This document shows positions 1 through 64,000 of a stretch of DNA of 64,000 bases, piece by piece. The notes below the pieces were generated by a model, which was not told where the DNA came from, made no database searches, and saw only the letters and a list, made by a program, of their open reading frames with translations. Position numbers and translations under genes: made by a program. Every line of letters begins with the position of its first letter. Position 1 is the stretch's first letter. Location of the stretch: assembly GCA_903847975.1 (NCBI GenBank), contig CAINFC010000138.1, forward strand, positions 1-64,000, written 5' to 3'. The stretch is from an uncultured Acidobacteriota bacterium (GTDB lineage: Bacteria > Acidobacteriota > UBA6911 > CAINFC01).

Positions 1-121
1 AGCCCTTACAGGGCTGATTTTTAAATAAATCCGCCTACCCGGGGTAGCGCCTGCGGCGCAACCCCGGGCGGTGTTCCGGAACCTCTTTGGGGTTCCTGCT
101 ACTTTTTGCCGGGCTACAATC
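1..121. repeat. Hairpin-rich REP-like repeat block
   Basis: No coding potential is evident. Three inverted repeats follow one another: AGCCC/GGGCT at 1-15, a GC-rich one at 38-69 (CCCGGGGT...GGCGC and its complement ending ACCCCGGG), and GGAACC/GGTTCC-type arms near 80-100. The 38-69 unit resembles the CCCCGGGGT...CCCTGGGGT palindrome near 9440-9476. Such extragenic palindromes are typical of REP-like families; assignment to a named family is not possible here. Confidence 0.5.
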
Positions 122-267
122 TTGCCGTCCCTGTCGGGACTTTGCCTCGGAATCACAGTCCTGTGCCGGTTTACGCGGGGTATCCCAAGGCCATGGCAGA
201 GTGCAACGGTACGATATCCGCTATTTTGCCCCGTGCGGCTTACACGCAAGTCCCGTAAGGGACGACA
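122..267 (+). repeat. 146-bp inverted-repeat element, copy A
   Basis: The element begins TTGCCGTCCC and ends GGGACGACA, and each end forms its own small hairpin (GTCCC-tgtc-GGGAC and GTCCC-gtaa-GGGAC). A second copy lies in opposite orientation at 12871-13017; the two share most of their sequence, including the centre around GATATCCGCTATTT. It encodes nothing convincing, so a MITE-like or REP-doublet element is the best description. Bases 268-480 that follow hold further short palindromes (for example CCCGGCAC/GTGCCGGG at 278-297 and GTCCTTC/GAAGGAC at 449-471) and no gene that I can support. Confidence 0.65.
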
Positions 268-480
268 GATGGTAGCCCGGCACGGGAGTGCCGGGTTGGT
301 TCGCATCGAACCCAAGTCTCATCGGGACGGCAGAGCCGGACGAAAAAACGACTTTTTGCGAAGCTATCATTCCTGATGAAGCCGCAACCGGAAGCCCTTT
401 CATGGCTCTGCTTGACGGAGCCTCGAAAGTGCGAGACCTGTTACGCATCCGTCCTTCCGCACATCCGAAGGACGGAAATC

Positions 481-1773
481 CTAACCCAACCTGCTCAGCC
501 ACGGAATTAAAGCGCTGAACCAGGCCTGCATCCAGATGGCCAGCTTCACGAAATAGCCGCTGAAGATCAGCACGCCGACCAGTACCAGGAACATGCCGCT
601 CACAAAAGTGATGGTCGGAATGTAACGGCGGATCTTTTTAAAGTAGTGAAAAAAGGACTGCACCGCCAGGGCGGAAAGCAGGAACGGGATTCCCATGCCG
701 AGGGAGTAAAAGGCCAGGAGCAGAATGCCGCCCCACAGATTTCCCAGGGTGGCGGCAAATCCCAGAATCGAGCCCAGAATCGGCCCGATGCACGGGGTCC
801 AGCCGATTCCGAAGGAAAAGCCGACCAGAACGGTTCCCAGGTAGCCCATGGGTTTTCGCTCCAGGTGAAGTTTCTTTTCCTGCAGCAGAAAGCGGAAGTT
901 CAGCAGTCCGCTGATCTGCAGTCCGAAGAGGACGATCACAATTCCGACGATCCGCTCCAGCCAGGCGCGATAGGTGATGAAAAAGCTGCCGACGTAGGTC
1001 GCGGAGGCGCCGAGAATCAGAAAAATCAGGGAAAAGCCCGCTACGAAAAGGGAGGCGTGCAGCAGCGTGTACCAGCGGGTCTTGGAGCTCAGCTTCTCCG
1101 GCTGGGTAAATTCCTCGTAGGAAATTCCGGTAATGAAGGAGATGTAGGACGGAATCAGGGGGAGCACGCAGGGGGAGAGAAACGAGAGTATGCCTGCCAG
1201 GAAAGCCGTCAGCAGGCCGATCTGGTTGACCCCCTGTGGTTTTTTATCCAGGTTGCCGGTTTCCAGCAGTCCCGTGATTTCGCCCTCGAAGGCCGCCAGC
1301 TGCGATTCGTCTATCGCATAGTATTTTTTTCGGATCGTGCCCTGGGCGTCCACCAGGAAAGAGACCGGGAGACCCTGGATTCCTCCAAAGGCATTGGCGG
1401 TGGCGTCGTATCCGAAAAGGATGGGATAGGCTACTCCTTTTTGAGTGGCCCACTGACGGGCTTTGACCGGGTCATCCCAGATGTTGATTCCCACGACCAG
1501 GAATCCCCGGGGTTCCAGTTTCTTGTGAAGCTCGTTGAAAAGGGGAATTTCTTTCAGGCAGGGAAGGCACCAGGTGGCCCAGAAATTGATCAGCACGGTC
1601 TTGCCTTGAAAGGTCGAGAGCGGCACGGCCTTGCCGTTCTCGTCGACGACCGACAGGCCGGGCAGCTTCTCCGGCGGCGCCTGGGCCGGAGCGCCAGTGC
1701 AGAAAAGGGCCACCCATATCAAGCCGGCGGCGATGGCCGGCATACATTGTTTCGGACGAATGGAAATCTTCAT
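481..1773 (-). CDS. TlpA-like thioredoxin fused to CcdA/DsbD membrane domain
   Basis: This protein is predicted to move reducing equivalents across the inner membrane and use them in the periplasm, for example for cytochrome c maturation. The ATG at 1773 gives 430 residues and starts a signal-peptide-like segment; an upstream TTG at 1812 is possible but would put a charged extension before it. Residues about 35-170 form a thioredoxin fold with the CLPC redox motif at 69-72. The rest is a polytopic CcdA-like domain with the typical SPCVLPLIPSY and WTPCIGPILG segments, each carrying one membrane-embedded cysteine. TlpA and CcdA are usually separate genes; the fusion order periplasmic-then-membrane resembles a DsbD with its domains rearranged. 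The gene stands alone, divergent from the flavodiiron gene. Confidence 0.88.
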   Translation of the reverse strand: MKISIRPKQCMPAIAAGLIWVALFCTGAPAQAPPEKLPGLSVVDENGKAVPLSTFQGKTVLINFWATWCLPCLKEIPLFNELHKKLEPRGFLVVGINIWDDPVKARQWATQKGVAYPILFGYDATANAFGGIQGLPVSFLVDAQGTIRKKYYAIDESQLAAFEGEITGLLETGNLDKKPQGVNQIGLLTAFLAGILSFLSPCVLPLIPSYISFITGISYEEFTQPEKLSSKTRWYTLLHASLFVAGFSLIFLILGASATYVGSFFITYRAWLERIVGIVIVLFGLQISGLLNFRFLLQEKKLHLERKPMGYLGTVLVGFSFGIGWTPCIGPILGSILGFAATLGNLWGGILLLAFYSLGMGIPFLLSALAVQSFFHYFKKIRRYIPTITFVSGMFLVLVGVLIFSGYFVKLAIWMQAWFSALIPWLSRLG

Positions 1774-1992
1774 ATGTTTCGGCTTAAAAAAAGCAAAGTG
1801 TGTTTTCCCCAACAGAACCGGAGACCATGAAGGCCCCGAAAAATCCTAAACCATAGCATGGGTGGTCGATTTAGTCAAACCGCTGGACGGCCTCCGCGGG
1901 CGGCGCGGCACGATGGCGGTATAATTATGCCGGACTATTTTGGAATTCGGAAAGCGAAGGGCAAAGAAAGACTACAAAGGAGATTGTTTTCC

Positions 1993-3201
1993 ATGAAGGA
2001 TCAGGGAATATGGGAGATTACCCCGGATGTGCGCTGGATCGGGGTGCTGGATGCGGATATTGTTACTTTTGACGTGGTTATGGAGACCCGGAACGGGACC
2101 TCCTACAACTCCTATTTCGTCAACGCGCAGAAAAAGACCATTATCGAAACCGCCAAGGAAAGCTTCTGGGAAACCTACCGTGAAAAACTTCTTCGGGTGG
2201 TCCGTCCGGAGGAAATTCAATATATCGTCCTGAACCATACCGAACCCGACCACTCCGGCTGTCTTGCTCTGCTGCTGGGCATTGCCAAAAACGCCCAGGT
2301 CGTCGGGAGCGCCAACGCCATCCGCTACCTGCAGGACCAGCTCGGTTTCAGCTTTCCCAGCCTGACGGTCAAAGACGGGCAAACCCTGGACCTGGGAAAC
2401 AAGACCCTGCAGTTCATCAGCGCCCCGAATCTGCACTGGCCGGACACGCAGATGTGCTATCTTAGGGAAGACCGGCTTCTCTTTACCTGCGATATTTTCG
2501 GAGAGCACTACTGCCACCCGGCCATGTTCGACGATCGGGTGGAAAATTTCGACGACTCCTTCCGTTATTACTTCGATTCCATCATGAAGCCTTACAGCCG
2601 GTTCATGCTGGCCGCCGTGGAAAAAACCAGGGCGCTCGACATCCAGGCGATCTGCCCGGGGCACGGCGTCATCCTTCGTGAAAACTGGCGGAAGTATGTG
2701 GATCTGTCGGAGCAGTATGCCCGTGCCGCCCTGCAGATGGTCCGGCCCAACCTGGTCATGATTGCCTATGTTTCCGCCTATCATTTCACCCGCACCATCG
2801 CCGAGCTGATCGCCGAAGGGGTTCGCTCGGCGGGCGACATCGAGGTGGATGTGTGCGACGTGGAAAAAATGCCGCTGGAGGAGGTCGGCAACCGGATTGC
2901 CGCCGCCCAGGGACTGATCCTGGGCTGTCCCACCTTCAACCAGAATATCCTGCTGCCGATCTACGGGGTGCTGGCCACGATCAACCCGGTGCGCGACCGG
3001 GGAAAGCTGGCGGCTGCCTTCGGATCGTACGGCTGGAGCGGGGAGGGGGTTAAGATCATGACCAGCGCCCTGCAGACGCTCAAGCTCAAGGTACTCGATG
3101 ACGGGCTGATGGTCAAGTTCCGACCCCACAGCGAGGTACGCCTGAAATGCGTGGAGTACGGCGCGCAGTTCGGCCGGAAATTCCTGGAGAATCCGAGCTG
3201 A
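1993..3201 (+). CDS. Flavodiiron protein (FprA/ROO family)
   Basis: Flavodiiron proteins reduce O2 to water or NO to N2O in the cytoplasm and protect anaerobes. The N-terminal half is a metallo-beta-lactamase fold with the diiron ligand motif HTEPDH (His82, Glu84, Asp86, His87), a further His in LHWPD, an Asp in CDIFGEH and His in PGHG. The C-terminal half, from about residue 255, is a flavodoxin domain for FMN. The start is fixed by AAAGGAG at 1976-1982, ten bases before ATG 1993; this gives 402 residues, the normal family length. No rubredoxin domain or neighbouring rubredoxin gene is seen, so the electron donor is unknown. Whether O2 or NO is the main substrate cannot be read from the sequence. 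Confidence 0.93.
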   Translation: MKDQGIWEITPDVRWIGVLDADIVTFDVVMETRNGTSYNSYFVNAQKKTIIETAKESFWETYREKLLRVVRPEEIQYIVLNHTEPDHSGCLALLLGIAKNAQVVGSANAIRYLQDQLGFSFPSLTVKDGQTLDLGNKTLQFISAPNLHWPDTQMCYLREDRLLFTCDIFGEHYCHPAMFDDRVENFDDSFRYYFDSIMKPYSRFMLAAVEKTRALDIQAICPGHGVILRENWRKYVDLSEQYARAALQMVRPNLVMIAYVSAYHFTRTIAELIAEGVRSAGDIEVDVCDVEKMPLEEVGNRIAAAQGLILGCPTFNQNILLPIYGVLATINPVRDRGKLAAAFGSYGWSGEGVKIMTSALQTLKLKVLDDGLMVKFRPHSEVRLKCVEYGAQFGRKFLENPS

Positions 3202-3513
3202 AAAAGCTATGGTATAATCATTGGCTCAGGTAACGGGTTATAAGAGAGCAGTTTGCATTCCGGTCCCCCGTAATAAATTATGGGAACAGGCCTTCTTTTT
3301 TTGGATCGTAATCTTCCCGGAGACGTTATAAGGAATGAGGCTCGTGAAGTTCGGGAAGTCATGACCGGGCGATACAGGGATGCCGGCGGAGGCGGAGGGA
3401 TCCTTTTTTTCAGGAGAAAAAAACAGGATTCTTTCTGAACCAAGGCCTGGCGTAAGGCACCAGTATATATCGGGCGAAACAGGGTAAATTCGTTTTGGGA
3501 AGATCTTGAAATT
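3202..3513 (+). promoter_or_regulatory. Intergenic region with extended -10 promoter candidate
   Basis: Just after the flavodiiron stop lies TGGTATAAT at 3210-3218, a match to an extended -10 (TGnTATAAT) with no good -35 box. If used, it would give the TonB gene a leader of nearly 300 bases. The rest of the region has no ORF with a ribosome-binding site and no riboswitch that I can recognise. Confidence 0.35.
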
Positions 3514-4704
3514 ATGGCGTTGAACTCCATGGAAGGGCAGAGAGGCCGGACGGGCTTTTGGGAAAAAATCAGCGGCCCTCGGACCCAGCCATCCCTTTTT
3601 CATTACATTGTCGAGGAGCAGCCCCGTGATGAGCCGCTGAACTGGAAGGAGTTTTTTTCCGATCTCTTCCACCGGCCCCGCACCCAGGCTTCCCTGTTCA
3701 ACTACAATGCCGCCCGGGACGAGGCCGATCATCTGGCGGTGGACTGGAAAGACTTTTTCCTGGATCTTTTCCGGGGCTACAGCTCCACCTCGTCGGTTCA
3801 CTTTCTGGAAGGGGATCCTCGCCGGGGTCTGGAGGAAGAAACCCTGTCGCGCAAAAGCAGGCAGCGGGCGCGCATGGTATCGATCGGAGCCCATGCCCTG
3901 GTCGTCTTCCTGGCCATTTTCGCCTCCATGCGGACACCGGAAGCCTTGTTTTCCAAACCGGTGGAAACCATCGTCTTTCTGAACTCCCCGATCATTCTGC
4001 CGTGGGATATCGGTCCTTCCGGCCCAACCGGCGGCGGCGGTGGCGGCGGCGGCAAACAGGAGCAGACTCCTCCTTCCGGCGGCCGCATGCCGGAAACGGC
4101 TCCGGTCCAGATGATTCCCCCGGACCCGGCTGATCCACAGCCTCTTCTGCCTGCCGAAGACCTTTTGCAGGCTGCGGCATCTGTACAGATGCCGGTGGAT
4201 ATTCCCCAGGACCAGGCCCTGCCGATTGGCGACCTGGCGGCCCCGGCCAATGACCGGCGCTCCTCCGGCCCCGGTGTGGGTGGAGGAATGGGAGTCGGTA
4301 CCGGAACCGGCCTGGGATCCGGATCCGGCCCGGGCGTAGGCCCGGGCAGCGGCGGCGGCATGGGGGGCGGCAGCGGAGGCGGCATCGGCAGCGGTGTCGG
4401 TCCGGGCGTCGGCCCTTACCGCATCGGCAGCGGGGTTCGGGAGCCGGTTCTGATCTACAAAACCCTGCCCAATTACACCGAAGAAGCCCGCCGGAACCGG
4501 GTCGAAGGGATCGTGATGCTGGAAGTGGTGATTCGTGCGGATGGCAGCGTGGACAATGCCCGTGTCGTCCGGGGGCTGGGCTTCGGCCTGGACGAATCGG
4601 CCATTCGGGAAGTGGTCACCAAGTGGAAGTTCAAACCCGGCACCCTCCAGGGACGGCCGGTGGACGTGCAGGCCTACATCGAGGTCTCCTTCCGGTTGCT
4701 CTGA
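3514..4704 (+). CDS. TonB family energy transducer with N-terminal tandem repeat
   Basis: TonB couples inner-membrane ion-motive force to outer-membrane receptors such as the one at 27587-31090. The 396-residue protein has a cytoplasmic N-terminus with two tandem copies of a 33-residue unit (residues 22-54 and 55-87; each begins PRTQ.SLF and ends W-K-[ED]-FF-x-DLF). A single membrane helix follows at about 127-146, then a Pro/Gly-rich periplasmic spacer including a long Gly-x-Gly run at about 250-310. The last 85 residues form a TonB C-terminal domain (PNYTEEARRNRVEGIVMLEV...WKFKPGTLQGRPV). Most TonB proteins have only a short cytoplasmic tail, so the repeats are unusual. It is followed by exbD and a TPR gene with no exbB. 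Confidence 0.85.
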   Translation: MALNSMEGQRGRTGFWEKISGPRTQPSLFHYIVEEQPRDEPLNWKEFFSDLFHRPRTQASLFNYNAARDEADHLAVDWKDFFLDLFRGYSSTSSVHFLEGDPRRGLEEETLSRKSRQRARMVSIGAHALVVFLAIFASMRTPEALFSKPVETIVFLNSPIILPWDIGPSGPTGGGGGGGGKQEQTPPSGGRMPETAPVQMIPPDPADPQPLLPAEDLLQAAASVQMPVDIPQDQALPIGDLAAPANDRRSSGPGVGGGMGVGTGTGLGSGSGPGVGPGSGGGMGGGSGGGIGSGVGPGVGPYRIGSGVREPVLIYKTLPNYTEEARRNRVEGIVMLEVVIRADGSVDNARVVRGLGFGLDESAIREVVTKWKFKPGTLQGRPVDVQAYIEVSFRLL

Positions 4705-4767
4705 TCCTCCGGCAGGCAACCTTTTGCAAACCAGTTTCTTGGTAAATTAGCGCGGGAGTAATGGCGT

Positions 4768-5190
4768 ATGGCAATGGGCCAGGTTAGCGGGAAAAAGGGG
4801 GTGCGGAACGAAATCAACATCACCCCTTATATCGATATCCTGTTGGTTCTGCTGATCATCTTCATGGTCACCCACCCGATGCAGAGCTACGACCTGCCGA
4901 TTCGCGTGCCGCAACCCCCGCCTCCCGTACAGGAAAAGGAAAAAACCAAGCCCGATTTCATCATCGTGGACGTCCTCAAGGACCGCACCTTTCAGCTGAA
5001 CTCCACCCCGATTACACTGCCGGAACTGGGCGACCGGCTGAAGCAGGTGTTTGCCCTGCGGCCCAACCGCAACATGTTCGTGCGCGCCTATCCCCAGCTG
5101 GCTTTTGGAGAGGTTTTTCCCGTGCTGGACGTTTCTCAGCAGGCCGGCGCCCACAACATCGCGCTGATCAAGGGGGAGGAGGCGAAATGA
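4768..5190 (+). CDS. exbD: ExbD/TolR biopolymer transport protein
   Basis: ExbD is part of the proton channel that energises TonB. This 140-residue protein has the standard layout: a short cytoplasmic start, the membrane segment NITPYIDILLVLLIIFMV with the Asp needed for proton flow, and a periplasmic TolR-like domain. A GGGAG at 4754-4758 lies nine bases before ATG 4768; a second ATG two codons later is also possible. It lies 63 bases after the TonB gene and its stop overlaps the next start (ATGA). The usual partner ExbB is absent from this cluster and from the window, so it must be encoded elsewhere. Confidence 0.9.
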   Translation: MAMGQVSGKKGVRNEINITPYIDILLVLLIIFMVTHPMQSYDLPIRVPQPPPPVQEKEKTKPDFIIVDVLKDRTFQLNSTPITLPELGDRLKQVFALRPNRNMFVRAYPQLAFGEVFPVLDVSQQAGAHNIALIKGEEAK

Positions 5191-6146
5191 AGTGTCTGCG
5201 CCCCGCAGCTTTTCTGGCGTTGCTGCTGCTGCCGGCGGCCGTCAGCGCCGCTTTGGCCGACTACAAGCTGGCCGTCGCCTATTACAGCCAGGGAAATTAT
5301 CAGAAGGCCATCGACGAGCTGGCTCCCGATCTGGAAGCCAACCCTACCTGGGAATTCGGCCACCGCCTGACCGGCCTGTGCCACCTGGCCCTCAAGAACA
5401 ATTCCCTGGCGATTACCTCCCTCTCCAAGGCCGTGCAACTCAAATCAACCACCTCTTCGGTATACATCGGGCTGGGCCAGGCCTATTACAACCTGGACCG
5501 GTTCGACAAGTGCCTTGAAGCCCTGACCCAGGGGGAATCCTTTGCCAAGGATCCGGAAAAATACCGGCTTTACCGGCTGAAGGGATCCTGCCATTTCCGC
5601 CTGAAAAAATATCCGGAAGCCATTGCCGAAATCAACCGGGCCATGCAATACAAGGTCGGCGAGTGGGGCGATTATTACGAGCTGGGCATGGCTTTTTACC
5701 ACATCGAGCAGACTGCCGAGGCCGTGCAGGCTCTGAGCAAGGCGGTCGCCATGAAGCCCGATCATGCCCCCAGCCTGGAAATCCTGGGAAAGTGCTACTT
5801 CAAGCAGGGGATCACCGCCCTTTCCACCAAACAGTACGAGAGCGCCCAGCAGCTGTTTCAGAAGGCCTCCGAGAGCAATCCCAAGGACCCTTACGCATAC
5901 TACAACCTGGCGGAGGCTCTCCTTTTCCTCAAAAAATACCCCGAGGCGGAAAAATCCCTGAATCAGGTCCTGGCGCTGCAGCCCCAGAGCGGCGAAGCCT
6001 ACCAGCGACTCGGCTTGGTGTTCGAAAAGCAGAAAAAGTGGAAACAGGCGCTCGGCGCCTATCAGAAAGCGGAATCCATCAAGCCCGCGGCCGCGAACGC
6101 CGAAGCCATCAAGCGCCTCCAGGCCGCCGCGAAGAATCCGCAGTAG
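5187..6146 (+). CDS. Exported tetratricopeptide-repeat protein
   Basis: A 319-residue protein with a clear signal peptide (MKCLRPAAFLALLLLPAAVSA) followed almost wholly by TPR units, seen as repeated A-x-x-x-G-x-A-x-Y and A-L-x-L-x-P patterns; about seven repeats fit. TPR proteins act as docking scaffolds. Its ATG overlaps the exbD stop, so the two are translationally coupled, which suggests a periplasmic partner for the TonB-ExbD machine. Its binding partner cannot be inferred from sequence. It is a different kind of protein from the TPR tails of some TonB proteins because it is a separate exported chain. Confidence 0.82.
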   Translation: MKCLRPAAFLALLLLPAAVSAALADYKLAVAYYSQGNYQKAIDELAPDLEANPTWEFGHRLTGLCHLALKNNSLAITSLSKAVQLKSTTSSVYIGLGQAYYNLDRFDKCLEALTQGESFAKDPEKYRLYRLKGSCHFRLKKYPEAIAEINRAMQYKVGEWGDYYELGMAFYHIEQTAEAVQALSKAVAMKPDHAPSLEILGKCYFKQGITALSTKQYESAQQLFQKASESNPKDPYAYYNLAEALLFLKKYPEAEKSLNQVLALQPQSGEAYQRLGLVFEKQKKWKQALGAYQKAESIKPAAANAEAIKRLQAAAKNPQ

Positions 6147-6167
6147 TCGAAAGACCGATTTTCGATC

Positions 6168-6197
6168 TTGACTTCCTAAAACCATACACTTTACAAT
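6168..6197 (+). promoter_or_regulatory. Sigma-70-type promoter for the aminotransferase
   Basis: TTGACT at 6168-6173 and TACAAT at 6192-6197 are separated by 18 bases, a good match to the housekeeping consensus. The predicted transcript would start about 100 bases before ATG 6310. Confidence 0.55.
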
Positions 6198-6309
6198 GCT
6201 GAACGGCGGGTATTCTTTCCAGAGAGCCGGCGGCTGATTCTTCGCGTCCCACGACCACTCATCCGCATTGGCTCCTATTGTCTACGGCAAAAGAAAAGGA
6301 GAAATCAAA

Positions 6310-7503
6310 ATGGTATTAGCGGATCGTATTCAGCAGGTTGCGGCCTCCCCCACTATGGGATTGGACGCCAAAGCCAAGGCGTTGAAGGCCGCGGGTGTGG
6401 ATGTGATCAGCTTCGGGGTTGGCGAGCCGGATTTCGATACCCCGGCGCACGTCAAGGAGGCCGGAATCAAAGCCATCGAAGGCAATTTCACCCGATATAC
6501 CGCGGTCGAAGGCATCCCCGAGCTGAAAAAGGCGATTGTGGAGAAATTCGCCCGAGACAACCAGCTGACCTACACGCCGGAGCAGATTGTGGTCAACTGC
6601 GGAGGCAAGCATACCATTTACAACCTGACCCAGGTCCTCTTCCAGGAAGGCGACGAGGTCATCATTCCCGCTCCCTACTGGGTTTCCTATCCGCCGATGG
6701 TGATCCTGGCCGGAGCACGGCCGGTGATCGTTTCCACCCGGGAAGCCAACGGCTTCAAGCTGACGGCCGAGGAGCTCAAGGCGGCCATTACCCCGGCTAC
6801 CAAAGCCTTGATTCTGAACTCACCCTCCAATCCGACCGGAGCCGTATATACCCGCGAAGACCTGCAAGCCATTGCCGGCGTACTGCTGGAGAACAAGATC
6901 TGGGTTATTTCCGATGACATCTACGAAAAGATCATTTTCGACGGAATCCGCTTTTTCAATCTGGCCAACCTGCATCCGGACCTGAAGCCCCGCACGATCA
7001 TCGCCCACGGCGTAGCCAAGACATATGCTATGACCGGCTGGCGGATCGGATACATGGCCGCTCCCAAAGAGGTTGCCTCGGCGGTCAGCAAGCTGCAGAG
7101 CCAGTCGACTTCCAATCCCTGCTCCATCGCTCAGAAGGCTGCCGTGGCAGCTCTGAACGGACCCCAGGATTCGGTGCAGGCCATGGTGGCGGCCTTTGAT
7201 GAGCGGCGCCGGTTCCTGGTGGAGACCCTGAACCGCATGGAAGGGGTGCGCTGCGGTACGCCCGGCGGTGCCTTTTACGTGTTTCCGAACGTGAGCTCCT
7301 ATTACGGAAAGAGCTGCCAAGGCAGGACCATCCACGGCTCCTCGGACCTTTCCGACTATCTGCTGGAGGAAGCCCGGATTGCCGTCGTTCCCGGTTCGGC
7401 TTTCGGCGACGATACCTGCGTGCGACTGAGCTACGCCATTTCGCTGGAGGATAACCGGCGGGGGCTGGAGCGCATGGCGGAAGCCCTGTCGCGCCTGAAA
7501 TAA
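6310..7503 (+). CDS. Class I pyridoxal-phosphate aminotransferase (aspartate aminotransferase type)
   Basis: This enzyme is predicted to transfer the amino group of aspartate (or a related amino acid) to 2-oxoglutarate, linking oxaloacetate with amino-acid synthesis. The 397 residues show the fold-type I signature: SPSNPTG around 171-177, SDDIY at 201-205 and the PLP-binding Lys237 in GVAKTYAMTGWRIGY, which is typical of the aspartate aminotransferase I-gamma group. AAGGAG at 6296-6301 lies eight bases before ATG 6310, ruling out the longer form from 6268. It precedes PEP carboxykinase, which consumes oxaloacetate; a hairpin between them suggests separate transcripts. Substrate choice within the group (aspartate, prephenate, aromatic amino acids) is not certain. 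Confidence 0.9.
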   Translation: MVLADRIQQVAASPTMGLDAKAKALKAAGVDVISFGVGEPDFDTPAHVKEAGIKAIEGNFTRYTAVEGIPELKKAIVEKFARDNQLTYTPEQIVVNCGGKHTIYNLTQVLFQEGDEVIIPAPYWVSYPPMVILAGARPVIVSTREANGFKLTAEELKAAITPATKALILNSPSNPTGAVYTREDLQAIAGVLLENKIWVISDDIYEKIIFDGIRFFNLANLHPDLKPRTIIAHGVAKTYAMTGWRIGYMAAPKEVASAVSKLQSQSTSNPCSIAQKAAVAALNGPQDSVQAMVAAFDERRRFLVETLNRMEGVRCGTPGGAFYVFPNVSSYYGKSCQGRTIHGSSDLSDYLLEEARIAVVPGSAFGDDTCVRLSYAISLEDNRRGLERMAEALSRLK

Positions 7504-7526
7504 GCTTTATCTGCGATCATGAGGGG

Positions 7527-7552
7527 GGCAAACCGCAATGTTTGCCGTAAAT
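7527..7552 (+). terminator. Possible terminator after the aminotransferase gene
   Basis: GGCAAAC (7527-7533) and GTTTGCC (7540-7546) form a 7-bp stem with a 6-base loop, followed by a weak A/T tract (TAAATTTT). It lies between the aminotransferase stop and the PEP carboxykinase start. Confidence 0.4.
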
Positions 7553-7581
7553 TTTAACCGTTTTTCGGGGGATTGATTACA

Positions 7582-9375
<1,794 letters not shown>

Positions 9376-9658
9376 CCTTTAGCGTCCTCGCAGCAATTCG
9401 CAAGATCTCGAGAAAGCCCTCCGGAAAGGGCTTCGCAACACAGCCCCGGGGTTGGCGCACGTCGCGCCTGCCCTGGGGTGGGATGTGCGGATGGGACAAC
9501 CTGTAAGGATTGCGCAGAATCCAGCCATGCCAGGTTGTCGATCTGAAACCGGCCATCTGTTCCCGTGTTTCGCTCCACCGCTGTTTCCGCTGCCGCTTCC
9601 CTCCTCCCACTTCGCTTGCTGTTGCATCCGCCGGTATTCGGCCTTCGTTCTTCGTAGT
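9376..9658. other. Non-coding remnant region with REP-like palindrome
   Basis: No gene with support is seen. A GC-rich palindromic block near 9440-9476 (CCCCGGGGTTGGCGC and its imperfect complement) resembles the unit at 38-69. The stretch lies directly downstream of the decayed DUF4338 gene and may hold the end of the element that carried it. Open frames on both strands here look like chance. Confidence 0.4.
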
Positions 9659-10091
9659 TCATGGCCCCAATCTCCTCCGGAAGTCGCCCCGTAATGGTTG
9701 GAGATACACGTCTTTGGCCGGAACCTGCTGGTGAGGATAACGGTCCTGCCGGCTGCTCGCTTTATTTTCCCGGACATGAATCCAGTTGACCGCCCGGCAG
9801 CAATTGCCCTGGAATCGTTGCCGTTCCGCGAAAGTTTTCACCCGCAGGATCGGATGCCCCAATTTTTTGCCGGTCATGGGATAATCGATCCAGGGTCTGA
9901 CCCAATAGCCGGCTGGCCAGATGCGGCTCCCGTACCGAGGGTCGAATCAGAGCCCGCGCATTGTTCGTTACCCAAGGGAGCCCTTGGCATCGTTGGGCCG
10001 CCGCCCAGCCGATATATTCATCCCAGGCCGCGCACTTCCAGTCGGCCATCGAAGCGAAAGGAAAAGGGCAGGGTAATCGCTGCCGCTCCGC
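9659..10091 (-). pseudogene. Decayed DUF4338 (DruA-like) gene fragment
   Basis: Two overlapping minus-strand frames together match the C-terminal half of the DUF4338 family, found beside insertion sequences and, as DruA, in Druantia-type loci. The first part (about 10091-9880) reads WKCAAWDEYIGW...NNARALIRPSVREPHLASRLLG. After one extra base in the A6 tract near 9873 the frame continues as LGHPILRVKTF...RFQGNCCRAVNWIHV and ends YLQPLRGDFRRRL, corresponding to the family's ETF-x-RFRGTCYRAANW and LYPL-x-DFR endings. The N-terminal half is missing: the fragment stops where the PqqD-like gene ends. The frameshift and truncation make it a pseudogene; loss of family residues supports long decay. 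The family call is from memory of conserved segments. Confidence 0.75.
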
Positions 10092-10355
10092 TCAGGTCAA
10101 TGCTCCTGCCTCCCTGAGCTTTCTCAGAAACGAGTCGAGATCGTGGCGCGCTTCTTTCATCGACACCTGGTATTCCGAGACAATGATATCGGCGATGTCG
10201 ACGACGCTTTGGTTGGAAATCAGCAATTCAATAATGCGCGTGCCGAGAGCATTGAGAACCAGCACCCGGCCGCTGTCGGCAAGCACCATCACGGCCACAC
10301 CGTCGATCGTCTGCATGGCCACCTGGGGGTGAAGGGAGAGGTGCTCATCCTTCAT
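10092..10355 (-). CDS. PqqD-like RiPP recognition protein
   Basis: PqqD-like proteins bind the leader of a precursor peptide and present it to a radical SAM enzyme (RRE fold). The 87 residues match the family: HPQVAMQTIDGVAVMVLADSGRVLVLNALGTRIIELL, then a helical part with D-I-I-x-x-Y and a final LREAGAL. ATG 10355 has GGAGG seven bases upstream and overlaps the end of the kinase-like gene by 11 bases, so the two are coupled. It is the last gene of the minus-strand peptide cluster. PQQ synthesis itself is unlikely because pqqA, pqqB and pqqC are absent. Confidence 0.88.
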   Translation of the reverse strand: MKDEHLSLHPQVAMQTIDGVAVMVLADSGRVLVLNALGTRIIELLISNQSVVDIADIIVSEYQVSMKEARHDLDSFLRKLREAGALT

Positions 10356-11166
10356 GGATTTCCCTCCAGAACCCAGCGTCGGGACGAAAGTGCAAGGCGC
10401 GCACGGGAACTCGTTCGTGGATCTCCCGGCATAAGGTCATCACGCGCTGGGCTCGCCCGACATCCGTAATGATAAAAGGAACGCAGGCCAGCAGACGGGC
10501 GATGGCTTCCGGACCGGTGAGGCCGGCTACGCGGTGCTGCGGCGCTTGGACCAGGGCCAACAGGCAGTGTAGACCGGCGGATTGGTTCACTCGTGGCGCT
10601 TCGAGGAAATCACCGCGAAAAGGCACGCCAAATAATCGAACCTTACTGCCCTGAATTTTCAGGATGATCAGGTCATCACTCAGCACCGTATCATCCAGAG
10701 AGAGTCGTGCCACCGTCGTCTTGCCGCTGCCGGATGGGCCCAAAAAGACATACCCAAGGTCATGGCGAATTATTCCCGCGGCATGCAACAGCAATCCGCC
10801 GGCGCGCAGGCACAGATGCGCATAAAGCAGGCGCAGGAAATTTTCTATATCTATCCCCGGTGCGATCTCCAGGAATGCCTCTCCGCGTTCCAGGTCTATC
10901 CATCCGGCATCGAAATAAGAGCGGTAGTGCAGCCGGCCCCCACGTTCCGTGCATTCGATGATCCACCTTCCCGGCTTCATGGGAATGAATTGCGCCCGGT
11001 GGTTGACCTGCACCTGAAGGATCGCCTGCGGATTTTGATTGATAACGATGAACTCGGCATAGCGCGCGGTTACCGCCCTTCTTAACGAGGGGTCGCCAAT
11101 GGCCAGCGCCACGGTGATACCGGCCAGGTTAAGTTCTATTGCCGGCTCAGAAAAATTCAAGGCCAT
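10345..11166 (-). CDS. HPr-kinase-like protein of a RiPP cluster
   Basis: A 273-residue protein with a C-terminal HprK-like kinase fold: Walker A GPSGSGKTT at 143-151, an SDD motif at 163-165 in the usual position of the catalytic acid, and a G-x-PF-x-G segment near 174-180. The first 120 residues are a divergent N-terminal domain. HprK-like proteins occur with PqqD and radical SAM genes in SynChlorMet-type cassettes, and as lasso-peptide kinases (PadeK/ThcoK type) that phosphorylate a C-terminal serine. The gene starts 12 bases after the small peptide gene, which ends in Ser-Ser. Peptide phosphorylation is therefore a reasonable but untested role; true HPr kinase is less likely in this context. 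Confidence 0.8.
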   Translation of the reverse strand: MALNFSEPAIELNLAGITVALAIGDPSLRRAVTARYAEFIVINQNPQAILQVQVNHRAQFIPMKPGRWIIECTERGGRLHYRSYFDAGWIDLERGEAFLEIAPGIDIENFLRLLYAHLCLRAGGLLLHAAGIIRHDLGYVFLGPSGSGKTTVARLSLDDTVLSDDLIILKIQGSKVRLFGVPFRGDFLEAPRVNQSAGLHCLLALVQAPQHRVAGLTGPEAIARLLACVPFIITDVGRAQRVMTLCREIHERVPVRALHFRPDAGFWREIHEG

Positions 11167-11178
11167 GGAATCCTGGGC

Positions 11179-11385
11179 TTAGCTGGAGATAGGCCCTTGA
11201 GGGCAAAATCCGGGATTGCCCTTTGCCGGCGGCGAGGGAGCGCAAACTGCTGTTTGCATAACCTCCAGGTCCGAAATATAGACGATCTGCGGCGCTTCAT
11301 ATTTCTTTTTTAGGGGCTTTTCCGCCGATCCGAAGCTCCCGGTCCCATTGGGATCACCCGGTAGACAAGGCAAAGGGTCGCTCAT
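11179..11385 (-). CDS. Candidate RiPP precursor peptide
   Basis: A 68-residue peptide between the radical SAM and HprK-like genes. GAGGAGG (complement of 11394-11400) lies eight bases before ATG 11385, so this start is preferred over the in-frame GTG at 11391. The middle part contains KKKYEAPQI (Tyr29-x-x-Pro32-x-Ile34), which resembles the YxxPxL leader motif read by PqqD-type recognition proteins in lasso-peptide pathways. The C-terminal tail after ISDLEVM is rich in Pro and Gly, holds Cys48 and Cys61, and ends GPISS. These are natural targets for thioether or other crosslinks and for serine phosphorylation. No homologue is recognised; precursor status is inferred from size, position and motif. 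Confidence 0.72.
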   Translation of the reverse strand: MSDPLPCLPGDPNGTGSFGSAEKPLKKKYEAPQIVYISDLEVMQTAVCAPSPPAKGNPGFCPQGPISS

Positions 11386-11418
11386 CAACACATCCTCCTC
11401 ACGGCAATTTTCTTGCGC

Positions 11419-12543
11419 TCAACACGGTCCATGGTATGGGGCCGCCAGATCGCGTAAATGCGCCGGAATGGGAAAATCGGCCGGCAGCACACCCTGCTCG
11501 ACCATTACCTGACGCCGGGCCAGCGCTTCGCGGCAGTCGGCAGACGCCGGTCCCTGCCAGTCTCCGTCTTCCACCTGGGCCAACCCGCAGCAGCGCAGGC
11601 ACTGATGCCGCAACTCGCATGACCGGCAAACCGGCAGCCGGCCGATCGTCAGGCTGCGGATCTCCTGCCAAATGGGTGCTTCTTCCCAAATGCTCCGGAG
11701 CGGGCGGGTGCAGAGATTGCCTGCCGACTGGCGCAGCTGCACGCAAGGAAAGACGTTGCCGAAAGGATCGATGGCCAGCGAGTTCAGGCCAATCTTGCAA
11801 GTGCGTCCATCGGGCGCAACGCAGCGATCCACCCAGGCATCTCCCTCCAGAATTTCGCGAAACAGCCGGACCAGCTGATCGTAGGTCAGACGGTGCTCCA
11901 GCGGCGAAAGGTCGCCGTTATCCCTGGGCGTGATCGTCGTGCTGAAATGAAACTGGGCCCCCAGGTCGTCAGCCAGCTTTTCCATCTCGCGCCGTTCCTG
12001 CCAATTCTCGCGCATCAATGGAACCTTCATCTTTGTCCGCACGCCGCGCTCGCGCAGCAAGTCCAATGCCCCGATGGCCATCTCCCAGGACCGTTGCCGT
12101 CCCGTAATTTGATCGTGCCTTTCCGGCGAGATGCTGTAAACGCTGATTTCAACCGCATAGGGATGCAGTGCGGCGATGCGGTCCGCCACCGTTGGATTGA
12201 TTAGGATCCCATTGGTGAACAGCCGGAGCAGGAGGCGTCGGGATCGGGCATACGCAGCGATCTGAAAAAAATCGCGCCGCACCAAAATCTCGCCTCCCGA
12301 AAGTAAAAGATTCAGGGCTCCCAGGTCCACCAGTTCATCCACCACGCGGAAACAGTCGACCGTGGACAGCTCACCCGGTACCTCCGTATTGGACGGCAGG
12401 ATATTCACATAGCAATGCGAGCAGCGTTCATTGCAGCGATAGGTCAGTTCCCAATGAACGGAGAGCAGGCGATGAGTCTGCTCGGTTCCGGAGACGAGTT
12501 GCTCGTAAATGGCGGCAGGACGGCTTGTTCGATCAGTGCCCAC
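11419..12543 (-). CDS. Radical SAM/SPASM peptide-modifying enzyme
   Basis: A 374-residue enzyme with the radical SAM motif CNERCSHC (Cys37, Cys41, Cys44), the LLSGGE segment, and a full seven-cysteine SPASM signature near the C-terminus (CX12GX4C, then CX2CX5CX3C, then a final Cys in SADC). SPASM enzymes bind two extra iron-sulfur clusters and usually modify ribosomal peptides. The next gene downstream encodes the likely substrate. The start is GTG 12543, which has no good ribosome-binding site of its own; an SD-preceded 20-codon ORF in the same frame ends nine bases upstream (see 12553-12615), so translation may be coupled. The exact chemistry (thioether, C-C link, epimerisation) cannot be told. 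Confidence 0.9.
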   Translation of the reverse strand: MGTDRTSRPAAIYEQLVSGTEQTHRLLSVHWELTYRCNERCSHCYVNILPSNTEVPGELSTVDCFRVVDELVDLGALNLLLSGGEILVRRDFFQIAAYARSRRLLLRLFTNGILINPTVADRIAALHPYAVEISVYSISPERHDQITGRQRSWEMAIGALDLLRERGVRTKMKVPLMRENWQERREMEKLADDLGAQFHFSTTITPRDNGDLSPLEHRLTYDQLVRLFREILEGDAWVDRCVAPDGRTCKIGLNSLAIDPFGNVFPCVQLRQSAGNLCTRPLRSIWEEAPIWQEIRSLTIGRLPVCRSCELRHQCLRCCGLAQVEDGDWQGPASADCREALARRQVMVEQGVLPADFPIPAHLRDLAAPYHGPC

Positions 12544-12552
12544 GGGCCTATT

Positions 12553-12615
12553 TTAAACCGGCCGCAGGGGAAGATCAATAAAAACAGGAACCGCAATGAT
12601 CCCTTTTAATTTCAT
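12553..12615 (-). CDS. SD-preceded 20-codon ORF ahead of the radical SAM gene
   Basis: ATG 12615 is preceded by a strong GGAGG, the best ribosome-binding site in this area. It encodes MKLKGIIAVPVFIDLPLRPV and stops at TAA 12553-12555. The stop is followed by three codons and then the GTG of the radical SAM gene in the same frame. It may be a leader that couples translation, or the true N-terminus of the enzyme interrupted by a stop codon. No homology is recognised. Confidence 0.45.
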   Translation of the reverse strand: MKLKGIIAVPVFIDLPLRPV

Positions 12616-12870
12616 GGTTCCTCCGTTATTGTTCCTGAAATAAATGAAGTCATTTTTTGGACTGCATCAAATCGTAATTGAGGTCGACAACAAAGCGAGC
12701 CACGCAGCAACTCTTTCCAAGGTGTCTCAGGGCAGTCCATGTCAAGGTATCGCCGGGCAAAACCGGCGGGCCTTGGAATGTAGAGAAGCTGGGGTGCCGG
12801 AAACGATCGGGAATTTCCATGGTCGGCGGATAAATCGGATGAAGCTGTAAAAAGTATGTATTGTAATGCT
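12616..12870. other. Non-coding region upstream of the peptide cluster
   Basis: No gene is supported here. It should contain the minus-strand promoter of the peptide cluster; TTGATG-type -35 elements can be found about 60 bases before ATG 12615, but no convincing -10 box pairs with them. Confidence 0.35.
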
Positions 12871-13017
12871 TTGCCGTCCCTTACGGGACTTTCGTATGTG
12901 CCGCACAGGGCGAAATAGCGGATATCGAACCGTTGTGCTTGGCCATGGCCTCGGGATGTCTCGCGTAAACCGGCACAGGACGGTTATTCCGAGGCAAAGT
13001 CCCGTCGGGGACGGCAA
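12871..13017 (-). repeat. 146-bp inverted-repeat element, copy B
   Basis: Reverse-orientation copy of the element at 122-267. Its ends are near-perfect inverted repeats: 19 of 22 bases agree between the left end (TTGCCGTCCCTTACGGGAC...) and the complement of the right end. Together the two copies bracket a 12.6-kb stretch that includes the peptide cluster. The bases after it (13018-13090) contain a GCCGGGTTGG...GGGACGGCACAGCC segment that also has a counterpart after copy A (near 293-345). Confidence 0.7.
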
Positions 13018-13093
13018 GATTATAACCCGGGAATTGGTTGCCGGGTTGGCTCCAACCGGGACGGCACAGCCAGACCAAAGCGACGGATGGGAG

Positions 13094-14359
13094 CTAGGCT
13101 TTGCGGGAAATGGTGGCGCCCAGGGCCTGCAGCTTTTCCTCGATCCGCTCGTAGCCCCGATCCAGGTGATAGATGCGATCGATGCAGGTCTCCCCGTCGG
13201 CTACCAGGGCGGCAAGGATCAGGCAGGCGCTGGCCCGCAAGTCGGAAGCCAGCACGTTGGCGCCGGCCAGGGGCGTCTTCCCGCGGACAATGGCCTGACG
13301 CCCGTCGACCTTGATGTCGGCTCCCATGCGCAGCAGCTCGCCGACATGCATGAAGCGGTTTTCGAAGATGTTTTCGGTCAGCACGGCCACCCCGTCCGCC
13401 TGGGTCATCAGGCTCATGTACTGGGCCTGCATGTCGGTGGCAAATCCGGGGTAGGGCTGGGTGATCATGTCGCAGGCCTGCAGGCGGCTTCCCGGGCGCA
13501 CCCGGACGGTGGTCTCATCGAGCTGGTCGACCGGCACGCCGGCTTCCGAAAGCTTCTGAATGAAAGCGGAAAGGTGCGCGGGGACGCAACGGCCGATTAC
13601 CACGTCCCCCCGGGTGATGGCCCCGGCCATCAGGAAGGTGCCGGCCTCGATGCGGTCCGGAATGATGCGATGCCGTGCACCGCCCAGCCGCTCCACTCCC
13701 TGGATGGTGATCACCGGCGTGCCCGCCCCCTGGATCCGGGCGCCCATGGCATTGAGCAGGTGGGCCAGGTCGGTGATCTCCGGCTCCTGGGCGGCGTTGC
13801 GCAGCACGGTTTGCCCTTCGGCCAGCGTCGCGGCCATCATCAGGTTTTCCGTGCCGGTGACGGTGACCATGTCAAAATAGATTTCCGCGCCCTGTAATCG
13901 CGGGGCGGCGACGTCCACATAGCCGTGGTCGGAGGAAACCCGGGCCCCCAGCTTTTCGAACCCCTTGAGGTGCAGGTTGATCGGACGGGTTCCGATGGCG
14001 CAGCCTCCCGGCATGGAAACCCGCGCTTTCCCTTCCCGGGCCAGAAGCGGCCCCAGGACCAGGACCGACGCCCGCATGGTCTTCACCAGGTCATAAGGGG
14101 CGACGACGGACTTGAGCCGGTCGGCGCAGATCGAGGCCCTCCTGGCGGGGGAGGAAAAATCGGTATCGGCCTCGGCGCCCAGAACCTGCAGCAGGCCCAG
14201 CAGAGTGCGAATGTCCCGGACCGCCGGTAAATTCTCCAGAGTGACGGTGTCCCGGGTCAGAAGGCAGGCGGCAATCAGGGGCAGCGCGGAGTTCTTGGCA
14301 CCGCTCACCTCGACCCGGCCCTCCAGCGGGCGTCCGCCGGAGATGATCAGCTTATCCAT
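13094..14359 (-). CDS. murA: UDP-N-acetylglucosamine 1-carboxyvinyltransferase
   Basis: MurA adds enolpyruvate from PEP to UDP-N-acetylglucosamine, the first committed step of peptidoglycan synthesis in the cytoplasm. The 421 residues match the family throughout: [13 protein letters not shown] with Lys22 and Asn23, the loop [11 protein letters not shown] with catalytic Cys120 (the fosfomycin target), and the C-terminal [14 protein letters not shown] segment. AAGGAG precedes ATG 14359. It begins 21 bases after glcF and is probably co-transcribed with the glycolate oxidase genes, an odd pairing that likely has no metabolic meaning. Confidence 0.97.
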
Positions 14360-14380
14360 TCCGTTTCTCCTTGCTTGGGA

Positions 14381-15766
14381 TCAGGGTTTCCTGCCTAGAC
14401 GGTACTGCGCGGCCAGCAGTTCGGCCGGGTGGCGCACCTCCACGGGCACCCCGAACCGGCGGGCTCCGTAGCGCAGCTGCAGCAGGCAGACCGGATTTCC
14501 GGTGGCCAGAACTTCCGCCCCGGTCGAGGCGATGTCCTTCATCTTTTTTTCCAGGATGCGCATGGAAAGCTCGTACTGCATGATGTTGTAGGTGCCGGCC
14601 CCGCCGCAGCACTGGTCGGCATTGGGCAGCTCCACCCATTCGATGCCGGGAATGGAGCGCAGCACTCGGCGGGGTTCGGCCGACACCTTCTGCCCGTGGA
14701 GCAAATGGCAGGGTTCGTCGTAGGTCAGGCGCTTTTCCAGCCCGGCTTCGGGAGGGGCAAAGCCGATGCGCACCAGGAACTGGGAGATGTCCGCCGTCTG
14801 CGCGGATACCTTTTCCGCCTCGCTCCGCAGGGCAGGGCAGTAATCGGCGGCCCAGCGGCCATATTCCTTGAGCACCGCCCCGCACCCGGCGGCATTGGAA
14901 ATGATGGCGTCGACCTCCAGGGGAGCGAGGACCCCGACATTGGTTTTCATCTGGCGCAGGGCTTCGGCAAAGGCGCCGGAATGGCTCTGCACCGCACCGC
15001 AGCAGCCCTGCCCCTCGGGCACCAGCACCTCGCAGCCGTTGTGCTGGAGGATCTCCACGGTGGCGTGCTGGATGTCGGCCATGGTTTCGTCCATGACGCA
15101 GCCGGTGAAAAAAGCGACTCGGTATTTCCGCTCCCCGCGCGCCGGGTACCGTATCCCTTTTTTCAGCAGGCGGCGGGCGGGGGGGATGTCCGGCAGGAGC
15201 TGCTCCAGCTCCGACCACTTCGGGGAAAGCAGCTTCAGGAGGCCGCTGCGCCGGAGCAGAAAGCGCAGCCCGCACACCTGGTAAAGGCGCAGGGCGCGCG
15301 CCGCCAGGTGCAGGACCCGCGGCCGGCGAAAGATCTGGCCGAAGACCAGGGAGCGAAGGAGGCGCTCCGTCCAGGGGCGTTTGCGGTGCTCCTCGATGGC
15401 CTCCCGGGCTTCCTCCAGAAGCCGCTCGTAGCGGACACCGGCCGGGCAGGCGCTCTCGCAGGCCCGGCAGCCGAGGCAGAGATCGATGTGGTCGGCGATT
15501 CGCGAGTTCCAGGGAATGGTCCCCTCCTGCGCCGCCCGCATCAGAAACAGCCGGCCCCGGGGGGAATCGGACTCGAAGCCGAGCTCGCGATAGGTCGGGC
15601 ACTGCGCCAGGCAAAGCCCGCAGTGCACGCAATCCACGTAGAAGTCCGCTTTTTCCCGGCTTCTTTTTTTCCAGGGAAGGTCTTCCAGACGGCTTTTAGG
15701 CAGATCCGCCGGAGAAGCTCCCGGCGCACCCGCCGGGTGGGGTGTGGATTCCAGGGGGGGCTTCAT
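14381..15766 (-). CDS. glcF: Glycolate oxidase iron-sulfur subunit
   Basis: GlcF passes electrons from the flavin subunits to the quinone pool. This 461-residue protein has two [4Fe-4S] motifs near the N-terminus, CVHCGLCLAQCP and CLGCRACESACP, followed by two CCG-type domains (GCCGAVQSHSG and CCGGAGTYN). The ATG overlaps the glcE stop (ATGA at 15763-15766), so translation is coupled. Length is slightly above the usual 410-430 because of an N-terminal Pro-rich extension. With glcD and glcE it forms the standard three-subunit (S)-2-hydroxyacid oxidase; glycolate is the classical substrate, D-lactate another possibility. Confidence 0.93.
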   Translation of the reverse strand: MKPPLESTPHPAGAPGASPADLPKSRLEDLPWKKRSREKADFYVDCVHCGLCLAQCPTYRELGFESDSPRGRLFLMRAAQEGTIPWNSRIADHIDLCLGCRACESACPAGVRYERLLEEAREAIEEHRKRPWTERLLRSLVFGQIFRRPRVLHLAARALRLYQVCGLRFLLRRSGLLKLLSPKWSELEQLLPDIPPARRLLKKGIRYPARGERKYRVAFFTGCVMDETMADIQHATVEILQHNGCEVLVPEGQGCCGAVQSHSGAFAEALRQMKTNVGVLAPLEVDAIISNAAGCGAVLKEYGRWAADYCPALRSEAEKVSAQTADISQFLVRIGFAPPEAGLEKRLTYDEPCHLLHGQKVSAEPRRVLRSIPGIEWVELPNADQCCGGAGTYNIMQYELSMRILEKKMKDIASTGAEVLATGNPVCLLQLRYGARRFGVPVEVRHPAELLAAQYRLGRKP

Positions 15767-17073
15767 TGGCGGCCTACGTAACGTCCCGGATTCAATATGC
15801 TTTTGGGATCCAGCTGCTTTTTGATCTGCAGCATCAGTTCCAGCGGCCTTCCTTCCACGCCCCAGACTTCAAAAAGCTCCTTAAGCTCCCGCGGCGCCCG
15901 GGCCAGGATGAGCTCCGCGCGGCGGGTGCGAAGCCGGCGACGCAGGGTTTCCAGCCATGAGGCCAGCTCTGCCCAGGAGCCGTCTTCCGCCGCTCTCCGC
16001 GGGAAGAGCACCCAGAGTAAATTGCAGCCGGCGTAACAGAGCCAGGTGAAGGGGCGGCCGGATCGCTCCGAAAAAGCGCGGCATTCCCGCAGCAGATCCG
16101 CCGTCAGCGAGAAAGGGGCAATGACCTTGAGCAAGACGTCGTCCGGGGAGCGGGAATCGAAGCCGAACCGGGAAATCCGCTGCCAGAAAGGATCCCCGGC
16201 GGATTCTTCGACCCAGCGGATGGCTTCTCCGGCCAGGGGGCCAGCCAGCTCCGAGACCTGGCGGCATTGCCAGGCAACGGATTCCGGGTGTCCGGCAAAC
16301 TGAACAGCCAGCTCGAGGGCCTCCTCCGGGACACCGGCCGGGTCCGTGGCCTCCAGGACCCGTCCGGGGGCGATCACCTGCGAGCGCGGGGCCAGGCCCC
16401 GATCCAGGATCTGCTGCCCGATACGCTGCAGGGCGGAAAAATCGGACTGGCGGATTCTCCCGCTGCATGCATATTCCGCGAGGGGCGCGGTTTTAAGGTG
16501 GAATTCGGTGAAAACTCCGAGCCAGCCCAGCGAGCCGGCATAAAATTTGGAGAGGTCGTAGCCGCTGACATTCTTGACTACCTGGCCGCCGCACTTGGTC
16601 CGGGCCCCTTCGGCGGTGACCACGCGAATGCCCAGGATGTGGTCCCGCAGCCGGCCGTGCTGCAGCCGCATCGGGCCGTAGGCATTGACGGCCACCAGGC
16701 CGCCGATGGTGCTTTCCGGGCCGGCCTCGGGATCGACCGGCAGGAACTGGCGGTGGGCGGCGAGCTCTTCCTGAATACGGTGGAGGGTGCATCCGGCCTG
16801 GACGGTGAGCAGCATGTCATCCGGCCGGCAGGAAACCACCTGGTCCATTCCGGCCAGGGACAGCCCGATATCCGAGGAGCGGGGCGGGTTTCCCCAGTCG
16901 AGATGGCTCCGGCCGCCCATCGGTATGACGGATTGCCCGCGCCCGTTGGCTTCGGCCAGAAGAGCGGCCAGCTCCGCCTCCCCGGCGGGCTGCCGCCAGG
17001 AGCCGATGGTGCGGCCGTCGATGCGCACCGCGGAAAGCGCTTCCTGCGTCTGGGGTGTCCCGGGGGCGCTCAT
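15763..17073 (-). CDS. glcE: Glycolate oxidase FAD-binding subunit GlcE
   Basis: A 436-residue FAD-linked protein of the PCMH type, with PMGGRSHLDWGN near residue 45 and TIGGLVAVNAYGP near 120 as FAD-contact segments. It is the second flavin subunit of the glycolate oxidase complex. ATG 17073 overlaps the glcD stop (ATGA at 17070-17073), which selects it over an upstream in-frame start at 17106; its own stop overlaps the glcF start. The chain is longer than Escherichia coli GlcE (350) but has the same order of motifs. Confidence 0.88.
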   Translation of the reverse strand: MSAPGTPQTQEALSAVRIDGRTIGSWRQPAGEAELAALLAEANGRGQSVIPMGGRSHLDWGNPPRSSDIGLSLAGMDQVVSCRPDDMLLTVQAGCTLHRIQEELAAHRQFLPVDPEAGPESTIGGLVAVNAYGPMRLQHGRLRDHILGIRVVTAEGARTKCGGQVVKNVSGYDLSKFYAGSLGWLGVFTEFHLKTAPLAEYACSGRIRQSDFSALQRIGQQILDRGLAPRSQVIAPGRVLEATDPAGVPEEALELAVQFAGHPESVAWQCRQVSELAGPLAGEAIRWVEESAGDPFWQRISRFGFDSRSPDDVLLKVIAPFSLTADLLRECRAFSERSGRPFTWLCYAGCNLLWVLFPRRAAEDGSWAELASWLETLRRRLRTRRAELILARAPRELKELFEVWGVEGRPLELMLQIKKQLDPKSILNPGRYVGRQ

Positions 17074-18533
17074 GCGGCATCGGCCCCGAACTGCCGGCTT
17101 TCGCACTTCTCCGGTTCCGGAATCAGCTTGCCCGGATTGCAGAGGTTGCGGGGGTTGAAGACGGAGCGCAACCGCCGCATGACCTCCAGATCTTCTTCGC
17201 TGAAGACCAGCCGCATGTAAGGTAGCTTGTCCACCCCGATTCCATGCTCTCCGCTGATGGTGCCCCCGCGAGCCAGGCAGGCTTTGACGATCTGCCCCGC
17301 CGCCTCCAGAACCCGGTTCGTCAGGGCTTTGTCGCGCCGGTCGAAAAGCAGATGGGGATGCAGGTTTCCGTCTCCGGCGTGAAAGCAGTTGGAAATGTGC
17401 AGGTCGTACTCTTCGGCGATCCGGTAAACCTCCTCCAGCATTTCGGGCAGGAGGGAGCGCGGCACGGTCACATCCTGCACCAGGCAGTCGGGGGCCAGCT
17501 GCCCCTGGGCGCCGTAGGATCTCTTGCGTCCGGCCCAGAGACGGGCGCGCTCTTCTTCGTTCCGCGCCATGCGGATCACGCTGGGATGGTTGGCCTCGGC
17601 AATGGCCCGGATGCGCTGGGCCTGCTCTTCCAGTCCGGCTTGAAAGCCGTCTATTTCCACCAGCAGAACCGCTGCCACGTCCCGTGGGTAGCCGGCGGCA
17701 TAAACCGACTGCTCCACCGCCTCAATGCCGTTGTGGTCGATCATCTCCAGGGCCGCCGGGATGATCCCTCCGGCAATGATTTGCGAAACGGTGCGCCCGG
17801 CTTCTTCCAGGCGGGGAAAGCCGATCAGCAAAGTCTGTACCGCCTGAGGCAGGGGAGTCAGCTTCAGCGTGGCCTGGGTGCAGATGCCCAGCGTGCCCTC
17901 CGATCCGACAAAGAGCCCGACCAGGTCCAGCCCGGCCGCATCCCCCCAGGGCGAACCGAGCCCGGCTACGGTTCCATCGCCCAGGACGACTTCCAGGCCG
18001 AGGACATGGTTCCCGGTGACCCCGTACTTGAGGCAGTGAGGTCCTCCGGCGTTTTCGGCAATATTGCCGCCCAGCACCGCGGCGACCTGGCTGGAGGGAT
18101 CCGGGGCGAAATGCAGCTTCATCGGCTCCAGGGCCTTGGTCAGGAAGGAATTGATGACTCCCGGCTGTACTTCGGCCATCCGGTTTTCGGGGTCCGCAGA
18201 GAGAATCCGGTTCATGTGAGAAGTCTGCAGCACCACGCTGCCTGGCAGGGGGAGAGCCCCGCCGCTCAGCCCGGTCCCCGATCCGCGCGGCAGGAAGGGG
18301 ATGTCGTTTTCCAGGAGCAGCCGCACGGCGGCGGCCGTCTGGGAGGTGTCGGCGGGAAAGACCACCGCGGCCGGGGACTGCTGATGATAGGTGATGGCGT
18401 CGCAGGAGTACACGAGCAGATCCACCGGGTCGGTGAGCACGTTCTCCGCGCCGACTATTTTCCGCAGTTCCCCAAGAACCGCCGGCGGAAGTTCCGACGC
18501 TGATTTTTTCCTGGTTTCCTTATCCGTTGACAT
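17070..18533 (-). CDS. glcD: Glycolate oxidase catalytic FAD subunit GlcD
   Basis: GlcD oxidises glycolate (or D-lactate) to the 2-oxoacid using FAD. The 487-residue protein shows the FAD/PCMH segment PRGSGTGLSGGALPLPGSVV, GGNIAENAGGPHCLKYG, and the C-terminal FAD-oxidase motif HAGDGNLHP...GEHGIGVDK. An AAGGA element lies about eight bases before ATG 18533; a TTG at 18575 is an unlikely alternative. It is the first gene of the overlapping glcD-glcE-glcF operon, with murA following. The operon allows growth on or removal of two-carbon acids, consistent with PEP carboxykinase nearby. Confidence 0.94.
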   Translation of the reverse strand: MSTDKETRKKSASELPPAVLGELRKIVGAENVLTDPVDLLVYSCDAITYHQQSPAAVVFPADTSQTAAAVRLLLENDIPFLPRGSGTGLSGGALPLPGSVVLQTSHMNRILSADPENRMAEVQPGVINSFLTKALEPMKLHFAPDPSSQVAAVLGGNIAENAGGPHCLKYGVTGNHVLGLEVVLGDGTVAGLGSPWGDAAGLDLVGLFVGSEGTLGICTQATLKLTPLPQAVQTLLIGFPRLEEAGRTVSQIIAGGIIPAALEMIDHNGIEAVEQSVYAAGYPRDVAAVLLVEIDGFQAGLEEQAQRIRAIAEANHPSVIRMARNEEERARLWAGRKRSYGAQGQLAPDCLVQDVTVPRSLLPEMLEEVYRIAEEYDLHISNCFHAGDGNLHPHLLFDRRDKALTNRVLEAAGQIVKACLARGGTISGEHGIGVDKLPYMRLVFSEEDLEVMRRLRSVFNPRNLCNPGKLIPEPEKCESRQFGADAA

Positions 18534-18666
18534 GGGTCCGTATTCCTTGTCCGTTTCATTTTTCAAAGGAAACAATTGTATGCAGGATGGAGGCCCAAGT
18601 CAAACCCGGGCCGGCAGGTCCTTCCTGGCAGCGGCAGGAAAGCGCTGCCGCTGCCGGGGGAGGAAT

Positions 18667-21525
18667 TTATTGGATCAGCGACCGGACCTGTTCGACCGTA
18701 ACCTCGAAAGACGGGACAAACTGCGGGCCGGCCATGTACTGCAGCAGGCTGTGGCGCATCTGGCGGGCGACCGGGTTGGCATCCGCGTCGGAGGCCAGAT
18801 CCATGCTGCAAACCAGGAGCTTCCCGTTGCCCAGTCGGGCTTCGAACGCCAAAGCCAGCCGGCGGGCAGTGAACCAGTCGTCGATGACCTGCACCAGGGG
18901 TCGGAATCCCGCCGGAAAGCCATCCAGAATCATGGCGCCGGAGCGGCCGACAAGGTACCACCACTGCCAGTTGCTGTGCGATTCCGTGGGAAAAGAGGCC
19001 AGCGCCGGATGGCCGGGGTCGCACAGAATCCCCAGGGTGTGCGGCGCCTGGCGCTTCGTCCAGGCCGTATTCCAGAAAATGCTGGAAAAGCCCAACTCCA
19101 CCCTGCCGGTCTTCGGGTCCGGGGCGGTGCGTCCTGGCGGGATCAGTAGAAGCACCTTGCCTCCGTTCTGCAGTCGCGACAGGGTCTCGCCTTCCAGCTT
19201 TTCGGTGACGGCGATTTCGGATGCGGCCGGGCCGGCCGGCCATGCGCTCGGATACACCCAGAAGTCCCAGTCATTTTCGAAAGGAGTTCCCTCCAGTGCG
19301 ACCACCAGCCGGTATCGTGCCGGCGCCGGAAGAGAACCGAGATCCTGGCGGATGCTGCCCATGGGAATTCCGTTGTCGATGGGCAGATCGCGGGGCGGCA
19401 GCCGTCCGGACAGCAGGCTCCGCCCCCGGGCATCGGCAATCCGCCAGCTGGCTACCGCCTGCTTATGTTCTTCCGGGCCGAAATGGGCCACTTCGATCTC
19501 CGCCTCCAGGGTCTCGGTGGAGCGGAAAACACGCTTTCCGAGCCGTGCCAGGGGCACCGTGCTGTTGCAGAAACGGCGGAATTCCGCGGCGCTGATATAC
19601 CCTTTCGGTTCCCAGAAGGCGTCCAGGATGCCCACCAGGGCGGTGCCCTGGCCGGGGAAGTCGTGGAGGTCGAGCAGCTGGAACCCGCCCATCCCCGGGG
19701 TGCGCAGCGCCGACTCGATGTCTTCCTTGTAGCAGATTGCCTGCAGCTTGCCGGAGTTGATCAGGAAGGCGCGGGCCTGGTCCGCCATGCCGTGGGCCTG
19801 CAGAAGGTCCCGGAAGATTTCGAAATTGCGTGGTTTGAGATAGCCCTGGTACTTGGGAATTTCATCGAAGTTCGGATAGACGCACCACTGTCCGATTTCG
19901 TGGCTGATCACCGGCACCGCGCGCTGCCGGACATAATCCCGGTAATCGGAGCGGGTTTCCGGCGGCAGGGCGTTGAGGCGCGATTTGAGCCCGCTTCCCC
20001 AGGCCTGCACCCGGGGGTCGGGGGTGACATGAAACTGGTTTTCCGGGAGCTGCGGCCAGCCGGCCCCGCTGGAATAGAGGCGGCGGGGATCCTTGGCCCG
20101 GTAATGGCTAACCCATCGGGAAAGGTACGCCTGGTGCTGCTTGCCTCCCGGCTCGTTGCCATACAGCATCAGCAGGAAGGAGGGATGATTTCCGTAGTAC
20201 TTCAGGATACGGTCCCCCTCCTCGTAGATCCAACGGTCGACGGGCTTCCCGTCGCCGAGCGTCGTGGTTTGACCGGTCCAGGCAGAAAGTCCGTTGGTCC
20301 AGGAGGAGCACTCTACGTGGAAGTAGAAGCCGAGCTCGTCGGCCGCCTGAAAAGCCGCTTCCGGCGGGCACCAGGAATGAAACCGGATCTGGTTCAGGCC
20401 GTGCGCCTTGACGGTGCGGATCACCTGCCGCCAGCTTTCCACGTCGACGGGGGGATGCCCGGTGAACGGGTAGCCGGCGCAGTCCAGCGTGCCGCGGAAA
20501 AATATCTTCTGTCCGTTCAGCAGGAACCGGGTACCCTGGGTGGACAGCTGGCGGAGTCCGAAGGAAGCGGTCGCCTCATCCCTGCCGGAATCGAGCGATG
20601 CTGAAATGGTATAAAGGAAGGGGTGGAATTCGTCCCACAGCCTGGCCTCCGGGCCCAGCGGGATCTCCGCCTGAAAAGAGCCGCCGTCGGACTGCCACTC
20701 CGCCTTTAATTCCGCCTTGGCTCCTCCGGGAGCGACTTCCAGCCGCAGCGCCGCCTGGCCCGGCCGGCCGGTGCGGTTGCCGATCCGGCCGCGTATTTCC
20801 ACGGAGCGGGCAGCAGGATTGGGGAAAGCCTGGAGCTCCTCGATCCAGACCGGGCTGATTGCGACGAGCTCCATCCGGCCGACAATGCCGTTCCAGTTCC
20901 CCTGGGTGTGGTCCGAAATGCTGTGAGAGTTCTCGCCCAGGTCGACGATGATCCGGTTGTCCACCCGCAGCGTCAGGGTGTGCCTTCCGGGTGCCACCCC
21001 GGTCCCCAGGTCGTACTCGTGCGGGGTGGCCAGAGCGTTGTTGCGGCCGACCAGGCGGTCGTCGATCCACAGGCTTGTCTCCCAGTGGGCTCTTTCCAGG
21101 AAAACCAGAATCTGCTGTCCCTTCCAGGATGCGGGGATTTCGATGTCGCGCTGGTACCAGGCGGCGCCGGCATAATAGGTTTCGGGCTGCAGCCAGAATG
21201 GCACCTTGATGCGCCCCGGCTCACGGTATCGGGCGTATTCCGGGGCAGTGAAGAAGGACCGGTCCAGGATGCTGCCCACCCACTTCGTTTCCAGGGTGAC
21301 CGGATCGCCGATCCCTTGCGAAGCCAGAGTTCCGGGCAGCAAGACCCGGCCTTCCAGCGTCTTTTCGAACCACCGCCCCGAAAGGCCGGAGTCGGTGCGA
21401 TCCAGCTGGAAGCGCCAGCTCCCTTCCAGCGACAGCGTTTCCCGCCCCCAGGCGGGGCCGCAGCAGGCCGCCAAAGCAGACCAAAGCAAAAGCGCCTGAA
21501 TCAGGCAGATTCCTTTTCGTGCCAT
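18667..21525 (-). CDS. Exported glycoside hydrolase family 2 protein
   Basis: A 952-residue exported enzyme with a signal peptide (ARKGICLIQALLLWSALAACCGPAWG). It follows the GH2 plan: a jelly-roll sugar-binding domain from about residue 30, an Ig-like domain near 215-310, then a TIM barrel. The likely acid/base is Glu458 in LYGNEPGG and the likely nucleophile Glu543 in VISHEIGQW. GAAAGGA precedes ATG 21525. GH2 includes beta-galactosidase, beta-glucuronidase and beta-mannosidase; the sequence alone does not settle the sugar. It lies downstream of the YhcH gene, fitting a role in sugar scavenging. Confidence 0.85.
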   Translation of the reverse strand: MARKGICLIQALLLWSALAACCGPAWGRETLSLEGSWRFQLDRTDSGLSGRWFEKTLEGRVLLPGTLASQGIGDPVTLETKWVGSILDRSFFTAPEYARYREPGRIKVPFWLQPETYYAGAAWYQRDIEIPASWKGQQILVFLERAHWETSLWIDDRLVGRNNALATPHEYDLGTGVAPGRHTLTLRVDNRIIVDLGENSHSISDHTQGNWNGIVGRMELVAISPVWIEELQAFPNPAARSVEIRGRIGNRTGRPGQAALRLEVAPGGAKAELKAEWQSDGGSFQAEIPLGPEARLWDEFHPFLYTISASLDSGRDEATASFGLRQLSTQGTRFLLNGQKIFFRGTLDCAGYPFTGHPPVDVESWRQVIRTVKAHGLNQIRFHSWCPPEAAFQAADELGFYFHVECSSWTNGLSAWTGQTTTLGDGKPVDRWIYEEGDRILKYYGNHPSFLLMLYGNEPGGKQHQAYLSRWVSHYRAKDPRRLYSSGAGWPQLPENQFHVTPDPRVQAWGSGLKSRLNALPPETRSDYRDYVRQRAVPVISHEIGQWCVYPNFDEIPKYQGYLKPRNFEIFRDLLQAHGMADQARAFLINSGKLQAICYKEDIESALRTPGMGGFQLLDLHDFPGQGTALVGILDAFWEPKGYISAAEFRRFCNSTVPLARLGKRVFRSTETLEAEIEVAHFGPEEHKQAVASWRIADARGRSLLSGRLPPRDLPIDNGIPMGSIRQDLGSLPAPARYRLVVALEGTPFENDWDFWVYPSAWPAGPAASEIAVTEKLEGETLSRLQNGGKVLLLIPPGRTAPDPKTGRVELGFSSIFWNTAWTKRQAPHTLGILCDPGHPALASFPTESHSNWQWWYLVGRSGAMILDGFPAGFRPLVQVIDDWFTARRLALAFEARLGNGKLLVCSMDLASDADANPVARQMRHSLLQYMAGPQFVPSFEVTVEQVRSLIQ

Positions 21526-21606
21526 CCCAGGGTCCTTTCTCGGGAAAAAGTCCATTTCCGATGTTACAGCGGTGAAGGGCCGCTTGCGGCCCGCCGGGGT
21601 GGGTTC

Positions 21607-22074
21607 TCAGCACCCGTGCCGGACGCGTATCTTGAAGACGATCTTGCGGACTTCGCCGGGACCGTCGGCCTGCAGGCAGGGCTGATGGGCGTCATGAGGG
21701 AAAAAAATGGCGAACATGCCGGCCTGCAGGCGGATCTCGCTCATTCCTTCCCGCGGATGATAGAAAGTGCGGTCCAGCTCCGCATCATAGGGCTGCTGTA
21801 TTTCCAATCCTTCCGGGTGGCAGTGCCCGATGGCTTCCTCGCCGCGGACCATCCACTGCAGGTCTATGTAGCGCTCGTGGGTTTCCAGTTTGCACTGGTC
21901 CGCCGTGCGGGTGGTGTAGGTCTGCACTAGGCAGAAGAGGTTGCTCCCGTCGATTTCATAGCGGCCGTCGGCCCGGTCCATCAAATCGGTATCCTGCAGC
22001 ATTTCCAGAACACGCCCGATTCCCGGGGAAATGGCTGCGTAGAGGCAGGCGTTGGCCGTTTGATCGAGTATCAT
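21607..22074 (-). CDS. YhcH/YjgK/YiaL family protein (possible sugar anomerase)
   Basis: A 155-residue cupin-like protein of the DUF386 family with the metal-site pattern ETHERYIDLQ and the C-terminal FFPHDAHQP-C. Members in enterobacteria (NanQ/YhcH, TabA) act on sialic acid or other sugars and biofilm-related substrates, probably as anomerases. ATG 22074 is preceded by AGAAAGGAGA. It starts its own transcript after the terminator at 22175-22200 and is followed 81 bases later by the GH2 gene, suggesting a shared sugar-use role. The substrate is unknown. Confidence 0.85.
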   Translation of the reverse strand: MILDQTANACLYAAISPGIGRVLEMLQDTDLMDRADGRYEIDGSNLFCLVQTYTTRTADQCKLETHERYIDLQWMVRGEEAIGHCHPEGLEIQQPYDAELDRTFYHPREGMSEIRLQAGMFAIFFPHDAHQPCLQADGPGEVRKIVFKIRVRHGC

Positions 22075-22174
22075 AATTCTCCTTTCTGATTCGGAACAGG
22101 GTCCGTCTTAAGCATCCATTTTTCAAGCCCTAAAGCATAATCACACAATCCTGTTTCAAACAAGGACCACGGCA

Positions 22175-22200
22175 CAAAAAGTCCCGCCGTCAGGCAGGGA
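22175..22200 (-). terminator. Rho-independent terminator after the five-gene pse-type operon
   Basis: Read on the minus strand, TCCCTGCC and GGCGGGA pair around a TGAC loop (one bulge), followed by CTTTTTG. It lies ten bases after the aldo/keto reductase stop and separates that operon from the YhcH gene. Confidence 0.6.
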
Positions 22201-22209
22201 TTCCTACCT

Positions 22210-23124
22210 CTACAAGGCGGGCCAGGTCCTGGGGTCGGTAAGGGAGGAGTCCGGGATATGGAAGGATCCGGCTTCCTCCAGGGCTTCCGGCGGCAGGTCT
22301 TCTTCGGCGGCCCGCAGGGCGGCGTCCAGCTCCTGCCGACTGCGGATCCCCAGAAGGACAACGCTGTCTCCGGCAGCGGTCAGGCAAAAGCGAATGGCCG
22401 CTGCCGGCAGATCGAGATTCCGCCGCCTGGCCCATTTTTCCGCCCGTCCGGCGGCATCGGCCAGGGCGGACAGCTGCGGCGGCAGGCAATGCCGGCGGTC
22501 GCTCAGAACACCCTTGAGCAGCGCGGAGCGGACCAGGATTCCTACTCCGCATCGGGTGGCCCGGGGCAGGATCCCGGAGGCCATCTGCTGGTCCAGCAGG
22601 TTCAGGGCGACCTGCAGCACTTCCACCTGCGGGCGGCAAAGGGCCGCCCGGGCGGCCTCCAGCCCGTAAACGGAAGCGCCGATAGCCCGAATCCCCCCCT
22701 CTTCCTTTTCGGCCTGCAGTAATTCCAGCTCGCAGCCGATGCGCAGCTCTTCGGCGGTGGGGTTGTGCAGCTGGACCAGGTCGAGCACCTCGCACTGCAG
22801 CCGCCGGCGGCTTTCCCGCAAGGAGGCCCGTATTTCTTCCCGGCTTTTTCCCATTCCGATTTTAGTCGCCAGGCGGATGCCCGGTTGTCCCCACTCCTGC
22901 AAGGCCTGCCCAAGGATCGTTTCACTCTCTCCGTAAGCGGGGGCGGTGTCCAGGAAATTGACCCCCTTCTCGAATGCGGCCAGCAGCATGGCGATGGATT
23001 CCCCGGGATCCGGAATGCCGGATTCTCCCGGCCGGTAAAATCCGTAGGGTAGGCCCAGCTCCACGGTTCCCAGGGCCAGCAGGGAGACGGAAAAGCCCGT
23101 CTTTCCTAATTTCCGGTAACGCAT
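22210..23124 (-). CDS. Aldo/keto reductase
   Basis: A 304-residue NAD(P)H-dependent oxidoreductase with the full catalytic tetrad of the aldo/keto reductase family: Asp59 and Tyr64 in NFLDTAPAYGESE, Lys88 in ATKIG and His120 in LVQLHNP. It is the last of five closely spaced genes (21 bases after the SDR gene) beginning with pseB. Aldo/keto reductases of this kind are often seen in surface-sugar clusters with unknown exact roles. A role in sugar modification is inferred from position only. Confidence 0.88.
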   Translation of the reverse strand: MRYRKLGKTGFSVSLLALGTVELGLPYGFYRPGESGIPDPGESIAMLLAAFEKGVNFLDTAPAYGESETILGQALQEWGQPGIRLATKIGMGKSREEIRASLRESRRRLQCEVLDLVQLHNPTAEELRIGCELELLQAEKEEGGIRAIGASVYGLEAARAALCRPQVEVLQVALNLLDQQMASGILPRATRCGVGILVRSALLKGVLSDRRHCLPPQLSALADAAGRAEKWARRRNLDLPAAAIRFCLTAAGDSVVLLGIRSRQELDAALRAAEEDLPPEALEEAGSFHIPDSSLTDPRTWPAL

Positions 23125-23145
23125 CCGCTTACTTTTTCTTCCCCG

Positions 23146-23931
23146 CTACCAGGCGGTCCAGCCGCCGTCGATGACCAGGTTTTGCCCGGTCATCCATGCG
23201 GAAGCATCGGATGCCAGGAAAAGAGCCGCGCCTTTCAGGTCGTCCGGGCCGGCCATGCGGCCGAGCGGAGTGCGTTGCTCGTAGTTTCGAAGGAAGTCGC
23301 CGCTCTGTCCGGCGTATAGCCCTCCCGGGGTCAGGCTGTTGACCCGGACGGCCGGGGCCCATTCAATGGCCATGTGGCGCGTCATCTGAAGGATGGCGGC
23401 TTTGGTGGCCCCGTACACCAGGGGGCTGTTCAGCCCGGAATCGCCGTAGATCTTCGGGTCGGGAGCGACCAGGGCGTACTGGCTGGAAAGGTTGACGATG
23501 ACTCCCTGGCCCTGCCTGCGCATCGCTTCCGCAGCGGCGCGGGAGATCAGCATCGTGCCGGTGATGTTGACGGCCAGGACCCGGTCCCAATCCGCTCGCT
23601 CCACGCTTTCCGTGGGAGCCAGGTGGTTTTGGACGGCATTGTTGAAAAGGATGTCGATCCGATCGAATCGGTCCCGAACCCGTCCGAGCAGGGCGCGGAC
23701 GCTCTCCTCCCGGCAGAGGTCCAGCTCTTCGCCGCAGGCCCGGGGGAACCGGGATTGCAGCTCTGCGGCGCGGAACCGGGCCTTTTCCCCGGAGCGGGAG
23801 GTCAGGATCACAACGGCCCCGGCTTCCAGCAGGGCCTCCACGATCTGGCTGCCGAATCCTTTTCCGGCGCCCCCGGTTACCAGCGCAATTCTCCCGCTGA
23901 GATCGAACAGCTCCTGAATGGTACGTGGCAT
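23146..23931 (-). CDS. Short-chain dehydrogenase/reductase
   Basis: A 261-residue classical SDR: nucleotide-binding TGGAGKGFG near residue 19, NNA motif (FNNAVQNH), and the Ser-Tyr-Lys triad with NLSSQYA and YGATK. The C-terminal GGW-TAW ending is usual for the family. It sits between pseG and the aldo/keto reductase with gaps of 27 and 21 bases. Similar SDR genes (PtmA-like) accompany nonulosonic-acid clusters, which supports a sugar-related substrate, but the specificity is not visible. Confidence 0.9.
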   Translation of the reverse strand: MPRTIQELFDLSGRIALVTGGAGKGFGSQIVEALLEAGAVVILTSRSGEKARFRAAELQSRFPRACGEELDLCREESVRALLGRVRDRFDRIDILFNNAVQNHLAPTESVERADWDRVLAVNITGTMLISRAAAEAMRRQGQGVIVNLSSQYALVAPDPKIYGDSGLNSPLVYGATKAAILQMTRHMAIEWAPAVRVNSLTPGGLYAGQSGDFLRNYEQRTPLGRMAGPDDLKGAALFLASDASAWMTGQNLVIDGGWTAW

Positions 23932-23958
23932 GACTTTTCCTGTCTGTTTGGTCCGCGG

Positions 23959-24993
23959 TTATTGCCTGCCGGCGCGGAGCGCATCGGCGATCCGGGCGGC
24001 TACCCGGTCCGCTCCCGAGCCCAGCTCTTTCTGTTGTGCGGCCTGTTTCATCGAAAGGCGCCTATCCCGGCTGACGGCCAGCTGGTGAATCTCCATGGCA
24101 AATTCTTCCGGTATCACCCGGTTGTAGAGTCCGAGGTTGCGTGCCAGGCCCTGGGCGGCAAATCCCCGGGCGCGGGTGTGGTGAACGGGTGTCAGGCAAA
24201 GATATAGCGCCGGCACGCCCATGGCAGCCAGCTCGTAGGCAGTCATCCCGAACGAAGCCACGGCCATATCGGCCGAGGCCATCCGTGTCGCCATGTCCGT
24301 TGCGTTTCGGTGCAGCTGATACAGAAAGCAGGCTTCCTGCAGCAGCTCCCGGACCTTTCCCTCCCTGGGAAATCCCGGGCCCAGGACGATGTCGGCCTGG
24401 AACCCCCCTCCTGCCAGGCACAGGGCCTGAACGGCCTGCTCGGTCAACCCGGCGGGATCGGAGCCGCCCATGGTCACCAGGATTCGCGGAGGGCGGTTCT
24501 CCGGGCGCGGTGCGGGAGGGCGAAACTCCGGCCGCAGCACCACCCATTCCCAACCATGATAATGCGTGCCCGTAAATCCTTCCCAGGAGAGTTCCTCGGG
24601 ATCGAAAAGGGGCGGGCTGAAAAGGAGGTCCATCAGGCACCGGGTCGCGGTAAGGTCGTCCAGGCCGGCCAGGACTAAGCCTCTGCTCCGGCACTGCCGT
24701 ATAAAATCCGGGTGCAGCGGATCGCGAAGATCCAGCAGCAGGATCCGGCTTCCGGATTGCTGCAGGGTTTCCTGCAGCCATTCCTCGCGTGTCATTCCGC
24801 GATCCGAACTCCAGGTAAATAGAGGAAAGCCCTGCTCCCGGATGCGCTCGAAACCCGCCGGCGATTCGGCCATGGCAAAGGCAACGGAAAGCAGCTGATT
24901 TCTGCGAAGAGCATCCGCCAGGGCCAGGCAGCGGAACAGATGGCCGAAGCCGATTTCCGTGGAGGCGTTGCAGTGGATCAGAACGGTATGCAT
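23959..24993 (-). CDS. pseG: PseG-like UDP-sugar hydrolase
   Basis: PseG removes UDP from UDP-2,4-diacetamido-2,4,6-trideoxy-beta-L-altrose in pseudaminic acid synthesis. The 344-residue protein has the GT-B-like start MHTVLIHCNASTEIGFGH with His18 in the place of the catalytic His of PseG, then R-CLALA, and the nucleotide-binding LVTMGGSDPAGLTEQAV and GMTAYELAAMGVPAL segments. It follows pseC by 29 bases in the operon. The acetyltransferase PseH is not seen next to it, so the actual sugar may differ from the Campylobacter one. Confidence 0.8.
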   Translation of the reverse strand: MHTVLIHCNASTEIGFGHLFRCLALADALRRNQLLSVAFAMAESPAGFERIREQGFPLFTWSSDRGMTREEWLQETLQQSGSRILLLDLRDPLHPDFIRQCRSRGLVLAGLDDLTATRCLMDLLFSPPLFDPEELSWEGFTGTHYHGWEWVVLRPEFRPPAPRPENRPPRILVTMGGSDPAGLTEQAVQALCLAGGGFQADIVLGPGFPREGKVRELLQEACFLYQLHRNATDMATRMASADMAVASFGMTAYELAAMGVPALYLCLTPVHHTRARGFAAQGLARNLGLYNRVIPEEFAMEIHQLAVSRDRRLSMKQAAQQKELGSGADRVAARIADALRAGRQ

Positions 24994-25022
24994 GGGCCAT
25001 ATTTCTCGGGTGCGGCCGGGCC

Positions 25023-26174
25023 TCAGGGCTCAAGGGCCGCCCGCAGGGCCCCGATGACCTCCTGCACTGTCTCCTCTTCCATCCGGGGATAGAGCGGCAG
25101 GGAAATCATACGCTCGTAGGCGGCTTCGGCCACCGGGCACAGGCCAGGCCGGCAGCCGAAATTTTTCTGATAGTACGGGTGAAGATGTACGGGCAGGTAA
25201 TGAACGTTCACGCCGATCCCGGCGGTGCGCATCCGCCGGAAAACCTCCTCCCGGGAAGGGGCCGGCGGGGAAGGCGGCAGGAGCACGACATACAGGTGGC
25301 GGGCATGCGATACCTCCGGGCGCGTCTGCAGCGGCTCGATCCCCGATCCTTCGAGAGCCCGGTCATAGAGCGCGGCCAGGAGCTGCCGGCGCTTTACCCA
25401 TCCGCCGGCCTTCTTGAGCTGGCTGATTCCCAGGGCGCACTGAAAATCGGTCAAACGGTAGTTGTAGCCCAGCTCCTCGATCTGATAAAGCCACTGGCGG
25501 TCCTCTTCCCGCTGCCGGAAATCGGCGCTCATATTGTGATTGCGGAATCGTCGCATTTTCTGGGCCCACGGCAGGTTTTCCGTGGTCACCATCCCGCCTT
25601 CGCCGGTGGTGATCAGCTTGACCGGGTGAAAGCTGAAGGTGTTCAGGTCGGCCAGGGTACCGACCGGCCGGCCGCGGCAGGCGCCTCCCAGGGAATGGCT
25701 GGCGTCGTCCACCAGGGCGATTCCCGCGGCGTCGGCGATCCGGCGGAGCTCCTGGTAATCGCAGGGCTGGCCGGCATAATCCACCGCCGCCAGGGCGCGG
25801 GTTCTGGGGGAAAGGCAGCGGCGCACGGAATCGGGGTCGACCAGCAGGGTCCGGGGGTCGACATCGGCAAAAACCGGGATTCCCCCCAGGAAAGCCACGC
25901 TGTTGGCGGTGGCCGCAAAGGTCATGGCCGGAACGATCACTTCCGTACCCGGTCCCGCTCCCAGGCAATACATGGCGGCGTGCAGGGCGGCGGTTCCGCT
26001 CTGCAGGGCGACGGCTTCCCGGCACCCCACGAACTCCGCAAAGGCCTTCTCGAAACTGGCTACTGCCGGGCCGGTCGTGAGCCAGTCCGAACGTAGCACG
26101 GCGGTAACGGCATCGATATCCTCTTCATCGATGCACTGCCGGCTGTAAGGAATTTTGAGCGGTTTTGCTTCCAC
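25023..26174 (-). CDS. pseC: PseC-like UDP-4-keto-sugar aminotransferase
   Basis: A DegT/DnrJ/EryC1-type PLP aminotransferase of 383 residues, predicted to aminate the 4-keto product of PseB. It opens with the PseC-typical IPYSRQCIDEEDIDAV, has DDASHSLGG, and Lys186 in SFHPVKLITTGEGG for PLP. The start is GTG 26174 with no strong ribosome-binding site, 27 bases after pseB, so it may rely on coupling. Position between pseB and pseG supports the assignment. Confidence 0.87.
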   Translation of the reverse strand: MEAKPLKIPYSRQCIDEEDIDAVTAVLRSDWLTTGPAVASFEKAFAEFVGCREAVALQSGTAALHAAMYCLGAGPGTEVIVPAMTFAATANSVAFLGGIPVFADVDPRTLLVDPDSVRRCLSPRTRALAAVDYAGQPCDYQELRRIADAAGIALVDDASHSLGGACRGRPVGTLADLNTFSFHPVKLITTGEGGMVTTENLPWAQKMRRFRNHNMSADFRQREEDRQWLYQIEELGYNYRLTDFQCALGISQLKKAGGWVKRRQLLAALYDRALEGSGIEPLQTRPEVSHARHLYVVLLPPSPPAPSREEVFRRMRTAGIGVNVHYLPVHLHPYYQKNFGCRPGLCPVAEAAYERMISLPLYPRMEEETVQEVIGALRAALEP

Positions 26175-26201
26175 GCGGGTGCAGGAGCCTGTCCGGCGGC
26201 A

Positions 26202-27182
26202 TTATCCGGGATTCATGCCCAGCAACTGGAACAGCTCCTCCCTGGTGAGCCACCAGTCGTTGGTGTCGCTGTTGAAAGAAAATCCTTCCGGGAGAGGCAC
26301 TCCTTCCACCCAGCTCCTCTCTCCCCAGGAAGGGTGATCCGGGAGAATGACGTACATGTGGTCGTGGAGAATCGTGGCGCGGGCCTCGTCGGAGGAAAGC
26401 AGCGACTCGTGAAGTTTTTCGCCCGGCCGAATGCCTGTGGTCCGGATCCTGCATTCCGGGGCCAGGGCGTTGGCCATGTCCAGAAGTCGCATGCTGGGAA
26501 TGCGCGGGATAAAAACCTCCCCTCCCCTCATCAGGTCGACGCATCGAATGACAAACTCCACCGCCTGATCCAGGGTCATCCAGAAACGGGTCATACGGGG
26601 GTCGGTAAGGGTAATCACTCCTTCTTTGCGCTGGGCCAGGAAGACGGGGACGACGCTCCCCCGGCTGGCCAGGACGTTGCCGTAGCGCACGCAGCTGAAG
26701 CGGGTCTGCTTGCCCCCGGCGTAGGAGTTGCCGTTGACAAACAGCTTTTCGGCGCAAAGCTTGGTGGCCCCGTAAAGGTTGACCGGGCTCACCGCTTTGT
26801 CGGTGCTCAGGGCAATCACCTTGGGGATCTGGCAGTCGATGGCGGCATCGATGAGGTTGGCGGCCCCGAGAACGTTGGTTTTGATGGCTTCGAAAGGATT
26901 GTACTCGCAGGCCGGCACCTGCTTCAGGGCTGCGGCATGGATCACCAGGTCGATATCGGCCTTGAAGGCGCGGTAGAGGCGGTCCCGGTCGCGTATGTCT
27001 CCCAGGAAAAAGGTCAGGTTGGACTTCGGGAACTCCTCGCGCATCTCATGCTGTTTGAGCTCATCCCGGCTGAAGATGATGATGCGCTTCGGTTTGTATT
27101 TTTCCAGCAGGATGCGGGTGCACTTTTTGCCAAAGGAGCCCGTTCCCCCGGTAATCAGGATTGTCTGTTTTCCCCAGTCCAT
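26202..27182 (-). CDS. pseB: PseB-like UDP-GlcNAc 4,6-dehydratase (inverting)
   Basis: PseB converts UDP-GlcNAc to a UDP-4-keto-6-deoxy-L-sugar, the first step to pseudaminic acid and related sugars. The 326 residues match the family: NAD-binding ITGGTGSFGKK, catalytic Asp128-Lys129 in LSTDKA, Tyr137 and Lys141 in YGATK, and GEKLHESL in the C-terminal half. It is the first gene of a five-gene minus-strand operon (pseB, pseC, pseG, SDR, aldo/keto reductase). The closely related FlaA1-like capsule enzymes are an alternative, but pairing with pseC and pseG favours PseB. Confidence 0.9.
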   Translation of the reverse strand: MDWGKQTILITGGTGSFGKKCTRILLEKYKPKRIIIFSRDELKQHEMREEFPKSNLTFFLGDIRDRDRLYRAFKADIDLVIHAAALKQVPACEYNPFEAIKTNVLGAANLIDAAIDCQIPKVIALSTDKAVSPVNLYGATKLCAEKLFVNGNSYAGGKQTRFSCVRYGNVLASRGSVVPVFLAQRKEGVITLTDPRMTRFWMTLDQAVEFVIRCVDLMRGGEVFIPRIPSMRLLDMANALAPECRIRTTGIRPGEKLHESLLSSDEARATILHDHMYVILPDHPSWGERSWVEGVPLPEGFSFNSDTNDWWLTREELFQLLGMNPG

Positions 27183-27586
27183 ACGTTCTCTCTTTTGGTT
27201 GTTCCTTCCGGTGCGCCCGGCCCAGGGTTCTCCTGCCGGCGAGCCCCGAAAGAAAGCTTCTTTTTATATTATGAACTGCCAGGCCGGTTTTTGCCAGGGA
27301 TTTCCGAGAGCCGGCCGAGGACACGGGAAGGGTCCGGCAGGAAGCCGTGCGGGATAAGTCTCCTCCCTGCGGATCGACACCGCCGGCCCTTTTTCCTTGA
27401 TGGCCCGGCAAAAAATCCCTCTCCCCATCCGACGTGTGGTGATTTCTTCATTCTTTCTTCCTGATCTTCCCGTCTTCCTGTGAAATGAATGAGCTTACAG
27501 GAAGAAAGGAAGAGCGGGAAGAAAGGCGGAAAGGCCTGTCGCCAGGAGACGGGGACTTTTTGCCGTTTTGCCTTCCAGGCGCGATA
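27183..27586. other. Non-coding region between pseB and the receptor gene
   Basis: No gene is supported. The part near 27400-27545 is a long imperfect palindrome described separately; the part before it should hold the minus-strand promoter of the pse-type operon, but no clear box pair is seen. Confidence 0.4.
27400..27545 (+). repeat. Palindromic repeat family, copy 1
   Basis: The core CTTCCTGT...ACAGGAAG lies inside longer purine/pyrimidine arms (CTTTCTTCC... and GGAAGAAAG, with CTTCCCG and GCGGGAAG further out), so the whole can fold into a long hairpin. Nearly the same core occurs at 57418-57515, and an inverted version at 61060-61180. The left flank (AAAAAATCCCTCTCCCCATCCG) also recurs, inverted, in copy 3. 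Confidence 0.7.
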
Positions 27587-30500
27587 TCAATAAATCAGCT
27601 TCAGGGCAAACTGCACGACGCGCGGCTGATTGGAGGCAGCGCTGACCTGACCGAAGGCCGCACTGCCAAAGGAAGTATTCGGCGGAGAGAAACGAACGGT
27701 ATTGGTCAGGTTGAAAAATTCGGTACGGAATTGCAGGGAGATACGCTCGGTTACCTTGGTGTTTTTCACCACCGAAGAATCGATGCCGGAGATCCCGGCA
27801 CTGCGAACGGTTCCCAGCGACCGGGGGACGTTCCCGAAGGTGTAAGCGGCTGGTGCGGCAAAGGCCGCGGTATTGAACCAGCGGGTCACCGAGCGCTCGG
27901 CATCGGCGATCTTCGGGTCTCCGACCAGGTTGGGACGCTGCCCGCCGCCCTGGGCAAAGGTGGTATTGGTGGCATTGGAAAACGCCAGCGGTCCACCGCT
28001 CTGGAAGGTATAAATCGCCGAAATTTCCCACCCGTTCAGAATCTTTCCGGCCACGCCCTTCGGGTTGAACCGGCGCCCGTCGCCAAAAGGAAGGTGATAC
28101 ATCCCGTTCAGCACAAAGCGGTGAGGGGCGTCCAGCGAGGAGAGCGCGCGATCGGCACGCAAGTTGTTGTAGTTCTGAAATCCGCCGTTGCTGAGGGTTT
28201 CTCCGGAAAACTGGCCGAGAGCCAGATCGATCAGTTTGGAAAAGACATAGGATCCGTTGAGCAACAGGCCCTTGCCGAGCCGCCGCTGCAACGAGAGCAG
28301 AGCCGCATGGTAGCTGGAGGAGGCGAAGGTTTCGTTGGTGGCGATCACCGAAAGGAAATGCGGGTAGGGGCGCAGGAGTTGGGCGCGCGACACGGTCGCG
28401 CTGGCCAGGGTGCCGTTGGTGATCTGTCCGTAAAATGGATTGGTCACCTGCTGCCGCAGGGCGTCGCCCTGGGCCAAAGCGGAGTCGGGGAGCTGATTGA
28501 GCTCGATATGCTCCTGCAGCTTCAGCCCGCGGCTGCCGGCGTAGCCGACTTCCAGCAATATCCGTCCGGGCAGTTCGCGCTGCAGGTTGAGATTCCACTG
28601 CATGGAATAGGACTGATGCAGATTGCGATTGGAAAAGCGCACGTTCTGTCCCAGCATCGTAGCCGCGCCCAGGCTGCTTCCGGTCGGCTGATTGATTCCG
28701 GTAGGGTAAGGATTGTCGAGAAAATTAATCGGAGTGACTCCATTCAGGCTGGTCACCACCGCGGTCGACGCTTCGAATCCGGTGACGCCGAAGGCGGCTG
28801 CTCCGCCCCCCACTCCGGTCAGAGCGGCGTAAAAAATGCCGCCTCCTCCCCGCAACACGGTTTTGGGTGCCAGCTGCCAGGCAAAGCCGATGCGCGGCGC
28901 GAAGTTATTCTTGTCCGGATTCCACTGTTTGCGCGAGTTGTTGCCTACCCCGACAAAGGAAAGCGCCCCGTTCAAATTCAGACCGGCGGCGGTCAGCGGT
29001 GCCTTCAGGTTATAGTCGAAGTTGGTCAGCTGATTGTAGCGGTCCTCGCGCGGCGACTCGAACTCGTAGCGCAGGCCGAGGTTTACGGTCAGCTTGTCGG
29101 TCAGCTTCCAGTCGTCCTGCAGGTAGCCGGCGAAATAGGTCACCTGCATAGCCAGGGAGGGCACGCGGGTGTAGCTTCCACCGGGAATTCCCAGCATGAA
29201 AGCCGCAAAGGCGTTTCCGGTGCTGGAGGCCGCGGCCGCGGTGGGATTCGGCCCCTGGGTAAAAGTCTGGGCAAAGCTGAAATTGATGGCCGTATCGGCG
29301 AATTGCCGATAGTTGGGCCGCAGAAGCCTCGACTCCCCGCCGAACTTCAGGGTGTGCCGATGATAGGTTTTGATCAGCGAACCCACCCAGGAGGCGGTGT
29401 TGTCGCCGAAACTGATCAGGTCGTTTCCGCCCAGCAGATTCGCCGTTCCGGCGTTGGTAATGCTGAAACTTCCTCCCATTCCCGCTACGGTGACGGAGGG
29501 AAAGGATTCGGGGATCAGCTGCGATTTCAGGTTCGAGGGGAAACCCAGGGTGGTGACATCGAACCCGTAGCTGAAAGGCTTGCGGTTGTTTTCCAGGCGG
29601 GTAAAGCTGAACAGGAAGTTGCCCACCATGCTGCTGCTGAGCGTAATCGTATAGTCCAGCCCCAGATTCCGTCGCTTGAAAACCTGTCGGCCGAAGGTCG
29701 GAGAAGCCAGATTATTATAAAAGTTCGGCCGAATCGTGGGCGTGTTATCGAAATTGAAGCGACCGCTAACCCGCTGGTTCTCGTTGATCTGGTGGTCCAG
29801 GCGCACCGAAAAGGTATCTTTCTTGATGCGATTGGAAGCCGCTATAACGTAATTTCCTGCCGCGGTGTTGGCGTTGCCGGCCGTGTTGGGCAGCGGAATA
29901 TACTCGAGCATTTTGCTGAACACCGGATTCCAGCGATTCCGGGCGATCACGTTTCCGGCGAAGGGATCGCGCAGGAACTGAGCGGTGTTGGCCGGATTCG
30001 GCCGGGTGGTAGCGGGATCGTAGATGGGAATCAGCTGCCCGGCGGAATTGCGGGTCTGGGAAAAATCGCCGCTGCGCTGCAGCGTGGTCGGTACCGAACC
30101 GACATAGGTGCCACCCTGGGAGAAGCGCACCGATTCATAGCTGCCGAAGAAGAAGCTGCGATTTCTGCCGTTGTACTTCGGCAGAAGAATCGGCCCGCCG
30201 ATGGAGGCGCCGAACTGGTTGAAGCGGAAAGCCGGCTTGCCGATTCCGGCGCGGTTGCCGAAAAAGGTATTGGCATTTACCGCGTCGTTGCGCAGGTAGT
30301 TGTAAGCCGTGCCATGAAACTCATTGGTTCCGGAGCGGGTGACAATGTTAAATATTCCGCCGGCCGCCCGTCCGTACTGGGCGCTGAAATTGTTGGTTTC
30401 CACTTTGAATTCCTGCACGGCATCCGGATTGACGAAAACCACCGGCTGGTTTTGTGCGGCGGCGGTGTTGGGGGCCCCGTCCAGCAAATACTCGTTCTGG

Positions 30501-31090
30501 TTGCCGCGAGCGCCGTTAATCGAAACCGAGGATTGACTGATCTGGTCGACGGGCAGATCGTTCAATTGAGACGAAGGACGCGCCCCCGGAATCAATCCAA
30601 CCAGAGAATAGGGATTGCGACCGAGCAAGGGCAAATTCTGAATGCGGGTTTGATCCACCACTTTGCCGAGCGAGGATGTGGCCGTTTCCAGAGTGGCGGC
30701 ACTGGCCGAAACACTGACCGTTTCGTTGGGAGCGCCGATTTCCAGAGTGTAGTCCATGCGCAGGACCTGTCCTACCTGCAGGGTGATTCCCGATTGCTGG
30801 ATCGGCTTGAACCCGTCCTTATTCACCTCGATGCTGTATTCGCCCGGCGGCAGCAAGGGGATGGTATAGAAACCTTCGCCGTTAGTGAGAGAATCGCGGC
30901 TAACGTTCGTCTTGGTGTTGGTGACGGTGATCCGGGTATCGGGGACAACGGCGTTGGTCTGATCTCCGATACGTCCGGTCAGTTGCGCCGTCTGCCCAAA
31001 TACGGCCGTACCTCCGGCTAACAGTAAAATAGTAATAGTTCCAAAGAGAAAAAAAGAAAAAGAGGATACGGTTTTGAGGTAATTTGACAT
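27587..31090 (-). CDS. Oar-like TonB-dependent outer-membrane receptor
   Basis: A 1167-residue outer-membrane protein predicted to import large nutrients or display them to the cell in a TonB-driven way. It has a signal peptide ending TAVFGQ, a carboxypeptidase-regulatory-like beta-sandwich (residues about 35-120), a plug domain with VDQTRIQNLPLLGRNPYSL and a SVSINGARGNQNEYLLDG segment, and a long beta barrel ending in a hydrophobic FALKLIY-type terminus. This architecture is expanded in Acidobacteriota. ATG 31090 is preceded by GGAAAGGA, and a promoter lies at 31131-31159. Substrate is unknown; the neighbouring sugar genes hint at carbohydrates, but this is weak. Confidence 0.9.
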   Translation of the reverse strand: MSNYLKTVSSFSFFLFGTITILLLAGGTAVFGQTAQLTGRIGDQTNAVVPDTRITVTNTKTNVSRDSLTNGEGFYTIPLLPPGEYSIEVNKDGFKPIQQSGITLQVGQVLRMDYTLEIGAPNETVSVSASAATLETATSSLGKVVDQTRIQNLPLLGRNPYSLVGLIPGARPSSQLNDLPVDQISQSSVSINGARGNQNEYLLDGAPNTAAAQNQPVVFVNPDAVQEFKVETNNFSAQYGRAAGGIFNIVTRSGTNEFHGTAYNYLRNDAVNANTFFGNRAGIGKPAFRFNQFGASIGGPILLPKYNGRNRSFFFGSYESVRFSQGGTYVGSVPTTLQRSGDFSQTRNSAGQLIPIYDPATTRPNPANTAQFLRDPFAGNVIARNRWNPVFSKMLEYIPLPNTAGNANTAAGNYVIAASNRIKKDTFSVRLDHQINENQRVSGRFNFDNTPTIRPNFYNNLASPTFGRQVFKRRNLGLDYTITLSSSMVGNFLFSFTRLENNRKPFSYGFDVTTLGFPSNLKSQLIPESFPSVTVAGMGGSFSITNAGTANLLGGNDLISFGDNTASWVGSLIKTYHRHTLKFGGESRLLRPNYRQFADTAINFSFAQTFTQGPNPTAAAASSTGNAFAAFMLGIPGGSYTRVPSLAMQVTYFAGYLQDDWKLTDKLTVNLGLRYEFESPREDRYNQLTNFDYNLKAPLTAAGLNLNGALSFVGVGNNSRKQWNPDKNNFAPRIGFAWQLAPKTVLRGGGGIFYAALTGVGGGAAAFGVTGFEASTAVVTSLNGVTPINFLDNPYPTGINQPTGSSLGAATMLGQNVRFSNRNLHQSYSMQWNLNLQRELPGRILLEVGYAGSRGLKLQEHIELNQLPDSALAQGDALRQQVTNPFYGQITNGTLASATVSRAQLLRPYPHFLSVIATNETFASSSYHAALLSLQRRLGKGLLLNGSYVFSKLIDLALGQFSGETLSNGGFQNYNNLRADRALSSLDAPHRFVLNGMYHLPFGDGRRFNPKGVAGKILNGWEISAIYTFQSGGPLAFSNATNTTFAQGGGQRPNLVGDPKIADAERSVTRWFNTAAFAAPAAYTFGNVPRSLGTVRSAGISGIDSSVVKNTKVTERISLQFRTEFFNLTNTVRFSPPNTSFGSAAFGQVSAASNQPRVVQFALKLIY

Positions 31091-31130
31091 TGGAAAAGTC
31101 CTTTCCTGGAATTCGGCCCTCGAAAACAAA

Positions 31131-31159
31131 ATTCTAATATAATAAATATATGAAATCAA
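31131..31159 (-). promoter_or_regulatory. Sigma-70-type promoter for the receptor gene
   Basis: On the minus strand TTGATT (complement of 31154-31159) and TAGAAT (complement of 31131-31136) are 17 bases apart in a very A/T-rich stretch, about 40 bases before ATG 31090. Confidence 0.6.
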
Positions 31160-31183
31160 GGGGAATCCGGAAACCCGGGAACT

Positions 31184-32080
31184 TCAATCAAGGGATCCGG
31201 GGACGGATGCTTCCGGTACCATCAGTGTCAGGGCGTCCGGCAGGATGCGGAAATCCATGGGCAGGGAGCCGATGCATTCGCCATCGATCTGCACCGGGAC
31301 TCCGGGAGGGCCCAGGCCGCAAGCCGACCTGGTTCGGGTAACCGTCACACCCGGCAGTTCCCCGAGCCGGCCTGTCCTGGCGGCCCAGAGGTAGCGGAGA
31401 TATCGTACTCTGCCGCAGTCGGGCAGCAGGCAGACATCGAGGAACCCGCTGGTCATTTCCGCATGGGGCAGCGGGCGCAGTCCGCCCCCGTAGCAGCGGG
31501 CGTTGGCCAGCAGGGCCATGCCGGCGCTATAATCCGCGCCGTCCATGCGCAGCTGAAAGGAGGGCAGGGGGTGGCGAAGCCAGAAAAGAAGGCCGTGCAT
31601 CAAAAATCCCATTTTGCCGAAAGTTCTTTTCCAGGAGCGAGGGATGGTGGCGGCGATGGCTGCGTCCAGACCGATTCCGGCCCAGAGCAGGAACGGACGA
31701 TCTCCGGCCGCACCCAGGGATACTCTCCGGCGGCAGCCGGTTTTCAGCACCCGCAGGGCCCGGCGCGGATCGCACGGAATCCCGAGTTCGTCGGCCAGGA
31801 CATTGCCGGTGCCCCCGGGAAGCACGCCCATCGGCACCGCTCCACCGGCCAGGGCGGAGGCCACTTCGTTCATGGTTCCGTCGCCTCCGTAGGCCACCAC
31901 CAGGTCGGGGCGGCCGGCAAGGGCCTCCCGGGCCAGGAGGGACCCGTCTCCCGGTTTTTGGGTGGCACGCCATTCCGGCCGGAAGCCTTCTTCGCGCATC
32001 CAGCGGTCGATTTGTTGAACCGGTTTGCATCGCTTTCCCAGCGGGCCCGACTGCGGATTATAAATAACGACAATGCGCAT
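31184..32080 (-). CDS. Diacylglycerol kinase family lipid kinase
   Basis: A 298-residue protein of the DagK/YegS family, which phosphorylates diacylglycerol or related lipids with ATP at the membrane. It shows YNPQSG near the N-terminus, the nucleotide motif GGDGTMNE at 65-72 and PGGTGNVLADELGIP just after. The second, beta-sandwich domain is complete. It is transcribed away from the quinone oxidoreductase gene. The lipid substrate is not certain; sphingosine-type kinases share this fold. Confidence 0.92.
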   Translation of the reverse strand: MRIVVIYNPQSGPLGKRCKPVQQIDRWMREEGFRPEWRATQKPGDGSLLAREALAGRPDLVVAYGGDGTMNEVASALAGGAVPMGVLPGGTGNVLADELGIPCDPRRALRVLKTGCRRRVSLGAAGDRPFLLWAGIGLDAAIAATIPRSWKRTFGKMGFLMHGLLFWLRHPLPSFQLRMDGADYSAGMALLANARCYGGGLRPLPHAEMTSGFLDVCLLPDCGRVRYLRYLWAARTGRLGELPGVTVTRTRSACGLGPPGVPVQIDGECIGSLPMDFRILPDALTLMVPEASVPGSLD

Positions 32081-32207
32081 GGTCCAAATTTCCCTGCGGT
32101 ATTAACCGGGACATAAGTTATCATCTTACCTTTTGCTTATTCCCGGAGGCAAAAAAGAGGAGACCGGGAAAGGAACAAAGCTTTGCGGTGAGGAGAAACG
32201 GAAGAGC

Positions 32208-33179
32208 ATGAAAGCAATCCAGGTAACACACTTCGGCGGGGCGGAGTGCCTGTCCTGCGTAGAAGTGGACGAGCCGGCTCTGCACGGGGATGAGGTGCTG
32301 ATCCAGGTCGCAGCGGCAGGAGTCAATTTTGCCGACATCGCCATGCGCTACGGGGTTTACACCGGCGGGCCGCGCGTCCCTTTTATCCCCGGGCTGGAGG
32401 TTTCCGGTACGATTGTCAAGACGGCACGCCCCGAAGACGCCGGCCGAATCGGGGAAAAGGTAATGACCATGCTGCCCATCGGCGGTTATGCCGAATTTGT
32501 GAAAGCCGGCGTGAACGACCTGCTGCCCCTGCCCGGGCATTTTTCCATGGAGGAGGGGGCTGCTTTTCCGGTGACATTTCTTACCGCTTATCATGCGCTG
32601 GTGACCTGCGGACGCATGCGCCAGGGGGAATCGGTGCTGATTCACGCGGCGGGAGGCGGTGTGGGCACGGCCGCCCTACAGGTGGCCCGGATTCTCGGGG
32701 TGCGGATTTTTGCCACCGTGGGGAGCGATGAAAAGGCCGAGCGCGTGCGTCAGCTGGGAGCGGACGTGGTCATCAACTACAACCAGGAAGAATTCGTACC
32801 CATCGTCCGGAAAGCCACCGGCGGCGAGGGAGTCCAGGTCATCATGGAATCGGTCGGGGGCAATATCTTCCGCCGAAGCTTTAAATGCCTGGCGGTCATG
32901 GGCAAGATGATCATATACGGGATTTCCTCCGGCGACCTGGAAATCGCCCACCCCAGGGAGCTCCTTTTCCGCAACCATTCCCTGATCGGCCTGCATATCA
33001 TGGCGCTCAGCCGCCGTGCCGAAACGGCAGAGCCCGCTAAAAGGGACCTGACCCGATGGGTTTCGGAGAAGCGGCTGCACCCGGTGATCGGGCACCGCTT
33101 CCCCATGGCGGAGGCAGCCGAAGCTCAGGCCCTGCTGGAGAGCCGAAAGAGCTTCGGGAAAATCATTCTCCTGCCGTGA
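32208..33179 (+). CDS. NADPH:quinone oxidoreductase-like protein (MDR superfamily)
   Basis: A 323-residue zinc-free medium-chain dehydrogenase/reductase with GroES-like start MKAIQVTHFGGAE, the segment PFIPGLEVSG and NADPH-binding GGGVGTAALQVARILG. Zinc-ligand cysteines of alcohol dehydrogenases are absent, which points to the quinone reductase branch. ATG 32208 is preceded by AGGAG; a longer frame from 32133 lacks family similarity. The physiological substrate is unknown. Confidence 0.88.
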   Translation: MKAIQVTHFGGAECLSCVEVDEPALHGDEVLIQVAAAGVNFADIAMRYGVYTGGPRVPFIPGLEVSGTIVKTARPEDAGRIGEKVMTMLPIGGYAEFVKAGVNDLLPLPGHFSMEEGAAFPVTFLTAYHALVTCGRMRQGESVLIHAAGGGVGTAALQVARILGVRIFATVGSDEKAERVRQLGADVVINYNQEEFVPIVRKATGGEGVQVIMESVGGNIFRRSFKCLAVMGKMIIYGISSGDLEIAHPRELLFRNHSLIGLHIMALSRRAETAEPAKRDLTRWVSEKRLHPVIGHRFPMAEAAEAQALLESRKSFGKIILLP

Positions 33180-33359
33180 GGAAAGAAACGGCCGGATCGT
33201 ATTGAACACCATTCCCGGAAAAGACATCTAAGACTATCGAGGATGGCATATTGTGCGAAACGTCAAATCTGTCCGTGGGGCTGGCTATTTCCGGGAAATT
33301 AGGTTAATCTGCGATCCGAAAAAAAGAGAGTTGCGCGGGTAAAACAAGGAGTAATATCA

Positions 33360-34352
33360 ATGGCTAACCGGAACGGCGGCGAATTCTTAAATAGCAGGCC
33401 CATAAGCCATGGAAACGATCAAGAAACGAGGCAAGATATGACAGCGTTAGGAACCGGATCCTATCAGCCGCGGAGCGCGGAAGAAACCGGCGGCTCCCTC
33501 CCCGCCAAATACCTGATTGGCGCCACGGTGATTCTGGTGGTGGTGTTGGCCTATCTGGTTTACGGGCTGTTCAGCCTGCAGGAGAGCCATAAAATCCTGC
33601 GTGCGGAGGTGCAGCAGGTGGTGCAGAAGCTGCAGACCGATCTGGAGCAGCTGAAAACAGGTCACCGCACAACCCTGCAGAACATCAATGACCTTCGCTC
33701 CGATATCGACGTCATCAGTCAGAAGATCGGGGTTGCCGAAAACGTCCTCAAGGAAGCCCGGACCACGCAGGAACAGCTTCGCCAGCGACAGGCGCAGGAT
33801 GTGGCCCAGCTCCAGGCCACCATCTCCAAAAAAGCGGATTCCGCCCAGGTGCAATCCCAGGTGGCGGCCATTCAACAGCAGTCCGATCAGAAATTCGGCG
33901 AGATCAACAAAGACGTGGGTGCGGTGCGCACGGATGTGGAGCAGACCAGAAAAAGCATCGAAGAGACCAACCGCCAGCTGATCGATGTCCGCGACACGCT
34001 TTCTTCCCAGATTGCCCGCAACAAGAGCGAGCTGGATCTTCTCAAGCGCAAGGGCGAGCGGAACTATTTCGAGTTCGCCATAACCAAGAAGCAGAAAATT
34101 ACCGCGGTAGGAGATATCAAGCTGGAGCTGAAAAAGGCGGATGTCGGCAAAAAGCGCTATGACGTGACCATCTACGTGGACGACCAGAAGCTGGACAAGA
34201 AAAACATTCTGGCCAACGAGCCCATTCAGTTCCTGGTCGGCAAAGACAGGCTCCGCTATGAAATCGTCGTCAATTCCGTAACCAAAGACAAAATAGACGG
34301 GTACCTGGCCACTCCCAAAGACAAGGCGCTGTCCGCGGAGCGGGCCAACTGA
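33360..34352 (+). CDS. Single-pass membrane protein with long coiled coil, function unknown
   Basis: A 330-residue protein with about 47 polar residues, one membrane helix (YLIGATVILVVVLAYLVYGLF), then a coiled coil from about 75 to 230 rich in Gln, Glu, Lys and Leu heptads, and a small beta-rich C-terminal domain from about 233 (FEFAITKKQKITAVGDIKLELKK...KRYDVTIYVDD). AAGGAG precedes ATG 33360. The architecture recalls periplasmic scaffold or signalling proteins, but no family is recognised. It is a single-gene unit ended by a strong terminator at 34399-34440. Confidence 0.75.
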   Translation: MANRNGGEFLNSRPISHGNDQETRQDMTALGTGSYQPRSAEETGGSLPAKYLIGATVILVVVLAYLVYGLFSLQESHKILRAEVQQVVQKLQTDLEQLKTGHRTTLQNINDLRSDIDVISQKIGVAENVLKEARTTQEQLRQRQAQDVAQLQATISKKADSAQVQSQVAAIQQQSDQKFGEINKDVGAVRTDVEQTRKSIEETNRQLIDVRDTLSSQIARNKSELDLLKRKGERNYFEFAITKKQKITAVGDIKLELKKADVGKKRYDVTIYVDDQKLDKKNILANEPIQFLVGKDRLRYEIVVNSVTKDKIDGYLATPKDKALSAERAN

Positions 34353-34398
34353 TTCTGCAGTTTCTCCCGCCGCTGCCTGCCCCCACAGGGAGCGGCCT

Positions 34399-34440
34399 GG
34401 CGAGCGGAATCCATCCCCCGATCCGCTCGCCTATTTTTTT
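34399..34440 (+). terminator. Rho-independent terminator
   Basis: GGCGAGCGGA (34399-34408) and TCCGCTCGCC (34422-34431) form a perfect 10-bp stem followed by TATTTTTTT. It ends the coiled-coil gene and overlaps the last codons of the convergent cyclase gene. Confidence 0.88.
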
Positions 34441-35072
34441 CCCTTGAGGAGCACGGCGCGCAGCGGAGCGCCGTCTCCTCCGCGTATTTTCAGGGGCGGG
34501 GCATGAAGCCAGTAGCGGCCCGGTTCCACCCGGCGGAGATCCAGTCCTTCCAGAATGACAATGCCGGCAGCCAGAAGGAGACGATGAACCTCCAGGAGAG
34601 GGGAGTCGGCGGGTTCCACATTCAGCACATCGATGCCCACCGTCCGGACGGAGCGCCCGACCAGGTATTCGGCCGCGTCTCTAGCCAGGCCGGAGACGGT
34701 CTTTTTTCCCGGAAGGCGGGGTTCCGTCGGACCCGACGGGACGGTCTTGAAGAGCAGGATCTGGCCGGAGCGTATGCCGAGCGGCCGGAGGTCCGCGGCG
34801 CGAATCTGCCGGCAGCCCGTCAGATCCAGCACCCGGGCCCTGCCGATGAAGTGCTCCAGGGGAATCCGGTCGATGCCCGCCTTTCGCGAAAAGAGGTGGC
34901 GGGGCGCATCGGCATGCGTGCCGATGTGCGATCCGAACGAAAGGTGGCACAGGTTGCAGGGGTGGCCCGCGGCGGTGGAAAGCAGGGCTGTGGAACGGAA
35001 GGGCGGATCGCCGGGGAAGACAGGCATTCCCGGGCGGAGCTCCCTGGTGATATCCAGTATTTCCAGCGGCAT
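34431..35072 (-). CDS. Cyclase family protein (kynurenine formamidase-like fold)
   Basis: A 213-residue metal-dependent hydrolase of the cyclase/KynB family, with the family motif SHIGTHADAPRH that binds divalent metal. GAGGA precedes ATG 35072; the form starting at 35117 is less likely. Members hydrolyse N-formylkynurenine, isatin or other amides. No kynurenine-pathway genes are nearby, so the substrate is open. It stands divergent from typA and convergent with the coiled-coil gene. Confidence 0.87.
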   Translation of the reverse strand: MPLEILDITRELRPGMPVFPGDPPFRSTALLSTAAGHPCNLCHLSFGSHIGTHADAPRHLFSRKAGIDRIPLEHFIGRARVLDLTGCRQIRAADLRPLGIRSGQILLFKTVPSGPTEPRLPGKKTVSGLARDAAEYLVGRSVRTVGIDVLNVEPADSPLLEVHRLLLAAGIVILEGLDLRRVEPGRYWLHAPPLKIRGGDGAPLRAVLLKGKK

Positions 35073-35173
35073 GGCATTGGTCCTCGGGTTTCCATGATCG
35101 AAGTCCGCAAAAAACAAAGGTTAACATAAATTAAAAAAGGCCTGCCGGAGATCGGCAGGGAAAGAGGCTCCAT

Positions 35174-37000
35174 TTGAAAACCGAAGTCGTAGAAACCATA
35201 CGAAACATAGCCATCATTGCCCATGTGGACCACGGGAAAACCACCCTGGTGGACGCCCTCCTCAAGCAGAGCGGCATCTACCGGGACAACGAGAGGGTCG
35301 TGGAGCGGGTGATGGACAACCTGGACCTGGAGCGCGAGCGGGGCATCACCATCATGGCCAAGAACACCTCGGTGCACTACCGGGGGGTGAAGATCAACAT
35401 CGTGGATACCCCCGGCCACTCCGATTTCGGAGGGGAGGTGGAGCGGGTTCTCAAAATGGTCGACGGGGTCATGCTGCTGGTCGATGCCTCGGAAGGGCCC
35501 CTGCCGCAAACCCGCTTCGTGCTGCGCAAGGCGCTGGAGCTTTCCCTGCCGGCCATCGTGGTGGTTAACAAAATCGACCGTGCCGATGCCCGTCCGCAGG
35601 AGGTGGTCAATGAAATTTACGACCTGTTTATCGATCTCGATGCCGCCGAGCCCCTGATGGATTTTCCTATTCTGTACGCCATAAGCCGCGACGGGATTGC
35701 CAGGCGCTCGCTGGAGGAGGAGAGCCGGGACCTGCGCCCCCTGTTCGAGGAGATCCTGCGAACCATCCCTCCGCCCCGGACCCGGATGGCGGATACGCTG
35801 CAGCTGCTGGTAACCAACCTGGACTACGACGACTATGTCGGCCGGCTGGCGATCGGCAGGATTTTTTCCGGCCGCATGGCTGCAGGCCAGTCCTACTCGA
35901 TCTGCAAGAGGGACGGATCGGTCGAGAAGGCCAAAATTACCCAGCTCTACACCTTCGAGGGGCTCAAGCGGGTTCCCATCCAGGAGGCCGGCGTGGGGGA
36001 GATCATCGCCCTGGCCGGCGTGGAGGGGATTACCATCGGGGAAACGGTTTCCAGCCTGGAAGATCCCGCGCGGCTGCCCACCATCTGCGTGGACGAACCG
36101 ACGATCTCCATGCTTTTCCTGGTCAACAATTCTCCCTTTTCCGGCAGGGACGGCCGTTTTGTGACCTCGCGCCAGCTGCGCGACCGCCTTTTCAAGGAGA
36201 TCCTGGGCAACGTTTCCATACGGGTGGAGGAGACCGACTCTCCGGACACCTACAAGGTATCCGGGCGCGGGGAGCTGCAGCTGGCTATTCTGATCGAGAT
36301 GATGCGGCGGGAAGGTTACGAGCTCCAGGTTTCCAAGCCGGAGGTGATCACCCGGCAGTCGGGAGAGGAGCGCCTGGAGCCGATCGAGCTGGTGGTGATC
36401 GACGCCCCGGAAACCTTTATCGGGGTAATCACCGAGGCGCTGGGACGGCGCAAGGGGAAGATGACCCGGATGATCAACCACGGCCATGGGTCCGGCGAGC
36501 ATCGCGTGCGGCTGGAATTCGAGGTTCCTTCCCGCGGCCTGATCGGCTTCCGCTCGGAGCTGCTGACCGACACCAAGGGGACCGGCTTGCTGAACACCAT
36601 GTTTCTGCGCTGGGATCTGTGGCAGGGGACGATCACCCAGCGGCTGACCGGGGCCCTGGTGGCGGACCGGCCCGGGACGGCCACCGCTTACGCCCTCTAC
36701 AATCTGCAGGAGCGAGGCGAGCTTTTCATCCGTCCCGGCTCGGCGGTCTACGAGGGGATGATCATCGGGGAAAATGCCCGGAATGCCGACCTGGACGTCA
36801 ACGTAGTCAAGGAAAAAAAGCTGACGAACATGCGTGCCTCCACGGCCGACGAGGCCATCCGGCTGATCCCCTTCCGGGATCTTTCCCTGGAGCAGGCCCT
36901 GGAATTCATCAATACCGACGAGCTGGTGGAAATCACCCCCGGGGCCATCCGGCTGCGGAAGCGCGTCCTGGCGGCCAATTTCCGCCCGCGCCGCGCCTGA
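35174..37000 (+). CDS. typA: Ribosome-associated GTPase TypA/BipA
   Basis: TypA/BipA is a translational GTPase that binds the ribosome and affects ribosome assembly and stress growth. The 608 residues show the GTPase motifs G1 AHVDHGKT (16-23), G2 around ERGITI, G3 DTPGH and G4 NKID, and the BipA-specific C-terminal region with [15 protein letters not shown]. The start is TTG 35174 with an upstream AAAGAGG; no better ATG is available and the N-terminus aligns with the family at this point. It is monocistronic. A CCGGAGA/TCTCCGG inverted repeat directly after the stop (37001-37028) may be a weak terminator. Confidence 0.95.
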
Positions 37001-37131
37001 CCGGAGAGAATGAGAACACCCGTCTCCGGAAAGATTGGCGTTGTTTTTGTTACACGGAAAATGCGGATAAACACGGATTAAAGCGGATCCGCTTTTTGAC
37101 TTCCTAAACGGGCATCGGAAGGTCGCCTGAA

Positions 37132-37159
37132 TTGACACTTCCGCCACATCCAAGATAAT
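37132..37159 (+). promoter_or_regulatory. Sigma-70-type promoter for the beta-helix protein gene
   Basis: TTGACA at 37132-37137 and GATAAT at 37154-37159 are 16 bases apart. Upstream, 37049-37097 contains CGGATAAACACGGATT and an AAGCGGATCCGCTT palindrome followed by TTT; a similar set of words appears at 49395-49445. Confidence 0.6.
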
Positions 37160-37252
37160 GTCTTCACAATAGGATAGAGGGAGGGCGTCTGTTTTTTTAT
37201 CTATAAATTCCACAAAGAACGCAGGTTTTCCTCAACCGAAAGGATGCCTCAA

Positions 37253-39199
37253 ATGGAACGGATGAAAAAAGTAACTCGAAGAAGCGTCATCTCAACTCAC
37301 CTTCTGGCCGGCACGGTTCTTTGCCTGGCCATTTCAGCGGGACCCGATACAACCCGGGAGTTCCCTGCGGAGCCGTCGGTCACCTTTGAGGTGAACTTCA
37401 CCTCCGACGGAGCGGATGCCAACCTTCTCGACGGGGTGTGCGACGCAAATGCTGGTGCCCATGGGAATCAATGCACCTTGCGCGCTGCCGTTGAACAGGC
37501 GAATGCCTTGAGCGGGAATGATACGATCAGTATTCCAGCCGGGACTTATTATGTCGGCAGCACTATTTTGGTCACATCCACCATTGTCATTCAGGGGGCC
37601 GGCCAGAGTCAGACGATCATCACCAGCGGAACCGACGGGGACACGGTTTTTAAAATTACCCTGAGCTCCGGATCGAATCTGACGGTCAACGATGTAGCCT
37701 TTTCGTCCTGCCACCGTGCCTTTTGGAACCAGAAATATCTGACGATCAATAACAGCCTGTTTGAATTCTGCCACGGCGGCCCAACCGATGTCTTAAACGG
37801 TCATGGGGCAGCTGTTTATAATGAACCATCAGGCGTCCTGAATGTGACCGGCTCCACCTTCGATAGCAACCATTATTCCGGCGAGGGTTTCGGGGGGGCA
37901 CTGTATAACGCCGGCAAGGCGGATGTAAAGTTGTCGGCTTTCACCAATAATCATGGATACAAAGGGGGGGCCATTTACCTGGCCACAACCTTCCAGGATA
38001 CCCTGGTGGAATATACGAAGCTACAAAACAACCAGGCGACGTTTGACGGCGGCGGGATTTATGCGGATGGCAGTGTTACCGCCGAGGCAAGAAAAATCTG
38101 GCTCTCCCATCTGGAGGGTAATTCCGCGCAAAAAGGGGGCGGAATTTTTCTGGCGACGGGTGAGATCAGCATTTTGCAAAGTTCCGCGACGGCCAACCAG
38201 GCCCGCCTGGGGGGCGGCGGCGTTTATTCCGAAAGCCTGGCCACCACGATATACGCCACCAACTCCACTTTCAGCGGAAATACCAGCGATACGCATGGAG
38301 GCGCCTTCTTCATCACCGGGGCCGCTTACTTGAGCAACGTCACGGTGGTCCTGAATACCGCGGACCACGACAGCAGCGGCAACGATGGAAACGGGGGAGG
38401 AATTTTTGCCGACACCGGGTCCGGTCCCCACCTGAAAAACAGCATCCTGGCCGACAACACGGACGCCTCTTCCGGTACTTTTGGCATCAAGAGCCACGAT
38501 TGTGCCGGGACCCTGACTGCGGATGGGAATGTCCTGGTTGGAGTAGCCAATAACGCTACCTTGTGCACGGTCGGAGGATCACTGGAGGGGAGCCGCATCG
38601 GCACTTCCGGCAGCAGAATCAACCCGGGCCTGGACAGCCTGACCTGGGGGCCTCTGGGTTATACGAAGGTTCATCCTCTGCTGGCTGGCAGCCCTGCCGT
38701 AGACGCCGGAAATCTTACGGGCTGCAAAGACTTTCTGTCTGCCGCTTTGACGGAAGATCAGCGAAGGGAAATCCGGCCATTGGGCCTGGCTTGCGATATC
38801 GGGTCCTATGAGTCCGTGTTCACTCCCTCTCTGCCCGGTATCTCCATTGGCAATGTCACGCAGGCGGAAGGGAATGCCGGCTCCGTAAACGCCGTTTTCA
38901 CCGTGACCCTCTCGGCTCCGGTCAACTGGGTGGTATCCGTTACCGCACAAACCTCCAATGGAACAGCCCTCGACGGTTCCGATTACACCGGCAAGTCGGA
39001 AATATTGAAATTTCAACCCGGGGAAAGCGGAAAAACTTTTTCCGTAGCTGTACTCGGGGATACCTTACCGGAAGGGAGCGAGACCTTCGTGGTGACGTTG
39101 AGTTCCGCCCATCAGGCGACCATTACCACCCCCAACGCAACCGGAACCATCACCGACGACGACACCCGTAAGGCTTATCTGCCCCTGGCAACGAAATAA
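37253..39199 (+). CDS. Exported CSLREA / beta-helix / Calx-beta protein
   Basis: A 648-residue exported protein. After a signal peptide it has a CSLREA-type domain (VNFTSDGADANLLDGVCDANAG and then QCTLRAAVEQANAL), a right-handed parallel beta-helix of Gly/Asn-rich repeats (about 90-490), and a C-terminal Calx-beta domain (VTQAEGNAG...FTVTLS...DTLPEGSETFVVTLS) with acidic calcium-binding residues. Such proteins are displayed on or released from the surface and may bind or cut polysaccharide. GAAAGGA lies eight bases before ATG 37253. No catalytic motif of a polysaccharide lyase is visible, so adhesion is an equal possibility. Confidence 0.82.
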   Translation: MERMKKVTRRSVISTHLLAGTVLCLAISAGPDTTREFPAEPSVTFEVNFTSDGADANLLDGVCDANAGAHGNQCTLRAAVEQANALSGNDTISIPAGTYYVGSTILVTSTIVIQGAGQSQTIITSGTDGDTVFKITLSSGSNLTVNDVAFSSCHRAFWNQKYLTINNSLFEFCHGGPTDVLNGHGAAVYNEPSGVLNVTGSTFDSNHYSGEGFGGALYNAGKADVKLSAFTNNHGYKGGAIYLATTFQDTLVEYTKLQNNQATFDGGGIYADGSVTAEARKIWLSHLEGNSAQKGGGIFLATGEISILQSSATANQARLGGGGVYSESLATTIYATNSTFSGNTSDTHGGAFFITGAAYLSNVTVVLNTADHDSSGNDGNGGGIFADTGSGPHLKNSILADNTDASSGTFGIKSHDCAGTLTADGNVLVGVANNATLCTVGGSLEGSRIGTSGSRINPGLDSLTWGPLGYTKVHPLLAGSPAVDAGNLTGCKDFLSAALTEDQRREIRPLGLACDIGSYESVFTPSLPGISIGNVTQAEGNAGSVNAVFTVTLSAPVNWVVSVTAQTSNGTALDGSDYTGKSEILKFQPGESGKTFSVAVLGDTLPEGSETFVVTLSSAHQATITTPNATGTITDDDTRKAYLPLATK

Positions 39200-39207
39200 A
39201 GACAAGA

Positions 39208-39253
39208 AAGAAAAAAGGACATCCACTTTTGGACAGCTTATAAACGGGTGTCC
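39208..39253 (-). terminator. Terminator for the minus-strand membrane protein gene
   Basis: Read on the minus strand, GGACACCC and GGATGTCC (complements of 39246-39253 and 39217-39224) can pair around a long loop, followed by TTTTTTCTTTCTT. It lies between two convergent genes. Confidence 0.5.
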
Positions 39254-39274
39254 TCACGTTCCCCATGTTTCATG

Positions 39275-40825
39275 TTATTTGACTTCAAAAGGAATTGAGC
39301 TCACATTTTCTTGGCTTTGGGCTCCATACCAGGTGACGAGTTCATGAAGCATGTCTGCCTGGATTATGTATTTTCCTTTTTGAAGAGGGGCCTGCAAAAT
39401 CAAATTGAGGGGAACGGTCACCCCCGGAGCGATATCGTGGGGCAGCGGGGTTCTCACTCCGTCATGCAAAACCATGTTTTTATTAGCATCGACCACGTGA
39501 TAAGACAGGTAAACCCAGAAAGCTTTGTTCTCCATTTCATGCCCCGGCCATGTGTTATTGCCAGTGTTGGTTACATAAACTGGGACTTTGAACTTTTGCC
39601 CGGCAGAAACGGATATTGGACTTTCCTCCGCTCTTTTGATGGAACAACGATAGGAAGACAAAACCTCTTTGACGGTTGTGCTCTCTTTCGTCTGCTGGAA
39701 AGGCATGAGATAATCGAAGGTACTCAATCCGATTATCCTTTTCCCTGTTCTTTTCATATTCATTTGTTTCATTACTACCATGTCGTATTTCCAAAGATTT
39801 CCTATATGGGGCTTCCCCCAGACCACAACAACAGGAGAAATGAAATAAAGAACCAGAAGACAGAATACAAGTTTTTTGTCCATTTGCTTCCATAGTTCTC
39901 TGTCGGACAACAGGAAATAAAACAGACAGGGGAAAAGGACGATTACGGCGACTCGAGTCTGGTCTCCCACAAAGAGAGCCAGCAAAAATGCACCAAGAAG
40001 GGGAAAAGTCAAAAGCCACAATTTTTTAATATAAGCCCAAAAGACAATCCATCCTACACCTAAAAAGGACCATAGAATCCAGGGAAAATAAGACTTCCAG
40101 ATGTTGAAAAAAAGTTCCTGGTGTATTTCAAAGTAAGAGGTTCTATTCCCCAGCAACCCGACATCATTGATGGAAAACCACAACGACAGGCATAACTTTC
40201 CGAGAATGATTGCCAGGGCAATGGATGCAATTTGTATAATCGAGGCAATAGTTTTTTTGTCTCGCCTGATCGAACCTTGAATTACGGAAGTCCCCAGGAG
40301 CATTCCGAATCCGACTATTCCTTGTTCAAAGTGTTGCAATCCAAGCAAAAAAGCGAAGATGAAAGCAGCTCGTTTCCCAAGAAACATGAGCACGAAAAGC
40401 ATAAGCAAAAGAGTCATCCCGTCCATTCCCACCCAATAGAAGGGAATCATGAACGCAGGGAAAATGAGAGCAACCCAGACCTTGTGTTCGTGAATTGCAA
40501 CCTCTCGCCCATGATGTCGAATGAACCAGAGGAGGAACAGGGTCAGAAACAGGAGAGTGGTGGAAAAGATGTAAACCAGGAAAGTAAAGGCCCTTTCCCC
40601 ACCCAGAAGACCAAAAACGAGTGGCTGAAGGTAATTGAAGAAAATGTAATGTAAATTTGGGTCCTGGAAAGGGACATGCAGGGGATTTTGGGATACAACG
40701 AATTGCTCTCTCCAATTGGGCATGGGCCATATGCCAGTGTTGCCAATCACAATCGCAATTCCCAACAGAACAACCACCAGGTCATAAGGTTCAAAACTTT
40801 TGATTCTTTTCAGAAAGAAAGGCAT
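39275..40825 (-). CDS. AT-rich polytopic membrane protein with C-terminal Ig-like domain
   Basis: A 516-residue protein with about ten membrane helices in residues 13-340, a short loop, then a soluble domain from about 400 carrying VPVYVTNTGNNTWPG, an Ig-like motif common in extracytoplasmic sugar- or peptide-related proteins. The layout resembles GT-C-type or O-antigen-related membrane proteins, but the acidic motif of GT-C glycosyltransferases is not clear. The gene is visibly richer in A and T, with many Phe and Ile codons, than all its neighbours, a sign of acquisition. It trails the three sugar genes to its right with a 190-base gap. Function unknown. Confidence 0.72.
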   Translation of the reverse strand: MPFFLKRIKSFEPYDLVVVLLGIAIVIGNTGIWPMPNWREQFVVSQNPLHVPFQDPNLHYIFFNYLQPLVFGLLGGERAFTFLVYIFSTTLLFLTLFLLWFIRHHGREVAIHEHKVWVALIFPAFMIPFYWVGMDGMTLLLMLFVLMFLGKRAAFIFAFLLGLQHFEQGIVGFGMLLGTSVIQGSIRRDKKTIASIIQIASIALAIILGKLCLSLWFSINDVGLLGNRTSYFEIHQELFFNIWKSYFPWILWSFLGVGWIVFWAYIKKLWLLTFPLLGAFLLALFVGDQTRVAVIVLFPCLFYFLLSDRELWKQMDKKLVFCLLVLYFISPVVVVWGKPHIGNLWKYDMVVMKQMNMKRTGKRIIGLSTFDYLMPFQQTKESTTVKEVLSSYRCSIKRAEESPISVSAGQKFKVPVYVTNTGNNTWPGHEMENKAFWVYLSYHVVDANKNMVLHDGVRTPLPHDIAPGVTVPLNLILQAPLQKGKYIIQADMLHELVTWYGAQSQENVSSIPFEVK

Positions 40826-41035
40826 TTGATCTTTTCACTGATTATTTTGGTTCAACATGGAAATATCCTGCTTTCTCGGGGCAGGCCTGCATTGTTCCTG
40901 GAGATTATCCGCGAACCCCTAACCCCTTGTGGGTGTTGTCATTGGGCTACAAGCGATTGCTTGATTGTCACTCGGAGTAAACCGGTAACTGCTTTGACGA
41001 TCTGCCGGGAATGGGCGACCAGCCAGGCAGGCGTT

Positions 41036-41845
41036 TTAAAGTGTTTCATGTAGGCTTATATCGGTGCGGGAAGCGGATTTCGGTTGAAATGTTCGGGAAT
41101 CCGGCGCTTTTCCCGGGGGACGACGGTAATCATCCTTCGTGAGCAGTTTTTCCATTAACACATTAAGAACGATGAACAGATAACGGCTTCCTTGCTCTTC
41201 CAAGCGGAGGCTGCTTTTCCCTTGCTTGCGGTTCCGCCAGGTAATGGGAATGACTTTATAGCTGTAGCCGCGAACCACTGCTTTCAGAGGGATTTCCACG
41301 GTCAGATTGAAATGAGGAGAGATGAGCGGTTGGCATCCGTGGATCACCTCGCTTCGATACCCCTTGAAGGCATTGGTGACATCGTTATAGGGGAGTCGGA
41401 AAAGAATACGCACAAATAAATTTGCCAGGCGGTTCACCAGCAGTTTGAATGGAGGATAGTCGAAAGTCCGGCCGCCACGGATGAACCGCGAACCGAAAGC
41501 GCACTCGGCTTCATCACGCAGGACGTAAAAGTATTTCACCACATCCTCCGGATCGTCGGATGCGTCCGCCATCACAATGATCACCGAATCGCCGGTAAAA
41601 CGCTCCAAACCGTAACGAATTGCCCTCCCGAACCCGTGCGGATAGCTGTTTCGCTCCAGTCTCACACCTTTATCTTTTTCGGCTCTGGACAGAACTTCTT
41701 CACAAGTGGCATCGTTGCTGCCGTCATCTACAACCAGGATCTCATATACGATTCCTTCCCGGGCTAATCGAGTGCGCAGCGCATCGATAGTAACACCTAT
41801 ATTCCCCGCTTCGTTCCGGGCCGGGATAACGATCGACAGTTTCAT
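41036..41845 (-). CDS. Family 2 glycosyltransferase (dolichol-phosphate mannosyltransferase-like)
   Basis: A 269-residue GT2 enzyme with the opening [18 protein letters not shown], nucleotide-sugar DDGS motif ([11 protein letters not shown]) and [11 protein letters not shown], the DXD-like region. It most resembles polyprenyl-phosphate mannose/glucose transferases of the DPM1 type, without their C-terminal membrane helices. Its ATG overlaps the stop of the epimerase upstream (41842-41845), so the two are coupled. Substrate is not certain. Confidence 0.87.
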
Positions 41846-42912
41846 GCCGGGGTCTCTTTATCATTGACAGTTGCAATTTCGGCTAAGATCCGATCCAAAG
41901 TATACTCCTGGTGCCAACCCGGGTAGTCGGCATGGATACGACGAAGGTCGCTAATGTAGCAGATGTGATCGCCTGTCCGGTTCTGATCGACGTATTCCAC
42001 ATGCAGCTTCTTGTCCATCAGCGCTTCGAATCGGGCGATAGCCTCCCGGACCGACAGGCTGTTTTCACGTCCACCGCCCAAATTATAAACGGCGGCCGAT
42101 CGAGGAGATCGGTAAAATTCTTCGAAGAAGGTACAGACATCATGAGAGTGAATATTGTCACGTACCTGCTTGCCTTTATAGCCAAAGATATAATATTTCC
42201 GGTTCTCGCGTGTGGCTTTGGCCAGGTAGGAGAGGAAGCCGTGAAGCTCTGCCCCGGAATGGTGGGGCCCGGTCAGGCATCCGCCTCGCAGGCAGACCGT
42301 GGGCATTTGAAAATAGCGTCCGTACTCCTGGACCATCACATCGGCGGCCAGCTTGGAGGCCCCGAACAGGCTATGAGTACTGGTATCGATCCGGCAGTTC
42401 TCGCTGATACCCGGATAGTCTTCCTGCCGTGCATATTCCCAGCGGGTTTCCAGCTCCACCAGAGGGACTTCATTCGGAGCGTCGCCATACACTTTATTGG
42501 TGCTCGTAAAGATAAAAGGCGACTCCGGACATGTCCGTCGCGCGGCCTCCAACAGATTCAGAGTACCCCCTGCGTTGACGTCAAAATCGTCAAAGGGGCG
42601 ATCCTTGGCGAGATCGTGGGAAGGCTGTGCCGCACAGTGGATGATCAGATCCGGACACAGCTCCTTAAGCAAGTCAAGAGTCCCCTGGCGATCCCGGATA
42701 TCCCGATGGTGATGCAGGAAATGAGTTGTACACTGCTTCAGCCGGTTCAGATTCCAGGTAGTGTCTCCGTCCGGACCGAAAAAATCGCGCCGCATATTGT
42801 TATCCAGCCCATGCACCTCCCAACCCTTGCGGTCGAAGTGAGTGACTGCTTCTGAACCGATTAATCCGCTGCTGCCGGTTATAAGAACTTTTTTTCGACC
42901 CGAAATCACCAT
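41842..42912 (-). CDS. CDP-paratose 2-epimerase-like enzyme
   Basis: A 356-residue extended SDR that closely follows the TyvE family, which turns CDP-paratose into CDP-tyvelose. Seen are [70 protein letters not shown] and HSLFGASK, in which Phe replaces the usual Tyr as in TyvE. A purine-rich AAGGATAGG precedes ATG 42912. Other CDP-sugar genes (rfbF, rfbG, rfbS types) are missing, so the natural substrate may be another nucleotide sugar. Confidence 0.85.
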
Positions 42913-42933
42913 AACCTATCCTTTTGCCAGTGG

Positions 42934-44091
42934 CTATTTTACTAATCCATGCATACGCAGTTCCTGTTCGGCTTGACAAAAACGGTTGCTTGTCTCTGCG
43001 GTTTTCGACCAGGCGATGACTTCCTGAAGCGCCTCCCCCCAGTCCCGCTGAGGTTCATATCCGAGAATCAAGCGACTCTGGGTGAGGTCGGCAGTACAAT
43101 GGCGGATATCTCCCGTACGAAACTGTCCGTTAATTTCGGGAGATATGTCTTCACGTCCGACCAGTCGAGACAAGGTGACAGCAATTTCGCCAATTTTTCG
43201 GGCGACTCCGGAACCGATGTTGAAAACCCGCCCTGTGCTGGCCGGGTTTTGCAGAGCCAGATCGACGGCCTGGACCACATCATGTACAGAGACAAAATCC
43301 CGGCTCTGGCAGCCGTCCTCATAGACAACAGGACGTTCCCCATGGAGCAGGCGGCTGAGAAAAATAGCCAGCACACCCGTATAGGGGTTGCTCAGTGCCT
43401 GCCGTGGCCCGAACACATTAAAGAGGCGCAGGCAGGTGGCCGGGATCCCGTAGACTTCACTCAAGCTGAGCGTCAAATCTTCCTGCCAGCACTTGGTAAG
43501 GGCATATACATTGCGCGCCATCATGGTGGCATCTTCCGGCGTGGGAAATGGTTCCAGCACCTCACCAGTGGTAGGGTCTACCGGATCCCATCCGGAACGG
43601 GCGATGTATGCAGGGGTGCGGATAGCCACACGCTGGAGCGATCCATCGCTCGGTCGGCGATAGAGCCCCTCTCCGTATCCTGTCATGGAGGTGAAGACAA
43701 TGAGTTTTCGCAGCTGCTGCCGACGCTCGATCAGACACTCCAAGAGCATTGCCGTCCCGCCAGCGTTCGTATTCACATAATGCTGAACGCGATACATGGA
43801 CTGCCCGACTCCCACGGCTGCCGCAGCATGAATCACCACATCAATGCCTTCCAACGCGACATGGACCGCCTCTTTGAGACGCACATCAGCTATATGAAGG
43901 TCTGCCTGTTGGGCAAGATAAACCGGGCGGCCCCGGGGGTGGACCTGGGGATCCAGGTTGTCGAGGACACGCACCCGGTGCCCGGCGCTAAGAAAATAAT
44001 CTGTAAGGAACGATCCGATGAACCCCGCCCCACCCGTTATGAGAATAGAAAATGACACCTGTGTGAATTCCCATGAAGTATTACATTCCAC
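42934..44091 (-). CDS. NAD-dependent sugar-nucleotide epimerase
   Basis: A 385-residue extended SDR of the UDP-glucose/dTDP-rhamnose 4-epimerase type, with ITGGAGFIGSFLTDYFL, HAAAAVGVGQSMY, a TSMTGYGEG segment, YALTK and NVFGPRQALSNPYTG. It begins an operon of three (epimerase, CDP-paratose epimerase-like, GT2) with 21-base and overlapping junctions. ATG 44091 is used here; a GTG at 44055 directly before SFSILITGG would be the usual N-terminus and cannot be excluded. Product is a surface-glycan sugar of unknown identity. Confidence 0.85.
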   Translation of the reverse strand: MECNTSWEFTQVSFSILITGGAGFIGSFLTDYFLSAGHRVRVLDNLDPQVHPRGRPVYLAQQADLHIADVRLKEAVHVALEGIDVVIHAAAAVGVGQSMYRVQHYVNTNAGGTAMLLECLIERRQQLRKLIVFTSMTGYGEGLYRRPSDGSLQRVAIRTPAYIARSGWDPVDPTTGEVLEPFPTPEDATMMARNVYALTKCWQEDLTLSLSEVYGIPATCLRLFNVFGPRQALSNPYTGVLAIFLSRLLHGERPVVYEDGCQSRDFVSVHDVVQAVDLALQNPASTGRVFNIGSGVARKIGEIAVTLSRLVGREDISPEINGQFRTGDIRHCTADLTQSRLILGYEPQRDWGEALQEVIAWSKTAETSNRFCQAEQELRMHGLVK

Positions 44092-44564
44092 CAGCAGATG
44101 CCGGTGGATGGATAAGCGATGTGGTATTTTTCACCCCGTCAGTCTACGCCGAATGTGCGCTAAAATCAAGGGAAATGATGGGACCATTGCAGGGGGTCCG
44201 GGCGGCAAAGAAGCGCTATATTATGCGGAGGAATCCGACCCGGGTGGCGCAAGTACGGTCTCAGCGGGAAAGCAAATTGGATGTATCGGGATGGATGGGA
44301 GAGAAGTGGAACCGGTACCCGAAAGAACATTCTCAGCGGAAGGTGGAACCGGGAGTGAAACAGATCCAGGGGTAAATCGAGAAACTGCGTGTCGGAGGTT
44401 GGTTATCGGTTGAGGCCGAGGGACGGGAGCTTCGTCTGCGGATGGACCTGGAGAGTCGGCGGGAGGAGGAAACGGTTCCATCAGGGAACATCCGATAAAG
44501 GATATCCGGAAGTATAGCCCCTTTTTCCTGCAGCTTTTTGGCGAATTGGTGCCATACTCAGGTA
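44092..44564. other. Intergenic region without a supported gene
   Basis: Open frames on both strands are short and lack ribosome-binding sites and family similarity. A plus-strand stretch at about 44200-44490 translates to Arg/Glu-rich sequence broken by stops (for example GWLSVEAEGRELRLRMD), which might be a decayed gene, but I cannot name it. Confidence 0.3.
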
Positions 44565-45473
44565 TCAGCTGTTTTTCCGGGTGAAGACGTGGACCCCCGT
44601 GCCGCGGCGGGACTGGAAGGTGGTAAAAACCCGCCCGTTGGAATCCACGGCCACATCTTCCACCAGCTGGTCGCTTTCCGGCATGGGCCAGCGGTCCCGC
44701 TGCTTTCCCTGGCCGTCGAAGCGGATGATGCTCGACTGTCCGGCGACGTCCCGGGCGGTTACATAGATGTTCCCCTCCGCGTCCAGGCACATGCTGTGGT
44801 AGCTGCGCAGCCGGCTTTCCGGGGTCATCGCCCCGAATTCCAGCAGCAGCTTGCCTTCCGGCGTAAACTTCTGGATCGGCCCGTAATAGTTGGAGACGAT
44901 CACTTCCCCCCGGGCATTCACTCCGAGTCCGTGCGGGGCATGAAACTCCCCGAGTGCACTGCCGGCCCGGCCCCAGGCTCCGACATAGCCGCCTCCCCGG
45001 TCATAAACCGCAATGTGGCTGTTGTCCACATCGGCAATGAAAAGGCGGCCCGCGGAATCAAAGTCCAGGGCGTGGGCCCGCAGGAATTCACCGGGCCCCT
45101 TTCCCTTGGCCCCGAAAGAGCGCAGGAAAGACCCGTCCTCGCCAAAAACCTGAATCCGGCAATTGGCGCCGTCGGCCACATAGATCGCGCCCCCGGCGTC
45201 GACGGCCACATCCCGAGGCTCCTTGAATTGGCCGGGCCCGGCTCCCGGCCCCCGGCCGATTTCCGCCAGGAATTTCCCTTCCGGCGAAAAACGGTACACA
45301 TGGCTGCTGCGGCTGTCGGTCACGATGATCCGGCCGGCGCGATCGACGCCGATGCCGTGGGCTCCCTGGAATTGTCCGGGCTGTTCCCCGCGCTGGCCCC
45401 AGCTCAGGGAAAGACGGTAGTCCTGGCTGAAAAGCTCGAGGCTTAGAAAGAGCGTCAGGCAGAGGGTTCTCAT
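44565..45473 (-). CDS. Exported NHL-repeat beta-propeller protein A
   Basis: A 302-residue exported protein; after a signal peptide (MRTLCLTLFLSLELFSQ) it is made of six NHL-type blades, with repeats such as GAHGIGVDRAGRIIVTDSRSSHVYRF and EPRDVAVDAGGAIYVADGANCRIQVF. NHL propellers bind ligands or act as lyases or lactonases. It is clearly paralogous to the plus-strand protein at 48112-49374. It is the last gene of a minus-strand unit with a sugar epimerase and a putative glycosidase, which suggests a role in carbohydrate sensing or breakdown; nothing more specific is visible. Confidence 0.83.
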   Translation of the reverse strand: MRTLCLTLFLSLELFSQDYRLSLSWGQRGEQPGQFQGAHGIGVDRAGRIIVTDSRSSHVYRFSPEGKFLAEIGRGPGAGPGQFKEPRDVAVDAGGAIYVADGANCRIQVFGEDGSFLRSFGAKGKGPGEFLRAHALDFDSAGRLFIADVDNSHIAVYDRGGGYVGAWGRAGSALGEFHAPHGLGVNARGEVIVSNYYGPIQKFTPEGKLLLEFGAMTPESRLRSYHSMCLDAEGNIYVTARDVAGQSSIIRFDGQGKQRDRWPMPESDQLVEDVAVDSNGRVFTTFQSRRGTGVHVFTRKNS

Positions 45474-45491
45474 GAATAGAGTCTCCTTATC

Positions 45492-46463
45492 TCAAGAGGC
45501 CGAAGTTGAGTCGGTGCGTACCTGTCCGTTCTGGATCAGCCACTGGACCGATTCAAATACCGCCTGCGCCGAAGTGTAGCGCGGCTGGTATTCCAGGCGG
45601 CGCTGGGCCTTGGCGATGCAGGCGTTGGGGCTGTGGGCGATGTGATCCCAGGTGTCCTCCCGGTCGGTATGGGAAACGGTTTCCTTCCACTGCTCCCAGG
45701 GGAGGAAGCGCAGCCGGGGCGTCCGCCCGAACCACCCGGCGACGATTTCCGCAAAGCCCCGCAGGCTCATCGCCGCGGGAGAGACCGCGTGGAAAGCCTC
45801 GCCCACTGCGGCTCCCCAGTGAGTCATGGCCTGCTGGAAGGACTGGGCGACATCGTCGGCATGGACGTGATGGACCGTTTCCAGCCCCAGGTTCGGCAGG
45901 ACCAGCTCTTCCCCGCAGGCCAGCCGGGTGTAAACCTCCGGATTGAAGTTGCCCTGGGGATTGAGCGGTACCCACCCGGGGCCGACGATATGGCCGGGGT
46001 GCAGGATGGTCACCGGGAAGCGGTGGATGCGGGCTTCGCCCAGCAGGTAGTCTTCAATGGCCGCCTTGCGGATTCCGTATTTTCCGAAGGAGCGACGCGG
46101 CAGGTCTTCCGTCGCCGGAACCACGGTACTGTAACCGTGCACCCAGATGGTTCCGCAGTGCAGGAAATGCCGGACCTGTCCCCGCAGCGATTCGACCAGA
46201 TGCCGGGCGCTTTCCAGCCGGAAGCAGATCAGGTCGATGACCACTTCGGTCCGCAGCGCCCGTATCCGGTCGCCGAAGGTGCCCTCGGCTTCCGCTTCTT
46301 CCCGGTCGATAACCGCCCATTCCACCTGATTCCAGGCGGGATGGGGCTGGTACGGCCGGCGGCGACTGCGGCTGACCACCACCAGCTCGTGGCCCGCTCC
46401 GACCAGCCGCGGAATGAGGTAAGTGCCGATATGTCCGGTTCCGCCGATTACGGCGACACGCAT
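45492..46463 (-). CDS. NAD-dependent epimerase/dehydratase
   Basis: A 323-residue SDR-type protein with N-terminal VAVIGGTGHIGTYLIPRL and catalytic-region segments CGTIWVHGYS and FGKYGIRKAAIE (Tyr-x-x-x-Lys). A strong AAGGAGGAG precedes ATG 46463, ten bases after the upstream gene's stop. It is likely cytoplasmic and acts on a sugar or sugar nucleotide released by the neighbouring exported enzyme. Exact function is not visible. Confidence 0.85.
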   Translation of the reverse strand: MRVAVIGGTGHIGTYLIPRLVGAGHELVVVSRSRRRPYQPHPAWNQVEWAVIDREEAEAEGTFGDRIRALRTEVVIDLICFRLESARHLVESLRGQVRHFLHCGTIWVHGYSTVVPATEDLPRRSFGKYGIRKAAIEDYLLGEARIHRFPVTILHPGHIVGPGWVPLNPQGNFNPEVYTRLACGEELVLPNLGLETVHHVHADDVAQSFQQAMTHWGAAVGEAFHAVSPAAMSLRGFAEIVAGWFGRTPRLRFLPWEQWKETVSHTDREDTWDHIAHSPNACIAKAQRRLEYQPRYTSAQAVFESVQWLIQNGQVRTDSTSAS

Positions 46464-46473
46464 ACGCTCCTCC

Positions 46474-47913
46474 TTATCTTCCTTCCGTCGTTTGGTCCGG
46501 CTGCAGGATCCGCACCCCATAGCCGCGCATGGGGATGCGCAGCCCGCCCCCCTCGACTTTGAGGCGGAGGCCGCCGGCTTTCTCGACGAAGGTCTTTCCG
46601 TCCAGGCTTTTCAGGCCGCTGATTTTTCCCACGAGAGGATCCGGGCTCTCGTTGACCACCAGCAGCCAGGTTTCCTGGCCTACCTGCTTGGGAAGCACCT
46701 GGACGGTCTGGTCGACCGACCACAGAGTCTCCTCAAATCCGGCCGACCATCGGATCGGAGCGTCCGGTGCGCTCCACACCTCCTGCCGGGAGGCGATCTC
46801 CCCGACGGTGTCGAGCAGCTCTCTCCAGAGTACGGAATCCTTTTCCGCGGAAAAGGAACCCCAGTAAAGGATCCCCCTGGCTCCCCGCACGATGGCGTCG
46901 TAGGCCATGAAGCGCGTTTCGTCCCGGGTCGGCCGGTGAAGCTCCCGCCGTATTTCCGGAGAGCTTTCCGTCTTGATATCGCCCCAGCCGAATCCCTGCA
47001 GCACCATCCACACCGGCTTTCCGGGAGCCGCCCGGGCCATGCGCACGGTATAGGCGCCCACAGAGGAGAGAGACTGATCCGTCAGGTCCGAGTGCCGCAG
47101 GAAACGGGAGAGCGGCGCGGGGTAGATGTCGCATCCCACAATGTCGGCGGCCCGGTTGAAGGCCGCCAGCTGCGGGATCTGGTTGCGGGGGGCGTGGTTC
47201 ATCCAGACCGGGTGGTCGGCGTCCAGCGATTTCAGGAACTCGTATCCCTGTCGGAATCCACGGCTCATTTCCGCGGCCCGGCGGGGAGCGGCGGAAACGT
47301 ACTGCGCGGGCTCCGGCGGCGACTGTCCCAGCTTTTTCCAGAGGGCGTCGGCCCGCTGTTCCCCCGCGGCAAACTCCGCCTGCCGGTAGAGGTCCGCGAT
47401 GGCCTGGCATTCGGTCTCCATCTCCTTTCGGCGCTCGGCATCGGGAAGGGAAGAGATGGCTTTCTGAAAAAACGTCATTTCCTTGCGAACCCGGTAGAGC
47501 CAGGGATCCTGCCAGCTGTTCCAGAGGGCTTCGTCCGGTACCTCCCAGACCAGAAGGGCGGGATGCCCGGAAAAGTCCCGGAGGAGCGCTCTCAGTTTCT
47601 CCTTCCTTTCTTCGGCGGACCGGCTGAAATCGATGTTCATCCCGGTGTTGATCCAGGCGCCCATCCCGGATTGCTGCAGCCGGTCCAGGTCCTTTTTTTC
47701 GGCTCCCGACCGGACCAGGTTAAATCCGGCGGAAGCCACCTGGCGCAGCGCCTCGTCCTCTTTGGGGTTTTCGTAGAGGCCCAGCAAAAAGGCCCTCCGG
47801 CCGTTGATCCGGGCCATGCCGTCTTTTTCGATTTTGAGCGAGCCCCCGGACACCTCGTCGTGGGCCAGCAGCAAAAAGCCCAGGAGCCCCAGTACCAGTC
47901 TGTTTCTGTTCAC
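46474..47913 (-). CDS. Putative exported glycoside hydrolase (TIM-barrel type)
   Basis: A 479-residue protein beginning at GTG 47913 with AGGAGAAGG upstream; the longer frame to 48027 lacks a ribosome-binding site. After a signal sequence (RLVLGLLGFLLLAHDEVSGG) it shows a TIM-barrel-like layout: NGRRAFLLGLYENP, GFNLVRSG, HPALLVWEVPDEALW (possible catalytic Glu or Asp), DIVGCDIYPAP, and YWGSFSAEKDS, then a beta-sandwich end. These fit clan A glycosidases but no CAZy family can be named. It starts the unit with the epimerase and NHL protein A. Confidence 0.68.
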   Translation of the reverse strand: MNRNRLVLGLLGFLLLAHDEVSGGSLKIEKDGMARINGRRAFLLGLYENPKEDEALRQVASAGFNLVRSGAEKKDLDRLQQSGMGAWINTGMNIDFSRSAEERKEKLRALLRDFSGHPALLVWEVPDEALWNSWQDPWLYRVRKEMTFFQKAISSLPDAERRKEMETECQAIADLYRQAEFAAGEQRADALWKKLGQSPPEPAQYVSAAPRRAAEMSRGFRQGYEFLKSLDADHPVWMNHAPRNQIPQLAAFNRAADIVGCDIYPAPLSRFLRHSDLTDQSLSSVGAYTVRMARAAPGKPVWMVLQGFGWGDIKTESSPEIRRELHRPTRDETRFMAYDAIVRGARGILYWGSFSAEKDSVLWRELLDTVGEIASRQEVWSAPDAPIRWSAGFEETLWSVDQTVQVLPKQVGQETWLLVVNESPDPLVGKISGLKSLDGKTFVEKAGGLRLKVEGGGLRIPMRGYGVRILQPDQTTEGR

Positions 47914-47968
47914 CTGCCTTCTCCTCTTCCTTTCGTCGCCGCGTTGGGGAGTCAAGGAATAATACCTC

Positions 47969-47997
47969 AAACCCTTCCGCTGCCGACGGAAGGGTTT
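47969..47997. promoter_or_regulatory. Perfect 11-bp inverted repeat, candidate operator
   Basis: AAACCCTTCCG (47969-47979) and CGGAAGGGTTT (47987-47997) are perfect complements with a 7-base loop. It sits between two divergent units and directly abuts the -35 box of the rightward promoter. Neither strand shows a U-tract after it, so an operator is more likely than a terminator. Confidence 0.5.
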
Positions 47998-47999
47998 GC

Positions 48000-48028
48000 T
48001 TGACTTGTCCGGTGGCGATCTATACAAT
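48000..48028 (+). promoter_or_regulatory. Sigma-70-type promoter for NHL protein B
   Basis: TTGACT at 48000-48005 and TACAAT at 48023-48028 are exactly 17 bases apart. The transcript start would be about 75 bases before ATG 48112. Confidence 0.7.
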
Positions 48029-48111
48029 CAGCAGCATCTTGACCCGTGAAGTGCGCTTTTTGGAAAACGGTCTTCCCGGGAGTCACATTTTTATTCTAAG
48101 CGGAGGTTTAC

Positions 48112-49374
48112 ATGAAGTTTCGTACCATAGGGATCCTGCTGCTTCTTCTGGCGCCGGTACTGCCGGCGGCGGAAGCGGTCACTCCTTTTCACCGGGCGGT
48201 AATCAAGCCTTCCCTGGTCCGGCTGCAGCCGGGGCAGGAGCAGAAGTTCAAAGTCGTCATTCTGGCCACCCGTTTGATGGCGGCGGCGGCCCCGGCCGGC
48301 GTGCGCTGGTCGGTCAACAATATTCCGGGAGGGAATGCCGAACTGGGTACGATCGATGCCCAGGGGCTTTACCGGGCACCGGCAAAGACCCCGGTTCCTT
48401 ATGAGGTCCATATCTGCGGCGAAGTGACCGGCTCGGCAAACCGTTTCGTGTGGGGGACTGTCCTGCTGGGGGACCCGTCGCCGGCCTACAAAATCATCGG
48501 TACCTGGGGAGAAGCCACCGGTCCGGACAGCCGTCTGAAGGAGCCCCACGGCATCAGCATTGACCGGCAGGGGAACCTGCTGATTGCCGATCAGGGAGCC
48601 GGGCGGATTTTCCGCTACAGCAAGGACGGGAAATTTTTGGCGGAAATCGGAAAAGGCAGGGGAAGCGAGGACGGACAGTTTACCGAACCCCGTTATGCAA
48701 CGGTGGATTCCGCGGGCAACATTTTCGTGACCGACCTGAAAGGGGACCGGCCGCGGCTGCAGGTGTTCGATCCCCAGGGGAATTTCCTGCGGATTTTTGC
48801 GGAAAAGGGGATGAAAGACGGCATGATATTGCGCGGGCACGGCCTCTGGTTCGACAGCAAGGGACGGCTTTTTGCCACGGATGTGGACAACATGCGGGTC
48901 ATTGTCTTTGAGCCCTCCGGCAAGCCCCTGTTCCACTGGGGCAAAGACGGGCCGGATCCCGGGGATTTCAATGCGCCGCACGGTCTTTACCTGGATGCCA
49001 ACGACGATGTCTTCGTCAACGGCTATTACGGCCCCACCCTGAAATTCACCTCCGACGGCCATTTTCTCTTCTGGTTCGCGCACGGGGATCCGCCGGACGG
49101 CTCGGTCTATTTCCACAGCATGACCGGCGACCGCTGGGGGAACGCCTATCTGACGGTGCGGACCAAGGCGGGCTACGGCGGCGCTTTCGAGAGCAACCAG
49201 GGCAGGAAGGTGAGCATCGCCAAGTACAACAACAACGGCGATTTCATCTGCAACCTGAGCCTCAGCGTTCCCGAGCACACCGAAAGCTGGTGCGCCGTGG
49301 ACCAGGACGGAACCATCTACGCTCTCTACAAGAGCAAAGCCAAGGCCGGGGTGGAAATTTTCCGCCAGAATTAA
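48112..49374 (+). CDS. Exported NHL-repeat beta-propeller protein B
   Basis: A 420-residue exported protein with signal peptide (MKFRTIGILLLLLAPVLPAAEA), an Ig-like N-terminal domain of about 110 residues (PSLVRLQPGQEQKFKV...VRWSVNN) and six NHL blades (EPHGISIDRQGNLLIADQGAGRIFRY and so on). The blades parallel those of protein A, including the KFLAEIGKG/KFLAEIGRG segment, so the two are paralogues in divergent units. GCGGAGG precedes ATG 48112. Ligand or activity is unknown. Confidence 0.83.
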   Translation: MKFRTIGILLLLLAPVLPAAEAVTPFHRAVIKPSLVRLQPGQEQKFKVVILATRLMAAAAPAGVRWSVNNIPGGNAELGTIDAQGLYRAPAKTPVPYEVHICGEVTGSANRFVWGTVLLGDPSPAYKIIGTWGEATGPDSRLKEPHGISIDRQGNLLIADQGAGRIFRYSKDGKFLAEIGKGRGSEDGQFTEPRYATVDSAGNIFVTDLKGDRPRLQVFDPQGNFLRIFAEKGMKDGMILRGHGLWFDSKGRLFATDVDNMRVIVFEPSGKPLFHWGKDGPDPGDFNAPHGLYLDANDDVFVNGYYGPTLKFTSDGHFLFWFAHGDPPDGSVYFHSMTGDRWGNAYLTVRTKAGYGGAFESNQGRKVSIAKYNNNGDFICNLSLSVPEHTESWCAVDQDGTIYALYKSKAKAGVEIFRQN

Positions 49375-49403
49375 GGAAGCCGGGATCCTGGTTAAACGGA
49401 AAC

Positions 49404-49445
49404 AGCGGATTTTACGGATCCCACCGGATCGGATCCGCTTTTTCT
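49404..49445 (+). terminator. Terminator after NHL protein B
   Basis: AGCGGAT (49404-49410) and ATCCGCT (49433-49439) can pair over a GC-rich loop and are followed by TTTTTCT. It overlaps the start of the convergent sulfatase 3' end. Confidence 0.5.
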
Positions 49446-51045
49446 ATTGCGGGAGGGGACCGGACATGGGCGGGCTTTCAAAAAATTTTCCGCCGTCGGC
49501 CAGGCGGGGATCGCCGGTGCGCTTCAGTTCGTCCATCAGCCGCTTTTCCATGTCGGCGCGCGCCTTGGCGTATCCGGGATCGGCGGCGACGTTGACCGTC
49601 TGGTCCGGATCCCGGCGCAGGTCGAAAAGCTGTTCGCCGGGGCGCTTCCCAAAGGCGTAATCATAGTGCCACTTCCACTGCGCGTCGTTGCGCCGGCCGA
49701 AAAGCCATGATTTAGTCGGGCTGGCGTCCATGTCCGCAAAGCAGACAAAGGTGTTCTGCTCCACGGACTCGAGCGAAGGCGCGTCGGCATCGCCGGTGAA
49801 TTGGGGACTGCCCATCGGCCAGCGGTCCGGTGCGAAGTTGCGGACATAGAGGAAGTCCGCGGTGCGCAGGGCGCGGTGAGGGTACGGCAGAAATTCTTCC
49901 CGCGCCGCGGCCACGTGACGCTCGCGCCCGGTTACCACCCAGGTGCGCCCCGGGTCGACCTGCCCGGATCGGTCCGATTGCAGCACGTTCAGAAAACTGC
50001 GGCCGGTCATCACGGCCGGCGGCTTCACGCCGCCGATCTCGAGGAAGGTGGGGGCCAGGTCTACCAGGTTTACGAAATCATCGACCACCCGGCCGCCTTT
50101 TCCGCCGGGGACGCGCGCCAGGAGCGCCACCCCGACGCCGAAGTCGTAGAGGTTGCATTTTCCTCCGGGTACGCCGGGCATTCCGTGGTCCCCGCTGATC
50201 ACGAGGATCGTTTGGTCGAGCTCGCCGATCGCTTCGAGCTTCTGCAGCAGCACCCCCACGCCGGCGTCCCAGGCCTGGATCTCCCCCATGTAATCCGTGT
50301 AGTCGGCGCGCACCTCCGGTACGTCGGGCATGAACTTCGGCAGCCGGCCGCGGACCGCATCCGGCTCAATGCCCCAGAGCGCCTTGCCCGATCCTTTTTC
50401 GTACTTCCGATGGGTGAGGGTCGGCCCGAACCAGTAGCAGAACGGCTGGCCCGGTTTGCGGTCGGCCAGGAAAGCCTGGAAGTTGTCGGCTACCTGGCCG
50501 AGCAGCTTTGCTTTGGCCTCCGCGAACGTCATCCCCTGGCGCACCATCCGGGTGGCATTCTCGGAGAAATCGTTGAAGTCCCGCCCCGCCTTCTCGTAAG
50601 CGTGCTGCTGGCCACCGTACGGGGCATCCACCGGCGTGCCGGGGCTCCAGACCTTGTAGCTCTTGCCGATGTGATAGCCGGCGTCGCGCAGCAGCAGCGG
50701 GTAGCTGGGGATGGCGGGGTCCCACTGCGCCCCCTGGAGAATCGCACCGCGCCCGGTTCGGAAGAAATACTGTCCGGACAGAAGCGAGCTGCGGCACGGA
50801 GTGCAGCTCGGCGCGGTGACGAAGGCATTTTTAAAAAGAACGCCTTCCCGGGCGATGCGGTCGATGTTCGGGGTTTTGAGAATCGGATTGATGGAGGGTC
50901 GGGTCTCCACCGCGGAGTAGCAGTTGGCGTACCGGCCCCAGTCGTCGGCGAAGAGGAAGAGGATGTTGGGCCGCCGGGCCGCGGCAGCCAGGGAAGCAGA
51001 GCACAGGAAAAGAAAGGCCAGGGATCGAATGATGGCGTGTTTCAT
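49444..51045 (-). CDS. Exported sulfatase
   Basis: A 533-residue type I sulfatase with a signal peptide. It has the metal-binding FADDWG (Asp34-Asp35), the formylglycine site CTPCR at 81-85 (Cys81 is converted to formylglycine by a separate enzyme), and SGDHGMPG later on. GGGAG precedes ATG 51045. It removes sulfate from a polysaccharide, glycosaminoglycan or small molecule. It is the last of three same-strand genes (GH3, LarA-like, sulfatase), suggesting coordinated use of a sulfated glycan. No formylglycine-generating enzyme is in the window. Confidence 0.92.
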   Translation of the reverse strand: MKHAIIRSLAFLFLCSASLAAAARRPNILFLFADDWGRYANCYSAVETRPSINPILKTPNIDRIAREGVLFKNAFVTAPSCTPCRSSLLSGQYFFRTGRGAILQGAQWDPAIPSYPLLLRDAGYHIGKSYKVWSPGTPVDAPYGGQQHAYEKAGRDFNDFSENATRMVRQGMTFAEAKAKLLGQVADNFQAFLADRKPGQPFCYWFGPTLTHRKYEKGSGKALWGIEPDAVRGRLPKFMPDVPEVRADYTDYMGEIQAWDAGVGVLLQKLEAIGELDQTILVISGDHGMPGVPGGKCNLYDFGVGVALLARVPGGKGGRVVDDFVNLVDLAPTFLEIGGVKPPAVMTGRSFLNVLQSDRSGQVDPGRTWVVTGRERHVAAAREEFLPYPHRALRTADFLYVRNFAPDRWPMGSPQFTGDADAPSLESVEQNTFVCFADMDASPTKSWLFGRRNDAQWKWHYDYAFGKRPGEQLFDLRRDPDQTVNVAADPGYAKARADMEKRLMDELKRTGDPRLADGGKFFESPPMSGPLPQ

Positions 51046-51103
51046 GTTATCTCCCAAACAGTAAGACAAGGCGTATGCCCGCTGCAACCGCCGCGGTGCA
51101 CCG

Positions 51104-52555
51104 CTAAGTGAGGTTTCCGTCGCAGTCGAAGGTCATTTCGGCGGCGGGTCCCGCCACGCGCATGCCCGGCTTTCGCCGCGCTTCGTCGGCCAGGTTCTCC
51201 GAAACCAGCAGCCGGTCGAGCGACAGGGTATTCCGGATTCGCATCAGCCGCACCTGGCGCGGATTGCCTATCAGGCAGGTCTTGATTGCCGCCTGGACGG
51301 CCTGCCGGTCGTTGCGCATGACCATCGGTATCTTCCCGCCGACGATGGTGGTGGAGGTCAGCAGGTTGCAGTAGGTTTCGATCAGGTTGAATTTCCGCAG
51401 CACCCGCTCGGTGGTGAAGTCGGCGTTGCCCAGGCCGGTGGCGTTGCCGTCGGAGGGCGCGGTGATGTCCAGTACCGCAATGCGGGTGATTCGCGGGTCC
51501 CGGTCGGTGAGCGGCACATCCGCCGTGGCGTAACGGCCGACGACGTTGGGGTCGAAGCCCGCGCCGGAAATGTTCTTGCCGATCTCGTCGATGATCAGGA
51601 CGTCGAGCGGGCTGATGGGCACCACCGGCATGAGCCTGCGGGCCTCCACAAGAAGGGCCGGCTCCCGCTGCGGGATCTCTGCGGCCGGGAGGACTTCCAG
51701 CCGGCAGGTCTCGTGATAGGCGTTTTCCACCAGCCCGACGCCGAAGAGGATCCTGCCGGAGGCCAGCGTAGCCCGGCAGAGGGCGATCAGGTTGTGCTCC
51801 ATGCGGCCGTATCCCAGGGTGTGGCAGGTCTCAGCCCCCTTCTGCTTGCCCACTCCGATCACGATCATCTTGGACAGTCCGCTCTCGATCGTCCCCCGGA
51901 ACGAAGTGTGCGGCTTGATACGGTTTACGACAACGATGCCGTCCGCCTGGGCGGCGATGGCGTCGACATAGGCCGGCAGGCCGTCGGGTGTCGTTCCCAC
52001 CCGCACTACTTCCATGGTTGCCCGGATCGGCACGCCCATGGCATCTTCGGTGAACCCCATGTTCTTCAGCACGCCCCTCTGGCCTTCCGCCGTGGCACCC
52101 CCGTGGCTGCCCATGGCCGGAAACAGGAACGGTACCGCGCCGGCCTTCTTCAGCTCTTCGATCAGTGTCCGGGTGACCAGGGGCAGGTTGGCGATGCCCC
52201 GGCTGCCGGCGCCCACCGCCACTTTCATCCCCGGCCGGATGCCCGCCAGCACGCCGCCGGATCGCAGTTTCTCCCGCAACACCCGGGCCACATCGGCAAG
52301 CACCGGGCGATCGAAGGTCATTTCGACCGGCACCATCCTCGGCAGGGGAGTGTCCTGCAGAATGGAGTGGATGGGCGAGTCGGGCGGATTGGCCAGGTTG
52401 GCCGGCAGGGTCGTGGCCTCCGGGGGCGGGGCGGAGCCCGCTTCGATTGCGGCGAAGGCCGGATGGGTGCCGGCCAGGGCCAGCAGGGCGCCCGAGGAGG
52501 CCGCCCGGGCGGCAAAAGCTCTTCGACTGGACACGTCAGGATGGTTGTGTTTCAT
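51104..52555 (-). CDS. Tat-exported LarA-like (DUF2088) protein
   Basis: A 483-residue protein of the LarA N-terminal domain family, with segments resembling the nickel-pincer racemase site (MGSHGGAT, IKPHTSFRGTIESGLSKM, IDEIGKNISGAGFDPNVVGR). It starts with a twin-arginine signal (SSRRAFAARAASSGALLALAGT), unexpected because LarA is usually cytoplasmic with a cofactor made by LarB, LarC and LarE, none of which is seen here. LarA homologues racemise or epimerise 2-hydroxyacids, so a sugar-acid substrate from the neighbouring GH3 and sulfatase pathway is plausible. The start at 52555 lacks a strong ribosome-binding site. Confidence 0.8.
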   Translation of the reverse strand: MKHNHPDVSSRRAFAARAASSGALLALAGTHPAFAAIEAGSAPPPEATTLPANLANPPDSPIHSILQDTPLPRMVPVEMTFDRPVLADVARVLREKLRSGGVLAGIRPGMKVAVGAGSRGIANLPLVTRTLIEELKKAGAVPFLFPAMGSHGGATAEGQRGVLKNMGFTEDAMGVPIRATMEVVRVGTTPDGLPAYVDAIAAQADGIVVVNRIKPHTSFRGTIESGLSKMIVIGVGKQKGAETCHTLGYGRMEHNLIALCRATLASGRILFGVGLVENAYHETCRLEVLPAAEIPQREPALLVEARRLMPVVPISPLDVLIIDEIGKNISGAGFDPNVVGRYATADVPLTDRDPRITRIAVLDITAPSDGNATGLGNADFTTERVLRKFNLIETYCNLLTSTTIVGGKIPMVMRNDRQAVQAAIKTCLIGNPRQVRLMRIRNTLSLDRLLVSENLADEARRKPGMRVAGPAAEMTFDCDGNLT

Positions 52556-52613
52556 GATTGGGCCCGATCGATACAAAAGGGTTAAGGGACACGATACAAC
52601 GATCTTTGGGATT

Positions 52614-55214
52614 TCACTTTTCCAGGACAAACCATTTTTTCAGGCGGATATCGCGGGAAGAGCTGCCGATCAGCACCTGAAACCGCCCGGGTTCGGCCAC
52701 CCAGCCCCGCGCCGCGGGATCGTAAAAACTCAGATCCTGTGCGGCGATCCGGAACCGGACCTGCCGGCTTTCTCCCGCTCGGAGGCCGACCCGGGCGAAG
52801 CCCTTCAGGGATTTTACTTCCCGCTCCACGCGGGCGGTTTCATCCTGGAGATACAGCTCGACGATTTCGTCCGCATCCATTTTCCCCGTGTTGCGGACGG
52901 TCAGGCGGACGTCGAGGCTGTCCCCGGGTTTCATCGCCGGCTTATCCAGTTCGAGGTCGGAGTATTCGAAGCTTGTATAGGACAGCCCGAAGCCGAACGG
53001 AAAAAGAGGTTCTATGTTTTCCTTGTCGAAGTGGCGGTAGCCGACAAAAATTCCCTCCCTGTAATCGGCGACCGACTTGGTTCCCGGATAGGTGCCGTAG
53101 GCCGGGTGATCTTCCCATCGTTTCATCAGGGTGATGGGCAGCTTGCCGGAAGGGCTGATCCGGCCGAACAGAATATCGGCCAGGGCATTGCCCCCTTCCT
53201 GCCCAGGGTAAAAAGCCTCGATGACCGCCGGGACCTTGTCTATCCAGGCGCTCATCAGGATCGGCGTGGCATTGTTGAGCACGACCACGGTACGCGGGTT
53301 GGCGCGGACGACGGCATCCAGGAGCTCCCGTTGCTTTTGGGGCAGGGCCAGATCCTCCCGGTCCGTCGATTCCCCTTCCAGGTCTTTGTTCAGGCCGAGA
53401 CACAGCACGACGCAATCGCTTTTCCGGGCCAGCCGGACGGCGCTTTCCAGCTTGTTTTCCGGTTCGATCGGCGCCAGTCCCAGCCGGCAGCTGGCGCTGC
53501 CCATATTCTCATAGAACTCCACTTTCAGGTCGTAAAGACGATCGGCCTCCATACGGACCGGTACAATTTTGAATCTGCCCGGCCGTGAGTCGATCCAGTA
53601 GTCGATAATCTTTTTCCCGTCCAGGTAAAGCCGGACGCCGTTGTCGGCCGCCAGTCCGATTTCATACCATCCGCTGCCCGGGGAGCGGAATTTGCCGGTC
53701 CAGCGCGCGGACCAGTGATTGAGGTTTACAGTGGCCGGGTCCGGAGAGCCTTTTTGCCCGGGATCGCGTCCGTCACCGTAGCCCCAGCTAAAATCGACCG
53801 AGGGTTCCGTGCGGGTCAGTACGGGCTGCCCTTCGAGATCCCGATTGTTAAAGTATTCCCCTTTGATTCCGGACGTTCCGTCCGGCAGCAGGTAATAGCG
53901 CGCTTCTGCGACCGGAAGTTCCAGCCGTTCGAGGGCGATGCCGCGCTCGAACGCGACGGCGGTTTTCCCTTTGGTTTGGGCCGCAATTCCCTCGTAAGGG
54001 GAAATACCGTAGTTGCCTTGCAGAAATCCGCTTCCGCCCCCGGACATCTGGGCCACATCGCCGTTCGGACCGATGACCCCGATGGATTGAATTTTTTCCG
54101 GGTCCAGGGGCAGGAAGTTGCGGTCATTTTTCAGAAGAACGATGCTTTTCCGGGCGGCCTCGAGGGCCAGAGCGCGTCTTTCGGGCGTATCGGACGGACC
54201 GTAATCCGCCTTGGCTTTATCGAACAGCTGCGCTTTGAACATGACCCGCAGCAGACGCCGGACTTTGTCATCGAGAACCTTTTCCTCCACCTGCCCGGCC
54301 CGGATTGCCTTGCGCAGCGGGTCTCCGTAGTAAAGGGCCACCGGCATTTCCAGGTCCAGACCCGCATGGGCCATTTTTACCGTGGAGCGCGCGCCGCCCC
54401 AGTCGGAAACGACCGCCCCGGTGAAGCCCCAGTCTTTTTTCAGAATCTCGTTCAGCAGGTGGTTGTTTTCGCAGCCGTAGTCGCCGTTGATCGAGTTGTA
54501 GGCGGCCATGATCGTCCAGGTATCCGCCTCCTGCACCGCGGCCTGGAGGGCCGGAAGGTAAATCTCCCGCAGGGCGCGTTCGCTGACCCGGACGTCCACG
54601 TCAAAGCGGTTCCATTCCTGGTTGTTGACGGCCATCACTTTGGTGCAGGTGATGATATTTTTGCTCTGCACCCCTTTCACGAATTCGACGCACATGCGGG
54701 CGGTCAGATAGGGATCCTCGCTGAAAAGCTCAAACGCCCGGCCTCCGAAAGGGGTGCGGATAATGTTGATCATCGGCGCCAGAAACATGTCGGCTTTGGC
54801 GATATGGGTTTCTTCCCCCATGTTCTCCGCCACCCGGCGCATCAGGCCGATGTCGAATGCAGCCGCCAGGTTGATGGTGGCCGAGTAATTCGTCGATTTG
54901 CCGGCCCGGTTGGGGCCGATGCCCCCGTCGGTCATGACAATTTCCGGAATGCCAAGCCGCGGGATGGCTTTGGTTTTAAACCCGAGGCCGCTCACCAGTT
55001 CGATTTTTTCCTCGAGGGTCATACGAGTGAGCAGGCCCTCCACCCTGGATTCCAGCGAATCGTCCTCGCTGCGATGGTTCTGGCAGGATTGCGTCGCCGG
55101 CAGGGCCAGAATCAATGCCAGAATAACGCGCCAGGAGACAGCTCTCCCGATTGTTCCCGACGCCCTGATCCCCCTGCCGACTTTGCCATGTTCCCATCTT
55201 TTTCCGGGTGCCAT
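52614..55214 (-). CDS. Exported glycoside hydrolase family 3 with PA14 domain
   Basis: An 866-residue beta-glucosidase-type GH3 enzyme. The TIM barrel carries the nucleophile Asp271 in VVSDWGG and the substrate-binding segment VMAVNNQEWNRF; the second domain follows with a PA14 insertion (about 430-560; WTGKFRSPGSGWYEIGLAADNGVRLYLDG) and a C-terminal fibronectin-III-like domain. The usual KHF of the KHFAxNN motif reads TKVM here. AGGAGAAAAACGAA precedes ATG 55214, and a promoter lies just upstream. It starts the GH3 - LarA-like - sulfatase operon and probably cleaves terminal beta-linked sugars. Confidence 0.92.
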   Translation of the reverse strand: MAPGKRWEHGKVGRGIRASGTIGRAVSWRVILALILALPATQSCQNHRSEDDSLESRVEGLLTRMTLEEKIELVSGLGFKTKAIPRLGIPEIVMTDGGIGPNRAGKSTNYSATINLAAAFDIGLMRRVAENMGEETHIAKADMFLAPMINIIRTPFGGRAFELFSEDPYLTARMCVEFVKGVQSKNIITCTKVMAVNNQEWNRFDVDVRVSERALREIYLPALQAAVQEADTWTIMAAYNSINGDYGCENNHLLNEILKKDWGFTGAVVSDWGGARSTVKMAHAGLDLEMPVALYYGDPLRKAIRAGQVEEKVLDDKVRRLLRVMFKAQLFDKAKADYGPSDTPERRALALEAARKSIVLLKNDRNFLPLDPEKIQSIGVIGPNGDVAQMSGGGSGFLQGNYGISPYEGIAAQTKGKTAVAFERGIALERLELPVAEARYYLLPDGTSGIKGEYFNNRDLEGQPVLTRTEPSVDFSWGYGDGRDPGQKGSPDPATVNLNHWSARWTGKFRSPGSGWYEIGLAADNGVRLYLDGKKIIDYWIDSRPGRFKIVPVRMEADRLYDLKVEFYENMGSASCRLGLAPIEPENKLESAVRLARKSDCVVLCLGLNKDLEGESTDREDLALPQKQRELLDAVVRANPRTVVVLNNATPILMSAWIDKVPAVIEAFYPGQEGGNALADILFGRISPSGKLPITLMKRWEDHPAYGTYPGTKSVADYREGIFVGYRHFDKENIEPLFPFGFGLSYTSFEYSDLELDKPAMKPGDSLDVRLTVRNTGKMDADEIVELYLQDETARVEREVKSLKGFARVGLRAGESRQVRFRIAAQDLSFYDPAARGWVAEPGRFQVLIGSSSRDIRLKKWFVLEK

Positions 55215-55238
55215 TTCGTTTTTCTCCTGTATCCCGGG

Positions 55239-55268
55239 AATATAGCGGGATTGCCGAAGGGAAGTCAA
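55239..55268 (-). promoter_or_regulatory. Sigma-70-type promoter for the GH3 operon
   Basis: On the minus strand TTGACT (complement of 55263-55268) and TATATT (complement of 55239-55244) are 18 bases apart, giving a transcript start about 15-20 bases before ATG 55214. Confidence 0.65.
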
Positions 55269-55360
55269 ACGCGGAGCCCGGTTGATAATTTTTCCACAAA
55301 CCGGGAGCGGCCCAGCGGGCCAAAGGCCGGGCCGGCCGCCGGGAAACTGCATCGAAGTCC

Positions 55361-55390
55361 TTGACAATGATTACCACAACGTAGTTAAAT
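55361..55390 (+). promoter_or_regulatory. Sigma-70-type promoter candidate
   Basis: A perfect TTGACA at 55361-55366 is followed after 18 bases by TTAAAT (55385-55390). It would serve the small exported protein gene at 55574 with a leader of about 180 bases. Confidence 0.5.
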
Positions 55391-55573
55391 CAAACCAAAC
55401 AGTGTTCTGTCGGAAAGACCGTGGGAGGTTCCGGGTACAGGGCCAGCGGCTGATACCGGCCGGCTTGCCCCCTGCATGGGCATTGATTCCTGGTGACGCA
55501 GGCATTCGGGATGGGTTTGCCGCGATGCCCTTTCCTTTCCGCCGGGATACCTTTATTCCCGATAGGAGATGCA

Positions 55574-56041
55574 ATGAGAAGACTGGCGTTTAGTATGATG
55601 GTAGCTCTGGCCGTTTCCGCATGCGGTTCGTTCGCCGCGGACAGTTCTCTGGGTACCTGGAAGTTAAATCCCGGGAAATCGAAAAGTTCGGAAGCCAGAC
55701 AGATAAAATCTCGAACGGATATTCGCGAGGCGGCTCCCGACGGGGCGGTTAAAATGGCGACGGACATACAATATGCCGACGGCACTTCCATGCAATACAC
55801 CTACACCTGCAAGTATGACGGCAAGCCGTGTCCGACCACCGGTGCCCCCTTCGATACCATTTCCCTGAAACGGATGGACGCGAATACGGTAACCTTTGTG
55901 GTGAGCAAAGCCGGCGGGAAATATCATATGGAAGGCAAGTCGGTCGTTTCGGCGGACGGAAAAACCAGAACCCAGACCGCCAGCGGCACCAATGCCGAGG
56001 GCCAGCCGTCCTCCCACACCTACGTCTTCGACCGGCAATAG
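55574..56041 (+). CDS. Small exported protein, acidobacterial 'GTWKLN' type
   Basis: A 155-residue protein with signal peptide (MRRLAFSMMVALAVSACGSFA, with a possible lipobox Cys) and a beta-rich body beginning LGTWKLNPGKSKSS. This opening is common in small exported acidobacterial proteins of unknown role with a lipocalin-like appearance. AGGAGA precedes ATG 55574. Two cysteines in TYTCKYDGKPC may form a disulfide. Function unknown. Confidence 0.75.
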   Translation: MRRLAFSMMVALAVSACGSFAADSSLGTWKLNPGKSKSSEARQIKSRTDIREAAPDGAVKMATDIQYADGTSMQYTYTCKYDGKPCPTTGAPFDTISLKRMDANTVTFVVSKAGGKYHMEGKSVVSADGKTRTQTASGTNAEGQPSSHTYVFDRQ

Positions 56042-56226
56042 CGTAAAAGCCTGAGATCTTTTCCCGGCTTTCTGTGCAAAAAGAAAAGCGTGGCGGCCGG
56101 GGACATTCGCGCTTGCAGCTCCTCTTCCGCTACAAGCGGTTGCAGGAGCTTTCCTCCGGCATAGAGATTCTGATGTAAAATGGGTGCCGGGAAATCATGC
56201 CATATGAGGGGAAAGGGAGGTTGCGG

Positions 56227-57348
56227 ATGAGGTTGCCATGCATCGTGGGACTCCTCTGCGCAGGGCTTGGGTTGAGTGCCGCCGCGCAGAACAGGACCGG
56301 CCGGGAGCTGCGGCCGGAGCCTGTGCTGACTCTGGAGCCGGGGCCAGGCAATCCGAGGAATTCGGAAGGGGACTTTATCCGCTTGAAGGACGGCCGGATT
56401 CTGTTTGCCTATTCTCATTTTACCGGGGGCTCGGACGATGATGCCGCCTCCCATATCGCCGTCCGGGCTTCGAAGGACGGCGGACGGACCTGGACGCAGC
56501 AGGACGAGATTCTGGTGCCCAATGAAGGCCGGATGAACACCATGTCCGTTTCCTTCCTCCGGCTTCGCAGCGGGGCGATCGCACTGTTCTATCTGGTCAA
56601 GCATTCGCCTGCCGATTGCCGGTTGGTGGTCCGCTTTTCGAAGGACGAGGCCCAAACCTGGAGCGAGCCGCGTCTATGCATGGAAACCGGGGGCCATTTC
56701 GTAGTCAACAACGATCGCGTCATCCAGCTGAAAGGCGGGCGCATCGTGGTGCCCGCCGCCCGGCACAGCCTGCCGGGCCAGGATTTTCGCCCGCGCGGCG
56801 AGGCGCTCTGCTTCCTGAGCGACGACGAGGGGCAGACCTGGCGGCCGGGCAGATCGATTCTCACCGCTCCGCCGGACAGCCGAACAGGGCTGCAGGAGCC
56901 GGGACTGATCGAACTGCAGGATGGCCGGCTGATGATGCTGTGCCGGACGGATCTGGGCTGCCAGTACCGCGCTTATTCCAGCGATGGCGGCGACACCTGG
57001 ACGGATGCCGCCGCGAGCGATATCCTTTCGCCGGTTTCTCCGGCCACTTTGGGCCGCGTTCCGGGCAAGGGCGAACTGCTGATGGTCTGGAACGACCACC
57101 GGGCGATTGCGCCTTCGCTGCAGAATAGGCGGACGCCGCTCCGCGTGGCCCTGTCTCGCGACGAGGGCCGCTCCTGGGAGCGGGTGAAGAACCTGGAAAC
57201 GGATCCCGACGGATGGTATTGCTATACCGCCCTCGAGTTCCTCAAGGACCACGTTCTACTGGCGTATTGTGCCGGCGACAGAAAAACGGGCGGACTGAAT
57301 CGCACTCGGATTCTGCGTATGCCGATCTCCTGGTTTTATCGGAAGTGA
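56227..57348 (+). CDS. Exported sialidase-like BNR-repeat protein
   Basis: A 373-residue exported six-bladed beta-propeller of the sialidase superfamily. Three clear Asp boxes (SKDGGRTW, SDDEGQTW, SSDGGDTW) and two degenerate ones (SKDEAQTW, SRDEGRSW) are seen. GGGAGG precedes ATG 56227. Members in environmental bacteria cleave terminal sugars or are non-enzymatic; the arginine triad of true sialidases cannot be confirmed by eye. It stands beside sulfatase and GH3 genes, in keeping with glycan breakdown. Confidence 0.82.
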   Translation: MRLPCIVGLLCAGLGLSAAAQNRTGRELRPEPVLTLEPGPGNPRNSEGDFIRLKDGRILFAYSHFTGGSDDDAASHIAVRASKDGGRTWTQQDEILVPNEGRMNTMSVSFLRLRSGAIALFYLVKHSPADCRLVVRFSKDEAQTWSEPRLCMETGGHFVVNNDRVIQLKGGRIVVPAARHSLPGQDFRPRGEALCFLSDDEGQTWRPGRSILTAPPDSRTGLQEPGLIELQDGRLMMLCRTDLGCQYRAYSSDGGDTWTDAAASDILSPVSPATLGRVPGKGELLMVWNDHRAIAPSLQNRRTPLRVALSRDEGRSWERVKNLETDPDGWYCYTALEFLKDHVLLAYCAGDRKTGGLNRTRILRMPISWFYRK

Positions 57349-57417
57349 CAGCAGTCTGGCCGAAAAGCCTGCCTGCCGCACCCTCTGCCCGACCTTTCCC
57401 TTCCCCAGTATACGGAT

Positions 57418-57515
57418 GGCCTCCTTCTTTCTTCCGGACCTTCCCGTCTTCCTGTGAAATGAGGGCTTACAGGAAGAAAGGAAGAGCGGGAAGAAAGGCG
57501 AAAGGGCAGGTCGGA
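57418..57515 (+). repeat. Palindromic repeat family, copy 2
   Basis: Same orientation as copy 1 at 27400-27545 and nearly identical in the core CTTCCCGTCTTCCTGTGAAATGA...CTTACAGGAAGAAAGGAAGAGCGGGAAG (shown here broken). It can fold into a long hairpin. Confidence 0.75.
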
Positions 57516-57694
57516 AGAGACCTTATTACGAACATTTCATTGCCTGATAGCTTCGTACAAATTCGTTTTTACGAAGCTGTCCTCTCCTGACGGAGATGCA
57601 ATAAGTGGCTTGGGCTGCCCGGCCGAATTCAGGTCTTGCACCGGAATGCGCCCTTGCCGACTCGCGGTTTTTTTCAAAGAGCCAATAATTTTTC

Positions 57695-57723
57695 TTGACA
57701 GTTCCTCCGAAAAGCGCTACGTT
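57695..57723 (+). promoter_or_regulatory. Promoter candidate for the PilN-like operon
   Basis: TTGACA at 57695-57700 and TACGTT at 57718-57723 are 17 bases apart; the -35 is perfect, the -10 matches four of six positions. The transcript would have a leader of about 160 bases. Confidence 0.45.
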
Positions 57724-57890
57724 GCTTTTATCAAAGTTCCCAAAAAAGCGACCCTTGGCTCAAAAGGTATGCGTGTGTCTATACGTCGGAGTCCGCCGCG
57801 CCATTTCGAGCGTTGCCCATTCGGATGGCCCGGATATTATCGAGGAAAAGTTCCAAGCCACGCCAAATTGCGTCAGGAGGAAGAACAACC

Positions 57891-58370
57891 GTGAAAAAAA
57901 CGTCCAACCAGGGTCTTACCTGTGTTTTGCTCTTTGCGGTCCTTTTGCTGGGAGGCGGTTATCTGGGCCGACCATGGCTGCAGTCGTATCTATGGGAGCA
58001 GGAGCTCGATCGGGAAATCGCTCAGCTGAAGCCGCAGATCGAAGGTTTCGAGGCGATGCAGAAGCAAAACCAGGAAATGGCCGCGAAAATCGAGTTTCTG
58101 GAAAATATCTTCTGCGAGCAGGACCGCCTGCTCGAAATTCTATCGGAGCTCACCGATATGTTTCCCGAAGGCACGTATCTCAATTTTCTGAATGCCCGGG
58201 AAGGTGTGCTGCTCCTGCAAGGTTTTTCCAATTCGGCTTCCCAGCTGCTCCCGTTGCTGTCCGGGTCCCGCTATCTGCAATCTCCCGAATTGCAGGCTCC
58301 CTTTACCCGCGATCCGATCACCATGAAAGAAAGGTTCTTTATCAAAGCCCGCATGGAGGCCAAAAAATGA
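57891..58370 (+). CDS. PilN/GspL-like pilus or secretion assembly protein
   Basis: A 159-residue inner-membrane protein: a short cytoplasmic start, one membrane helix (CVLLFAVLLLGGGYLG), a coiled coil (LDREIAQLKPQIEGFEAMQKQ) and a ferredoxin-like domain with LLEILSELTDMFPEGTYLNFLN, typical of PilN or the C-terminal part of GspL. AGGAGG at 57875-57880 lies ten bases before GTG 57891. It is first of three coupled genes. The cytoplasmic actin-like partner (PilM or GspL N-terminus), the ATPase and the secretin are not in the window. Confidence 0.8.
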   Translation: MKKTSNQGLTCVLLFAVLLLGGGYLGRPWLQSYLWEQELDREIAQLKPQIEGFEAMQKQNQEMAAKIEFLENIFCEQDRLLEILSELTDMFPEGTYLNFLNAREGVLLLQGFSNSASQLLPLLSGSRYLQSPELQAPFTRDPITMKERFFIKARMEAKK

Positions 58371-58972
58371 ATCCCACTCATCGAATCCGGAATGTTTTAA
58401 TCGGGGGAGGAGTCTTCGGGGTCCTGTTTTTCTCGGCAATCTTCTGGGGACTGCCGGCGACCCAGGTCCCGACGGGGGACTCCGATAGCCTGGAGGCTAA
58501 AAAACAGATGCTGTCCCGTTTTCGGGCCCAGGCTGCCGTCAGGAATTTGCACCAGGCCCGGCAGGAGCAGAGTCAAAAACGGTTGGCCTCCTTTGAGCCT
58601 TTATTTCTGGAGGTCTCCGATCATATGCCGCCTTCCTCCCGACTGGAAGAAATCGTCCAAAAGGCCGCCGCCGAGAGCGGTTTGGTAGTCCAGCGAAGGG
58701 AACCCATCCAGCCCGGGCGCATCCATCCGGAATACCGGCAGGTCACCGTCCGGATCGATGCCCAGTGCACTCCGGAGCAGTTTACCGCCTTCCTGGTGGC
58801 AGTGCGCAGTTTTCCCAGGTTTTTGTGGATCACTGAAATCTCGTTGCGGTCTAGCCATATCAAGAACGGCATTCTGCTGTACCCGTCCGTCCTGGTGTCG
58901 GCAATTATCAAAAGTCCGGAAAGCCCTGGAAGTGAGAAGTCCGGCAATCCCGTCATCTCCTCCCGTCCTTGA
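58367..58972 (+). CDS. PilO/GspM-like assembly platform protein
   Basis: A 201-residue protein whose ATG overlaps the stop of the PilN-like gene (ATGA at 58367-58370). It has one N-terminal membrane helix, a coiled coil (residues 45-75) and a ferredoxin-like domain (SSRLEEIVQKAAAESGLVVQRREP...RQVTVRIDAQCTPEQFTAFLVAVRSFPRFLWI), the classic PilO/GspM arrangement. The C-terminal 30 residues are extra and low in complexity. It probably heterodimerises with the preceding protein. Confidence 0.8.
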   Translation: MNPTHRIRNVLIGGGVFGVLFFSAIFWGLPATQVPTGDSDSLEAKKQMLSRFRAQAAVRNLHQARQEQSQKRLASFEPLFLEVSDHMPPSSRLEEIVQKAAAESGLVVQRREPIQPGRIHPEYRQVTVRIDAQCTPEQFTAFLVAVRSFPRFLWITEISLRSSHIKNGILLYPSVLVSAIIKSPESPGSEKSGNPVISSRP

Positions 58973-59023
58973 GTTCAGGGGTCCAGGGGATGTGCAGGAA
59001 TCATGTTCTGGAGGGAAAGAAAA

Positions 59024-59299
59024 ATGAGTCGTAATATCCTGGCTCTGAATCTCCTGCTCGTGTTGCTCTGTCTTATTCTGGGATGGCAGACCTATCGGGA
59101 TACTCGAAAGTTTCAGACGGAGAACGGATCGATCCCCGTCCCATCGCTGCAGGAAATGAGCCCAAAACCTTTCCGTTCGCCGTGTGCCACCGCACGAGGC
59201 CCCGTCCAGGCGGCCGACTACCGGAGGATCGCCTCTCAAAACCTGTTTTGGGAAAGCCGGAAAGCGCGTGGATCCGATGGCGCGGCCCGGGCGAAATAA
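59024..59299 (+). CDS. Short GspC-like protein
   Basis: A 91-residue single-pass protein (LALNLLLVLLCLILGWQTY) whose periplasmic part ends with the DYRRIASQNLFWESR motif, resembling the Y-x-x-I-x-x-x-NLF-x-x-R motif of GspC-type type II secretion proteins and PilP. GGAGGG precedes ATG 59024, 51 bases after the PilO-like gene. It is much shorter than GspC and stops just after the motif, so it lacks the HR and PDZ domains; it may be truncated or a minimal partner. Confidence 0.6.
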   Translation: MSRNILALNLLLVLLCLILGWQTYRDTRKFQTENGSIPVPSLQEMSPKPFRSPCATARGPVQAADYRRIASQNLFWESRKARGSDGAARAK

Positions 59300-59443
59300 G
59301 GCGGGGACAGCGGTGTAGAGCGTGTTTTTTTTATACCGCCTGGTGGGATCAGCTCATAAAAAAGTCGGAAAGACCGGTGGCCGCGGCGCGCGGCCACCGG
59401 TGGCGAATGCACCCACCCGGACGGGCCGGAGGGGGCGAAACGG

Positions 59444-60886
59444 TTATGCTTTCCTGGGAACCACGAAGCCCGGCCGATACGGACGGGTGAGCAGTTCGTC
59501 GGCCTTTTTGTTGCCTTTGAATTTTTCCTTCCTGGGATCCATCTGCAGGGGCATCCCCACGGTCAGGTTTTCCTTGGCAATGTCCACTCCGTTGGCGGCC
59601 AGGTGTTCCAGCATGCGGGCGTAGGCTTCCTCCATCCCCTTTTCGCTTTTGATCCTGGCTTTGACCTCGTCCGGGCTGCACTTCTTTCCGAGGAGGTAGG
59701 ATATGTTGCCGGTGTGGCACAGGGCGCTGCTCAGGTGCCCTTCGAGCACATCGGCGTTCAGGTCGGCCACATTGCGGCTGCGGACCGCCTTGATAAAATT
59801 CTCGTAGTGGCTGGAGGTCCCTTTCCACTCCTTGATCTTCTTGCCTTCCTTGTCGAAGGCTGCGGCGGAGGTATAGCTCGGAACCGTTACGTGTCCGCCT
59901 TCGCATTCGATCACGATGCCGATGTCCGCTCCTTTGTACTTGTCCATTTCACGGACACCGCTTTTGGAGGGCAGCCCGCGGACTTCGAAAATCAGAGGGG
60001 CCGCCGGATAGTCGTGCAGGATCAGCTGGGTATTCGGGGTTTCCCCGTCGTCCGTGTAGCCGACCCGGCCTCCCAGGCTGAAAATGCGCGGGGAAAGGGC
60101 CATCTCCCCCAGGAACCAGCGGGCCACGTCCATTTCGTGGATTCCCTGGTTGCCCAGGTCGCCGTTGCCGGTATTCCAGACCCAGTGCCAGTCGTAGTGC
60201 AGCCGCTTGCGGGTCAGAGGCAGCTTGAGCGCCGGTCCGCACCAGAGATCGTAGTCGATTTCCGCCGGTACCGTCTGGGGCCCGTCCACCTTGCCGATGG
60301 TGTCCCTTCGCTTGTAGCACAGGGCGCGGGACACCTTGATCCTGCCGAGATTGCCGGCCCGTACCCAGGCCACGGCCTCCTTGATGCCGGTAACGGAGGA
60401 GCGGCTCTGGGTGCCGGCCTGCACGATTTTCTTGTGCTTGCGGGCGTACTCCACCACCCGCCGGCCTTCCGACACATTGTGGGAAATGGGCTTTTCCAGG
60501 TAAACGTCTTTCCCCGCCTGGATGGCCCAGATGGCGCCCAGGCTGTGCCAGTGGTTGGGCGTGGCGATGGAGACGGCATCCACGTTCTTGCTTTCCAGCA
60601 GCTTGCGGACGTCCGTGTAGGTTTCCAGGCTGGGATTCTTTTCCTTGAGCCGCTTGGCGGTGGCTTCCAGGATCCGGCTGTCCACGTCGCAGAGCGCCGT
60701 CAGGCGGACGCCGGGCACCGAACCCAGTCCGCTGATGTGGTCCCGGCCGCGCCCGCCGAAACCGATGACCGCAACGCGGATGTCGCTGTTGGCGCCCAGC
60801 ACCTGGGACCGGGAGCCGGTCGTCCAGACGGCCGCCGCTCCCAGGGGGGCAAATCGTAATAGATCGCGTCGAGTAATCTGGGGCAT
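59444..60886 (-). CDS. Tat-exported Gfo/Idh/MocA family oxidoreductase
   Basis: A 480-residue NAD(P)-dependent oxidoreductase with a twin-arginine signal (TRRDLLRFAPLGAAAVW), Rossmann motif AVIGFGGRGRDH at about 39-50 and the family motif YLEKP at 129-133 with Lys132 in the catalytic position. Such exported members act on sugars or carry a bound nucleotide; the class is abundant in Acidobacteriota and Planctomycetes. The C-terminus ends FVVPRKA. A truncated, internally deleted copy occurs at 63735-64000. It is convergent with the GspC-like gene. Confidence 0.92.
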   Translation of the reverse strand: MPQITRRDLLRFAPLGAAAVWTTGSRSQVLGANSDIRVAVIGFGGRGRDHISGLGSVPGVRLTALCDVDSRILEATAKRLKEKNPSLETYTDVRKLLESKNVDAVSIATPNHWHSLGAIWAIQAGKDVYLEKPISHNVSEGRRVVEYARKHKKIVQAGTQSRSSVTGIKEAVAWVRAGNLGRIKVSRALCYKRRDTIGKVDGPQTVPAEIDYDLWCGPALKLPLTRKRLHYDWHWVWNTGNGDLGNQGIHEMDVARWFLGEMALSPRIFSLGGRVGYTDDGETPNTQLILHDYPAAPLIFEVRGLPSKSGVREMDKYKGADIGIVIECEGGHVTVPSYTSAAAFDKEGKKIKEWKGTSSHYENFIKAVRSRNVADLNADVLEGHLSSALCHTGNISYLLGKKCSPDEVKARIKSEKGMEEAYARMLEHLAANGVDIAKENLTVGMPLQMDPRKEKFKGNKKADELLTRPYRPGFVVPRKA

Positions 60887-61059
60887 ACGTACTTTTCCTT
60901 CTTAAAAAATTGATAAAGGGAGGATCTTTCCAGACGAACCGTTTCCGGACCCATCCCGCTTTGACGAGTTGATTCTAAGGGGCAACCTCCGATGGCGTCA
61001 AGATCAGCGGGATGGAATTATGATAAAGCCGCCAGGCGTCCCCGTATACCGGCAACGAG

Positions 61060-61180
61060 CCATTCCTCTTTTCTCCCGCTCTTCCTTTCGTACGGTAAGC
61101 CCGGACTTTTCACAGGAAGGCAGGAAGGTCAGGAAGGAAGAATAAAGCCGTCCGGGTTTTTCGAATGGGGAGAGGGGTTT
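61060..61180 (-). repeat. Palindromic repeat family, copy 3 (inverted)
   Basis: Opposite orientation to copies 1 and 2: the complement reads with the TTCACAGGAAG core and GGAAGG arms, and is flanked by GAATGGGGAGAGGGGTTTTTTGC, the complement of the left flank of copy 1. It is more diverged than the other two. Confidence 0.6.
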
Positions 61181-61613
61181 TTTGCACCTCCATCCATAAA
61201 AAGCCTCCGGCAAGCCACGCGGCTCCGGGTCTTGCCAATCGCCGGGAGGGAATTTAGAATTGACGAAGGAATTGTGGTTAGGAAACAACTCCCTGGAAAA
61301 CCAATCTAGCGGGTCGATGGGCTACAGATGGATCCATTCCTACACCGAAGACCCCCTGGGACTATCGGCCGGCGGGAACCTGCCTCCGGCGGAATGACAC
61401 GCGCTTTGGAAAGTCAGGTCACCCAGTTTGGCATTCCGCTGGGTTACTCCGCATTCCCCACAGCGCTTCTATTTACTGCTCATCGCCCGGTGGGCCGACC
61501 GGTGCGAGGAGAGCCCGGCCTTCTCTGTCGGCAGCCCAACTCCAGCCGGGGGATTCGAAAATCTGGAGGCGGAGAATCAGAAGCAACAGCCAACTCGCCG
61601 AGATAACCTTTTC

Positions 61614-61645
61614 GGCTCCATCCCTCTCTATCGAGGGATGGAGCC
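61614..61645. repeat. Perfect 13-bp inverted repeat
   Basis: GGCTCCATCCCTC (61614-61626) and GAGGGATGGAGCC (61633-61645) are perfect complements with a 6-base loop, followed on the plus strand by CTTTTCC. It lies about 75 bases after the cytochrome gene stop and could stabilise or end that minus-strand transcript, although no U-tract follows on that strand. Confidence 0.55.
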
Positions 61646-61719
61646 TTTTCCGGATCGATTAACTTTCGCTTGCCCCGTATCGGTCGGCGGTCATGCCGCA
61701 ACCGGGGTTCGTTCCGGGG

Positions 61720-63558
61720 CTAATCGATGCTTTGATCCGGATCGAAAGCGACCGGATGGGCCGGCGCTGTTTGCAATATTCTGTTGGTCAGCGAAGAGGG
61801 CTTGGAGGTGTTCCACCAAATTCCTTGCGGGCCATACCATTCCATTAATTTCCTGGAAAGGTTGACATCGATCGGCTGATTCCATACGGTCGGAGCCGTA
61901 TCAATGCCCAACCCGAAAGCATCGGCGCGCGTTCCATGGCAGGAGACGGCACAGGCGTTCGGCATGCCGCCGCCGCTTTGGTACTGGATCGTTTTTTCCG
62001 GAGCGATCGGTTCGAAAGTATGGGAGCGGATGTCGTAAGGAGCTCCGCTGGCGGCGATTTTGGGCATATGGCATTCCACGCATCGTGAAAGGCCCAACAC
62101 ACGATCCGGACCGTAGGGATGCCGGCTGTGTTCGGAAGTCACCTGGGCAATCTTATTAACATTCGCCGCATACTTGGCAACTTCGGCCTTGGTGATGGCT
62201 GCAAAGGGACCGTGGGTGGCGTGACAAGCCAGGCAAAGTGTGTTGTCGGATACCTTGGTCGGTATTGTCAAATCGCCATCTTTGATCTGCGTGACAACCT
62301 GGTGGCGGTTTGTCCCGGCGCGATGAGGATTATGGCATTCCGTGCACACGACTTTATGGAAGGCGAAGGAGGGCTTTCCGGAGACAGCCATGTCCTCCCA
62401 CTGCTGATGATGCTGTCTTGAGTTTCTTCCATCCCCCCAAAGGCCGGGCGCTTCCTTATAATAATTGCTGAGGGGCTCAGCCTGTCCGGGATAGTATTGA
62501 AGTTTCGAATCCTCCTTATAGGGCCAGTCGTGGGTACCAGCCGGAACGGACTTGACCCGGACGTGGCATTGGGAGCAAATTTCATTCTGCTTCTCCGGTG
62601 TCAGTTTACCCGGATGGACGATCTTCGCTGGATTGCCCCCTCCCAGAACATGCAGGGAACCGGGCCCGTGGCACGCCTCGCAACCTATATTCAGAATGTC
62701 CGCATTCCCATCGCCGTCGAAATCGAAATAAGATGGGTCTTCCGGATAGTAAAGAGCCGCAGGAAAAGGTCGGTAGAGCCACTCGCCCGATGCCGTCTTT
62801 GCCAGCGTGCGAATACCGGTCGTGTGGCAGCCGATACAGCTTTTGGACTGGGTCGCCGCATTGGTGGCGATTTTGGCAGCGGTCACCGTCGAGTCGTATT
62901 TGGGAGCAAAAGTCGTCGGATCATACCAGTTGTTCGGGTTATAGAGCACATAGGCATTGGTCGCTTCGTTATATTGAACCGGAGACGTATAGGAGTCCTG
63001 GGAAAGCGAACCGTCCGCCAGCGGCACCCTTACCGCGTACCGCTGTTTCCAGTCGCCCGTACCGCCGTGGGTAAAGAGAACCGGCATCTTCAGGGTGCCG
63101 ATCGTCACGTAGTAGGTATCCTTCTCCAAAGCAAGGATGGGAGCATTCGGCTTATACGGGTCGAAGACGGACTTGATCCGATTAAAATCAAGACCCTGGG
63201 CGAAATCGTCGATTCCGTTCCGGTCGTAGTCGTTCATGACCCCTTTACCGTTTTGAAGGCTATAGGCGGACATGGGTCTGCGGTATGCCAAAGCGTGTTT
63301 GGTTTCCCGCCAGGAGGCGGCTTCTTTATGACAGGCGATACAAATTTCAGAGCCGAGGTAAACACCCCGCTGTAAATCGGCCTGTGTGTAATAGGTGCCC
63401 AGCATGCGGCTGATTTTGCCGGAAGACAGAAGCTGTTTAACTTCCGCTTCCAGCGGCTTATCATGAGAGGAGGAAATCTTGATTTGGTTGTTGTCCGCCC
63501 GGCCGGTCCATATGGCCAAGCCCAGACAGGCAAAAACGAACGTAGCTTTCATTTTCAT
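61720..63558 (-). CDS. Exported multihaem cytochrome c
   Basis: A 612-residue periplasmic or outer-surface cytochrome with seven canonical CXXCH motifs (CIACH, CIGCH, CEACH, CSQCH, CTECH, CLACH, CVECH) and an eighth of the form CAVSCH (CX3CH). The first lies near residue 75. A signal peptide starts at ATG 63558 (or 63552). Multihaem cytochromes pass electrons in anaerobic respiration, often to extracellular or nitrogen/sulfur acceptors; the arrangement does not match a family I can name, though cytochrome c-554-like and octahaem proteins share such motifs. Cytochrome c maturation could use the TlpA-CcdA protein at the left end. Confidence 0.88.
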   Translation of the reverse strand: MKMKATFVFACLGLAIWTGRADNNQIKISSSHDKPLEAEVKQLLSSGKISRMLGTYYTQADLQRGVYLGSEICIACHKEAASWRETKHALAYRRPMSAYSLQNGKGVMNDYDRNGIDDFAQGLDFNRIKSVFDPYKPNAPILALEKDTYYVTIGTLKMPVLFTHGGTGDWKQRYAVRVPLADGSLSQDSYTSPVQYNEATNAYVLYNPNNWYDPTTFAPKYDSTVTAAKIATNAATQSKSCIGCHTTGIRTLAKTASGEWLYRPFPAALYYPEDPSYFDFDGDGNADILNIGCEACHGPGSLHVLGGGNPAKIVHPGKLTPEKQNEICSQCHVRVKSVPAGTHDWPYKEDSKLQYYPGQAEPLSNYYKEAPGLWGDGRNSRQHHQQWEDMAVSGKPSFAFHKVVCTECHNPHRAGTNRHQVVTQIKDGDLTIPTKVSDNTLCLACHATHGPFAAITKAEVAKYAANVNKIAQVTSEHSRHPYGPDRVLGLSRCVECHMPKIAASGAPYDIRSHTFEPIAPEKTIQYQSGGGMPNACAVSCHGTRADAFGLGIDTAPTVWNQPIDVNLSRKLMEWYGPQGIWWNTSKPSSLTNRILQTAPAHPVAFDPDQSID

Positions 63559-63734
63559 AAAGTGCCCCGAGTTAAGAAAAAGTTGAGAACGATCATTCCA
63601 TCGCAGCAAAGTCAATCTGTCACATGCGGCGGTCCCCGTTTTGGCTATGCCGTGCCTACAATACTTGGCTTTGCAATCGCAAAAGGAAATCCATCGGGAA
63701 ACTTTATCGCCGGCAATGCCGGTGTGTCAAGGTC

Positions 63735-64000
63735 GACAGCTCGTCGGCCTTTTGGTTACCTTTGAATTTTCTCTTCCTGGGATCCGTCTGCAGGGGCATG
63801 CCCACGGTCGGGTTTTCTCTGGCATGTCCACTCCGTTGGCGGTCAGGTGTTCCAGCATGCGGGCGTAGGATTCCTCCATCCCATTTTCGCTTTTAATCCT
63901 GTGGTAGACCTCGTCCGGGCAGCACTTCTTTCCGAGAAGGCAGGAGATGTTGCCGGTGCGAGGCAGGGCGCGGGACACCTTGATCTTGCCGAGCTTACCG
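63735..64000 (-). pseudogene. Truncated and internally deleted copy of the Gfo/Idh/MocA gene
   Basis: Bases 63735-63968 align with 59491-59725 of the Gfo/Idh gene at high identity. At the shared CAGGGCGC/GGCAGGGCGC word the copy then jumps to the equivalent of 60322-60350, losing about 600 bases of the gene. The product-like frame reads NISCLLGKKCCPDEV...SYARMLEHL and then frameshifts. The copy lacks the last ~15 codons and runs beyond the window, so its far end is not visible. Confidence 0.85.

Follow-up and report, generated by a model that had tools for sequence, protein, structure and literature searches.

The window, a stretch of 64,000 nucleotides, corresponds to contig 138 of an 8.1 Mb genome in 326 contigs from an uncultured Acidobacteriota bacterium whose family and order had no other representative among the genomes compared. 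It carries four minus-strand genes separated by short gaps or overlapping, as had been described before. The gene at 11419–12543 encodes a radical SAM/SPASM peptide maturase (rSAM) of 374 aa with a GTG start, a CX3CX2C motif and seven auxiliary cysteines. After a gap of 33 bp it is followed by the gene of a 68-aa precursor peptide (11179–11385), which starts with ATG behind the Shine-Dalgarno sequence GAGGAGG and combines a leader containing KKKYEAPQIV (Y-x-x-P) with a C-terminal part that holds two cysteines and a terminal serine. The conserved 23 residues at its C-terminus, AVCAPSPPAKGNPGFCPQGPISS (11182–11250), are the probable core, the border between leader and core being approximate. Twelve base pairs separate the peptide gene from that of a P-loop kinase-like protein of the HprK/PEPCK fold (10345–11166, 273 aa), which in turn overlaps by 11 nt with the gene of an 87-aa PqqD-like RiPP recognition element (RRE; 10092–10355). 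Upstream of the rSAM gene and in the same frame, a minus-strand ORF of 20 codons with a strong Shine-Dalgarno sequence (12553–12615) terminates 9 nt ahead of the GTG. Position 12615, where the cluster had been taken to end, is the ATG of this separate ORF and does not belong to the rSAM gene; the ORF may serve as a translational coupler.

Among the neighboring ORFs, named by eye from a list spanning 7000–16000, were a MurA-like gene upstream and a PEPCK-like and an aminotransferase-like gene past the other end. Downstream of the cluster, the gene at 9659–10049 had been described as a decayed mobile-type gene; the decay was confirmed in the form of a frameshift, and the gene itself was identified as a remnant of DruA (Druantia-type; PF14236, 8.8e-06, slightly below the family cut-off). 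The flanking repeat was recovered at 12871–13017 as an element with 22-nt inverted ends that are 91% complementary, of which the source genome holds about 40 copies with 79–86% identity, several of them close to contig ends; by these features it is a MITE- or REP-like element.

To assess the conservation of the peptide, patterns were derived from its C-terminal half and scanned over 84,980 species genomes. An alignment of five peptide sequences was too divergent for scanning, and a set of three sequences was used instead. This search, which relied on the peptide only, returned seven loci, six in Acidobacteriota records and one in a Myxococcales record. The original prediction had named missing co-occurrence of the peptide with the rSAM gene in related genomes as one outcome that would speak against it; in all seven loci the rSAM and HprK genes adjoined the peptide gene, and a PqqD gene was also called in six of them. 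AVCAPSPPAKGNPGFCPQGPISS was identical to the corresponding residues of three of these peptides (L165, L166 and L167) at 21/23, 21/23 and 22/23 positions, while 15–16 of the identical core residues were encoded by different codons. Near-identity of the residues despite 15–16 synonymous codon differences points to strong purifying selection on the core, and such selection on the last 23 residues in turn indicates that the peptide is a translated product. The diverged codons also rule out that the core is shared because of a recent horizontal transfer. Since the peptide is both conserved and linked to the enzyme genes, the cluster is more than a chance arrangement. This supports a RiPP-type cluster with the 68-aa peptide as its precursor, and we consider it almost certain that the locus is a real RiPP cluster. 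NCBIfam and Pfam models gave no match to any of ten precursors, and the earlier suggestion of a new peptide class thus retains its plausibility as far as family models can tell.

The rSAM matched the Pfam families Radical_SAM (PF04055, 2.7e-24) and SPASM (PF13186, 1.7e-07), and its GTG start was backed by the N-terminal alignment with homologues from two other genomes (G376 and G406). Next to the CX3CX2C cysteines (C37/41/44), the alignment of auxiliary cysteines (C249, C267, C306, C309, C315, C318/C319 and C337) bore out the predicted seven-cysteine SPASM signature in full; C318, invariant in all 24 aligned rSAMs, is probably the fourth cysteine of the CX2CX5C block, not C319. The closest folds were those of PqqE (best), SuiB, SkfB and the sactipeptide maturase 5wgg/5why, and the epimerase EpeE was also among the matches. 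In the rSAM tree, the window enzyme and that of G376 formed one clade (100/99), distant from the clade serving the other cores that end in PISS. The rSAMs of these other cores (e.g., those of L165 and L167) keep just three auxiliary cysteines (C249, C267 and C318), and the two maturase types are ∼30–35% identical to each other. Since the window enzyme with its seven auxiliary cysteines falls into a different clade from the three-cysteine enzymes, two kinds of maturase act on almost identical cores, and the core VCAPSPPAKGNPGxCPxGPISS has stayed nearly unchanged while being served by both.

Comparison of the kinase-like protein with Pfam gave weak P-loop matches only. The HprK-related kinases A and B that accompany PqqD (TIGR04352, TIGR04353, TIGR04355) showed a resemblance below the cut-offs: HprK_rel_B was the best NCBIfam match (1.1e-09, 37.8 bits, cut-off 200), and HprK_rel_A reached 16.5 bits (cut-off 200). 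PEPCK and HPr kinase/phosphatase have a common P-loop fold, and an AlphaFold model of the protein (pLDDT 93) was matched by Foldseek to PEPCK (E 1e-8) and to HPr kinase/phosphatase (E 2e-5 to 3e-4). The catalytic residues His128, the P-loop Gly/Lys (GPSGSGKT, residues 143–150) and Asp164, the first of the pair D164-D165, were kept in 98 of 98 aligned HprK homologues. The features of the HPr kinase/phosphatase superfamily, that is, the HprK/PEPCK P-loop fold, the histidine, the P-loop and the aspartate, are therefore present. The PqqD-like protein matched PF05402 (2.4e-12) and gave weak, below-cut-off matches to lasso-type PqqD/B1 models (39.7 and 33.8 bits, cut-offs 70 and 80) and to PqqD_rel_X (14.8 bits, cut-off 35).

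The distribution of the gene set was analyzed in an even draw of 396 Acidobacteriota genomes; HprK-like matches occurred in 125 of them and good rSAM matches in 94. Commonly, the distance between the two genes was a few hundred bp, and HprK-PqqD-rSAM was a frequent order. A profile of the leader only, with seeds picked by eye among peptides adjoining the enzyme genes, detected precursors next to these genes and yielded 44 of them after removal of near-duplicates, with Y-x-x-P in common; the window peptide, itself one of the seeds, scored 6.4e-09. All 44 precursors contain at least two cysteines, most with the last cysteine 5–8 residues from the C-terminus, and the usual spacing from the Tyr/Trp of the Y-x-x-P motif to the first cysteine is 18 residues (19 in the window). 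The terminal residue is serine in 41 of the 44 and threonine in one, against a background of 8.8% (long) and 12.4% (short) terminal serines in ORFs of the same stretches; the enrichment of p ∼1e-33 is inflated by relatedness among the precursors, and the choice of seeds by eye also has to be kept in mind. The terminal-serine site is not universal, since the precursors of one rSAM clade (L088, L089, L103, L120) end in GAR, GARD, GARG or GAQD although the HprK proteins of that clade retain the histidine, the P-loop and Asp-Glu. The idea that loss of the serine goes along with a broken kinase thus found no support. At some loci, e.g., L105, L108 and L141, no HprK gene was present in the stretch read. 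Precursor-like tails with two cysteines are fused to a PqqD domain in L133 (7634–8014), L106 (6959–7387) and L100 (3643–4056), which directly supports a partnership between PqqD and the peptide; such fusions also occur in L104 and L113, and most of these tails end in serine.

Many of these loci also contain a peptidase gene. In 43 of the 109 stretches examined (two are duplicates) there is a large gene whose product carries a Peptidase_C25 (gingipain-type) domain at its C-terminal end, and at 20 of the 56 loci with an identified precursor it lies <1 kb from the precursor gene on the same strand. Locus L146 (G334:C77) combines two sets of enzymes, with precursors of different types, in a stretch of 20 kb, and a separate C25 peptidase accompanies each set. 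In ten genomes checked the domain was rare, usually with one full match and often as the copy adjoining the cluster; a rough chance estimate for the proximity of C25 and precursor, with relatedness ignored, was 1e-41. The N-terminus of the C25 protein is hydrophobic and resembles a signal peptide by eye, and the peptidase of the relatives is thus apparently secreted. Where a separate peptide was missing, a precursor concealed at the C25 N-terminus was ruled out, as no such motif occurs there. No C25 gene lies beside the window cluster; the single C25 match of the source genome is on contig 139, with no recognized RiPP gene next to it. The absence of a protease noted in the original prediction consequently holds for the window cluster, but not for the many relatives in which a C25 gene abuts the precursor gene, and in these relatives the peptidase may process the peptide.

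The source genome holds further gene sets of related types. A second related cluster (L012 4160–10756; G000:C22, ∼48–55 kb) has three rSAM genes, one of which encodes a fusion with an HprK-like domain (650 aa). It further includes a PqqD gene (PF05402, 9.1e-15) and an ORF resembling signal peptidases, and its candidate precursor, ...WVKPLLLVLVRPEPGEVILLNCKGG...CQYGSCSACADVVAS, again has serine as the last residue. On another contig (L014 15–155 and 3909–4088; G000:C123), an HprK-like match and PqqD genes accompany a short ORF, KPWVKPEMTELGHEMTESSAPGGYSPG, whose product shares the leader motif; this is possibly a lasso-type cluster. Altogether twelve PqqD-type matches lie above the cut-off in this genome, which makes several further RiPP systems likely.

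Among the known systems, lasso clusters with a kinase (PadeK, ThcoK) have in common with the window an HprK-like kinase, a discrete PqqD-type RRE and a precursor with a terminal serine. The Y-x-x-P motif of lasso leaders is likewise found in the window peptide. In contrast to lasso clusters, the window has a radical SAM/SPASM enzyme in place of the lasso cyclase and B2 protease, neither of which (the cyclase being Asn-synthase-like) was seen in the four-gene cluster or, by eye, in the ORF list for 7000–16000, and its core contains two cysteines and no Asp or Glu. Sactipeptide and ranthipeptide systems (AlbA, SkfB, CteB, PapB) place a SPASM maturase with auxiliary FeS cysteines beside a cysteine-containing precursor, and both features, the SPASM ligands and the conserved cysteine precursor next to the maturase, are present here. 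Unlike in those systems, the RRE is discrete and not fused into the maturase, a kinase partner is present, and the rSAM scored far below the cut-offs of StsB (116/625 bits), AlbA (76/850) and SkfB (47/300). In the literature accessible without subscription, we found no description of SynChlorMet, of C25/gingipain together with radical SAM, or of the combination of a two-cysteine, terminal-serine peptide with a kinase-like enzyme and C25; in the one paper found to treat HPr kinase together with radical SAM, the kinase sits in lasso clusters.

The original prediction had viewed the locus as a SynChlorMet-type cassette reduced to one rSAM and one peptide. SynChlorMet cassettes combine an HprK-like protein, a PqqD-like protein and SPASM enzymes, with two rSAMs. 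The window cluster shares these protein types and gives weak matches to ScmC, ScmD, ScmE and ScmF (TIGR04248–04251), as would a degenerate cassette that had lost one rSAM and other parts. However, the scores lie ∼4–7 fold under the curated cut-offs (ScmE 97/400 and ScmF 85/400 bits for the rSAM; ScmC 17.2/125, ScmD 20.3/100), the precursor has no family model, and there is a single rSAM (11419–12543) in the cluster, the other rSAM matches of the genome being on other contigs. Since relatives throughout the phylum commonly have one rSAM with HprK, PqqD and a peptide, nothing points to the loss of an rSAM and the set is not a remnant; we abandoned the idea of a reduced cassette as very improbable. 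The rSAM/SPASM enzyme, PqqD-like protein and short peptide are also shared with GeoRSP and mycofactocin, of which, to our knowledge, HprK is not a part. A further reading is that the peptide gives rise to a small redox cofactor or pigment of the PQQ or mycofactocin kind and not to a peptide product, with rSAM and PqqD bringing about the excision of a few residues and the HprK-like protein as an accessory kinase. The mycofactocin maturase is indeed the best NCBIfam match of the rSAM and PqqE its best fold match, but its 140 bits fall well short of the 265 required for mycofactocin (GeoRSP, 85/400), and the entire 23-residue C-terminus is conserved, including the Pro, Gly and Lys between the cysteines, rather than a short donor motif, which leaves a cofactor origin quite unlikely. 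Membership in SynChlorMet, GeoRSP, mycofactocin or lasso systems was ruled out on the curated cut-offs.

Taken together, the locus is a radical SAM RiPP cluster with a probable C-terminal-serine kinase and without a curated precursor family. We propose that the K-x-Y-x-x-P-x-[IV] leader is the part of the 68-aa precursor that PqqD recognizes before it hands the precursor to the radical SAM/SPASM enzyme; this recognition is very likely. The rSAM would then modify the two-cysteine core, which it has a good chance of acting on, most likely by linking C48 and C61 through thioethers to carbons of neighboring residues, a chemistry that we favor by a modest degree. The HprK-like protein, with its complete HPr-kinase-type catalytic set, would place a phosphate on the hydroxyl group of the C-terminal serine. 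PadeK, an HprK-like kinase of lasso clusters, does so on the paeninodin precursor, where this serine is conserved in the lasso clusters that have the kinase (PMC9266682). By this analogy the kinase-like protein probably acts on the terminal serine, and the conserved residue is a specific candidate site for the phosphate gain that had been predicted. Leader removal and export would depend on factors encoded elsewhere, with the adjoining C25 peptidase as a partner in many relatives. To this scheme as a whole, PqqD-guided rSAM, serine kinase and processing elsewhere, we assign a probability of roughly 0.6.

Its two enzymatic steps have to be weighed against other roles. The HprK-like protein might not phosphorylate the peptide and instead regulate the rSAM, PqqD or another protein, or use its P-loop otherwise (e.g., to activate the C-terminal carboxylate), with the serine being kept for protease recognition or the like. 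Such a role would fit the GAR-type clade, in which the catalytic residues are kept without a terminal serine, and a fold at least as close to PEPCK as to HPr kinase, for which reason the fold does not fix the acceptor. The terminal serine recurs in 41 of 44 precursors across diverse cores to which the kinase gene is commonly linked, and PadeK is a proven HprK-like precedent (PMC9266682), which makes such a role unlikely. The two cysteines could likewise do no more than pair in a disulfide or bind a metal, while the rSAM carries out an epimerization or a C–C crosslink. The epimerase EpeE is among the fold matches, and rSAMs on near-identical cores differ in their SPASM cysteines (seven or three), so that homology does not fix the class of reaction. 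Each of the 44 precursors nevertheless has at least two cysteines in a core whose other residues vary, and SPASM RiPP maturases commonly make cysteine thioethers; a disulfide or metal site is thus not the expected outcome, and thioether formation is the chemistry that we retain.

On a wider scale, and tentatively, the clusters may represent an undescribed, phylum-wide RiPP class of Acidobacteriota, in which a PqqD-guided rSAM crosslinks the two-cysteine core, a dedicated HprK-fold kinase phosphorylates the terminal serine and, in many members, a large secreted C25 peptidase is the dedicated partner of the phosphopeptide, either maturing it, using it or being under its control. If this is true, HprK-type phosphorylation of a C-terminal serine would reach beyond lasso peptides to radical SAM peptides. 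A named precursor family would then be available for a gene set found across a hard-to-culture phylum, and this family would be tied to a caspase-like secreted protease. The near-invariant core handled by rSAMs with either seven or three auxiliary cysteines would also constitute a natural experiment on the purpose of the second auxiliary FeS cluster.

Follow-up and report, generated by a model that had tools for sequence, protein, structure and literature searches.

The window analysed here comprises positions 1–64,000 of contig C138 (116,339 bases in total), which belongs to an 8.13-Mb draft genome of 326 contigs that is 99% complete. Near its right-hand end lies an intact gene on the minus strand (59444–60886), recognized by its 480-aa open reading frame and Pfam matches. 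The protein contains the N-terminal Rossmann NAD(P)-binding domain PF01408 (E = 2.1e-23; 83.7 bits against a cut-off of 24) and the C-terminal alpha/beta domain PF19051 (E = 3.5e-18; 66.5 bits against a cut-off of 23.3), that is, both domains of a Gfo/Idh/MocA oxidoreductase. Its N-terminal MPQITRRDLLRF resembles a Tat-type signal and may be one. This family is strongly expanded in the genome, as a search with the intact protein returned 77 matches (E ≤ 0.001), a count that includes three pieces of the broken copy described below and some split matches. Further along is a gene for a 631-aa multihaem cytochrome c on the minus strand (61720–63615; Pfam Cytochrome_C7, Paired_CXXCH_1 and Cytochrome_C554). 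Just past the window, a family search identified a gene for a DUF4127 protein (contig C138 64505–66148), the only one in the genome; downstream of it are a class III aminotransferase gene and then a gene whose CobW match falls slightly short of Pfam's cut-off.

Between the cytochrome and DUF4127 genes, a broken copy of the oxidoreductase gene starts at 63737 and runs past the window end at 64000. Alignment within the window and self-comparison of contig C138:58000–77000 linked it to the intact locus through three collinear blocks in direct orientation. Block 1 (63737–63971, minus strand) corresponds to 59492–59727 (88.6% identity, E = 1e-82), covers codons ~387–465 and contains one 1-bp deletion. 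Block 2 (63964–64178, minus strand; the window holds 63964–64000 only) corresponds to 60320–60535 (88.0%, E = 2e-73; codons ~118–189), and block 3 (64185–64494) is non-coding upstream DNA corresponding to 60977–61285 (84.5%, E = 1e-94). At the 3′ end of the gene, DNA homology ends at 63737 and the protein-level match reaches residue 471 of 480, the copy being without the last ~9 to 16 codons. The duplicated segment spans ~1.8 kb, of which ~0.3 kb is upstream non-coding DNA; the copy now measures 758 bp. Because the closest intact paralogue in the genome shares only 52% identity with the intact protein, the broken copy must descend from the intact gene, or both from one parent, with no other paralogue found that would serve as its source.

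An earlier note on this DNA had described a Gfo/Idh/MocA gene copy joined at a short repeated word. The jump is real and falls on CAGGGCGC at 63964–63971 (deletion junction 1), which is common to both parental positions (starting at 59720 and at 60320 of the intact locus). The shared word and the jump of ~600 bases stand as the note gave them; the repeat in the intact gene is, more exactly, 11 bp long (GCACAGGGCGC), with plus-strand copies at 59717–59727 and 60317–60327. These lie exactly 600 bp apart, so that deletion 1 is in frame. A single CAGGGCGC is left at the junction, followed by the sequence of the right-hand position, and 8 of the 11 repeat bases are kept. Immediately left of the 8-bp word, four of the five bases do not match the intact left side, so the deletion may have arisen in a homology of 8 bp and not 11. 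If two endpoints are drawn at random within the gene, with a minimum spacing of 100 bp, the chance that they fall in a shared word of at least 8 bp is 3.6e-4, and that of at least 11 bp is 2.7e-5. An 11-bp repeat is by itself ordinary in such a gene (longest repeated word of at least 11 bp in 259 of 500 codon shuffles), and the intact gene has just one other repeated word of 11 bp besides GCACAGGGCGC.

The note's account of one deletion holds for junction 1 and has to be extended by a second event. Deletion 2 removed ~441 bp (~60536–60976 of the intact locus; ~64178–64185 in the copy), taking the first ~117 codons, start codon included, and 90 bp of upstream DNA. Inspection by eye revealed no clear shared word at this junction. 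Thus, endpoints at two direct repeats with one word left behind are seen at junction 1 only.

Substitutions tell the two genes apart. With the junction word left out, blocks 1 and 2 provide 440 aligned coding sites, of which 49 differ between the copy and the intact gene (13, 19 and 17 at codon positions 1, 2 and 3, respectively). Changes affect 41 of 145 codons (12 synonymous, 28 non-synonymous and 1 stop; neutral expectation 27%, 70% and 3%), with dN of 0.103 and dS of 0.154. Judged by 85 homologous proteins, including three paralogues from the same genome, the commoner state is that of the intact protein at 26 of the 29 differing residues (stop included) and that of the copy at 3. The non-coding repeat in block 3, described below, was judged by 28 other copies, skipping columns with fewer than 14 of them: 15 changes were assigned to the intact side and 9 to that of the copy; among the other columns, both sequences depart from the consensus in 4, 6 are unresolved and one is a gap. 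Both sides have changed in non-coding DNA and the copy carries nearly all amino-acid changes, which is the pattern expected of a living and a dead gene. The substitutions are thus consistent with a copy that decays neutrally and an original that is conserved.

The copy also contains two 1-bp deletions, one of which hits EKP, a motif important in the Gfo/Idh/MocA family, in its Lys codon. A complete frame with both domains and EKP is therefore missing: the start is deleted, the EKP lysine is frameshifted, and a Pfam search of the 90-aa open end gave no match (E ≤ 0.001). With disabling changes and lost purifying selection, the copy has the attributes of a pseudogene. It is hardly credible that the copy still functions, whether through a short protein or through a regulatory transcript. 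Such a role would be in keeping with the frame preserved by the 600-bp deletion, but not with the loss of the start codon, the two frameshifts and the stop, an open end lacking any Pfam match, or neutral substitution.

We also considered whether the assembly had joined two distant loci at repeated words. The draft is fragmented into 326 contigs, several of which terminate within or close to the palindromic repeat that the segment carries; among the 41 repeat matches listed, several are at contig ends (scoring covered 40 of the 271 first-look candidates). However, divergence of ~12% along the whole copy, together with the decay pattern, is unlike the product of a misjoin, and both junctions lie inside one homologous collinear series. 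An artefact is therefore very improbable.

The layout of the locus is less simple than its content. The second copy does not begin where the first ends; instead, 2,451 bp (61286–63736), including the cytochrome gene, separate the two, and because of this 2.45-kb stretch a plain tandem duplication is insufficient as the sole explanation. Alignment beyond 64000, by which the earlier note had hoped to find the other end of the duplication, placed the end of the copy at contig C138 position 64494, directly preceding GGAGAG, a ribosome-binding-like stretch of the DUF4127 gene. At the four duplication ends, where traces of adjacent genes or words were sought, nothing turned up besides the homology itself and two inverted words (one of 8 bases, one of 6), which we read as chance, and Rfam gave no match in L004 1000–8000 (E ≤ 1).

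One refinement, compatible with a duplication followed by decay, is that the gene changed places: the broken copy would sit at the original locus, divergently oriented to the DUF4127 gene, with the intact gene as the younger copy in a new place. We regard this as possible, albeit with clearly less than even confidence. Homology that extends exactly to the GGAGAG stretch points in this direction, as does the copy-side repeat, which is somewhat nearer the family consensus than the intact-side one (180.6 versus 161.8 bits; 13 versus 18 consensus differences in 125 well-conserved columns). By contrast, the ancestral order was seen in no relative, and the DUF4127 protein was matched in none of the 37 other class genomes and, at E ≤ 1e-8, in none of the 89 loci tested, many of them short. 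No DUF4127 remnant was detected next to the intact gene (best tblastn E = 0.38).

The nearest among 40 genomes compared (own included) belong to the same class, none being closer. A search for the copy with a 763-bp query recovered it in 0 of 37 other class genomes (up to 14 first-look candidates scored per genome); in four of the 37, nothing but short matches appeared, which spanned 40 to 138 bases of the query and all lay in the coding part. Tblastn with eight neighbouring proteins (DUF4127, cytochrome, PilN and others) against the 89 loci (L055–L143; 9 from relatives and 80 from genome contigs) produced a single match at E ≤ 1e-8, a class III aminotransferase with 28% identity at L102. These searches leave both loci, that of the copy and that of the intact gene, as candidates for the original place of the gene. 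Among the titles listed for bacterial short-direct-repeat deletions, dispersed repeats with Acidobacteria and Gfo/Idh/MocA duplications, none concerns this locus, which is no claim that the case is missing from the literature.

The duplicated upstream region carries a palindromic repeat (~61020–61213, by profile match), which is a degraded copy belonging to a larger family. Members are ~155–200 bp long, with ends like GAT..CG.AAAAAGT / ACTTTTT.CG..ATC and a long inner hairpin; others lie at 27391–27571 and 57396–57531 in the window and at 64231–64421 and 72772–72920 of contig C138. A 31-base core has 144 matches in the genome (73 in forward and 71 in reverse orientation, with at most 3 mismatches), compared with 0 for a reversed-pattern control, and was found in 0 of 37 class relatives. 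Compared with shuffled sequences, the better-kept member at 27391–27571 folds much more stably (z = −5.3), and that at 61020–61213 no more so (z = −0.3). The alignment comprised 30 members, both from this locus included. Many copies, terminal inverted ends and a palindromic core make the repeat MITE/REP-like, and the family is probably intergenic, judging from the few members near this locus. REP/BIME and MITE-like elements are palindromic intergenic repeats, and the present one resembles them in being short, palindromic and high-copy. It differs in being a passenger of the duplication, likened to them by sequence. We had considered the repeat as a driver of the duplication and dropped the idea, since no duplication end and no deletion falls at it; for that reason we treat it as a passenger. 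A more elaborate scenario, in which the gene relocated together with the repeat, its former site next to the DUF4127 gene fell into decay, and members of this repeat family assisted in moving DNA within the genome, is improbable.

We conclude that the copy is very probably an ordinary pseudogene, formed by segmental duplication plus deletion at a short direct repeat and followed by decay. This is the history that the earlier note had proposed, and the three blocks, junction 1 and the substitution pattern bear it out. A segment of ~1.8 kb, comprising the gene minus its last codons and the upstream non-coding region with its already old palindromic repeat, would have been duplicated directly within the same neighbourhood. 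One copy would then have stayed under selection, while the other dropped 600 bp between two words of 8 to 11 bp, most likely by strand slippage or annealing during replication, and a further ~441 bp with the start codon. The broken copy would subsequently have gathered its frameshifts, stop and neutral substitutions. The homology, the junctions, the decay pattern and the presence of the repeat in the segment when it was duplicated are directly visible; the slippage pathway, the order of the two deletions and that of the cytochrome stretch are what we infer from them. Counting against this explanation are the lack of a clear word at junction 2, the mismatched bases immediately left of the junction-1 word, the 3 of 29 residues at which the copy has the commoner state, and the unexplained 2.45-kb spacer.

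In bacteria, a junction of this kind is usually attributed to strands that slip or anneal at short direct repeats. In E. coli, slippage of this type is known as RecA-independent deletion between short direct repeats. Junction 1 is similar in that the stretch between two short words was removed and one word was left; deletion 2 differs in having no clear word, and the resemblance is one of sequence. A Ku family search found no match in the 99% complete assembly (among 14 control genomes, only Bacillus subtilis matched), so Ku-dependent end joining is unlikely, albeit that the absence of Ku proves no pathway. The term 'microhomology-mediated', used in the note, is apt as a description of junction 1, more than as the name of an enzyme pathway.

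In having an intact homologous neighbour, frameshifts, a stop, deletions and neutral substitutions, the copy resembles other bacterial pseudogenes derived from segmental duplicates, with no essential difference. Here, with the original at a distance of just 4 kb, the events can be read: an ordinary and unsurprising course of events has left an unusually legible record. The most reusable result is that the palindromic repeat predates the duplication, as the duplicated segment shows. The locus as a whole neatly illustrates how members are gained and lost in a large paralogous family.
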